33,753 nt of DNA from a virus. Location of the stretch: positions 1 through 33,753 of the IMG/VR virus record IMGVR_UViG_3300030380_004319; one strand, written 5' to 3'. Under the pieces are notes generated by a model. That model saw only the letters and a list, made by a program, of their open reading frames with translations. It was not told where the DNA came from and did no database searches. Position numbers and translations under genes: made by a program. Of this stretch, positions 1 to 33,753 are shown piece after piece (the stretch's first letter is position 1; each line of letters begins with the position of its first letter).

Positions 1-179
1 ACACAGGTTATTTATATCCAGATATGCAAACTTGTTTGTCATCAACTGAGTTGTATGTAGAAGAATATAAACAAATTGCTAAAAATAGAGGTGATGACAC
101 AGCACATTTTAGTTCAATATGTTTTGAAGTTGACTCATATCCTATAAAAAAATTTGATAGCATGGTGAGAGGTACATAA
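1..179 (+). CDS. 3' end of an unidentified protein (partial)
   Basis: An open frame runs from the window edge to a TAA at 177-179 with no internal stop. It reads TGYLYPDMQTCLSSTELYVE at its start and ends ...KKFDSMVRGT. The stop overlaps the ATG of the next gene (TAATG), the junction used throughout this genome, which supports real coding. Only 58 residues are visible and no family is recognised. It has two Cys and no membrane segment. Its start lies outside the window, probably next to the tail-fibre genes at the right end if the genome is circular or permuted. Confidence 0.6.
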   Translation, partial: TGYLYPDMQTCLSSTELYVEEYKQIAKNRGDDTAHFSSICFEVDSYPIKKFDSMVRGT

Positions 180-373
180 TGTCAGATTGGGAAAAAGATT
201 TAGCAGAAGTTAAAACAGATTTAAAATATCTTCGTGAAGATATTAATATTATGCAAAAACAAATAAGAGATTTAAACAAAACTAGCAACATGGGTTTGGG
301 CGGATTAAAAGTAGCATTATTTATTGGTGGCATATTAGGTGCCATATATACTTTTTTTAGATTGATAGATTAA
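179..373 (+). CDS. Small coiled-coil/TM protein, XhlA-like (possible holin accessory)
   Basis: The 64-residue product has a charged N-terminal helix with heptad character (about residues 4-35, many E/K/D with spaced L/I) followed by one hydrophobic segment at about residues 42-61 (GGLKVALFIGGILGAIYTFF). This architecture matches the haemolysin XhlA family of small phage/prophage membrane proteins that work beside holins. The assignment rests on architecture, not on a diagnostic motif. It lies upstream of the endolysin and 3TM holin, so a lysis role is reasonable. The start overlaps the previous stop as TAATG. An alternative is a virion membrane peptide. Confidence 0.6.
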   Translation: MSDWEKDLAEVKTDLKYLREDINIMQKQIRDLNKTSNMGLGGLKVALFIGGILGAIYTFFRLID

Positions 374-448
374 TGGTGCTGTAAGAGAGACTCGAACTCT
401 CGACTTCTACCTTACCAAGATAGCGTTCTACCCCTGAACTATTACAGC
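374..448 (-). tRNA. tRNA-Thr (anticodon GGT)
   Basis: Read on the minus strand from 448, a full cloverleaf can be drawn: acceptor GCTGTAA/TTACAGC, U8-A9, D stem GTTC/GAAC with loop AGGGGTA, anticodon stem CTATC/GGTAG with loop TTGGTAA (anticodon GGT, reads ACC/ACU), five-base variable loop AAGTC, T stem GAGAG/CTCTC with loop TTCGAGT, discriminator A and an encoded CCA at 376-374. All stems are complete, so it is likely functional. It lies antisense within a rightward gene block, and its CCA directly abuts the preceding stop codon at 373. It could also mark an attachment site, but no integrase is in the window. Confidence 0.93.
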
Positions 449-457
449 AAGGACATT

Positions 458-1162
458 ATGAAAATACTTTGTATATCGGATTTGCATTATCCGTATGCTC
501 ATAAAGATCATTTATCATTTTTAAAAGCAGTAAAATTGAAATTTCGTTTTACACCTAAGGATAAATATATAATGCTTGGAGATGAATTAGATTATTCGGC
601 ATTGTCCTTTCACGATTCCGATCCTGATTTACCAAACAGCACAAAAGAATTAGAATTAGCCAAGGTACATATAAAAAAGTTAGAAAAAATTTTTCCTAAA
701 CTAGAATTGTTAAACTCTAATCATGGATCCATGGTTTACAGAAAACGTAAATTTCATGGGTTTCCAAAACAAGTATTTAAAGACTATGCAGAAATACTTG
801 AAGTTAATAAAAACAATTGGAAATGGCATGATAGTTTAGTTGTTAAAGATAAACATGGTAAATATTATTTTACTCATAGCATGAACGCTGATTGTTTAAA
901 ATCAGCACAAGCACTTAATTATGAGGGTTATATACAAAGCCATTATCATTCTAAATTTGAATTAAAATATTTTTCTAGTCCCGAAGCTTTACGTTGGAGT
1001 ATGACAATTGGATGTCTCATTGATAAAGACTCGTTAGCTTTTGCATATTCTAGAGTAAATATAAAAAGACCAGTTTTAGGTTGTGCCGTTATTATAGATG
1101 GTGTTCCTCAGTTAGTTCCAATGACATTAGAACGAGGAGGAAGATGGTCAGGAAAGTTGTAA
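458..1162 (+). CDS. Calcineurin-like metallophosphoesterase
   Basis: The 234-residue protein shows the dinuclear-metal signature in order: D8-x-H10 (SDLHYPY), GDxxD at 41-45 (GDELD), N88-H89 (SNHGS), H140 (FTHSM) and H162-x-H164 (SHYHS). It should therefore be a metal-dependent phosphoesterase. The substrate cannot be told from sequence; phage relatives have been linked to nucleotide or RNA/DNA end processing. No signal peptide, so cytoplasmic. The start is 9 nt after the tRNA gene and is preceded by AAGGACATT, a usable ribosome-binding site. The 3' end overlaps the DUF3310 gene by 19 nt. Confidence 0.88.
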   Translation: MKILCISDLHYPYAHKDHLSFLKAVKLKFRFTPKDKYIMLGDELDYSALSFHDSDPDLPNSTKELELAKVHIKKLEKIFPKLELLNSNHGSMVYRKRKFHGFPKQVFKDYAEILEVNKNNWKWHDSLVVKDKHGKYYFTHSMNADCLKSAQALNYEGYIQSHYHSKFELKYFSSPEALRWSMTIGCLIDKDSLAFAYSRVNIKRPVLGCAVIIDGVPQLVPMTLERGGRWSGKL

Positions 1163-1353
1163 AAGATAATATTAACCCATCATATTACAAAAAAAAAATA
1201 CAAGTTACTGATTTCATAATTGAATATGAAATGAATTTTTTAGAAGGCAACATCATTAAATACGTTTGCAGACACAAAGCAAAAAATGGTTTGGAAGATT
1301 TAAAAAAAGCAAAATGGTATTTGGAGAAATTAATAGAATGTACGAAAAAGTAA
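1144..1353 (+). CDS. DUF3310 family protein (T7 gp1.7-like nucleotide kinase family)
   Basis: 69 residues from ATG 1144. The frame is open upstream to 1081, but this start is preferred because it follows the purine-rich GAGGAGGAAG and places the NPSYYK motif close to the N-terminus, as the family has it. The core motif NIIKYVCRHKAKNGLEDLKK followed by AKWYLEKLI is diagnostic of DUF3310, the family containing T7 gp1.7, which is reported to have nucleotide (dGMP/dTMP) kinase activity. This copy is essentially the DUF3310 domain alone, much shorter than T7 gp1.7, so kinase activity is uncertain. It overlaps the phosphoesterase gene (19 nt) and the endolysin gene (16 nt). Confidence 0.85.
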   Translation: MVRKVVKDNINPSYYKKKIQVTDFIIEYEMNFLEGNIIKYVCRHKAKNGLEDLKKAKWYLEKLIECTKK

Positions 1354-1778
1354 AAGATAGAATAAAATTACACGAAGGCTTTGTTCCAAAAATATACAAA
1401 GATACATTGGGATTTGCCACAATTGGTTATGGTCATAAAGTAGTAGATGAAGATAATTTTGTTGAAGAAAAAGAATACACAAAAGAAGAATTAGAAGAAA
1501 CTTTTTTAAAAGATTTTGACAAAGCAGTTAATGGCGCTGAAAGATTATTTAACGTAAATGGCTGTGTAGATTTGCACGAAGAAGCTAAAGGCATAATTAT
1601 AGAAATGGTATTTCAGCTTGGACCAACAGGAGTATCCAATTTTCGTAATATGTGGAAATGTTTATCTGAGCTTAACTATGTAGGCGCAAGTTACGAAATG
1701 ATTGATTCCAAATGGTATAAACAGACAACCAATCGTGCCAAACAATTAAGTAATCACATGAAAAATATAGGAGTGTAA
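1338..1778 (+). CDS. Endolysin, T4-type lysozyme (GH24)
   Basis: 146 residues from ATG 1338. The frame extends upstream, but this start has GGAG at 1323-1326 and puts the active site where the family has it. The catalytic triad matches T4 lysozyme E11/D20/T26 shifted by two: E13 (LHEGF), D22 (YKDTLG) and T28 (ATIGYGH). It cleaves the MurNAc-GlcNAc bond of peptidoglycan at lysis. There is no signal peptide or SAR segment, so release needs the holin encoded immediately downstream. The C-terminal half carries the usual helical motifs (NFRNMWKCL, W..QTTNRA). The start overlaps the DUF3310 gene. Confidence 0.95.
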   Translation: MYEKVKDRIKLHEGFVPKIYKDTLGFATIGYGHKVVDEDNFVEEKEYTKEELEETFLKDFDKAVNGAERLFNVNGCVDLHEEAKGIIIEMVFQLGPTGVSNFRNMWKCLSELNYVGASYEMIDSKWYKQTTNRAKQLSNHMKNIGV

Positions 1779-2159
1779 ATGTTAAATTTGTTACTAGGAC
1801 CAGTTGTAGATATTGTATCAACAAGCGTAAAAGGTTTTGTAGATACTAAGAAAGCTAAAGCAGAGCAAAAAGTTACTGAGATAAAAGCTAAAACTGAACT
1901 TATGCAACAACAAATTAAGGGCGAGCAAGATTGGGATATTGAAGCAATAAAAAATACAGAAGGATCGTGGAAAGATGAATATCTTACAATTATTTTTAGC
2001 ATTCCGCTTTTGCTGTGCTTCCTGCCATTTACAGTAGAATATGTTGAAAGAGGATTTGAAGCATTATCCAAAACACCTGATTGGTACAAATATACTTTAG
2101 GCGTAATTGTATCAGCATCATTTGGCATCAAAGGTGCATCTAAATTTTTTAAAAAATAG
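1779..2159 (+). CDS. Holin, 3TM gene-transfer-agent type
   Basis: 126 residues. An N-terminal hydrophobic/amphipathic stretch (1-20) is followed by a charged helical region rich in K/E/Q (23-60), then W-K-DEY leading into two membrane segments (about 68-88, TIIFSIPLLLCFLPF; about 103-118, YTLGVIVSASFGI). This layout and the ...W.K.TLGVIVSASFG... ending are characteristic of the 3TM holins named from gene transfer agents (PF11351 type). It would permeabilise the inner membrane to release the lysozyme encoded directly upstream. The ATG follows that gene's stop immediately, with AGGAG in the upstream coding end. Confidence 0.85.
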   Translation: MLNLLLGPVVDIVSTSVKGFVDTKKAKAEQKVTEIKAKTELMQQQIKGEQDWDIEAIKNTEGSWKDEYLTIIFSIPLLLCFLPFTVEYVERGFEALSKTPDWYKYTLGVIVSASFGIKGASKFFKK

Positions 2160-2167
2160 GAGGTAAT

Positions 2168-2287
2168 ATGAGATTATTACATGATTTATGGGATCACATG
2201 AAAGAGTGGTCTAGTTGGTCAATGAAAGATTGGATTAAGGCAGGAATAGTTGTCGTAATCGTATTAGTTATTATTGGCGCAATTTAA
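2168..2287 (+). CDS. Tiny single-TM protein, lysis cassette
   Basis: A 39-residue ORF from ATG 2168 to TAA 2285-2287, preceded by a strong ribosome-binding site (AGGAGG, 2158-2163). The N-terminus is Trp-rich and polar (LWDHMKEWSSWSMKDW), followed by one hydrophobic helix (AGIVVVIVLVIIGAI). The position directly after the holin and the topology suggest a lysis accessory or antiholin, but no family is recognised. The strong RBS is the best evidence that it is translated. Confidence 0.7.
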   Translation: MRLLHDLWDHMKEWSSWSMKDWIKAGIVVVIVLVIIGAI

Positions 2288-2290
2288 TAA

Positions 2291-2548
2291 ATGTCAGACT
2301 CTAGACTAAAAAGAGCAGGAGTAAGTGGTTATAATAAACCAAAACGTACTCCAAATCATCCAAAGAAATCACACATTGTTGTTGCCAAAGAAGGTAGTAA
2401 AATAAAAACTATCCGATTTGGCCAACAAGGTGTTTCTGGTGACAAAAAAATGACAAAACGAGCTAAGTCGTTCAAAGCAAGACACAGCAAAAATATTAAG
2501 AAAGGCAAAATGTCAGCTGCCTATTGGAGTAATAGAACAAAATGGTAA
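2291..2548 (+). CDS. Conserved marine-phage basic protein (DUF6321-like)
   Basis: 85 residues, very basic. It contains the recognisable stretches RAGVSGYNKPKRTPNHPKKS, IKTIRFGQQGV and KSFKARHSKNIKKGKMSAAY followed by WSNRTKW. This is a common small protein of marine phages that I recall as DUF6321; the number is from memory. Function unknown. Its charge suggests nucleic-acid binding or a virion-internal role. The last codons (TGG TAA) overlap the ATG of the next gene by 7 nt. Confidence 0.8.
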   Translation: MSDSRLKRAGVSGYNKPKRTPNHPKKSHIVVAKEGSKIKTIRFGQQGVSGDKKMTKRAKSFKARHSKNIKKGKMSAAYWSNRTKW

Positions 2549-2724
2549 AAAAAAATAAGAAACCCGTTTGGGAAAGAGAATACAAAGGTAAGAATAAAAA
2601 AATAAAAGGTAAAAAAGGTTATGCTTCTGCAAAAGCAAAAGCTGATAAAAAGTTTGGCAAGAAAACAAGTCTTGTTAAAAATATGTATATTTCACAGCAA
2701 ATGAAAAAAAAGAAGAAAAAATAA
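2542..2724 (+). CDS. Lys-rich small protein with poly-Lys tail
   Basis: 60 residues, about half lysine, ending in K6. It starts MVKKNKK inside the TGG-TAA end of the previous gene (ATGGTAA) and its own stop overlaps the next ATG (TAATG). No domain recognised. The composition suggests binding to DNA or RNA, possibly condensation of packaged DNA. The start resembles that of the gene at 12089 (MVKKNKKKK), which also overlaps an upstream TGG-TAA. Confidence 0.65.
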   Translation: MVKKNKKPVWEREYKGKNKKIKGKKGYASAKAKADKKFGKKTSLVKNMYISQQMKKKKKK

Positions 2725-2840
2725 TGCCTAGAAAATTAAGTAATAAACAAAAAAAAATAGATGTTGCTAAACCTTTTGGCAAAATAACTGCCGCAGATTT
2801 TAAAAAATTAAGCAAGAAAAAGAAAAAAAAGAAAAAGTGA
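2724..2840 (+). CDS. 38-residue Lys-rich peptide
   Basis: Too short for ordinary ORF cut-offs. ATG 2724 overlaps the previous stop (TAATG), and the TGA at 2838-2840 overlaps the GTG start of the next gene (GTGA). The product has a mixed N-terminus (MPRKLSNKQKKIDVAKPFGK) and ends in eight consecutive lysines. The double overlap in an unbroken chain supports translation. Function unknown. Confidence 0.6.
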   Translation: MPRKLSNKQKKIDVAKPFGKITAADFKKLSKKKKKKKK

Positions 2841-3394
2841 AAAGTATTAAAGAAGATATACTTTCTTGGTCAAAAGACTTTCTTGAACTCCCAAATAAAC
2901 ATCTAAATAATTATTCTGTATGTCCTTTTGCTAAAAAAACACGACTAGATAATAAAATAAGAATAGTTGAAGATCATAACAAAAAAACATTACTTGATAC
3001 TGTTATTGCTGAGTGTAATAATTTTAACAAGTTAAATAATAAAATATGCGTTATTGCTAGTAATAATTTTTCTGTAAAGTCTAAAGAATTATCAGATTAT
3101 GTTGATACATTAAATTATCTATACGTTCCAACAAATGTATATTTAATGAATTCACATCCAGAAGATAACGAAGAAGAAATTAATTTTTTACAAGATACAG
3201 AATGGGATTGCGACAATCATTTTTTTATGATTTTAATACAATCATATAAAGAATTAGAAGATGCTAGTTTAAAACTGCAACAAACAAAATATTATAATAA
3301 TTGGCCAAAAAATTACTATGACAGCACAGTAAACAAAAGAAAACAATACAGAAAATTATATGAAAATAGTATTAGTAACGTGGTTGGACACTAA
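2837..3394 (+). CDS. Unknown protein with a CPFA motif (remotely DUF1415-like)
   Basis: 185 residues, GTG start at 2837 inside GTGA. Near the N-terminus is NNYSVCPFAKKTRLDNKIRI, then TLLDTVIAEC and a conserved-looking core. The CPFAK...I...LL pattern resembles the start of the DUF1415 family, but the His/Asn motifs expected later in that family are not evident, so any link is remote. No membrane segment. The C-terminus is basic and Tyr-rich. The next gene begins inside its last 35 nt. Function unknown. Confidence 0.75.
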   Translation: MKSIKEDILSWSKDFLELPNKHLNNYSVCPFAKKTRLDNKIRIVEDHNKKTLLDTVIAECNNFNKLNNKICVIASNNFSVKSKELSDYVDTLNYLYVPTNVYLMNSHPEDNEEEINFLQDTEWDCDNHFFMILIQSYKELEDASLKLQQTKYYNNWPKNYYDSTVNKRKQYRKLYENSISNVVGH

Positions 3395-3602
3395 CGAAAA
3401 TTCAGTTGGTGGCTGGATTACAAAAGAAGATTTAGATAAATCAGAAGTTTGTAGTGTTGATTCTTTGGGTTGGCTTTATAAAGAAACAAACGAATTTATA
3501 GTTATATTAGCTGATAAAGATACAAATAACGAGGACGACTTGTTTGGTAGATCACAAGTCATTCCTCGTGGAGTTATAAAAGATATTAAGTATTTAAGTT
3601 AA
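3360..3602 (+). CDS. Small conserved phage protein, function unknown
   Basis: 80 residues, MKIVLVTWLDTNENSVGGWI at the start, with DSLGWLYKETNEFIVILAD in the middle and a C-terminal VIPRGVIKDI. Compact, mostly beta by appearance, no membrane segment. The pattern V-T-W-x-D...GW...LGWL...V.LA is one I have seen in small uncharacterised phage proteins. It is the last gene of this rightward block. Its TAA at 3600-3602 overlaps the end of the converging leftward operon, with no terminator hairpin evident between them. Confidence 0.7.
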   Translation: MKIVLVTWLDTNENSVGGWITKEDLDKSEVCSVDSLGWLYKETNEFIVILADKDTNNEDDLFGRSQVIPRGVIKDIKYLS

Positions 3603-4369
3603 TTACCTATATATTGTTGATTACTTGACCCATGAACACCTTTGTTCAAAGATACATTATTTCCTGCACTTCTACCTAATCCACTAGCAGACATATTAGA
3701 ATGACTTGATGATGATTTTCTTAAAACAACTCCTTTGTTTTTTAACCAATCTCTAATTAATTGATTTTTTACAACAACTAAGTCTTTTCCAGTTTCAAGA
3801 TTTTGCTTTTTCTTTTCTTGATAAGTTTTCCAAGCATTATCTTTTGCCATTTCTTTTAATCTCTCACCAATTCTAACTGCCATAGAATGTGCAAAACCAT
3901 TAACTAAAGACACTTTTCTATTAGATTTTTTGTAAATGTTACCATTTTTAAAATCAACAATTTCGGTATCTATTGCTTTTTGTATAACATAGACAAGATA
4001 TTTTGCCTGCTCAACATCCGCATCAAATCCATTAATCGCTAATTTATATATTTTTTTTGTATTATACTTATCAAAAAGTTTAGTTTCAGATGTGCAATAC
4101 AATTTTACACCACAAATATCTTCAATTCCTTCATATGCATAAACAACTGGATGATAACTTCTGCCAAAAGAATTTGAAAATTCATAATACAATCTTTTTA
4201 TTTGATCTACATCAAAATTAATTTGATCTTCTTTAATTCTGTAAGTTTGCATTAAATCAGAAATTTTTTGTGCAGAAATCATAGCTTCATTTTGAGAACA
4301 ACCATTAGTAGTTGTTCTCATTTGTAATTTTCTAATTTTTTCAATTATATCTTTTACATCTTTATTCAT
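3599..4369 (-). CDS. DUF2786 family protein
   Basis: 256 residues from ATG 4369, chosen over an upstream ATG at 4396 because it sits in a TAATG overlap with the previous stop and has AAAGGGGAT just upstream. Residues 2-50 (KDVKDIIEKIRKLQMRTTT, EAMISAQKISDLMQTYRI) match the N-terminal DUF2786 helix pair. The rest resembles the companion region in phage members, with A-EGIEDICGVKLY and a helical end. The last ~45 residues are Ser/Gly/Asn-rich. Function unknown. It is the last gene of the leftward operon. Confidence 0.78.
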   Translation of the reverse strand: MNKDVKDIIEKIRKLQMRTTTNGCSQNEAMISAQKISDLMQTYRIKEDQINFDVDQIKRLYYEFSNSFGRSYHPVVYAYEGIEDICGVKLYCTSETKLFDKYNTKKIYKLAINGFDADVEQAKYLVYVIQKAIDTEIVDFKNGNIYKKSNRKVSLVNGFAHSMAVRIGERLKEMAKDNAWKTYQEKKKQNLETGKDLVVVKNQLIRDWLKNKGVVLRKSSSSHSNMSASGLGRSAGNNVSLNKGVHGSSNQQYIGN

Positions 4370-4578
4370 TATAAAATCCCCTTTGATTTTTTCCATTGTT
4401 TATAATCTCTCTCATATGCTCTTTTCCATACGTCTAAAAATCTTTCAATCCATTTAGTTTGTTTTTCAGTAATAGTTTTATTAAATAAAACTGAATGGGC
4501 ACTTTCTAAAGGTTGTAAATTTTTATTTTCTTCTAAATCTCCCCATCTATTATAAATACTAACAAGTTTATCATTCAT
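4369..4578 (-). CDS. Hypothetical helical protein
   Basis: 69 residues, charged, mainly helical, with TEKQTKWIERFLDVWKRAYE near the C-terminus (Trp-rich amphipathic helix). Linked by TAATG overlaps at both ends in the leftward operon. No family recognised. Confidence 0.6.
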   Translation of the reverse strand: MNDKLVSIYNRWGDLEENKNLQPLESAHSVLFNKTITEKQTKWIERFLDVWKRAYERDYKQWKKSKGIL

Positions 4579-4796
4579 TATAAAATCTCCTTTATTTGAT
4601 TTAATTTTAAAATAAAATTACCTCTAAAATCAAAACCACAAACATAAGCAATTTCAGAATTAGTTTTATTTTCGTAATCTTTTTTTGTTGGATAAGTGCT
4701 TTCAATCTTAAAAACAATTCCAACACAATCATTAATAATATTAAGTGTATCATGGGCGATAACTTGATCGCCCACTCTAGGATTTAATTTATTCAT
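4578..4796 (-). CDS. Hypothetical small beta protein
   Basis: 72 residues. It begins MNKLNPRVGDQVIAHD, a pattern often seen at the start of small SH3-like beta barrels (P.vGD.V), followed by alternating hydrophobics (CVGIVFKIES, IAYVCGFDFRGNFILKL). No catalytic motif. TAATG overlaps join it to both neighbours. The SH3-like fold is an inference from pattern only. Confidence 0.6.
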   Translation of the reverse strand: MNKLNPRVGDQVIAHDTLNIINDCVGIVFKIESTYPTKKDYENKTNSEIAYVCGFDFRGNFILKLNQIKEIL

Positions 4797-5002
4797 TAAT
4801 TAATCCTTGCACAAAAATTCCAATAATAATTATTACGTTTAACATCTTTAGATGATTGTACGCCTTTGCCTTGACAAGCATAACAAACACCTTGTTTACG
4901 TGGAACACCATTTACTGAGCCACCCCATTTAAAAGTGCCTGTGCCACTACATTGACCACAAACAGATTTTCCATTTTGTGATTTTTCATTAAAAGTTTTC
5001 AT
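4796..5002 (-). CDS. DnaJ-type zinc-finger small protein
   Basis: 68 residues from ATG 5002, preferred to an ATG at 5035 because AGGAG lies 8 nt upstream. It contains one pair of CxxCxGxG-like knuckles: CGQCSGTG and CYACQGKG, separated by about 16 residues. This is the DnaJ central zinc-binding pattern, enough to bind one Zn. No J domain, so it is not a co-chaperone by itself. Likely a small protein- or nucleic-acid-binding factor. It is the first gene after the 315-bp gap, so it may have its own promoter there. Confidence 0.75.
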   Translation of the reverse strand: MKTFNEKSQNGKSVCGQCSGTGTFKWGGSVNGVPRKQGVCYACQGKGVQSSKDVKRNNYYWNFCARIN

Positions 5003-5014
5003 AAATTCTCCTAT

Positions 5015-5227
5015 GAGTACAAAAGTTGAGTACACAAAGAGTACAAGAAATTTTTGCTTGTAATTACTTTTACTTGCTTATTTTTTGCACTCTTTAACTT
5101 GTTTATGCTTAGATTTTCTCGTATTTTCTTAAACATACGAGGAATTTATAACTTTACCAATGGTTTGTAAATAGCTTATTTTACTAAGGTAGGCCACAAA
5201 AAAAAGACATGAGTACATTATGAGTAC
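5015..5227. repeat. Five GAGTAC repeats in two phased clusters
   Basis: GAGTAC occurs at 5015, 5028, 5039, 5211 and 5222. Spacings within clusters are 13, 11 and 11 bp, close to one helical turn. With flanks, four of the five share GAGTACA and the consensus is tGAGTACA (TGTACTCa on the other strand). The first cluster lies 10-40 bp before the RBS of the gene starting at 5002. Another TGTACTCA occurs on the plus strand at 13950-13957, in the pre-TerL gap. This reads as a protein-binding array. Confidence 0.6.
5177..5194. repeat. 18-bp motif, copy A (TATTTTWCTAAGGTAGGC)
   Basis: Matches 13961-13978 at 17 of 18 positions (A versus T at position 7). Both copies lie in non-coding gaps, with GTACTC/GAGTAC elements within about 20 bp. 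It is richer in G/C than its surroundings. Possible phage promoter, operator or recognition site. Confidence 0.6.
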
Positions 5228-5317
5228 GATTTGTAATCACGAAAATTCTGGCAGCTTAGATATTTTATCATTAGCTGTTTTAGGCATCAAAAGAATAATA
5301 TTTAGATAATTTTCCTT

Positions 5318-5533
5318 TTATTTTCCGTTGCTCGATTTTAAACATGATAATTCTACAATTCTTTCCATATCGTTTTTTGTAAAGCGTTGGCGCTTTCCAA
5401 TATATCTGTTTAAGGATTTCTCCTCAGGAAATCTTTCCTTTAGAGATTTGAGAAAATCGTAACAAGTTCTGCTTGAAATACCAAGTTCTTTACATAGATC
5501 ATCTCTAGTAAAAAGTCTATCCATTAGTTCCAT
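5318..5533 (-). CDS. Small helix-turn-helix protein (MerR/excisionase-like)
   Basis: 71 residues. LFTRDDLCKELGISSRTCYD at 7-26 is a helix-turn-helix of the MerR/Xis/helix_turn_helix_17 kind, followed by a basic wing (NRYIGKRQRFTKNDM). Probably a DNA-binding regulator or excisionase-like architectural protein. With no integrase visible, a regulator is more likely. It is the last gene before the repeat-bearing gap, so it is a candidate to bind there. Start at 5533 by TAATG overlap, with AAGGGGGA upstream. Confidence 0.65.
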   Translation of the reverse strand: MELMDRLFTRDDLCKELGISSRTCYDFLKSLKERFPEEKSLNRYIGKRQRFTKNDMERIVELSCLKSSNGK

Positions 5534-6051
5534 TAGTAATTCCCCCTTATAATGTCTTGATTTTCATCTTCATTTTTTGCTTGTTCTACTTCAATAACTC
5601 TTGCTCTTAGCTCGTCTAATTCTTTTCTTTCTTTTTCTAAATATGGATACGGATTAGAAGTCGGATGAAACAATGCTTGATTTTCTGGTAATCCTCTTTT
5701 AGCTAATTTTTCTTCAATAGATTTATATTTTTCTTCATCTTTACGTTGATGTCCTAAATATAATTTTTCGCATAATTCTTTAGAACTTAACAATACATCT
5801 TGATAATCAGTAAAAACTATAGACCATTGTATTATTCTCATTTGACTAAGCGTTATAGATATTCTTTTTTTAAAATGATGTACTGTATTTATATATGCTT
5901 TACTTAAATACTCTTCCATTTTTGGCTTACCTAATATTCTTTTTTCGCCATCAATAAATTCTAATTCCCATAATGGTTGTTCATGTAATCCAGTTTTTGG
6001 ATTATTTCCGCCTTCATCTAATTGTATTATTTTAGTTATTTCTTTACTCAT
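5533..6051 (-). CDS. Hypothetical protein with C-terminal coiled coil
   Basis: 172 residues from ATG 6051, chosen over 6099 because GGAG precedes it by 6 nt and it overlaps the upstream stop by 8 nt. A mixed N-terminal part (HEQPLWELEFIDGEKRILGK) is followed by helices and a charged coiled coil near the end (EKERKELDELRARVIEVEQA). No family recognised. Confidence 0.65.
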   Translation of the reverse strand: MSKEITKIIQLDEGGNNPKTGLHEQPLWELEFIDGEKRILGKPKMEEYLSKAYINTVHHFKKRISITLSQMRIIQWSIVFTDYQDVLLSSKELCEKLYLGHQRKDEEKYKSIEEKLAKRGLPENQALFHPTSNPYPYLEKERKELDELRARVIEVEQAKNEDENQDIIRGNY

Positions 6052-6361
6052 AATTCTCCATATCTGCTTTTGAGGAACGTATATAAAAAAAATCTTCATA
6101 CTCAGGATGCTCTTTCATAAACAAACGTGAGTAAAAAGGTTTATAGTTATTATTTATTTTGTAATCTTTATCGTTAGAAACAACGCTTGTTTCCCAACGA
6201 ATACGATTAATTATCATTTCACTTGATAATTTTTTATGACCACGATTAATTGCTTGAAACGTAAATTGTTTAAACAATTTATAAATTACAGGGTTTTCTC
6301 TATGAAACTTACTAAATTTAGATTCAATCGGATCAATAAAACTTAATTGTGCTTGTATCAT
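6044..6361 (-). CDS. Conserved small phage protein, function unknown
   Basis: 105 residues. The pattern FHRENPVIYKLFKQFTFQAI ... INRIRWET ... NNNYKPFYSRLFMKEHPEYE is one I recognise from many small phage and prophage proteins of unknown function. The repeated aromatic/basic residues suggest nucleic-acid binding. It begins in a TAATG overlap with its upstream neighbour. Confidence 0.72.
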   Translation of the reverse strand: MIQAQLSFIDPIESKFSKFHRENPVIYKLFKQFTFQAINRGHKKLSSEMIINRIRWETSVVSNDKDYKINNNYKPFYSRLFMKEHPEYEDFFYIRSSKADMENYE

Positions 6362-6759
6362 TACACAGCACCCATTTTTATTTCTGCTCTAGCATTAGAA
6401 TTTTGCTCAATCATTCCATCTAGTTTTTTTTCTTTACCAATATATTTGCTTGAAACTTCTGCGAATACGTCTTTTTCTTTTTGTATTTCTTCTTTCTTTT
6501 CTTTAACTTTTACATCTATATTAGCTTTTGCTTCTGCTACTTTGTCTGTAATTTTTTCGTTTATTCCAACTGGATATTTATATTCAATAAATTTTTCATC
6601 TAATAAATCTTTTAACTCTTGCTCTAGTCTTTTAATTTTATTTGATGATTGTACTTTTTCTAAATGTATTTTTTCAAAATATAATCCTAATACGTGAGGA
6701 TCATAACGATAAAAACCCCCCTCAAATCTTATCAATTTATTTTCGTTAATATCATTCAT
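6361..6759 (-). CDS. Hypothetical coiled-coil protein
   Basis: 132 residues. A short N-terminal beta-like segment (RFEGGFYRYDPHVLGLYF) is followed by a long Lys/Glu-rich coiled coil (about residues 30-115). No membrane segment or catalytic motif. ATGA overlap with the HNH gene upstream. Could be a structural adaptor in the recombination/replication set, but no specific role can be read. Confidence 0.65.
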   Translation of the reverse strand: MNDINENKLIRFEGGFYRYDPHVLGLYFEKIHLEKVQSSNKIKRLEQELKDLLDEKFIEYKYPVGINEKITDKVAEAKANIDVKVKEKKEEIQKEKDVFAEVSSKYIGKEKKLDGMIEQNSNARAEIKMGAV

Positions 6760-7034
6760 AAATATTGTCCCTCTAATTTATCAGCTATATTGCGAAGATT
6801 AATAACTCTTGCTTTAGTATTATATGTTTTATCGCTATGACATTTGTCGTGGCATTTTCTACAAAGACAAATTAGATTTTCAATATAATCTTTACATTTA
6901 CTGCCACCACTTCCTTTATTACTAATATGATGTACGTCTGCTCCCCATTCGCCACACATACTGCATTGTTCAGTTTGCGATAATGTTAAATCGTCCCACC
7001 AAAATTGTTGAAAAATATTTATGTGATTTTTCAT
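6756..7034 (-). CDS. HNH endonuclease
   Basis: 92 residues with a complete small HNH module: zinc knuckle C24-x2-C27, DVHH at 33-36 (catalytic H), N53 (ENLICLCRKC), second knuckle C58-x2-C61, and H62/H66. Cuts DNA using one metal. Phage copies take part in packaging, recombination or homing. Here it sits with endonuclease I and the recombination genes rather than with TerS, so a recombination or host-DNA role is plausible. ATGA overlap with the upstream gene. Confidence 0.88.
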   Translation of the reverse strand: MKNHINIFQQFWWDDLTLSQTEQCSMCGEWGADVHHISNKGSGGSKCKDYIENLICLCRKCHDKCHSDKTYNTKARVINLRNIADKLEGQYL

Positions 7035-7402
7035 TCGTTAATCCATGCTTGTGGAATTGTTAGATCACAATATTTAAAACCAAGTTTTTCACACCACATA
7101 GCGTAAGTAGTTTTAGATTTATTACCAATTTTTGTTTTACTATTAGAAAATAGAAAACGAATATCGTATTTACTTCCAAACTGATCTTTAATTAATCTAT
7201 GCTTTTTTCTATCAGCAGTTAAAAACTGTCCTTTAGCTTCTATTATAATTCCATTTGGCAAAATAAAATCTGGTTTATAATATGAATATTTTGCAGGTTT
7301 TTGATAAATTATTCTCATAGTCTCATATTCATAATTTATTTTTAATGCAGATAATTGATCTGCAACTTTTTGCTCTAATCCTGATCTAAATTTATGACTC
7401 AT
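7031..7402 (-). CDS. T7-type endonuclease I (Holliday junction resolvase)
   Basis: 123 residues from ATG 7402, which overlaps the upstream TGA; the ATG at 7432 lies inside the previous gene and is less likely. It aligns without doubt to T7 gp3: FRSGLE at the start, YKPDFILPNG, then EAKG and DRKKH. The catalytic residues E10, D45, E55 and K57 match T7 E20/D55/E65/K67 with a constant offset of 10. It resolves branched DNA formed in replication and recombination before packaging. The T7 protein is longer at both ends (149 residues). Confidence 0.95.
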   Translation of the reverse strand: MSHKFRSGLEQKVADQLSALKINYEYETMRIIYQKPAKYSYYKPDFILPNGIIIEAKGQFLTADRKKHRLIKDQFGSKYDIRFLFSNSKTKIGNKSKTTYAMWCEKLGFKYCDLTIPQAWINE

Positions 7403-7590
7403 CTGTATTTCTCGTTGTAACAACGCAAACAATATCTGATTGCGCCTTCTTCATAATATGAATAGTTTGGTGGAAGATAAGTACACATATTTTGATCTGT
7501 GTACTTTCTTTCACAAATGACACATGGAAACGTCTTTATTTCCTTAACGTATCTTTTTTTAACTTTTTTTAATTGCAAAACTTGAGCCAT
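7399..7590 (-). CDS. Small protein with paired CxxC motifs
   Basis: 63 residues. A basic N-terminus (LQLKKVKKRYVKEIK) is followed by FPCVICERKY and YCLRCYNEKY, two CxxC knuckles about 28 residues apart with an extra Cys between. Likely one structural zinc. Possibly nucleic-acid binding. TAATG overlap with the SSB-like gene, ATGA-type overlap with endonuclease I. Confidence 0.65.
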   Translation of the reverse strand: MAQVLQLKKVKKRYVKEIKTFPCVICERKYTDQNMCTYLPPNYSYYEEGAIRYCLRCYNEKYR

Positions 7591-7913
7591 TAAAACGGAA
7601 TATCCTCTTCTTCTTGTGCATTAGACATTTGAGCTTTTTGATATTCAGGAGTTCCCATAATTTTAGATTGATCTATTTTGGGAGCTGTGTTTGTTGTCTG
7701 TGTATTAGCACTTTGATTTTCTGCTATTTGCACATACAATGATCCATCATCATTTTTCCATAAGGCAGCGCCAATTGATGATCCTTTACGCAAAACAATA
7801 TCTTCTTGTAAAGTTGCTTCTGGATAGGCAATATTTTTGTTTTGATAATTAGGTTTATTATCGCCTTGTTCTTTATAATTATTTTTAAATAGTCGTATCT
7901 TTATTGGTTTCAT
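7590..7913 (-). CDS. Single-strand DNA-binding-like protein with acidic tail
   Basis: 107 residues. The C-terminus EEEDIPF is the hallmark acidic tip of bacterial and phage SSB proteins, used to recruit partners. The N-terminal half (KIRLFKNNY ... SIGAALWKNDDGSLYVQIAE) looks beta-rich, as in a small OB-like domain, followed by a Gln/Asn/Thr-rich linker. It is too short and divergent to call canonical SSB. Position directly after Erf and the exonuclease fits a recombination-mediating ssDNA binder. Confidence 0.65.
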   Translation of the reverse strand: MKPIKIRLFKNNYKEQGDNKPNYQNKNIAYPEATLQEDIVLRKGSSIGAALWKNDDGSLYVQIAENQSANTQTTNTAPKIDQSKIMGTPEYQKAQMSNAQEEEDIPF

Positions 7914-8409
7914 GATTAAACGTTTTCTTTTTTGTGTTGCTTATTCCGTTGGAATTATAATTATCTTTTCTTGAAGTCTTTGATCCATCAAAACGAGTAT
8001 TCTCGTCTCCATCAACATCAACTTTATCTCCAGTTGGTATTTGAAAGAGACCACGCATAAACTGTTTTAATGTATAACTTTGTGCTGATCCCATAGCTTG
8101 ACCTCCAGTAAAAGGAACAAACTGATTTCTTGTGAAAATTTTATCCCAAACAAATCCGTCTTTATGAGATAATGTAAATTCGTAAACTATATGTAACCAT
8201 TTTTTAGCATCGCCAATTACATCACAGCTAACTTCACTTGTTGATATAATAAGACCATGCTTTGCACATAATGGATTAAGTGCTTCTAAAAATGTATCAA
8301 TATCTACATAATTATATTTTGCAAATTCATTAGTATCAGTTTTTTCTAATTTTTTTATATCTTGCATAATTGCATTGATAGAATTTAATACTGGATTACT
8401 TTGAGTCAT
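7885..8409 (-). CDS. erf: Erf-type ssDNA-annealing recombinase
   Basis: 174 residues. YNYVDIDTFLEALNPLCAKH (33-52) and GSAQSYTLKQFMRGLFQIP in the middle followed by D-x-D are the two signature blocks of the ERF superfamily (P22 Erf and relatives). It anneals complementary single strands and can circularise or repair phage DNA. The C-terminal ~45 residues are basic and Asn/Thr-rich, as is usual. It overlaps the exonuclease gene by 14 nt and the SSB-like gene by 29 nt, forming a classic recombination cassette. Confidence 0.88.
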   Translation of the reverse strand: MTQSNPVLNSINAIMQDIKKLEKTDTNEFAKYNYVDIDTFLEALNPLCAKHGLIISTSEVSCDVIGDAKKWLHIVYEFTLSHKDGFVWDKIFTRNQFVPFTGGQAMGSAQSYTLKQFMRGLFQIPTGDKVDVDGDENTRFDGSKTSRKDNYNSNGISNTKKKTFNHETNKDTTI

Positions 8410-9037
8410 TTTTTCCTTTTGTTTTCATTAAATTGTTGATCTGCTTATCAAGATCAAACGCTTCTCTAAGCAAACTAAAATAAGCAAAAGCTGTATCTAA
8501 ATCTTCTTTTGAGAATTCTCTTATTTCTGTATCTGTGTTGTCTTTCGGAAATCTACAGACTACAAATTTTTCTATTTTATAATTAGAATTTTCTTCTATT
8601 AATTGTCTGTAAGCTGATCCTTGTAATAAATAATCAGAATAAATGCCTTTACTTGTTTTAAAATCTATAAGTGTATTTTCATTAACTAATAAATCTGGTG
8701 TGCCACCATATAAATATTTCTCACTACAAAAATGTTTTTCTGTCCAAGTAACATCATACTTCTGTTGCTCCCACCATTGTATAAATTGATTATAACAATT
8801 TAATATTTTTTCATCTTTAGGAAGTTCGTAGTATTCGCCTTTAACTTCCATTTCGGCGTAATCATGTAAAGCAGTTCCAATATCTCCTGCATTTTTTAAT
8901 TCTGTAAAATAATCTTTTCCATCTAGTCCAAGACGATTTGCCCATATTATTAATGGTGTACTATTTTTATATCTACTTAATATTTGTGTAGTAGTAGGAA
9001 CTTTTTTGTTATTAATTCTATAATCTACTGTAGGCAT
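8396..9037 (-). CDS. PD-(D/E)XK exonuclease (RecB/Cas4-like)
   Basis: 213 residues from ATG 9037. The frame is open to 9118, but the domain begins here (MPTVDYRINNKKVPTTTQIL) and the longer form adds a segment overlapping the previous ORF. Motifs in order: H58 (ALHDYAE), E100, GGTPD with D115, LIDFKTSKG with D125 and K127, and Q139..Y143 (LLQGSAYRQL), the QxxxY of RecB-like nucleases. It should resect 5' ends to give ssDNA for the Erf protein encoded next. No clear Shine-Dalgarno before this start. Confidence 0.88.
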   Translation of the reverse strand: MPTVDYRINNKKVPTTTQILSRYKNSTPLIIWANRLGLDGKDYFTELKNAGDIGTALHDYAEMEVKGEYYELPKDEKILNCYNQFIQWWEQQKYDVTWTEKHFCSEKYLYGGTPDLLVNENTLIDFKTSKGIYSDYLLQGSAYRQLIEENSNYKIEKFVVCRFPKDNTDTEIREFSKEDLDTAFAYFSLLREAFDLDKQINNLMKTKGKNDSK

Positions 9038-9042
9038 GATGA

Positions 9043-9234
9043 TTAAAGGGCGAAAATCAAGATCGTGGTCTTGTTTGCACAAACTGTAAATTGAAGTCCA
9101 AAAAAATTTACAGCCCATTTTCGCCCCTCAACCCAAGGAGCGACTACTAACCATTTATGTTTGAAAGGAATAATGATAGTCAGTAGCCCTTCAACGTGCA
9201 TGAAAAAACTTCTAAACAACACGTTGAAACTCAT
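9043..9234 (-). CDS. Possible small protein, Trp/hydrophobic-rich
   Basis: 63 residues. The case for it is positional: its ATG at 9234 is 1 nt after the stop of the membrane peptide at 9236, and its TAA is 5 nt before the exonuclease start. The sequence (IPFKHKWLVVAPWVEGRKWA) has no recognised family. A 9-bp inverted repeat spans its first codons and an alternative ATG at 9201 lies beside it. It may instead be a leader segment with an accidental frame. Confidence 0.42.
   Translation of the reverse strand: MSFNVLFRSFFMHVEGLLTIIIPFKHKWLVVAPWVEGRKWAVNFFGLQFTVCANKTTILIFAL
9190..9228. repeat. Inverted repeat TTCAACGTG/CACGTTGAA
   Basis: Perfect 9-bp arms at 9190-9198 and 9220-9228 with a 21-nt loop. 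In the leftward transcript it would form a hairpin across the start of the ORF at 9234, enclosing the alternative ATG at 9201. No U-run follows, so it is not an intrinsic terminator. Possible translational control element or protein-binding site. Confidence 0.5.
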
Positions 9235-9235
9235 A

Positions 9236-9340
9236 TTACGTAACTATTAGCCAAAACCAAAACAGCCCAGCTACAACTGGCACCATAAATATTTTAAAAA
9301 TAAGTCTAATAATTAAATTTCTAATTAGATTTTTTTTCAT
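9236..9340 (-). CDS. 34-residue membrane peptide
   Basis: ATG 9340 overlaps the stop of the upstream gene as ATGA; TAA at 9238-9236. The product starts MKKNLIRNLIIRLIFKIFMV and continues into PVVAGLFWFWLIVT: a basic N-terminus followed by a continuous hydrophobic helix. The basic N-terminus implies N-in topology. Coupling at both ends supports expression. Small early membrane peptides can act in superinfection exclusion or host takeover, but no family is recognised. Confidence 0.6.
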   Translation of the reverse strand: MKKNLIRNLIIRLIFKIFMVPVVAGLFWFWLIVT

Positions 9341-9522
9341 GATTGACTCGTTATTAATTTTATATGATGAGCAAGTTGTTTAGATTGAAGCTTAGAATAT
9401 CCAGTATTTGATAATTCTTGCTTTCTTACCTTGCAATCTTGCTTATATTTTTGCTCTCTAAAAGCTAAAGTTCTTCTTAATTTTGCAGATAACTTTGGTA
9501 AGTTTTTCAGCTTCTTATTCAT
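9337..9522 (-). CDS. Basic small protein, first gene of the leftward operon
   Basis: 61 residues, strongly basic and helical (KLKNLPKLSAKLRRTLAFRE, then QKYKQDCKVRKQELSNTGYS). No recognised domain. As the promoter-proximal gene of the leftward early operon it could be a host-takeover or regulatory factor. The nearest upstream purine tract is GAGCAAG, a weak RBS. The stop overlaps the next gene (ATGA). Confidence 0.6.
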   Translation of the reverse strand: MNKKLKNLPKLSAKLRRTLAFREQKYKQDCKVRKQELSNTGYSKLQSKQLAHHIKLITSQS

Positions 9523-9578
9523 ACAACTTGCTCTTTTTTGCTAATTAAAATTAATGCTCTCAGCTTATCTGAGTTTGC

Positions 9579-9602
9579 ATATTCAAGTATTTACTTGAAT
9601 AT
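9579..9602. promoter_or_regulatory. 24-bp perfect palindrome, likely operator
   Basis: ATATTCAAGTA-TT-TACTTGAATAT: 11-bp perfect arms with a 2-bp spacer, 57 bp upstream of the first leftward start codon. It lies where the 5' UTR or core promoter of the leftward operon would be. On the minus strand TGC-TAATAAT, an extended -10-like sequence, lies just upstream of it. A dimeric HTH repressor such as the adjacent LexA-type protein is a natural candidate ligand. Confidence 0.6.
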
Positions 9603-9619
9603 TTGTTTCATTATTAGCA

Positions 9620-9662
9620 ATTTTACGCAAAATCAAGAATAAATATTAGTTATTTTACGCAA
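9620..9662. repeat. Direct repeats ATTTTACGCAA, 32 bp apart
   Basis: Identical 11-mers at 9620-9630 and 9652-9662, offset by 32 bp (about three helical turns). A one-mismatch copy, ATTTTAAGCAA, is at 9841-9851. The spacing puts the sites on one face of the helix. They could be activator sites for the leftward promoter or short iterons. Confidence 0.5.
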
Positions 9663-9723
9663 GTTTTAGAAAAAGTTTGCAAATTTAAGCATATGAAGTC
9701 TGAATTTGACGTAGAATTTGAAT

Positions 9724-9756
9724 AAAAAAAAAGAGAGGGAACTTATTTCCCTCTCT
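9724..9756 (-). terminator. Leftward intrinsic terminator
   Basis: On the minus strand GAGAGGGAAA-taa-g-TTCCCTCTC forms a stem of at least nine pairs (arms 9747-9755 and 9733-9741, plus one A-T) and is followed by nine consecutive T (9732-9724). This is a textbook rho-independent terminator for leftward RNA. On the plus strand there is no U-run, so it acts mainly leftward. No leftward gene lies to its right, which implies either a short RNA or insulation from antisense transcription. Confidence 0.85.
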
Positions 9757-9773
9757 CTCCAGCAACATTAATA

Positions 9774-9791
9774 AAACAATGACTATTGTTT
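9774..9791. promoter_or_regulatory. Inverted repeat AAACAAT-GACT-ATTGTTT
   Basis: Perfect 7-bp arms (9774-9780 and 9785-9791) with a 4-bp spacer. The right arm runs into TTGACA at 9790-9795, so a protein bound here would cover the -35 of the candidate rightward promoter. This is consistent with autoregulation of the LexA-HTH gene, as an inference. Confidence 0.5.
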
Positions 9792-9819
9792 GACACAAAT
9801 TAAATCTAAAAAATACATA
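9790..9819 (+). promoter_or_regulatory. Candidate sigma70-type promoter for the rightward early operon
   Basis: A consensus -35 TTGACA (9790-9795) is followed after 18 bp by TACATA (9814-9819), a poor -10. Transcription would start near 9826, giving a ~100-nt leader before the LexA-HTH gene. Only the -35 is strong. Confidence 0.35.
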
Positions 9820-9927
9820 TTTCAATTACTGTTATGTGTAATTTTAAGCAAATAAAATACATTATCAGAAAATTTATGAAAATTCACACAATGAAATAAA
9901 AAAATAATTTCTGTAAATGTTCTGTAT

Positions 9928-10197
9928 ATGAGAGTTCATTGTAATTTATGTAATCAAGAAAAAGATTTACAAGTTACGCTTACAACAAAACAACATAAAG
10001 TTTTTAATTTTATAAAAAATTACAAAGTAAAATATAAAAAATCGCCAACATATAGAGAGATTGCAAGTAATTGCGATTTTAAAAGCACAAGTAACGTTGA
10101 TAGATACATTTATTTATTAAAGAAAAAAAATTTAATAGATGTCTCTCCATATACTCATAGATCAATACAAATTTTAAAGGAACCAATTAGTGAATAG
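9928..10197 (+). CDS. LexA-type winged-helix regulator without peptidase domain
   Basis: 89 residues. From about residue 17, VTLTTKQHKVFNFIKNYKVK then KSPTYREIASNCDF, STSNVDRYIYLLKKKNLI and a C-terminal RSIQIL match the LexA DNA-binding domain order (E. coli: LT.RQ.EV...I, PPTRAEIA, LG, SPNAAEEHL, KALARKG.IEI, RGIRLL). The Ser-Lys autocleavage domain is absent, so RecA-triggered cleavage is not expected. An N-terminal CNLC pair may bind metal. No good RBS precedes ATG 9928. The gene overlaps the ABC-GNAT gene and is the likely controller of the divergent region. Confidence 0.8.
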   Translation: MRVHCNLCNQEKDLQVTLTTKQHKVFNFIKNYKVKYKKSPTYREIASNCDFKSTSNVDRYIYLLKKKNLIDVSPYTHRSIQILKEPISE

Positions 10198-11308
10198 TTT
10201 ATTTCAAGACTATGAGCTAAAACAAACTAAAGAATTAATTAGTAAAGTTAATGTTAATGATATTACAAAAGAAATTAGTACAGCTTTTGATTATGAATTT
10301 GATGGAAAAACTAAATTTGAGTTGCCATTATTTAGAAAGCCAAAAGATGATTTTAATATTGGATTAATAGTTGGCCCCTCAGGAAGTGGAAAGTCTAATA
10401 TATTAAAAGAATTTAATGAAGAAGAAAACATTAAATGGAAACATGACGAAGCTGTATGTTCACATTTTAGTAATCATGATGAAGCAATTGATAAATTAAG
10501 TGCTGTTGGATTTAATAGTATTCCAAGTTGGTTAAAACCCTATCATGTTTTATCTACTGGCGAAAAATTTAGAGTTGATCTTGCAAAAAGATTAAAAGAC
10601 AATGCAGTAATAGATGAGTTTACAAGTGTTGTAGATCGTAATGTTGCTAAGTCTTGTGCAAATGCACTAGGAAAATATATAAAAAAACAAAATATTAAGA
10701 ACGTTGTTTTTGCTAGTTGTCATTACGATATTATAGATTGGCTACAACCCGATTGGGTTTTTGACACTACATCCAACAAAGTTGTTGGAAGGAGGTGGGA
10801 AAGGCGATCCAAGATCGTTTTGGAAATATTTCCTTGTAGAGTCGAAATATGGCCATTGTTCAGGGAACATCACTATCTCACACAAGACATTAATAAAGGT
10901 GCTAGATGCTGGCTTGCAATCTGGAATGGATACCCAGTTGGATTTGAATCAGCAATCCCTCTTCCAACAGGAACAATAAAAGAAAAATGTTGGAGAGAAC
11001 ATAGACTTGTGATTTTGCCAGACTTTCAAGGATTAAGTATTGGCGCTAAATTTTCAGAATGGTTAGGAGAGTCATATAAAAGACAAAACATCAGATTTTT
11101 TAGCAAAACAGCACATCCAAGACTTGGCGAATATAGAGAGTTTAGCGATAAATGGAAAGCAACATCAAGTAATAAAAAAAATTTAAGTAAAGCTTATATG
11201 AATGATCTTGATAGAGTTAGATCGGGCGGAAATTTAATACAAAATGAGAATTCTATAATGAGACATATGAATAGAGTTTGTTATTCTCATGAATACGTTG
11301 GAGATTAA
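10190..11308 (+). CDS. ABC-type ATPase fused to a Mom-like GNAT domain
   Basis: 372 residues, GTG start inside the previous gene with AAAGGA upstream. Residues 1-200 are an ABC-type ATPase: Walker A GPSGSGKS (62-69), signature LSTGE (121-125), Walker B VIDEF (140-144), switch His H178 (ASCHYD). Residues about 205-372 resemble the GNAT fold, with FREHHYL (224-230), CWLAIWNGYPVGF (240-252) and HRLVILPDFQGLSIGAKFSE (271-290), the last holding the acyl-CoA-binding loop Q280-G-x-S-I-G. The order matches the family I recall as COG2401 (ABC ATPase plus acetyltransferase). Similar GNAT domains include phage Mu Mom, which modifies adenines. No transmembrane helices, so not a transporter. A DNA- or RNA-modifying role is an inference. 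Confidence 0.8.
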   Translation: MNSLFQDYELKQTKELISKVNVNDITKEISTAFDYEFDGKTKFELPLFRKPKDDFNIGLIVGPSGSGKSNILKEFNEEENIKWKHDEAVCSHFSNHDEAIDKLSAVGFNSIPSWLKPYHVLSTGEKFRVDLAKRLKDNAVIDEFTSVVDRNVAKSCANALGKYIKKQNIKNVVFASCHYDIIDWLQPDWVFDTTSNKVVGRRWERRSKIVLEIFPCRVEIWPLFREHHYLTQDINKGARCWLAIWNGYPVGFESAIPLPTGTIKEKCWREHRLVILPDFQGLSIGAKFSEWLGESYKRQNIRFFSKTAHPRLGEYREFSDKWKATSSNKKNLSKAYMNDLDRVRSGGNLIQNENSIMRHMNRVCYSHEYVGD

Positions 11309-11309
11309 A

Positions 11310-12095
11310 ATGAATATTAAACTTCCATGGACTAAATTATATTACAGCGATTTTTTAAATGGTTGTAGAGGACTAACACATCAACAACGAGGTCTTTATT
11401 TTACGTTGTTTTGCTTGGCTGGTATAGAAAATGGTCGTGGTTTACCTAATAATTTTGATGAATTATGTCATAGTGTAAATATTTATGACAAAAACCCAGA
11501 AGTTGTTGAACAGTTAAAAGCAGATTTAACATTAGTATTAAACAAAAAGTTTGTTTTAGTTGAAAATCGCTATCATAATCAAAGACAATTAGACGATTTT
11601 AACAGCGAAATACAAACAATTATTAATAAAAGTAATGCTGGCAAGATTTCTGTTAACAACAAACGCTTAACAAAAGCTAAACAGAAGCTCAACACAGTAT
11701 CTGAATCTGAATCTATATCTATATTTAATGATATAATATGGCCAAACTTAAAATTTAAAAAAGGGTCAAAAGTTGTTGCTCTTAACTCATATTTAAAAAA
11801 AGCATTTGATATAGATGAAAAAACACTAATTCAAAAATATAATGAACTTTGTTCAAATACTGCTGATCCTAAGTTTATTCCTCATTTTTCAACGTGGTTA
11901 AATCAAGAACGTTGGGAAGAAGAAATAGTTGTTAAAGAAGAAAAAGACGAATTTGGCATACAACCAAAAGACTCATATCGTAAATACGTTATTTTTGTAA
12001 AAAAAGGAATAAGAAGCACAGCAATTTCTGATGATATGGTTAAGGAAATGAGAAAAGAGGGACTTATTACAGAAGAAGAATATAAGGCATGGTAA
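11310..12095 (+). CDS. DUF1376 replication-type protein
   Basis: 261 residues from ATG 11310, chosen over 11289 because it follows the ABC-GNAT stop by 1 nt and has TTGGAG upstream. The N-terminal domain (PWTKLYYSDFLNGCRGLTHQ, then RGLYFTLFCLA) is DUF1376, a winged-helix-like domain of phage replication proteins that function like initiators. A polar linker (140-165) precedes a second helical domain ending PKFIPHFSTWLNQERWEEE, a typical C-terminal signature of phage replisome-organiser proteins. Probably the phage's own replication initiator or helicase loader, recruiting host enzymes. Confidence 0.8.
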   Translation: MNIKLPWTKLYYSDFLNGCRGLTHQQRGLYFTLFCLAGIENGRGLPNNFDELCHSVNIYDKNPEVVEQLKADLTLVLNKKFVLVENRYHNQRQLDDFNSEIQTIINKSNAGKISVNNKRLTKAKQKLNTVSESESISIFNDIIWPNLKFKKGSKVVALNSYLKKAFDIDEKTLIQKYNELCSNTADPKFIPHFSTWLNQERWEEEIVVKEEKDEFGIQPKDSYRKYVIFVKKGIRSTAISDDMVKEMRKEGLITEEEYKAW

Positions 12096-12592
12096 AGAAA
12101 AATAAGAAAAAAAAAGCTAAAATTTCAGATTATGGCGCACAAACAATAATAAAAATAGATGGAAAATTAATACGTGTAGTAGATCAACAAGAATTTAGAT
12201 TAACTTTTGGAAGTGCAACTGGAGACAGAAGAATAGAAAAAGTGCATAATTCAGTATTACAAAATTATTATGCTAGAGATTTATTAGACATTACGAATAG
12301 AGATAGAAATCAATTACGTTATATTGCTGGAAATAAATTTGAAATTACAAGTTATCACGCTGGATTACAGCAAAACGTAACAATGCAATATAAAGATAGA
12401 TCGCAAGGATCAATGGAAGAATTTAATACAAATCATTTAGATTCTTTAAATAAATTTAGAGAAGCTTATAAATATCTTGGTAATTTAAGTAAGATAGCAT
12501 GGCACGTAATTATAGATAATAAACCAGCAAAAAAACAAATGAATGAATTTAGAGAAAGTTTAGACGTGTTAATAGATTTCTATAAATTATAA
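12089..12592 (+). CDS. DUF6456-like phage protein
   Basis: 167 residues. A Lys-rich start (MVKKNKKKKAK) is followed by a beta-like segment and a helical C-terminal half: RNQLRYIAGNKFEITSYHAG, LDSLNKFREAYKYLGN and FRESLDVLIDFYKL. The layout (helix entered by a basic A-G motif, then a helix pair ending in -hYgL/K) resembles DUF6456; the family call is tentative. Overlaps the DUF1376 gene at ATGGTAA. Last gene before the structured intergenic element. Confidence 0.65.
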   Translation: MVKKNKKKKAKISDYGAQTIIKIDGKLIRVVDQQEFRLTFGSATGDRRIEKVHNSVLQNYYARDLLDITNRDRNQLRYIAGNKFEITSYHAGLQQNVTMQYKDRSQGSMEEFNTNHLDSLNKFREAYKYLGNLSKIAWHVIIDNKPAKKQMNEFRESLDVLIDFYKL

Positions 12593-12683
12593 TGTTCTTG
12601 TCTTATTCTACTGTGTAAGAGAATTCGTAAATGATAGTAAATCTATAAATTCTAGTATTACGTCTAGAATTATTACAGGAACA
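12593..12683 (+). ncRNA. Candidate structured RNA between early and late genes
   Basis: The segment is closed by a 9-bp pairing, TGTTCTTGT (12593-12601) with ACAGGAACA (12675-12683), including one G-U. Inside are a 4-bp CTTA/TAAG hairpin (12602-12619) and a perfect 8-bp hairpin AATTCTAG/CTAGAATT (12648-12655, 12664-12671). AATTCT can instead pair with the upstream AGAATT, so two folds compete. It lacks T-loop and anticodon signatures, so it is not a tRNA. It lies directly upstream of an intrinsic terminator, which suggests attenuation or antitermination control; unproven. Confidence 0.4.
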
Positions 12684-12691
12684 AATTTTAT

Positions 12692-12716
12692 GCTCTCTTT
12701 TTTGAGGGCTTTTTTT
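12692..12716 (+). terminator. Rightward intrinsic terminator at the early/late boundary
   Basis: GCTCTC-TTTTTT-GAGGGC (12692-12709; six pairs, one G-U) is followed by seven T (12710-12716). Modest stability. The GAGGG in the 3' arm lies 8 nt before ATG 12717 and could serve as that gene's Shine-Dalgarno, so terminator folding and translation initiation would compete. Confidence 0.7.
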
Positions 12717-12995
12717 ATGCTTAATGGACATATAAAACTGTTTGTAAGCGTAATTGTTCAAGCGATTTTAGACGCTTTAAATATTTTTTATAACAATAGC
12801 AAAAAAAACGAACAATATAATGAAGAAGCTATAAATTGGTTAATACATAAAGATTTTGCATATGTTTGCGATCTAGCTGATCTACATCCAGATTATGTTT
12901 TATACGTGTATTTACAATTAAAAGAATACAACGAACATTTAACTTACGAGCAAACACACAAAATATTACATGAAAAATTTACTAGATCACGATAA
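12717..12995 (+). CDS. Hypothetical protein, first gene of the late block
   Basis: 92 residues from ATG 12717. A start at 12690 would run through the terminator, so the later ATG is preferred, with GAGGG upstream. A hydrophobic N-terminal helix (IKLFVSVIVQAILDAL) may be a membrane segment, followed by acidic helices with WLIHKDFAYVCDLADLHPDY. No family recognised. Overlaps the next gene by 26 nt. Confidence 0.6.
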   Translation: MLNGHIKLFVSVIVQAILDALNIFYNNSKKNEQYNEEAINWLIHKDFAYVCDLADLHPDYVLYVYLQLKEYNEHLTYEQTHKILHEKFTRSR

Positions 12996-13170
12996 CTTAA
13001 TCTGTACCATGTTTTTACTAAATAATCCGAAAACAAATAAACCAGAATTAGTTGTTCATTTTAGTAATTTTGAGAATGAAAGAGACGCTTTAAATTTTGC
13101 ATCAACATTTAAAGAAGATACAGAATTGCATACAGATATATTTCCAGACATAAGCGAGACTATACACTAA
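12970..13170 (+). CDS. Hypothetical small protein
   Basis: 66 residues. LICTMFLLNNPKTNKPELVV then HFSNFENERDALNFASTFKE suggests a small alpha/beta fold. No motif recognised. Overlaps both neighbours; its stop shares the ATG of TerS (TAATG). Confidence 0.6.
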   Translation: MKNLLDHDNLICTMFLLNNPKTNKPELVVHFSNFENERDALNFASTFKEDTELHTDIFPDISETIH

Positions 13171-13586
13171 TGAATAAGAAAATGGGAAGACCCACAAAAT
13201 ACAGCAAAACTATTACAAAAAACATATTAGAACGTTTAGCTCATGGAGAGTCTATACGTAGTGCTGTAACGTCTGAGGGTATTACATGGCCTACTTGGAG
13301 ACTATGGATGCAGAAAGACGAAGAACTTAGAAATAAATATGCTCAGGCAAAACAAGATGGCATAGATTATACAGTTGACGAAGTAGAAGTTGTAACAAGA
13401 GACGCAATAGATAAAGCATCTAACAAGCAAATGGATATAGCTAGTATCAAAGCATTAGATATTTGGGCCAAGCATAAACAATGGAAAGCTAGTAAACTAG
13501 CTCCCAAAGTCTATGGATCAGATAAACAACAATTATCATTAACTAATAGTAATGGACAAACATTATCTATTGAATGGGAAAAATAG
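13170..13586 (+). CDS. terS: Terminase small subunit
   Basis: 138 residues. It starts MNKKMGRPTKYSKTITKNIL, then has a helix-turn-helix region (GESIRSAVTSEGITWPTWRL), WMQKDEELRNKYAQAKQDG and a helical oligomerisation region. This is the common small-subunit arrangement of Sf6/P22-like podophages. It recognises the packaging site and loads TerL. TerL is not adjacent but about 680 bp downstream, after a small antisense ORF, a non-coding stretch and a 53-residue gene. Confidence 0.82.
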   Translation: MNKKMGRPTKYSKTITKNILERLAHGESIRSAVTSEGITWPTWRLWMQKDEELRNKYAQAKQDGIDYTVDEVEVVTRDAIDKASNKQMDIASIKALDIWAKHKQWKASKLAPKVYGSDKQQLSLTNSNGQTLSIEWEK

Positions 13587-13725
13587 TCTTCCTTTGCTGT
13601 TTAACGTAGCGAGGTTTAAGTTTTACAACTATCTTGTTGTTATGATCAACATGAGATACTTTATAACGACCTGTGCTTAATTTAGAGATAGTTTCTTTAT
13701 CTAGTTTTAGTTTATATATAGTCAT
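13567..13725 (-). CDS. Small leftward protein embedded in the late block
   Basis: 52 residues from ATG 13725 to TAG 13569-13567, overlapping the 3' end of terS by 20 nt. The product looks like a real small beta protein (KLKLDKETISKLSTGRYKVS then KIVVKLKPRYV), basic. A TATAAT hexamer on the minus strand (13744-13739) would place transcription start about 7 nt before the ATG, with no -35 seen. It is the only leftward coding candidate in the late region. No family recognised. Confidence 0.5.
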   Translation of the reverse strand: MTIYKLKLDKETISKLSTGRYKVSHVDHNNKIVVKLKPRYVKQQRKTIFPIQ

Positions 13726-13891
13726 ACAATATTAGACGATTATATGCTGAAATTGTTTTAAAATAGTTTGAAAAAGATAATTACATGACTATAACTGTAA
13801 ATGTATTGTTGTTAAAAGTTGTTGATTGGCTTTAATAAAATATGTTTCAGATACTTTTCTATACGAATGTTTACGTGAGAAAAAATATAAA

Positions 13892-13915
13892 TTACGATAA
13901 GGATAATTATCGTAA
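13892..13915. repeat. Inverted repeat TTACGATAA-GGATAA-TTATCGTAA
   Basis: Perfect 9-bp arms with a 6-bp spacer (13892-13900, 13907-13915). No U-run follows, so it is not an intrinsic terminator. Likely a dimer-binding site. It lies 46 bp from copy B of the 18-bp motif. Confidence 0.55.
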
Positions 13916-13960
13916 GTAATAATTTATAAATATATTTTTGTATTCATTTTGTACTCAAAG

Positions 13961-13978
13961 TATTTTTCTAAGGTAGGC
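13961..13978. repeat. 18-bp motif, copy B (TATTTTWCTAAGGTAGGC)
   Basis: Partner of 5177-5194, identical at 17 of 18 positions and in the same plus-strand orientation. Non-coding, 133 bp before the small gene at 14111 and preceded by TGTACTCA. Confidence 0.6.
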
Positions 13979-14110
13979 ATAGGAAAACAAATCATTAATC
14001 AAGATTTGCTTTTTTTGACTTCGTAAAAATTTTTTAAGCAACCCCCAGCACTTCTAATTTTAGCTAAAGCAACCCATTTAAACTGCAACACAACTTTCTA
14101 TAAGCTTTTT

Positions 14111-14272
14111 ATGAAAAAGAAAAAAAAATCTATTGATCCTTTTAAAGAACTTGTAAAAGCGATGCAAAAGCGTGAAGATAATAAACGCAAGTATCCAGAA
14201 ACAATGGGTAGAGGACAAGTTAAAGGACAAGACGTAGCCAGCATGAGAGAAATACTTGATAGCGAAAAGTGA
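14111..14272 (+). CDS. 53-residue protein upstream of TerL
   Basis: ATG 14111 to TGA 14270-14272, overlapping the TerL GTG start (GTGA). The product (MKKKKKSIDPFKELVKAMQK then KYPETMGRGQVKGQDVASMR) is basic and helical with a Gly-rich middle. The overlap indicates translational coupling to TerL. It may be a packaging accessory, but no family is recognised. No clear RBS. Confidence 0.6.
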   Translation: MKKKKKSIDPFKELVKAMQKREDNKRKYPETMGRGQVKGQDVASMREILDSEK

Positions 14273-15519
14273 AAATTACTATTCCCTACAAGCCACGTGA
14301 GTTACAGCTTAAAATACACGATAAGTTAAAAAGATTTAACGTCTTAGTTTGTCATCGGAGATTTGGAAAAACGGTACTTTGTATCAATGAAATGATTAAG
14401 AAGTGCTTACAAAACCCTTTAGCAAGACCACGATATTATTATATTTCGCCAACGTATGCGATGAGCAAAAGAGCGGCTTGGGATTATTTGAAAGAATACA
14501 CAAGCGTTATTCCTGATACACAGTATCACGAAACAGAATTACGTTGCGATCTTCCAACAGGTGGAAGAATACAATTACTTGGCTGTGAACGACCAGACTC
14601 TCTTAGAGGTTTGTATATTGACGGCGTAGTGCTAGACGAGGTGGCGCAAATGCCACCAAGACTTTGGACAGAAGTAATTAGACCAGCATTATCTGATAGA
14701 AATGGTTGGATGGTGGCAATAGGGACTCCAGCTGGGCACAATACATTTTTTGATATGTATAATCACGCATTACACCAAGATGATTGGTACGCTGATACGT
14801 TTAAAGCAAGTGAAACAGGAATAATATCTGAGCTTGAATTAAACGAAGCAAAACAAATGATGCCACCTGAGGTATATGAAAGCGAATTTGAAGTTTCTTT
14901 TGACTCGTCTGCCATAGGAGCCATTTACGCAAAAGGTTTAACAAAAGCAGAAGAAGAAAATCGTATTACAAAAATTCCTTACGATACGTCTCTCAAAGTT
15001 AATACGTTTTGGGATTTAGGAATGGCAGATAGCACAGCTATTTGGTTTGTTCAGCAAAAAGGATCAGCTTTTCACGTTATAGACTACGAAGAACATACTG
15101 GAGAGGGTCTAGAATATTACGCTGAAATGCTACAAGATAAAAATTATTTGTACGATACGCATTATTTACCACATGATGCTAATGTGCGAGAAATTGGAAC
15201 AGGCGTTTCACGTTTAGAAACAGCTCAAAGTCTTGGTCTTAGAACGTCAATCGTTCCAAAACTTAGCATTGAAGATGGAATAAACGCTGTAAGACAGATT
15301 TTATCACGTTGTTGGTTTGATTATGACAACTGCAAAGAGGGTTTAGACGCATTAAGACAATATCGCTGGGCTACAACGCAAAAAGGAGACATAAAAGCGA
15401 AACCTGTTCATGATTGGACAAGTCATGCTTCTGATAGTTTTAGATATTTTGCTGTTGGAAACAATCAATCAAGTTATTGGAGTACAGAAATAGAGTACCC
15501 GCAAATAGGAATAGTATAA
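14269..15519 (+). CDS. terL: Terminase large subunit
   Basis: 416 residues, GTG start in GTGA. ATPase domain: Walker A-like CHRRFGKT (28-35), Walker B GVVLDE (119-124) with catalytic E124, coupling motif IGTPAG (151-156). Nuclease domain: FWDLGMADSTAIW with D249, YLPHDAN, and HDWTSHASDSFRYF near the C-terminus supplying further metal ligands. It pumps DNA into the procapsid through the portal and cuts concatemers. Length is typical for compact podophage terminases. Confidence 0.95.
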   Translation: MKITIPYKPRELQLKIHDKLKRFNVLVCHRRFGKTVLCINEMIKKCLQNPLARPRYYYISPTYAMSKRAAWDYLKEYTSVIPDTQYHETELRCDLPTGGRIQLLGCERPDSLRGLYIDGVVLDEVAQMPPRLWTEVIRPALSDRNGWMVAIGTPAGHNTFFDMYNHALHQDDWYADTFKASETGIISELELNEAKQMMPPEVYESEFEVSFDSSAIGAIYAKGLTKAEEENRITKIPYDTSLKVNTFWDLGMADSTAIWFVQQKGSAFHVIDYEEHTGEGLEYYAEMLQDKNYLYDTHYLPHDANVREIGTGVSRLETAQSLGLRTSIVPKLSIEDGINAVRQILSRCWFDYDNCKEGLDALRQYRWATTQKGDIKAKPVHDWTSHASDSFRYFAVGNNQSSYWSTEIEYPQIGIV

Positions 15520-17526
15520 ATGAAATTAACAAAAACAAAATTACTAGCTTTAATATCGCAAGAAGTTGAAAACTCTCTTGGTTTTTATTCTAGTGATTTA
15601 GCAACACAACGAAAAGAAGCACTAAAATATTATTTAGGCGAGCCATATGGAAATGAAACAGAAGGCAGATCAAGTGTTGTATCACAAGATTTATTAGAAG
15701 TTGTTGAGTCTATAATGCCAAGTCTAATGCGTATGTTTACGCAACAAGACAAAATAGTACACTTTGAGCCAACACAGCCAGAAGATGTTCCGTACGCTGA
15801 ACAAATATCTGACTATTGTAATTACGTATTTACAAAAGATAATAATGGTTTTGAAATATTGTACTCAATGTTTAAAACAGCATTGTTACAAAAAAATGGT
15901 TTCTGTAAAATTTATTGGAAAACATCAAAAGAACAAAAAAAAGAGTCATATAAAAATTTAACAGAACCAGAATATCAAGCACTATTAGTTGATGATGAAG
16001 TTGAAGTTGTAAGTGTAGAACAAAAAGAAGATACGTTAATGGGTGCTCCTATTATTACGTTTGATGTAGAAGTTAAAAGAGTTAAAGATTATTCTAAAGT
16101 ACAAATTGATCCGGTTCCTCCCGAAGAAATACTTGTAAGCAAAAGAGCAAAATCATTAAAAGATTGTGATTTTATTGCTCATAGAGTTTCTAAAACTGTA
16201 TCAGAATTAATTGATATGGGTTTTAACAAAAAAGATGTTGAAAGTCTGCCAAGCTCAGAAGAAGAAACATTTAACACAGAAGCAGTTGTAAGACGTAGCT
16301 ATGATGATGATACAGTTGAGCTAGAAGCAAGTACAATTGATCCATCTTTACGTGTAGTACAAATAACTGAGTGCTACATGAAAGCTGATTTTGATAATGA
16401 CGGCATAGCTGAGTTAAGAAAAATTATTGTTGGTGGAAGTGGTTACAATAATTATATAATTTTAGAAAACGAAGAAATTCCAGTAATGCCTTTTGCTATG
16501 GTATGTGCTTTACCAATGCCATTTAGATTTTTTGGTTTATCTTTTTATGATTTACTTGCTGACGTACAGCAAATGTCCACAACAATTTTACGTCAAACTT
16601 TGGACAATATGTATTTACAAAATGCAGCCAGAACAGTTGTCGTAGATGGACAAGCAAATTTAGACGATCTATTAACAACAAGACCAGGTGGCATAGTTAG
16701 AGTTAAAAGCCCTAATGCTGTTACACCAATGCAAACGCCAAACTTCTTAAATGAAGGTCTTGCTATGATGCAAAAAATAGACGAGATAAAAGAAAAAAGA
16801 TCAGGCGTGCCTAAGCAAAATATGGGTCTAAATCCTGACACAATTAATAAAAGCCACACAACGGCAGCTTCTACAAATCAAATGATGATGGCTGGAACGC
16901 AAAGAGTTGAGCTTATAGCTCGTAATTTTGCTGAGGGCGTAAAAGATATATTTAAAAATATTATGGCTGTTGTTTGTGAGTATCAAGACACGCAACGCAT
17001 TATAAGATTACGTGGCGATTTTGTGCCAATGAATCCAAGAGAGTGGACAAATCGTTATGATGTTACAGTACAAGTTGGACTTGGAACAGGAAATCAAGAT
17101 CAAAGACTACAAGTTTTACAACAAGTTTTATCGGTACAAGAAAAGTTAATACAAGCTGGAGGTTTAGGATTGGTAACGCCTCAAAATATCTACAATACTT
17201 TAGAAAAATATTTAGAAAATGCAGGATACAAAGATGCAAGTCAATTTTTTATTAACCCAGCAACAGTACCACCACAACCACAACAACCAAAAAGACCTGA
17301 TCCTGCTTTAGATTTAGCAAATCAACAAATAGAATTGCAAAAACAAAGAGCAATTGGCGAATTAGAATTAAAAAGACAAAAACAAGAAGCTGATAATATA
17401 ATAAAAATGCAACGTTTAAATTTAGATGAACAAAAATTAGCAACGCAAGTTGTAAAAGATCAAAAAGTAGATGATTTGGAAAAAGAAAAATTGGCAGCTA
17501 AAATATTACAACAAGGATTAAGCTAA
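15520..17526 (+). CDS. Portal protein (P22-like)
   Basis: 668 residues. N-terminal helical region with RKEALKYYLGEPYGNETEGR, then VVSQDLLEVVESIMPSLMRM, a hallmark of P22-type portals; central stem/wing segments (DPVPPEEILVS, ECYMKADFDNDGIAELRKI, PMPFRFFGLSFYDLLADVQQ) and a Gln/Lys-rich helical C-terminus resembling the P22 barrel. It forms the dodecameric vertex for packaging and ejection. Follows TerL with no gap and overlaps the next gene at TAATG. Confidence 0.93.
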   Translation: MKLTKTKLLALISQEVENSLGFYSSDLATQRKEALKYYLGEPYGNETEGRSSVVSQDLLEVVESIMPSLMRMFTQQDKIVHFEPTQPEDVPYAEQISDYCNYVFTKDNNGFEILYSMFKTALLQKNGFCKIYWKTSKEQKKESYKNLTEPEYQALLVDDEVEVVSVEQKEDTLMGAPIITFDVEVKRVKDYSKVQIDPVPPEEILVSKRAKSLKDCDFIAHRVSKTVSELIDMGFNKKDVESLPSSEEETFNTEAVVRRSYDDDTVELEASTIDPSLRVVQITECYMKADFDNDGIAELRKIIVGGSGYNNYIILENEEIPVMPFAMVCALPMPFRFFGLSFYDLLADVQQMSTTILRQTLDNMYLQNAARTVVVDGQANLDDLLTTRPGGIVRVKSPNAVTPMQTPNFLNEGLAMMQKIDEIKEKRSGVPKQNMGLNPDTINKSHTTAASTNQMMMAGTQRVELIARNFAEGVKDIFKNIMAVVCEYQDTQRIIRLRGDFVPMNPREWTNRYDVTVQVGLGTGNQDQRLQVLQQVLSVQEKLIQAGGLGLVTPQNIYNTLEKYLENAGYKDASQFFINPATVPPQPQQPKRPDPALDLANQQIELQKQRAIGELELKRQKQEADNIIKMQRLNLDEQKLATQVVKDQKVDDLEKEKLAAKILQQGLS

Positions 17527-18500
17527 TGGCACCTTTTGATCCTTTTATGAAAAGTAAAAAAGCACAGACAATTATTGATGATTATTTAGATGGTAATTTT
17601 GCATCTACTCCAAATGTAAATAGTGCAGGAGTTTTTAGAAACCCCGTGTTTGATCTACGTACGGAACAAGAAAACGCTGGAACGTTAGACCCTTCAGCTT
17701 TATATCCGAATCCACAATTAGATTTTTCTGTTCCAGACACACCAGTTGATCCATGTCCTCCCGGATATCAACTTATAGATGGCGTATGTCAACCAATGGA
17801 AAATTTTGGACAATCAGCATATGATGAAAATACAACTGGAGATGGTTTTGTAGATGATAGAAAATATATGTCTATTGATGATATGCGTAATGCAAGTGAT
17901 GAAGAACTTCTTGAATATTTAAAAGATGGTTTTCTAAGTAATAGTGCTTTAGGTTTTCTTCCAAGCAAAGGAAGTAATGTTACATTAAAAGGCGGTTTTA
18001 TGCCTGCACAATTTCAACTTTTATTTGGTAAGCAAAATCAAATGAGACAAGATTTTATAAAAAATGAATTAATGAAAAGAGGTTATTTTACAGGAAACTT
18101 TGATAATAATCAAAATCCAATATTTAATATTGCCAATAAAAATATTAATCCAATGCAATTTAATTCTTTAACAGGTGGAACAAATGAAGGCATAGAGTCT
18201 ATGCTTCCTGCAAATACTGGTGGACCAGTTACCGATGTATTTGGCGATACATATCAACAAGTTTATAATACTGGAACTGGAGATATTGGATATACATTTA
18301 CAAGTGCAAATCCACAAGACCCAGTAGCAAATGTTTACAATAATCCAAATGCAACAAATAATACAACAGCAACTTATGGCACAGGTAGAGGTGGCACATC
18401 AGATAATCAAATGACAGGTGGTGGTACTGTAATAATTGGAGGAAACCCTTTTGGTTCCGAAAAAGTAGATGATTATGATGATGATAGTTCAGGTATTTAA
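17526..18500 (+). CDS. Virion-associated protein, unknown
   Basis: 324 residues. Starts MAPFDPFMKSKKAQTIIDDY. Contains CPPGYQLIDGVCQP, a two-Cys knob seen in several marine phage proteins, and a Gly/Asn/Thr-rich C-terminus ending in an acidic DDYDDDSSGI. Position between portal and scaffold suggests a head-associated or decoration protein. No fold recognised. Confidence 0.7.
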   Translation: MAPFDPFMKSKKAQTIIDDYLDGNFASTPNVNSAGVFRNPVFDLRTEQENAGTLDPSALYPNPQLDFSVPDTPVDPCPPGYQLIDGVCQPMENFGQSAYDENTTGDGFVDDRKYMSIDDMRNASDEELLEYLKDGFLSNSALGFLPSKGSNVTLKGGFMPAQFQLLFGKQNQMRQDFIKNELMKRGYFTGNFDNNQNPIFNIANKNINPMQFNSLTGGTNEGIESMLPANTGGPVTDVFGDTYQQVYNTGTGDIGYTFTSANPQDPVANVYNNPNATNNTTATYGTGRGGTSDNQMTGGGTVIIGGNPFGSEKVDDYDDDSSGI

Positions 18501-18757
18501 TGGCAGATAGAGAAGAAGAAAAAATAAGAGGACAACAAGCAAAAGAATTACTAGAAAATCCAATTTTTAAAGAAGCAGTACAAAAAGTTTCTGAGGAACT
18601 TGATCTTGAATGGATTAGTTCTCCAGTAAGAGACACAGAAGGACGAGAAAAAATTTACATGATGAAAAGAATGTTAAACGTTCTTCTTGTGCAAATAAAA
18701 TCCGTTGTTGAAACGGGTCAATTAGCAACAAAACAAACAGATAAACAGGAGTTATAA
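18500..18757 (+). CDS. Small helical protein in the head cluster
   Basis: 85 residues, all helical and charged: GQQAKELLENPIFKEAVQKV, WISSPVRDTEGREKIYMM, then a C-terminal helix. It sits between portal and scaffold, where comparable small helical proteins occur in marine podophages. Role unknown, possibly assembly. TAATG overlaps at both ends. Confidence 0.7.
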   Translation: MADREEEKIRGQQAKELLENPIFKEAVQKVSEELDLEWISSPVRDTEGREKIYMMKRMLNVLLVQIKSVVETGQLATKQTDKQEL

Positions 18758-19770
18758 TGGTAGACCAACCTCAAGTTGAGGAGTCTGGCGTTTCTAAACC
18801 AACCTATACTACAGAAGAAACTGCCAAGGCGTTCACGACACTTTTAAATAAAGAGACCGAAAGTAATGAGCAAATTGAACCAGAAGCAAAAGAGAATAAC
18901 GATATTGAGCCGCAAGAAGAGGTGACCGATGAATTATTTGAAAGTGTTGATGGAGATAACATAGAAGATAACACAGAAGCCAACTTAAAAGCAGAACAGG
19001 AGCTATACAAAGTCAAGATCGGTGATCAAGAATTGGAAGTTACCCTTGATGAAGCTTTGAGAGGTTACCAACGTGAGTCTGACTATACAAAAAAAACTCA
19101 GGAGTTAGGAGATCAACGTAGAGAATTACAAACTCAACGTGAAACACTAGCTAAAGAGTTAGAGTCGGTCAAAAGTTCTAGAAATCAATATGAACTACAA
19201 TTAGCAGAAGTAACAAAACAACTGCAACCTAACCAAAACATAGATTGGGATCAATTATATACAAATGATCCTGCACAATATGTTAAGTTAAAAGCTGAGG
19301 AAGAACAGCGAAAAGAAGCCCTAGCTTTAGTTCAACAAGAACAAAAGAAAATTCAGGACGAGAAACGTAAAGAGCAACAAAAAATATATGATGAATATAT
19401 TGCTAAAGAACGTCAAATATTGGCAGAAAAAATGCCAGTATATACTGATAAAGTTAAGGGACCAGAATTTGCGAAACGTTTAGTAAATTTTGCAAAAGAA
19501 AGTGGTTATACAGATCAAGAAATAAGTATGATGGTTGATCATAGATCATTGTTATTATTGGCAGATGCGTATCGTTATAATCAAATTAAAAAAGCAAAAT
19601 TGGCTAATAAAAAAGTTTCTAAAAATTCAAAAACTGTTTCTTCAAATGCCGCAAATGTACGTGAAAATGCAGAAATTAATGAACGTGTTGATAATAGAAT
19701 GAAACGTTTAAAGAAATCTGGAACACTTCGTGATGCACAATCGGTGTTGAAAGAGATGTTTCAAAATTAA
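18757..19770 (+). CDS. Capsid scaffolding protein
   Basis: 337 residues. Acidic, disordered N-terminus (about 1-85), then YKVKIGDQELEVTLDEALRG and RESDYTKKTQELGDQ, a motif seen in many scaffold-like head proteins, a long coiled coil (about 110-215), and a basic C-terminal part (KAKLANKKVSKNSK, RMKRLKKSGTLRDAQ). Acidic coiled coil with a basic end directly before the capsid gene is the classic scaffold arrangement. It would guide shell assembly and leave before DNA fills the head. Confidence 0.85.
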   Translation: MVDQPQVEESGVSKPTYTTEETAKAFTTLLNKETESNEQIEPEAKENNDIEPQEEVTDELFESVDGDNIEDNTEANLKAEQELYKVKIGDQELEVTLDEALRGYQRESDYTKKTQELGDQRRELQTQRETLAKELESVKSSRNQYELQLAEVTKQLQPNQNIDWDQLYTNDPAQYVKLKAEEEQRKEALALVQQEQKKIQDEKRKEQQKIYDEYIAKERQILAEKMPVYTDKVKGPEFAKRLVNFAKESGYTDQEISMMVDHRSLLLLADAYRYNQIKKAKLANKKVSKNSKTVSSNAANVRENAEINERVDNRMKRLKKSGTLRDAQSVLKEMFQN

Positions 19771-19783
19771 CTAGGAGATTAAT

Positions 19784-20758
19784 ATGGCTGTACCTACAAA
19801 TACGGTAGAAACATACAATCGAGTTGGTATACGTGAGGATCTTGCTGATGTTATTTATAATATAACGCCGTCGGAAGTTCCTTTTATGTCCAATGCTGCC
19901 AAGGGAACTGCTAGCCAAACTTTATATGAATGGCAAACAGACTCATTAGAAGCGGCAGGGGCCAACTCACAAAAAGAAGGTGACGATTACGCTTTAGATA
20001 GTCGTAACGCAACCGTAAGACTAAACAATAATACAAACATTTCAGCTAAAACAGTTGGTGTATCTGGATCAGATCAAGCTGTAACTAACGCTGGAAGAGG
20101 AGACGAACTAGCTTATCAAATGGCTAAAGCTGGAAAAGAACTAAAACGTGATATGGAATTCATGAACGTTGGAGTTGAAAATGCAAAAGCGGCTGGATCG
20201 TCTGGAACTGCAAGAGAAAGTGCAAGTGTTGGCACATGGTATGGTGGCAATATTCCTGGTACTTCAACTGCGGCAGGTAACTTCTCAACTAATGGTTCTC
20301 CAAGTGCAACTCCGGCAGGTACGGGGGCTACGGCAATTGCTGGTGGAACTAATAGAACTTTTACAGAAGCACTATTAAAAACAGGATTAAAAAAATGTTA
20401 TGAGCTTGGTGGAAATCCAGACGTTGTAATGATGTCTGCTTCTCACAAGCAATTAGCTTCTGCTTTTTCTGGTGTTGCTACACTATACAAAAACGCTGAT
20501 GATAAAACTGTCATTGGTGCAGTGGATGTATATGTATCTGATTTTGGCGAAGTATCATTTGTTCCAAACAGACATCAACAAGCTAATAGAGTTGATATTT
20601 TGGAAATGGATAAGTGGGAAATTGCTTATCTTAGACCATTCCAAACTAAAGACTTAGCATCTTCTGGTGATAACGAAAAAAGACTACTCTTAGCTGAGTG
20701 GACTTTGGTAGCTAGATCGCCAAATGCTAACTTTGGTATTTTTAACCTAACTGCATAA
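19784..20758 (+). CDS. Major capsid protein (DUF5309/SU10 type)
   Basis: 324 residues. The N-terminus (ETYNRVGIREDLADVIYNIT then PSEVPFMSNA) and the C-terminus (DKWEIAYLRPFQTKDLA, LLAEWTLVARSPNANFG) are diagnostic of the DUF5309 capsid family (SU10 major head protein). HK97-type fold expected. A Gly/Thr/Ser-rich insertion around 155-190 may be an exposed loop. It has the best RBS of the head cluster (CTAGGAGATT) and is followed by a terminator, consistent with high expression. Confidence 0.92.
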   Translation: MAVPTNTVETYNRVGIREDLADVIYNITPSEVPFMSNAAKGTASQTLYEWQTDSLEAAGANSQKEGDDYALDSRNATVRLNNNTNISAKTVGVSGSDQAVTNAGRGDELAYQMAKAGKELKRDMEFMNVGVENAKAAGSSGTARESASVGTWYGGNIPGTSTAAGNFSTNGSPSATPAGTGATAIAGGTNRTFTEALLKTGLKKCYELGGNPDVVMMSASHKQLASAFSGVATLYKNADDKTVIGAVDVYVSDFGEVSFVPNRHQQANRVDILEMDKWEIAYLRPFQTKDLASSGDNEKRLLLAEWTLVARSPNANFGIFNLTA

Positions 20759-20777
20759 TTTTTGTAGAAAGGGATAG

Positions 20778-20803
20778 GGAGGGGATTATCCCCTCCTTAT
20801 TTT
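20778..20803 (+). terminator. Rightward terminator after the capsid gene
   Basis: GGAGGGG-ATTAT-CCCCTCC (20778-20796), seven G/C-rich pairs extendable by two A-T, followed by TTATTTT. The interrupted U-run suggests partial termination, which would favour capsid mRNA over downstream genes. Confidence 0.8.
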
Positions 20804-20828
20804 AACTTTAACTTACGAGGTACTTACA

Positions 20829-20927
20829 ATGCGTGGAATGAAAAAATCAAAAAAAATGAAAAAATCTTCTGGTGTTTTTAACGAAGATAAAAAAAGCAAA
20901 AAAACTAAAAAGAAAAAGAAAAAATAA
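20829..20927 (+). CDS. 32-residue Lys-rich peptide
   Basis: ATG 20829, CGAGGT 8 nt upstream, TAA overlapping the next ATG. The product is MRGMKKSKKMKKSSGVFNED followed by KKSKKTKKKKKK. Like the 38- and 60-residue peptides near 2542-2840, it is nearly all lysine. Possible DNA-neutralising peptide of the virion; function unknown. Confidence 0.55.
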   Translation: MRGMKKSKKMKKSSGVFNEDKKSKKTKKKKKK

Positions 20928-21271
20928 TGTCAAAGAAAATTTGGATTGATGACAAAAATAGCGACTCAGTTATCAAAACAAAAATGCACATTGACGAGTC
21001 GGAAAATAAATATCATTTTGAAGATGTGCAAGACGTTCAACCAATATTAGAACGTAATAAATTTGAAGCAAAAAACGATTTATATAAAGTTCGTGGAATG
21101 CAAGATGCAAAAATGTATAAAGTAGCATCTATTCCATTAATCGTTGTTCAGCAACTTGCTCAAAAAGGCATCATGTCAAACGCTGGAAGAATAATAGACA
21201 AAGATCGTTTTAAAAAATGGTTAAACGATCCAGAAAACAAACATTTTAGAGTGTATCAAGGAAATGTATAA
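20927..21271 (+). CDS. Head-associated protein, unknown
   Basis: 114 residues: KKIWIDDKNSDSVIKTKM, DLYKVRGMQDAKMYKVASIP, then RIIDKDRFKKWLNDPENKHF. Alpha/beta, no membrane segment. Located between capsid and adaptor, where head-completion or decoration proteins are common. No family recognised. Confidence 0.68.
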   Translation: MSKKIWIDDKNSDSVIKTKMHIDESENKYHFEDVQDVQPILERNKFEAKNDLYKVRGMQDAKMYKVASIPLIVVQQLAQKGIMSNAGRIIDKDRFKKWLNDPENKHFRVYQGNV

Positions 21272-21900
21272 TGGCTTTAGACACATACGCAAATTTAAAA
21301 ACAGAAATAGCAAATTATCTAAACAGAAGTGATTTAACTGAACATTTAGATACTTTTATTGATTTAGCAGAAGCTAGACATTCCAGAGATTTGCGAGTGC
21401 GTGAAATGGAAACAATAGACACGTCAATAACAACTGTTGCTGGAACACAAAGTTATAATTTACCAACTGGTTATTTGGAAATGCGTTATGTGTTATTTCA
21501 ATCTAGTCCATTTACTCAATTAAATTATACTGCGCCTGCAGATTTTTTTAGAGTACATAATGTTGGAGCAGGAACTGGGGCCCCATCTAATTATACAATA
21601 GTTGGAGATAAATTATTTTTAGGAAAAACTCCTGATAGTGCAACAACATTAGAATTAGGTTTCTTTAAAAAACCAACTGCATTATCAGATAGCAATACCA
21701 CAAATAGTATTTTAACAAATTTACCTGATTTGTATTTGTATGCAAGTTTGGCAGAAACGGCACCATTTTTAGTGCAAGATGAACGTTTACCTATATGGGC
21801 TCAACTTTATCAAGAGGGAACTAAAACAGCAAACAACACAGCACAAAGAGGAAGAACTTCTGCTACGCCTTTACAAATGTCTGCACTTAGAGTTGTATAA
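21271..21900 (+). CDS. Head-tail adaptor (P22 gp4 / SU10-adaptor type)
   Basis: 209 residues. Begins MALDTYANLKTEIANYLNRS with FIDLAEARHSRDLRVREMET, then QSYNLPTGYLEMRYVLFQ and PDLYLYASLAETAPFLVQDE. This helix-beta-helix arrangement is that of gp4-like adaptors that extend the portal ring. P22 gp4 also has a wall-cutting activity; nothing here demonstrates that. Followed by the gp10-like gene, as in P22. Confidence 0.82.
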   Translation: MALDTYANLKTEIANYLNRSDLTEHLDTFIDLAEARHSRDLRVREMETIDTSITTVAGTQSYNLPTGYLEMRYVLFQSSPFTQLNYTAPADFFRVHNVGAGTGAPSNYTIVGDKLFLGKTPDSATTLELGFFKKPTALSDSNTTNSILTNLPDLYLYASLAETAPFLVQDERLPIWAQLYQEGTKTANNTAQRGRTSATPLQMSALRVV

Positions 21901-23393
21901 TGCCACAAGTAGAATTTGGACAGCTACAAGCTGATCTTCCGTCATATCAAAATTCTGGCGCAATTAAAGTTGATGGTGTAATTCCGCTAGCAAAAGGATA
22001 TAAATCTTTTCCAAGATTTGTTCCATTAAGTGGCACTGGATTAAACACAACGCCAGTTGGATTATTTACAAGTTTTAGTGCTGGTGGATCAACAAACTAT
22101 GCTGGAGATACAACTAAATTGTATCAAATGGATAGTAGTCTTGTTTTTCAAGATAAATCAAAGTCTGGTGGATATAATAATTCTACTACTGAGGGATCAA
22201 GAGACTTTTGGCAGTTTACACAATTTGGAGCTAATATAATTGCAACAAATGGAGCTGATAATATACAAAAATTTGAAGAGGGCGTTGATAGTGCATTTTC
22301 TGATTTAGTAAGTATTAAAGCAAAATTTTTAGCTGTAATAAGAGATTTTGTTGTTGCTGGATTTACAACTGAGTCTGGAACAGTTTACAATCAACGTGTT
22401 AAGTGGTCTGGTTTAAATGATAGTTCTACATGGACACCAAGTCAAACAACACAATCTGGTTTTCAAGATATTGTTGGAACTCATGGATCAGTTCAAGCAG
22501 TTGTTGGTGGAGAAAGTTTTGGAATTGTTTTTATGGAAAGAGCAATTTACAGAATGGACTATGTTGGAAGTCCTTTAATATTTCAGTTTAATAAAGTAGC
22601 TGACAATATAGGAGCTTTTGCTCCAAAAAGTGTTGCATCTTTTGGTAATAGTATTTTTTTCTTAGCACAAGATGGTTTTTATAAATTAGAGGGTGGCCAA
22701 AAATTAACGCCTATTGGCAAAGGTCGTGTTGATGAATTTTTTTTAAATGATGTTACTTCTAATTTTGAAGGAATATGCTCAGCTATTGATCCAAACAACT
22801 CAATGGTTGTGTGGTCATATAGAGGAGATGGCGCAACTGGAACAAGTACAATTAATAATAAATTAATTTGTTATAATTTTAACGTTGATAAATGGTCAAC
22901 TTGTAGTGATCAAGATGTTCAATTTATGAATAGTGCATCACAAGAAGCATTTACAACATTAGAAAGTTTAGATGTATTAGGAACATTAGACGGACTTCCT
23001 AAAAGTCTTGACAGTTTTTTTTATGATGAAGGAATTATTGGATTAGGTGCTTTTGACTCCAATAAAAAATTTGGAAAGTTTTTAGGAGCTAGTTTAGATG
23101 CAGAAGTTGATTCTACTGAATTTGAAGGAGCTAGTGAAAGAAGATCAACATTAATAAACGCAAGACCAATTGTTGATGCAAACGGAAACGACACTACAAT
23201 AACAGTAACACCAATTACTAGGTCATCACAAGCTGACGCTTTATCTGTTGGAGCAGAAACAACAACAAGAACAAGTGGAGATTGTCCTTTAAGATCAACG
23301 TCAAGATACCATAGATTAAGAATTAAGGTATCTGGAAATTTTAATACAATGTCTGGAGTTGATGTTGAGTCTAGACCAGAAGGAAAAAGATAA
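21900..23393 (+). CDS. Tail hub / DNA stabilisation protein (P22 gp10-like)
   Basis: 497 residues, beta-rich, with FGQLQADLPSYQNSGAIKVD, VIPLAKGYKSFPRFVPL near the N-terminus and repeated aromatic blades (DFWQFTQFGANIIATNGADN; GIVFMERAIYRMDYVG; NSIFFLAQDGFYKLEGG). The pattern is that of P22 gp10-type hub proteins with a propeller-like fold. It closes the tail tube and anchors tail fibres. The middle-to-end part (DALSVGAETTTRTSG, RYHRLRIKVSG) matches the usual C-terminal domain. Confidence 0.8.
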   Translation: MPQVEFGQLQADLPSYQNSGAIKVDGVIPLAKGYKSFPRFVPLSGTGLNTTPVGLFTSFSAGGSTNYAGDTTKLYQMDSSLVFQDKSKSGGYNNSTTEGSRDFWQFTQFGANIIATNGADNIQKFEEGVDSAFSDLVSIKAKFLAVIRDFVVAGFTTESGTVYNQRVKWSGLNDSSTWTPSQTTQSGFQDIVGTHGSVQAVVGGESFGIVFMERAIYRMDYVGSPLIFQFNKVADNIGAFAPKSVASFGNSIFFLAQDGFYKLEGGQKLTPIGKGRVDEFFLNDVTSNFEGICSAIDPNNSMVVWSYRGDGATGTSTINNKLICYNFNVDKWSTCSDQDVQFMNSASQEAFTTLESLDVLGTLDGLPKSLDSFFYDEGIIGLGAFDSNKKFGKFLGASLDAEVDSTEFEGASERRSTLINARPIVDANGNDTTITVTPITRSSQADALSVGAETTTRTSGDCPLRSTSRYHRLRIKVSGNFNTMSGVDVESRPEGKR

Positions 23394-23557
23394 TGAAAAA
23401 AGAACTAACTAAAAGACAAAAAGATGCCATGGCAAGACATAAAAAATCACATGGTCATACTGCTAAACATATGAAAATGATGAAAGATTTAATATTAAAA
23501 AAAGGAAAAACATTTACAGAAGCACATAATATTACAATGAAAAAAATAGGTAAGTAA
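23393..23557 (+). CDS. 54-residue His/Lys-rich small phage protein
   Basis: Below usual ORF cut-offs. ATG 23393 and TAA 23557 overlap both neighbours (TAATG twice). Sequence pattern KRQKDAMARHKKSHGHTAKH, then MKMMKDLILKKGKTFTEAHN. I recognise this pattern from marine phage tail clusters. Two predicted helices with His clusters. Function unknown; metal or nucleic-acid binding is possible. Confidence 0.72.
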   Translation: MKKELTKRQKDAMARHKKSHGHTAKHMKMMKDLILKKGKTFTEAHNITMKKIGK

Positions 23558-23883
23558 TGCCTAATCAATTTCTAAATGTTCCTTTATCTATGCCAGATCA
23601 AGGACAACATATTAGATTAATATCAAATGTTTTAAACAATACTATAGACGGAAAGTTAAACTCTACTGGAGATGTAACTTTAAGAGCAAATCAAACAACA
23701 ACTACTCTTACTGACGAAAGAATAGGTGGAGACTCAATAATATTGTTTATGCCAATTACGGCAAATGGAAATACTGCAAAAACTAATTTGTTTGTTTCTG
23801 CAAGATCAAAAGGAACAGCAACATTAACTCACGCATCATCTAGCAACACAGATCAAAATTTTGGTTACGTTGTTATTGGATGA
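23557..23883 (+). CDS. Small beta-rich tail-cluster protein
   Basis: 108 residues, Thr/Asn/Ser-rich beta protein: LRANQTTTTLTDERIGGDSI, LFMPITANGNTAKTN, then FVSARSKGTATLTHASS. Comparable small proteins sit beside the tail hub in marine podophages. Probably structural. It overlaps the next gene by 4 nt (ATGA). Confidence 0.7.
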   Translation: MPNQFLNVPLSMPDQGQHIRLISNVLNNTIDGKLNSTGDVTLRANQTTTTLTDERIGGDSIILFMPITANGNTAKTNLFVSARSKGTATLTHASSSNTDQNFGYVVIG

Positions 23884-24272
23884 TTACACAAGTTCCTAAA
23901 GAAGATGTTATATATATATGGGATCAAATAGAAAGTTATATAACAAAAGCTTTAGATGATAGTTATATTTCTAGAGATGTTTTAGACGGAATTATAACTA
24001 ACAAATTTCAATTATTTATTAGTTGGAATAACAAAGAAGTGGAAAGTGCAATTGTAACAGAAGTTGCAGACTATCCAAGAAAACGTGTTCTAAGATATGT
24101 TCTCGCTGGAGGAAAAAACTTAGAAAATTGGTTAATACCAATACAAAAAAAAATAGAAGAATTCGCAATTAAAAATCATTGTCAAGCTGTAGAAGTAGCT
24201 GGGCGAAAAGGTTGGTTGCGTAAATTAAAAGGATTTAAACAAAAAATATATTTAATGAGTAAAGAACTATGA
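23880..24272 (+). CDS. T7 gp13-like internal protein / GNAT fold
   Basis: 130 residues: VPKEDVIYIWDQIESYITKA, GIITNKFQLFISWNNKEVES, VLRYVLAGGKNLENWLIPI, CQAVEVAGRKGWLRKLKGF. The beta-helix order resembles a compact GNAT fold, as in T7 internal protein gp13 and its marine relatives, but the acyl-CoA loop is poor, so enzymatic activity is doubtful. First gene of the internal/ejection protein set. Confidence 0.7.
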   Translation: MITQVPKEDVIYIWDQIESYITKALDDSYISRDVLDGIITNKFQLFISWNNKEVESAIVTEVADYPRKRVLRYVLAGGKNLENWLIPIQKKIEEFAIKNHCQAVEVAGRKGWLRKLKGFKQKIYLMSKEL

Positions 24273-25084
24273 GCAAAGGATCAAACCCAACTAATGTAAC
24301 AACCACAACGAGTGCTGAGCCAAGTGAGTTTGTTAGACCATATGTAACAGAAGCTTTTGACCAAGCACAAAACTTGTTTCAATCAGCTTCACCTAATTTT
24401 TTTCCAAATCAGACGTACACAGATTTTGCGCCTGAAACAACTGCGGCATTAAATTTAACAACACAAAGAGCATTAAACAATCCTTTACTTTCTTCTAGTC
24501 AAACAGAAATAAATAAAATTTTATCAGGAGATTATTTATCCCCAACAAGCAATCCTTTTTCACAAGCATTATATAATCAAATTGCTGGAGATGTAACTTC
24601 CGGAGTGCAATCACAGTTTAGTAAAGCTGGAAGACTAGGTAGTGCTGCCAATCAAGCCGTATTAGCCGAAGAATTAGGAAAAGTTGCAAATCAAGTTTAT
24701 GGCGATCAATATAATCGTGAACGTGAAAACATGATGGCAGCTACACAATTAGCGCCACAATTAGCACAAGCAGATTATTCAGATATACAAGCTTTAGCTG
24801 GTGTTGGACAAACTAGAGAAGCGATGGATATGGCAAAAATACAAGACGCTATGGCTCGTTTTGATTTTGAACAACAAAAACCATATTACAAATTAAGAGA
24901 ATATCTTGGATCAATTGGAGCAAACGTTCCAACAACTACTGCAACAACAAGACCAGTATTTAGAAATCAAGGTGCTGGATTACTTGGTGGTGCTTTACAA
25001 GGCGCACAATTGGCTGGACAAATACCAGGACTTGGAGCTGGAATGGGTGCAATCGGTGGTGGATTATTAGGAGGGTTTTTCTAA
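24269..25084 (+). CDS. Internal virion / DNA ejection protein (small)
   Basis: 271 residues. Contains PSEFVRPYVTEAFDQAQNLF, NFFPNQTYTDFAPETTAALN, SQFSKAGRLGSAANQAVLAE and a Gly/Ala-rich end (GAGLLGGALQGAQLAGQIPG) with small-residue spacing suited to membrane insertion. This matches the smallest ejection protein of marine podophages, analogous to T7 gp14 or P22 gp7. It would leave the virion with the DNA and help form the envelope channel. Confidence 0.68.
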   Translation: MSKGSNPTNVTTTTSAEPSEFVRPYVTEAFDQAQNLFQSASPNFFPNQTYTDFAPETTAALNLTTQRALNNPLLSSSQTEINKILSGDYLSPTSNPFSQALYNQIAGDVTSGVQSQFSKAGRLGSAANQAVLAEELGKVANQVYGDQYNRERENMMAATQLAPQLAQADYSDIQALAGVGQTREAMDMAKIQDAMARFDFEQQKPYYKLREYLGSIGANVPTTTATTRPVFRNQGAGLLGGALQGAQLAGQIPGLGAGMGAIGGGLLGGFF

Positions 25085-26457
25085 TGGTAGTTTCTTTTCG
25101 TAATCCAAATAATTTATACAATCCTAATAACCCAAATAGAGGAGAAGAATTTACTGGAACTAATTTTTTAGGTAATCCAAATTTTCCTCAATATAGTGCA
25201 TTACAGGCAGGACAAAATTTCTATTCTAACTTACCAAATTATAGAGGTAACGCATATGGAGTAAACAATCCAGTATTGCCTAATACATCAAAAGGTTCTT
25301 CTTCACTTGGTCAACAAATGAATATGAATAATGAAATGGGTATGGCAAATAGACAAGCTACATCAACTAATACGCCACCTAATTTTAGAAATAATTTATT
25401 AAATTATGCTCTTAGCCCATCTGGAAAAGGAATGGCACAAGGATTATTAGAAGCTAGTGGATATTCAAATACTCCAGTTTCTATGGGTCAAGCATTAGCT
25501 TTAGGAATGAAAAGATCAAATGAAGCTCAACAATACGCTGACGCACAAAAACTAAAAGAGCAACAATTTCAATTTCAAAAAGATCAAGCAAAAATAAACG
25601 AAAGATTAGTTGAGAGTCAAATATTTAAAAATATGAATCCTCAACAAGCATTAAGCAATACAGCAAAACAAATGAAAGATGCTTTTCCGAATTTAATACC
25701 AGGTACTCCTGAATATCAAAATAAATTTATGGAGTTACTAAAAAACAACGCATCAAATGTAACCATTACTAACGAAGCTCAAGGAAAAGGAGCTGAAACA
25801 ATGGCTGAATTAGATGCAAGAGACGTTTCTGATACTAGAAAACTTGTCAATAATAATTTTGAATTAATTTCACGATTAGGAATAATGGAAAGCTTAGTTG
25901 ATGATCCTGATTTTACAACAGGCCCTTTAACTGCATCTACTTTACCAATTAGAAAATTTTTAGCTGAACAAGGTTTTCTTACAGATGATGCTAAAGAAAA
26001 AGTATCTAAACAACAATTGTTTGAAGCTTATGCTAACTATTTAGTTCCACGTATGCGTGTTGTTGGCTCAGGTTCAACTTCTGATTTTGAAGCTCAATTA
26101 TTTGCTAGTGCAACTGCAGGATTAGGAAAAGACGAACAATCAAACAGAATTCTCGTAAAAAGTTTTAAATTAATGCAAGATCATATGAAGTTTGCCGCAC
26201 AAGAAAAAGAGGATTATTTTTATCGTAAATTACCAAATGGAAGCATAGCTTATAACTTGCAAGGTTTTAATCAACACATGGAACAAAAGTTAAAAGAAAA
26301 ACCAATATTTAAAAAATACGAAAGCGATCAAGCTTTTGATGATGCAATAAATAATGGATCGTTAAAAAAGAATGAGCTGTATTATGACATGGTTAGCAAT
26401 CAATTTAGAATTGTTGATGATGCTATGATCAAAGATGCACAACAAAATAAAGGATAA
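25084..26457 (+). CDS. Internal virion / ejection protein (middle)
   Basis: 457 residues. Asn/Pro/Gly-rich start (FRNPNNLYNPNNPNRGEEF), ALSPSGKGMAQGLLEASGYS, a helical Gln/Lys segment (QQFQFQKDQAKINERLVESQ), and an ordered C-terminal part with YANYLVPRMRVVGSGSTSDF then EAQLFASATAGLGK. I recognise the YLVPRMR-GSGSTSD-E stretch from phage internal proteins of unknown mechanism. Position between the two other candidate ejection proteins supports that role. Confidence 0.65.
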   Translation: MVVSFRNPNNLYNPNNPNRGEEFTGTNFLGNPNFPQYSALQAGQNFYSNLPNYRGNAYGVNNPVLPNTSKGSSSLGQQMNMNNEMGMANRQATSTNTPPNFRNNLLNYALSPSGKGMAQGLLEASGYSNTPVSMGQALALGMKRSNEAQQYADAQKLKEQQFQFQKDQAKINERLVESQIFKNMNPQQALSNTAKQMKDAFPNLIPGTPEYQNKFMELLKNNASNVTITNEAQGKGAETMAELDARDVSDTRKLVNNNFELISRLGIMESLVDDPDFTTGPLTASTLPIRKFLAEQGFLTDDAKEKVSKQQLFEAYANYLVPRMRVVGSGSTSDFEAQLFASATAGLGKDEQSNRILVKSFKLMQDHMKFAAQEKEDYFYRKLPNGSIAYNLQGFNQHMEQKLKEKPIFKKYESDQAFDDAINNGSLKKNELYYDMVSNQFRIVDDAMIKDAQQNKG

Positions 26458-26462
26458 TTACT

Positions 26463-28019
26463 ATGGGAATGGCTGCAAGTGATACTAAACAAGAAGAAAA
26501 AAGAGGTTATTTTGATATAGTGCGTGATGGCGCAAGAGCATTAGCACAAGGTATAACTTTTGGAACTGCTGACGAATTAGAAGCTTTTGTTAGATCATAC
26601 ATAGATAGTGATAAATCATATTCTGAGTTACGAGACGAAATAAGAACAGATATAAATCAATTTAGACAAAATAGCCCATATGCTGCCTATGGATTAGAAA
26701 TTTTAGGATCACTTCCAAGTGGAGTTGCTGGAGTTGGAAAAACATTGGCTGGAACGGCTGTTAGATCAGCAATTATGGGTGGGGCCTATGGAGCTGGAGC
26801 ATCAGAAGGAGACATTGTAGATAGAGCAAAAGGAGCCGCTATTGGAGGAGCAATATCAGGAGCGGCAGGACCATTAGTGCAAAAAATTATGCCAAATGTA
26901 AGTGCTGGCGCTAAAAAATTAATGGATAAAGGTGTTAATCTTACACCAGGTCAAGCAACTAAAGGAACTCTTGTTGGAAGTACAGTTAACGCATTAGAAC
27001 AAGGATCAACAAGTTTACCATTAGTTGGAACTATGGTTAAAGGAGCTTTAAATAAATCAACTGAAAGTTTCAATCGTGCTGCCATAAATGATGCTCTTAA
27101 ATCTATTAATAAAGTTGTTCCAAAAAATTTAACAGGAAGAAAAGCAATTGAGTGGGCAAAAAACGAAATATCTAATTCATATCAAGATGTTATTGGCAAG
27201 ATGCAATTAAATAATGCTGACGAATTAGTTGATATTGTGTCTACTGTATCTACAAACTTAAAAGGTAATATAGATAGTAAATTATATAATAATTTTAATA
27301 ATAAAATTAGTGAAATAATAATTGCTAGAGTTAAAGATGGAAAACTATCTGGTCAAGCATTACAAAACGTACAAATTGACGTAAAAAAATTAATTAATCA
27401 ATATATTAAAAATGGTGGAACTGCTGAAAGAGAAATGGCAGATGCTTTAACTACTATTTTAAGTGGAAAAACTGACGATGCAGGATTAAAAATTGTTAAT
27501 GGTTTAGATGATCTATTAATAAGAGATAACGCCCCTGAATTAGTAACGCAATTTAAAAATACAAACAAAGCATTTTCATTGTTTAACCCAATACAAGATG
27601 CCTCAGTTGCTTCTGTAACTTCTGGAGGAACTTTTACGCCTAGCTCGTTATTATCTTCTCTAAAAAAATCAGATATTACAAGTAATAAAGGTCAATTTGC
27701 AACAGGAAGTGCAAAAGATAATTTACAAGATTTAGCAGAAACAGGATCAGAAATTGTTGGAATAAATTTACCAAATTCTGGAACTGCTGATAGATTAGCT
27801 ACAAAAGATATTTTAACTGCTGGAGCCGGTTTAGTTGCCGGAAATGCAGGAGTTATTGATCCAGGAATTTTGTTAGGATCAGGTTTAATCGCTGGAATGT
27901 ATTCTAAACCAGTACAAAACATTACAACAGGAGCTTTAATAGGAGCTGGAGGTTTTGCCCAAGATGCCGTGGCTCCAATTGCAGGAAATATTGCCGCTGG
28001 CATGGGAGGAAATAATTAA
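26463..28019 (+). CDS. Internal virion / ejection protein (large, Gly-zipper)
   Basis: 518 residues. Starts with GYFDIVRDGARALAQGITFG and TADELEAFVRS, a widely shared phage motif, then glycine-zipper segments (GVAGVGKTLAGTAVRSAIMG; GAYGAGASEGDIVDRAKGAA; IGGAISGAAGP) that look membrane-active, a long helical middle (about 170-370), and another Gly/Ala-rich hydrophobic end. No lytic transglycosylase motif seen. Probably the large pore or sheath component of the ejection complex. RBS AAAGGA, with ATG 26463 or 26469 as start. Confidence 0.68.
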   Translation: MGMAASDTKQEEKRGYFDIVRDGARALAQGITFGTADELEAFVRSYIDSDKSYSELRDEIRTDINQFRQNSPYAAYGLEILGSLPSGVAGVGKTLAGTAVRSAIMGGAYGAGASEGDIVDRAKGAAIGGAISGAAGPLVQKIMPNVSAGAKKLMDKGVNLTPGQATKGTLVGSTVNALEQGSTSLPLVGTMVKGALNKSTESFNRAAINDALKSINKVVPKNLTGRKAIEWAKNEISNSYQDVIGKMQLNNADELVDIVSTVSTNLKGNIDSKLYNNFNNKISEIIIARVKDGKLSGQALQNVQIDVKKLINQYIKNGGTAEREMADALTTILSGKTDDAGLKIVNGLDDLLIRDNAPELVTQFKNTNKAFSLFNPIQDASVASVTSGGTFTPSSLLSSLKKSDITSNKGQFATGSAKDNLQDLAETGSEIVGINLPNSGTADRLATKDILTAGAGLVAGNAGVIDPGILLGSGLIAGMYSKPVQNITTGALIGAGGFAQDAVAPIAGNIAAGMGGNN

Positions 28020-29818
28020 TGACAGTATCAAATTACAGCACAACATCAGCAAATAATACATCAATAAATAGTATAAGTATTGCTGAGGGAATGCCACCCT
28101 CAAACGTTAATAACGCTATTAGAAATGAACTTGCAGATTTAAGAACATATTTAAATGATAAAGAGTGGTTTATAGTTGGTGATCGTGATGGAAGTTGTAC
28201 GTTTACTAGAGCAAGTGCAACGTCTGTTACAGTAGCATCAACAAATGTTACAAGTGATTATCATGCTAATAGACGTGTTAAAATTGTGGGTAGCAATACA
28301 GGCACAATATTTGGAATAGTAGCTTCCTCATCTTTTTCAACTAACACGACAATTAATTTTACTTTTGATAGTGGATCAATAAGTGGATCCGATACAAATG
28401 TTGATGTCTTTGTTGGATCGCCATTTACTAATCCTGCTATACCAGTTGTTAATGATAACAGTTTAGGAACAAGTCAAATTTTACCTCCATCGCAAAATTC
28501 GGTAAAACAATACGTTGATACGCAAATTACTGGACAGGACCTAGATGTTTCTGATGGCTCAACTGCTATTGCGATTGATCTTGATAGTGAAACTTTAGGT
28601 TTACTTGGTGGCACAGGTATTGACTCAACTGCTTCTGGAAATAATGTTACTTTAGCAATTGATAGCACAGTTGCTACACTTACTGGTAGTCAAACATTAA
28701 CTAATAAAACTATTAACGCATCTAATAATACACTTTCTAATATTCCTAATAGTGCTTTATCTAATAATTCAGTTAATTATGGTGGCGTATCTTTATCTTT
28801 AGGAGGATCAGATACTACTCCAGCATTTAATTTATCCGATGCAACGAACTATCCAACATCATCATTAACAGGAACAATATCAAATTCTCAATTAGCAACA
28901 GGAATTGATGCAACTAAAATTGCAGACGGAAGTGTAACAAATTCTGAATTTCAATTTATAAATACTTTATCTTCAAATGCACAAACACAGATTGACACAA
29001 AACTTACTGCATCAGATAATTTAAGCGATGTAGCAAACGCAGGTACTTCAAGAACAAATTTAGGTCTTGGAACAATATCAACACAAGCATCTAGCAACGT
29101 AGCTATAACGGGTGGATCAATAACAGGTCTTGGATCGCCTTCAAATGGCTCCGATGCCACAACAAAAACGTATGTTGATAATTTAGTTACAGGATTAAAA
29201 ACCAGAACCATTGTTAGAGTAGCTACAACTGGTAATGTAACAATCTCTAGTGCTTTACAATCTGGTCAAACTATAGATGGAATTTCTTTAAGTAATGGCG
29301 ATAAAGTATTAGTTAAGTCAAATACAAATCAAACACAAAATGGGGTTTATATAGTAGCTGGTTCTCCGGCTCGTGATCCAGAATTTGATACAGTTAATGA
29401 ATTAGCTGGTCAAATGATTATTGTAAAAGAGGGATCAATAAACGCTGACTCATTCTTTTTATGTACCACAGATAGTGGAACAATTGGCTCAGCAAATATA
29501 ACCTTTACACAGGTAACTCCAAGCTCGGGAGGAACCGTAACACAAGTTGGTATTGCACAAGCAGGATCAGAATTTACAATATCAGGATCACCAATAACAA
29601 CTTCTGGCAATATTACTTTAGGTATAGGTACTATTGCTAACACAAAAATTTCTGGTCTAGGCACAGCATCAACAAAAGCTGTAGGTACTTCTGCAAATAA
29701 TGTTGTTCAACTAGACGGATCAGCAAGACTTCCTAGTGTAGATGGAAGTCAATTAACAAACTTGCCAACAACAGGGGCTAGTACAGGATTTGCTTTGGCG
29801 ATGGCTGTTGCTCTTTGA
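28019..29818 (+). CDS. Tail fibre protein
   Basis: 599 residues. N-terminal SIAEGMPPSNVNNAIRNELA is a common virion-attachment segment of marine podophage fibres. It continues with Ser/Thr/Asn-rich beta repeats (TLTGSQTLTNKTINASNNTL; DATTKTYVDNLVTGLK) and a C-terminal KISGLGTASTKAVGTSANNV. The repeat style suggests a trimeric shaft. Likely the fibre bound to the hub and the base for the distal proteins encoded next. Confidence 0.82.
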   Translation: MTVSNYSTTSANNTSINSISIAEGMPPSNVNNAIRNELADLRTYLNDKEWFIVGDRDGSCTFTRASATSVTVASTNVTSDYHANRRVKIVGSNTGTIFGIVASSSFSTNTTINFTFDSGSISGSDTNVDVFVGSPFTNPAIPVVNDNSLGTSQILPPSQNSVKQYVDTQITGQDLDVSDGSTAIAIDLDSETLGLLGGTGIDSTASGNNVTLAIDSTVATLTGSQTLTNKTINASNNTLSNIPNSALSNNSVNYGGVSLSLGGSDTTPAFNLSDATNYPTSSLTGTISNSQLATGIDATKIADGSVTNSEFQFINTLSSNAQTQIDTKLTASDNLSDVANAGTSRTNLGLGTISTQASSNVAITGGSITGLGSPSNGSDATTKTYVDNLVTGLKTRTIVRVATTGNVTISSALQSGQTIDGISLSNGDKVLVKSNTNQTQNGVYIVAGSPARDPEFDTVNELAGQMIIVKEGSINADSFFLCTTDSGTIGSANITFTQVTPSSGGTVTQVGIAQAGSEFTISGSPITTSGNITLGIGTIANTKISGLGTASTKAVGTSANNVVQLDGSARLPSVDGSQLTNLPTTGASTGFALAMAVAL

Positions 29819-29844
29819 TGGAAACAAAAAATAAGGAAAAATAG

Positions 29845-30177
29845 ATGGCACAAAATTTTAGAAACCAATTAACAAGTACAGCTATCGGAACATCATATAC
29901 TGATATTTTAACACAAGTTAATTCTTTTGATACTGTTGTTGGGATTAGATTGGTAAACGTACACAGTTCTGCAATAAATGTAACGGCAGCAATAGAAAAT
30001 TCTGGTAATACAACTGAATTACAAGTTAATACACCAATTCCAAACGGATCAGCACTAGAATTGATACAGGGTGGCGCAAAGATAATTTTAAAATCTGGTG
30101 ATAAAATAAAAGCTAAATCAGATACAGCAAGTTCACTAAAAGCTGTAGTTAGTTTTATTGATGAAATTAGCACATAA
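29845..30177 (+). CDS. Small tail-associated protein
   Basis: 110 residues: MAQNFRNQLTSTAIGTSYTD, VVGIRLVNVHSSAINVTAAI, LIQGGAKIILKSGDKIKAKS. A regular beta sandwich pattern common in small phage fibre-cluster proteins. It has its own RBS (AAGGA). Probably a structural cap or fibre accessory. Confidence 0.7.
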   Translation: MAQNFRNQLTSTAIGTSYTDILTQVNSFDTVVGIRLVNVHSSAINVTAAIENSGNTTELQVNTPIPNGSALELIQGGAKIILKSGDKIKAKSDTASSLKAVVSFIDEIST

Positions 30178-30187
30178 GAGGTAATGA

Positions 30188-31297
30188 ATGAGTTATATTG
30201 GAAATAAACCTGCAACTAATTTTGAAACCGTACAAAAGCAAGTAAGTACATCAAATAGTGGAACCACAATTTCATTAGATAGAGCCGTAACCTCAGTTCA
30301 AGATATACTTCTTACCATAGATGCAGTTGTTCAAAGTTATGACAACTATTCTGTAAGTGGAACTACACTAACAGTTGGTGGCACATTAAATAATAATAGA
30401 GTAGAAATATTATATGTTGGAAGAACAATGCAATCGGTTGATGCAACGGATGATAGTATATCGGCTGCAAAAATAAAAACAGATGCAGTTACCACAGCAA
30501 AAGTACAAAACGATGCTATTACAGTAGATAAATTAAATCTTATATCAACTTCTAGTGTACCATCATTAGAAGCTAAAGGTACATCTGGTGTAACTGAGGG
30601 TTACATACAACTTAACTGTGCAGAAAATTCGCATGGAATAAAATTAAAATCACCTCCTCATAGTGCAGGTGCAAGTTATACTTTAACTTTTCCAAATAAC
30701 GATGGAAATGCAAACCAATTTTTACAAACAAATGGAAGTGGAGTTTTAACTTTTGCTGATGCAGGAGGTACTTTAGTAGAAGTTGCACAATCAAGTATTT
30801 CTGCAGGATCTAGTGTTTCAGCAGTTGAGTTTTCAAATATATTTTCTTCTACTTACAATACTTATTTTGTTAGAATTGGTAAAATTAGATTTTCTGGAAA
30901 CACAAGTTTACAAATGAGATTTTATTCTGACACAGGAACAACTGAAGAAAGCGGTTCATTTTATAACTATGTTCGTTATGGTATAGATAATGCAGGTAAT
31001 AGAGAAGATAATTACGGTAATGGTTCAGACAGATTTTATCTTTGTGCAACTTTAGATTATGACCAACCTGCAGATGGTGGTGCAACAGGTCATTTTTATA
31101 TTGACAACCCACTAGCAAACAGTAGTTTTTCTGCAACTGCTCATGGTCAATTTGTTTATCGTAATGACAGTAATGTATGGAATGGGATAAATTTTGGAGG
31201 TAAATTTAGTGGCAGTTCACCAAGATATGGATTCAAATTATATGGGTCAAGTAATGTAGAGTACGCAGATATAACAGTTTACGGAGTAAAACCATAA
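30188..31297 (+). CDS. Tail fibre / receptor-binding protein
   Basis: 369 residues. The N-terminal module MSYIGNKPATNFETVQKQVS with DRAVTSVQDILLTIDAVVQ occurs in many marine phage fibres and recurs at 32322. It is followed by the shaft motif DSISAAKIKTDAVTTAKVQN and a beta-rich distal domain (AQSSISAGSSVSAVEFSNIF; GHFYIDNPLANSSFSA; YGFKLYGSSNVEYADITVYG) that looks like a receptor-binding head. SD GAGGT upstream. Confidence 0.8.
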   Translation: MSYIGNKPATNFETVQKQVSTSNSGTTISLDRAVTSVQDILLTIDAVVQSYDNYSVSGTTLTVGGTLNNNRVEILYVGRTMQSVDATDDSISAAKIKTDAVTTAKVQNDAITVDKLNLISTSSVPSLEAKGTSGVTEGYIQLNCAENSHGIKLKSPPHSAGASYTLTFPNNDGNANQFLQTNGSGVLTFADAGGTLVEVAQSSISAGSSVSAVEFSNIFSSTYNTYFVRIGKIRFSGNTSLQMRFYSDTGTTEESGSFYNYVRYGIDNAGNREDNYGNGSDRFYLCATLDYDQPADGGATGHFYIDNPLANSSFSATAHGQFVYRNDSNVWNGINFGGKFSGSSPRYGFKLYGSSNVEYADITVYGVKP

Positions 31298-31608
31298 TGA
31301 AAGCATGGAATAATGGACAATTAAGAGAACTATCGGCTGAAGAAATTGCAGTTATTGAAGCTGATAGAAAAGCTTGGAATGATGCAAAATCAACAAGACA
31401 ACTAGAAAAAATAAGAAAAATAAGAAATCAAAAACTTTCTGAAACAGATTACTTAGCTACATCAGACAATGTAATGAGTGATGAGATGAAAACTTACAGA
31501 CAAAGTATGAGAGATATACCTCAAGATTATTCTGAAGATAAATATAACGATTTACTTGCTAGAGATAAGCAAGGTAACTTAACACATACAGTATGGGAGA
31601 AACCATAA
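31297..31608 (+). CDS. Tail fibre assembly chaperone-like (Phage_tail_APC)
   Basis: 103 residues. LEKIRKIRNQKLSETDYLAT then SDNVMSDEMKTYRQSMRDIP is the signature of the Phage_tail_APC family of fibre assembly proteins. TAATG overlap with the fibre encoded upstream, the usual chaperone position. It may assist folding or trimerisation. Confidence 0.82.
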   Translation: MKAWNNGQLRELSAEEIAVIEADRKAWNDAKSTRQLEKIRKIRNQKLSETDYLATSDNVMSDEMKTYRQSMRDIPQDYSEDKYNDLLARDKQGNLTHTVWEKP

Positions 31609-31609
31609 T

Positions 31610-32119
31610 ATGCCTTTTACAAAAATAGACGCATCTAATTTAGGTGGAACAACACTTCCTGCTCTTAATGGAAGTGCGTTAACAAATATTAGTGCAGGTA
31701 AGATTGGTCAAGTTATTACAGACACAGAAGGATCTTGCCAAACTTCAACTTCAGGCACTACTTACTTAAATACAGTATTTAGTATAGACATAACACCAAC
31801 TGCAACCTCCTCAAAAATATATGTAACTTTTGATTGTGGTGGAATTTATCACAGCACAAGTGGTGGTGGTAACATTAGAGTAAGATATAATGATGACACT
31901 ACAATTTTTGAGCTTGGCGAATATACTGCTTATAAAGGTAGTAGTGATATTCAATTAGGAGGTAGTATTGCTGTTTTACATTCTCCGAATACAACTTCAC
32001 AAAAAAATTACAAAATACAAATAAGAAATAGACAATCTAGTAATGGTACATTTTATATTGGACACCCAAACAACAGTTCAACTATGGGAACTTTTACTTG
32101 TATGGAGGTATTAGCATAA
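31610..32119 (+). CDS. Tail fibre distal protein
   Basis: 169 residues. A short leader, MPFTKIDASNLGGTTLPALN with GSALTNISAGKIGQV, is a common linker at fibre ends. It is followed by a compact beta domain (FDCGGIYHSTSGGGNIRVRY; STMGTFTCMEVLA). Likely a receptor-facing module. Short leader plus one distal domain suggests a swappable cassette. Confidence 0.75.
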   Translation: MPFTKIDASNLGGTTLPALNGSALTNISAGKIGQVITDTEGSCQTSTSGTTYLNTVFSIDITPTATSSKIYVTFDCGGIYHSTSGGGNIRVRYNDDTTIFELGEYTAYKGSSDIQLGGSIAVLHSPNTTSQKNYKIQIRNRQSSNGTFYIGHPNNSSTMGTFTCMEVLA

Positions 32120-32325
32120 TGGTAGATGGCAATTCAAATATAGAAAAATTTTATAAAGCAATTCAAATAATTAAATCTGGTACAACCTGTGCAGTTCACG
32201 GAGATGTTACTAACGAAGAAGAATTTAACAAAGTTTTATGGGAAGTAGGAGATAGTTATACAACGACTAATCCTCATTCAGAATTGACATGGATAAAAGT
32301 CAAAGAGGAAATGGATAAATTATGA
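32119..32325 (+). CDS. Small protein in the tail fibre region
   Basis: 68 residues from ATG 32119 (TAATG with the previous stop, preferred over 32098). Acidic, alpha/beta: NIEKFYKAIQIIKSGTTCAV, VTNEEEFNKVLWEVGD, LTWIKVKEEMDKL. Not a fibre by composition; may be a chaperone or fibre accessory. Unrecognised. Confidence 0.65.
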   Translation: MVDGNSNIEKFYKAIQIIKSGTTCAVHGDVTNEEEFNKVLWEVGDSYTTTNPHSELTWIKVKEEMDKL

Positions 32326-32780
32326 GTTACATAGGCAGAGATTTAAACATAGGTGATAGAAAAATTTTATCAGTAACAGGAAGTTCTCCTGCAACAAGTT
32401 ATACTTTACAACATAACTCGCAAAACTTTGTGCCATCCTCAGCACAAAATATTTTAGTAAGTGTACTAGGTGTAATTCAGGAGCCAGTAACAGCATATAC
32501 TGTTTCTAATGCAACCATAGACTTTAACGGAGTAAGTGTAGCAAGTTCGGACATAGATTTCATAATAGCTGAAGGACAATCAATAGATGTTGGCACTCCT
32601 TCTGATGGTACAGTTGCAACAAGTAAACTTTCAAGCACATTCTATTTAGAAAATCCTACAAGCTATACTGACCTTACAATTACAAGTGGTCGTAATGCTA
32701 TGCTTGTTGGTACAGTAACAATTAATGGAACTCTTACTGTTCCTGCAAATTCAACATTGGTGGTGAAATATAATGAGTGA
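32322..32780 (+). CDS. Tail fibre N-terminal module protein
   Basis: 152 residues beginning MSYIGRDLNIGDRKILSVTG, with YTLQHNSQNFVPSSAQNILV, SVLGVIQEPVTAYTVS and a C-terminal LTITSGRNAMLVGTVTINGT. It shares the MSYIG leader and layout of the protein at 30188 but ends after a small beta domain. Probably an alternative or additional fibre. Confidence 0.75.
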   Translation: MSYIGRDLNIGDRKILSVTGSSPATSYTLQHNSQNFVPSSAQNILVSVLGVIQEPVTAYTVSNATIDFNGVSVASSDIDFIIAEGQSIDVGTPSDGTVATSKLSSTFYLENPTSYTDLTITSGRNAMLVGTVTINGTLTVPANSTLVVKYNE

Positions 32781-33339
32781 AATACAAGCTAACAAACTTT
32801 CTCCTGCAAGTGGAACAGCTTTACAAGTTGGTGATAGCGGAGATACAATTACAATTCCTAGTGGTGCAACAATAACAAATTCTGGTACAGCGACAGGTTT
32901 TGGAGAAGATAATAGTCCATGTTTTCATGCTTATGCAAATCAAAGTTATATTGCTATAGCAAATGATACTTATACTACTCTCGCTTGTCCAAACGAAGCA
33001 TTTGATACTGGTTCAGCATACAATACTAGCACATATAAATTTACACCACAAACAGCAGGTAAATATTTTTTTTATGCTAATGCAGTTTGGGATGGAAACA
33101 TTAATTCTAAATGCGATGTTTTGTTGCAAAAAAATGGTTCTTTTGACCAACCTAATTTTTTTAGAGTTTCAAACTATGCAACTAATACTTCTGGCAGTCA
33201 TGTAAGTGGTATTATTAGTATGAATGGAAGTTCAGATTATGTTGAAGCAAAAGTTTATCATCAATATGGTAGTAGTGTTAATTTAAGAAATCAAGGTAAT
33301 GAAAATTTCTTTGGAGGATTTTTGGTGACAACAACATGA
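32773..33339 (+). CDS. Tail fibre protein with C1q/TNF-like domain
   Basis: 188 residues. Leader MSEIQANKLSPASGTALQVG with GDTITIPSGATITNSGTATG, a common fibre repeat, is followed by a jelly-roll domain with the C1q pattern: FHAYANQSYIAIANDTYTTL, AFDTGSAYNTSTYKFTPQTA, GKYFFYANAVWDG, FFGGFLVTTT. C1q-like heads in phage bind surface sugars or proteins. Overlaps both neighbours. Confidence 0.82.
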   Translation: MSEIQANKLSPASGTALQVGDSGDTITIPSGATITNSGTATGFGEDNSPCFHAYANQSYIAIANDTYTTLACPNEAFDTGSAYNTSTYKFTPQTAGKYFFYANAVWDGNINSKCDVLLQKNGSFDQPNFFRVSNYATNTSGSHVSGIISMNGSSDYVEAKVYHQYGSSVNLRNQGNENFFGGFLVTTT

Positions 33340-33753
33340 GTACATTAAAAGTAGATACAATATTAAAAAGAACAGGAACAGGTACGATCACACTTGGACA
33401 ATCTGGTGATACAATAGCATTGGGAAGTGGTGCAAGTCAAAGTGGATTTGGATTATCTAACTGGTCAGAAAGTTCAGGAAATCTTTTACCAAGTAATGCT
33501 TCTTATGGAATTTATTTAGGCACTAACTCAGCTAACGCAAGTTCTTCGCCATCAAATCTATTAAATGATTATGAGTTTGGTACATTTACTCCAACGATTG
33601 CTCCTACAAGTGGAAGTTTTACAACAGTTGGAACTTGCACAGGGTTTTATACAAAAATAGGAAATTTAGTTCATTATCAATGTCAACTTTCTGTAACAAC
33701 AAACGGCTCTGCAAGTGCAAATATAAATGTTAATAATTTACCATTTACCTCTG
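33336..33753 (+). CDS. Tail fibre protein, truncated by the window end
   Basis: Starts at ATG 33336 (ATGA with the previous stop) and is open to the window edge (139 codons seen). MSTLKVDTILKRTGTGTITL with SGDTIALGSGA is again the repeat leader. The visible distal part, LLNDYEFGTFTPTIAPTSGS with GFYTKIGNLVHYQCQLSV, is a frequent fibre end domain. Whether more modules follow is unknown. Confidence 0.75.
   Translation, partial: MSTLKVDTILKRTGTGTITLGQSGDTIALGSGASQSGFGLSNWSESSGNLLPSNASYGIYLGTNSANASSSPSNLLNDYEFGTFTPTIAPTSGSFTTVGTCTGFYTKIGNLVHYQCQLSVTTNGSASANINVNNLPFTS

Follow-up and report, generated by a model that had tools for sequence, protein, structure and literature searches.

A predicted ABC ATPase-GNAT acyltransferase of a probable SAR11 phage shares its genome position with DNA methyltransferases

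Results

The window analysed here, which is the whole 33,753-base IMG/VR virus record IMGVR_UViG_3300030380_004319, encodes on its plus strand (10190-11308) a 372-aa protein that joins an ABC-type ATPase to a GNAT domain. Because its gene is placed exactly where relatives of this phage carry a DNA methyltransferase, the protein probably decorates phage DNA. We propose that it is a soluble, ATP-gated and acyl-CoA-dependent acyltransferase of DNA bases that protects the phage genome from restriction, and we regard this as probable, with considerable room for doubt. The idea of DNA modification had been put forward in an earlier note on this DNA, and it gains support from slot swapping with DNA methyltransferases, from linkage to ParB-like genes in other phages and from an adjoining Mom gene in the nearest relatives.

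The phage has a podovirus-like gene set and its terminase shares 50% identity with the terminase of Pelagibacter phage HTVC010P, so that a SAR11 host is likely. A terminator-like hairpin with a T tail, above shuffle expectation, is located on the minus strand at 9728-9760, between the leftward and rightward arms. A promoter scan upstream of the rightward operon returned no plus-strand site, and the count was below that in shuffled sequences.

The rightward operon is opened by a gene for an 89-aa winged-helix (HTH) protein (9928-10197, plus strand), which has a CxxC near its N-terminus. The earlier note described it as a LexA-type repressor. The LexA winged-helix domain is indeed present (PF01726, LexA_DNA_bind, E 1.6e-10), but the protein covers only positions 3-71 of the LexA model, which has 203 positions. 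A full LexA repressor was rejected, since at 89 aa the protein holds the DNA-binding domain only and no S24 autoprotease domain. The ABC-GNAT frame begins with GTG, is preceded by AAAGGA and overlaps the HTH frame by 8 nt, so the 3' end of the HTH gene carries both the ribosome-binding site and the overlap serving its successor. This agrees with the translationally coupled pair proposed before, but not with a specific coupling. In pelagiphage relatives the HTH gene is also kept where it is followed by a C5 methyltransferase gene or directly by a DUF1376 gene, and the same 8-nt overlap is possible with all three successors. Translational coupling is thus a property of the HTH gene and not of the pair, and because the HTH gene is retained when the next position holds a methyltransferase or nothing, it is no dedicated partner of the ABC-GNAT protein. 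A search with the HTH protein alone recovered one relative contig only.

In the N-terminal half of the fusion, alignment of homologs located the Walker A motif GPSGSGKS (aa 62-69, 10373-10396), the ABC signature LSTGE (aa 121-125, 10550-10564), the Walker B motif VIDEF with the catalytic Glu143 (aa 140-144, 10607-10621) and the H-loop His178 (10721-10723), all on the plus strand. These motifs were invariant or nearly so among 32 homologs, and in a larger set the signature and the H-loop were each kept in 168 of 169. Pfam gave weak matches to ABC/AAA P-loop models for this half. In the AlphaFold2 model (mean pLDDT 87.6 for the whole protein), residues 10-204 form an ABC nucleotide-binding domain, of which residues 10-202 match 1l2t (Z 13.3). 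The Walker A motif and the signature are separated by 54 residues in the window copy and by 54-67 residues across 168 homologs, while the spacing in transporter ATPases is about 95-105 residues. We rejected a membrane transporter ATPase, because this spacing is short and none of the neighbouring genes searched matched a permease. A PDB sequence search with the full protein found no near relative. In Streptococcus and Lactococcus phages (L085, L087 and L092), the two halves are separate adjacent genes, and annotations often call the separate ABC half an ABC iron siderophore transporter.

The C-terminal half (aa 205-372, 10802-11305, plus strand) matched Acetyltransf_1 (PF00583) above the gathering cut-off at aa 219-300. 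Structure prediction, which the earlier note had suggested for this half, gave a GNAT domain at aa 208-372 that matched solved GNAT structures at Z 12-14 (1y9k, Z 14.2, over residues 210-371). Most of its structural neighbours are N-acetyltransferases of proteins, RimI and Naa50 among them. Among the 32 homologs, the HYL residues 228-230, the LP-D-x-Q-G loop and W322 were invariant or nearly so; H228, Y229 and L230 belong to the HHYL motif (aa 227-230, 10868-10879, plus strand). The CoA-binding loop reads LPDFQGLSIG (aa 276-285, 11015-11044, plus strand). The family consensus QGLGIG fits the CoA pyrophosphate loop [QR]xxGx[GA], and the window copy has QGLSIG, with Ser283 in the place of a Gly found in more than 90% of homologs. 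The description in the earlier note of one 372-aa protein with a full set of ABC motifs and a GNAT part was borne out by both reading frames, the motifs, PF00583 and the AlphaFold2 model.

The same note had called the C-terminal half Mom-like, and this holds for the fold but not for the sequence. Profile comparison by hhalign with three Mom groups gave E 0.052, 0.5 and 0.48, none of them significant, while a positive control of Mom against Mom gave E 1.6e-17; direct Mom homology was rejected on this comparison. The Pfam search of the protein gave no match to PF25680 (Mom), and a sequence search for a solved Mom relative came up empty. A Mom model was among the BFVD matches (E 3.2e-4), as is expected because the GNAT fold is shared. 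On these profile comparisons, the C-terminal half is classed as a GNAT and not a Mom, with only the fold common to both.

The whole protein matched phrog_11143, a widespread family of unknown function, over aa 18-371 (E 1.9e-115). It is 35-82% identical to its relatives, with homology across both halves. Cultured phages that carry the family include Lactococcus P335, Leptospira biflexa phage LE3, and Gordonia Axumite and Jace.

To the right, the gene is bordered by a DUF1376/primosomal-type gene (11289-12095, plus strand; profile matches and synteny) and then by a conserved 167-aa gene that serves as a synteny anchor across relatives (12089-12592, plus strand). Relatives were fetched with two anchors, Mom and the 167-aa neighbour, and all locus counts in this study are counts of contigs, several of them closely related, not of independent events. 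The order HTH, slot, DUF1376 and 167-aa gene is conserved in the pelagiphage relatives. The slot holds the ABC-GNAT gene in the window, L001, L002 (one contig with L198) and L003. A C5-cytosine DNA methyltransferase gene fills it in L175 and L176 (PF00145, E 9e-48 and 1e-44) and, by similarity to these two, in L201, L202 and the partial L199 and L200. In L205, L206, L207, L208 and L213 it is empty, so its contents are dispensable. Apart from Mom insertions, no other type of gene was found in the slot of those fetched relatives in which both the HTH and the DUF1376 gene are visible.

In the nearest relatives, a Mom gene lies as a clean insertion between ABC-GNAT and DUF1376 (L001:6122-6592 and L003:6116-6586). 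It overlaps the ABC-GNAT stop and matches phrog_1384 (E 2.6e-32), with PF25680 just under the cut-off (E about 1e-5). The window lacks this insertion, and the two flanks abut.

Further genes were noticed around these loci. A Mom closely similar to the L001/L003 copy sits after DUF1376 in the methyltransferase-bearing L175 and L176. As additional DNA-modification genes before the terminase, L176 carries a ParB-N6/N4 methylase fusion (4497-5744) and L175 carries a frame with a DPPW motif that by eye resembles MT-A70 (5593-6132). In the distant relative L212, a frame that by eye is PAPS-reductase-like (229-1137) adjoins the 167-aa gene, with a Mom gene downstream (3050-3559).

Outside the marine clade, a ParB-like gene lies directly upstream of the ABC-GNAT gene in 75 of 92 loci, against none of 62 inside it. 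This layout is usual there, not universal, and was seen in phages of Gordonia, Leptospira, Pasteurella and Streptococcus; many contigs of planctomycetes and actinobacteria share it. For the window copy the argument from ParB is indirect, because its clade has no adjacent ParB. The profile that these ParB proteins match is phrog_498, a fusion of ParB with a DNA methyltransferase, and the match falls in its N-terminal part. We took a census of the best 80 loci in viral contigs fetched by the ParB head alone. In 41 of them ParB is apparently fused to an N6/N4 methylase, a count defined by a DPPY-type motif and length, and a profile check placed N6/N4 methylase frames in 45 of the 80 loci. The 39 separate ParB genes are followed by Mom (20), an N6/N4 methyltransferase (6), a C5 methyltransferase (3) or ABC-GNAT (3), among others.

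A natural effector swap is seen in two Streptococcus prophages. Javan523 and Javan128 share 93.6% DNA identity up to about ParB codon 119. Past this point, Javan523 continues into a short tail followed by the ABC and GNAT genes, whereas Javan128 continues into an N6/N4 methylase, and the terminase lies downstream in both. A conserved tail of some 50 residues, with the pattern VIxECxxExxQxxVYxxLxExGxKCRLSxL, closes the ParB proteins upstream of ABC-GNAT (L068:65-598, L085:3375-3890 and similar ones) and overlaps the start of the ABC frame. Because the methyltransferase replaces this tail in Javan128, the tail may be a docking part for ABC-GNAT.

Replication genes (AEP primase, UvrD helicase, DNA pol A) or terminase genes are frequent neighbours of ABC-GNAT elsewhere. 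An ASCH-domain gene was found near ABC-GNAT in 14 loci (including L085:5002-5379, L092:4979-5347, L124:6513-6965 and L086:6217-6675) whereas the 80 ParB loci had none, in a comparison whose search seeds were taken from ABC-GNAT loci. The nucleophile of E. coli YqfB is Thr24 in K-x-x-T-x-R (PMC6972931), and the ASCH proteins near ABC-GNAT have Glu at this position (K-x-x-E-x-R). Owing to the origin of the seeds and to this replacement, we rejected these neighbours as a clue to an N4-acylcytosine hydrolase; since the nucleophilic Thr is absent, the ASCH protein may be a reader and not a deacylase. In one marine contig, a 2OG-Fe(II) oxygenase gene lies shortly upstream of ABC-GNAT (L066:4307-4864).

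Discussion

The ABC-GNAT gene is interchangeable with genes of DNA-modifying enzymes at two kinds of locus, and in its family the ATPase motifs and a CoA loop are conserved, the loop with one replacement in the window copy. In the mechanism we favour, the ABC half would dimerise around ATP and link the binding or hydrolysis of ATP with DNA engagement or with turnover, thereby gating or positioning the GNAT half. The GNAT half would move an acyl group from acyl-CoA onto a base of the phage DNA, at an exocyclic amino group, and the acylated base would shield this DNA from host restriction. For its recruitment or targeting, the protein probably relies on a ParB-like adaptor in most relatives. In the marine clade, which lacks an adjacent ParB, it would be expressed in the rightward operon behind the HTH gene. 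The Ser in the CoA loop of the window copy speaks against acylation of DNA bases, as do the structural neighbours of the modelled GNAT half, most of which act on proteins. A narrower version is more speculative, and we would not bet on it at even odds: the product may be an N-acylated cytosine or adenine, a base not yet described, in probable SAR11 phages, with ATP hydrolysis licensing each transfer and with the ParB of the relatives acting as a general adaptor for methyltransferases, Mom or the acyltransferase.

The gene context fits DNA and RNA substrates alike, and an RNA or protein substrate is possible. TmcA, the best-known enzyme for nucleic acids that combines an ATPase with a GNAT, acts on tRNA (ac4C), and by this precedent the ABC-GNAT protein could acylate tRNA or mRNA and so take over or protect translation; a gene annotated as a tRNA methyltransferase follows ABC-GNAT in Gordonia phage Axumite. 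We find this unlikely, because the loci swap with DNA methyltransferases and Mom and not with RNA enzymes, the frequent neighbours are replication or terminase genes, and the ATPase of TmcA is of the helicase type, not ABC. Acetylation of a host protein such as RNA polymerase, which would make the protein a takeover factor like Rac of the phiKMV group, seems less likely again. There is precedent for phage GNATs that act on RNA polymerase (PMC7824862), and the solved folds closest to the GNAT half include RimI and Naa50. However, similarity among GNAT folds is generic, and such a role leaves the swaps with C5 and N6/N4 methyltransferases and Mom, as well as the ParB partner, unexplained.

It is also conceivable that the slot is a mere cargo hotspot and that the protein has an unrelated role, either in superinfection exclusion or in anti-defence by modifying a small molecule or a defence protein. 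The slot is empty in some relatives, and PADLOC returned weak matches to defence ATPase models. However, these matches cover only short stretches of the ATPase, the slot holds DNA-modification genes or nothing in relatives with both flanks visible, and the ParB linkage is a second and independent association. We consider this the least probable of the three alternatives, and base acylation of phage DNA remains our preferred reading.

The earlier note took this to be an undescribed system. The general idea is already known: according to PMC7824862, which names phage pT24, Iyer et al. (2013) predicted that a GNAT with an ABC ATPase makes an acyl modification, as yet uncharacterised, on a DNA base, and a homolog of the window protein is present in Tenacibaculum phage pT24 (40% identity over 85% of the query). 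The window protein is a ParB-less, HTH-coupled member of this predicted class. The literature searched yielded no experimental test of the 2013 prediction, no measured modified base for any ABC-GNAT carrier and no paper on COG2401. New here are the exchange with C5 methyltransferases in the pelagiphage slot, the adjoining Mom insertion, the census of ParB partners and the Streptococcus swap pair, although the extent of ParB linkage given by Iyer et al. (2013) may overlap with ours.

If our proposal is true, an acyl-type and ATP-controlled DNA modification joins the counter-defence of phages, in a lineage of pelagiphages to which the abundant HTVC010P is related. The swap pairs, in the pelagiphage HTH slot and between Javan523 and Javan128, offer matched comparisons of a methyltransferase with ABC-GNAT with the same adaptor and genome position, and this evidence makes the published family prediction much easier to test.

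Among known systems, TmcA, the tRNA(Met) cytidine acetyltransferase, resembles the predicted role of ABC-GNAT in that an ATPase and a GNAT act together on a nucleic-acid base. TmcA differs in its helicase-type ATPase and its RNA substrate. Mom (the phage Mu Mom family, PF25680, phrog_1384) has the GNAT fold in common with ABC-GNAT, as well as the ParB partner and the pelagiphage operon as contexts; however, the Mom groups aligned here lack a QxxGxG-type CoA loop and have no ATPase domain. The ParB-fused N6/N4 methyltransferases of phrog_498 have the same ParB head and, in Streptococcus prophages, the same locus as ABC-GNAT, but their effector is a methyltransferase and not an ABC with a GNAT, and the window has no adjacent ParB. 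The pT24 system belongs to the same protein family and has, as far as PMC7824862 describes it, the same predicted role. In pT24, a jumbo phage, it is annotated as two genes, whereas the window has one fused gene behind an HTH gene, on a 33.8-kb pelagiphage contig and in a slot shared with C5 methyltransferases.
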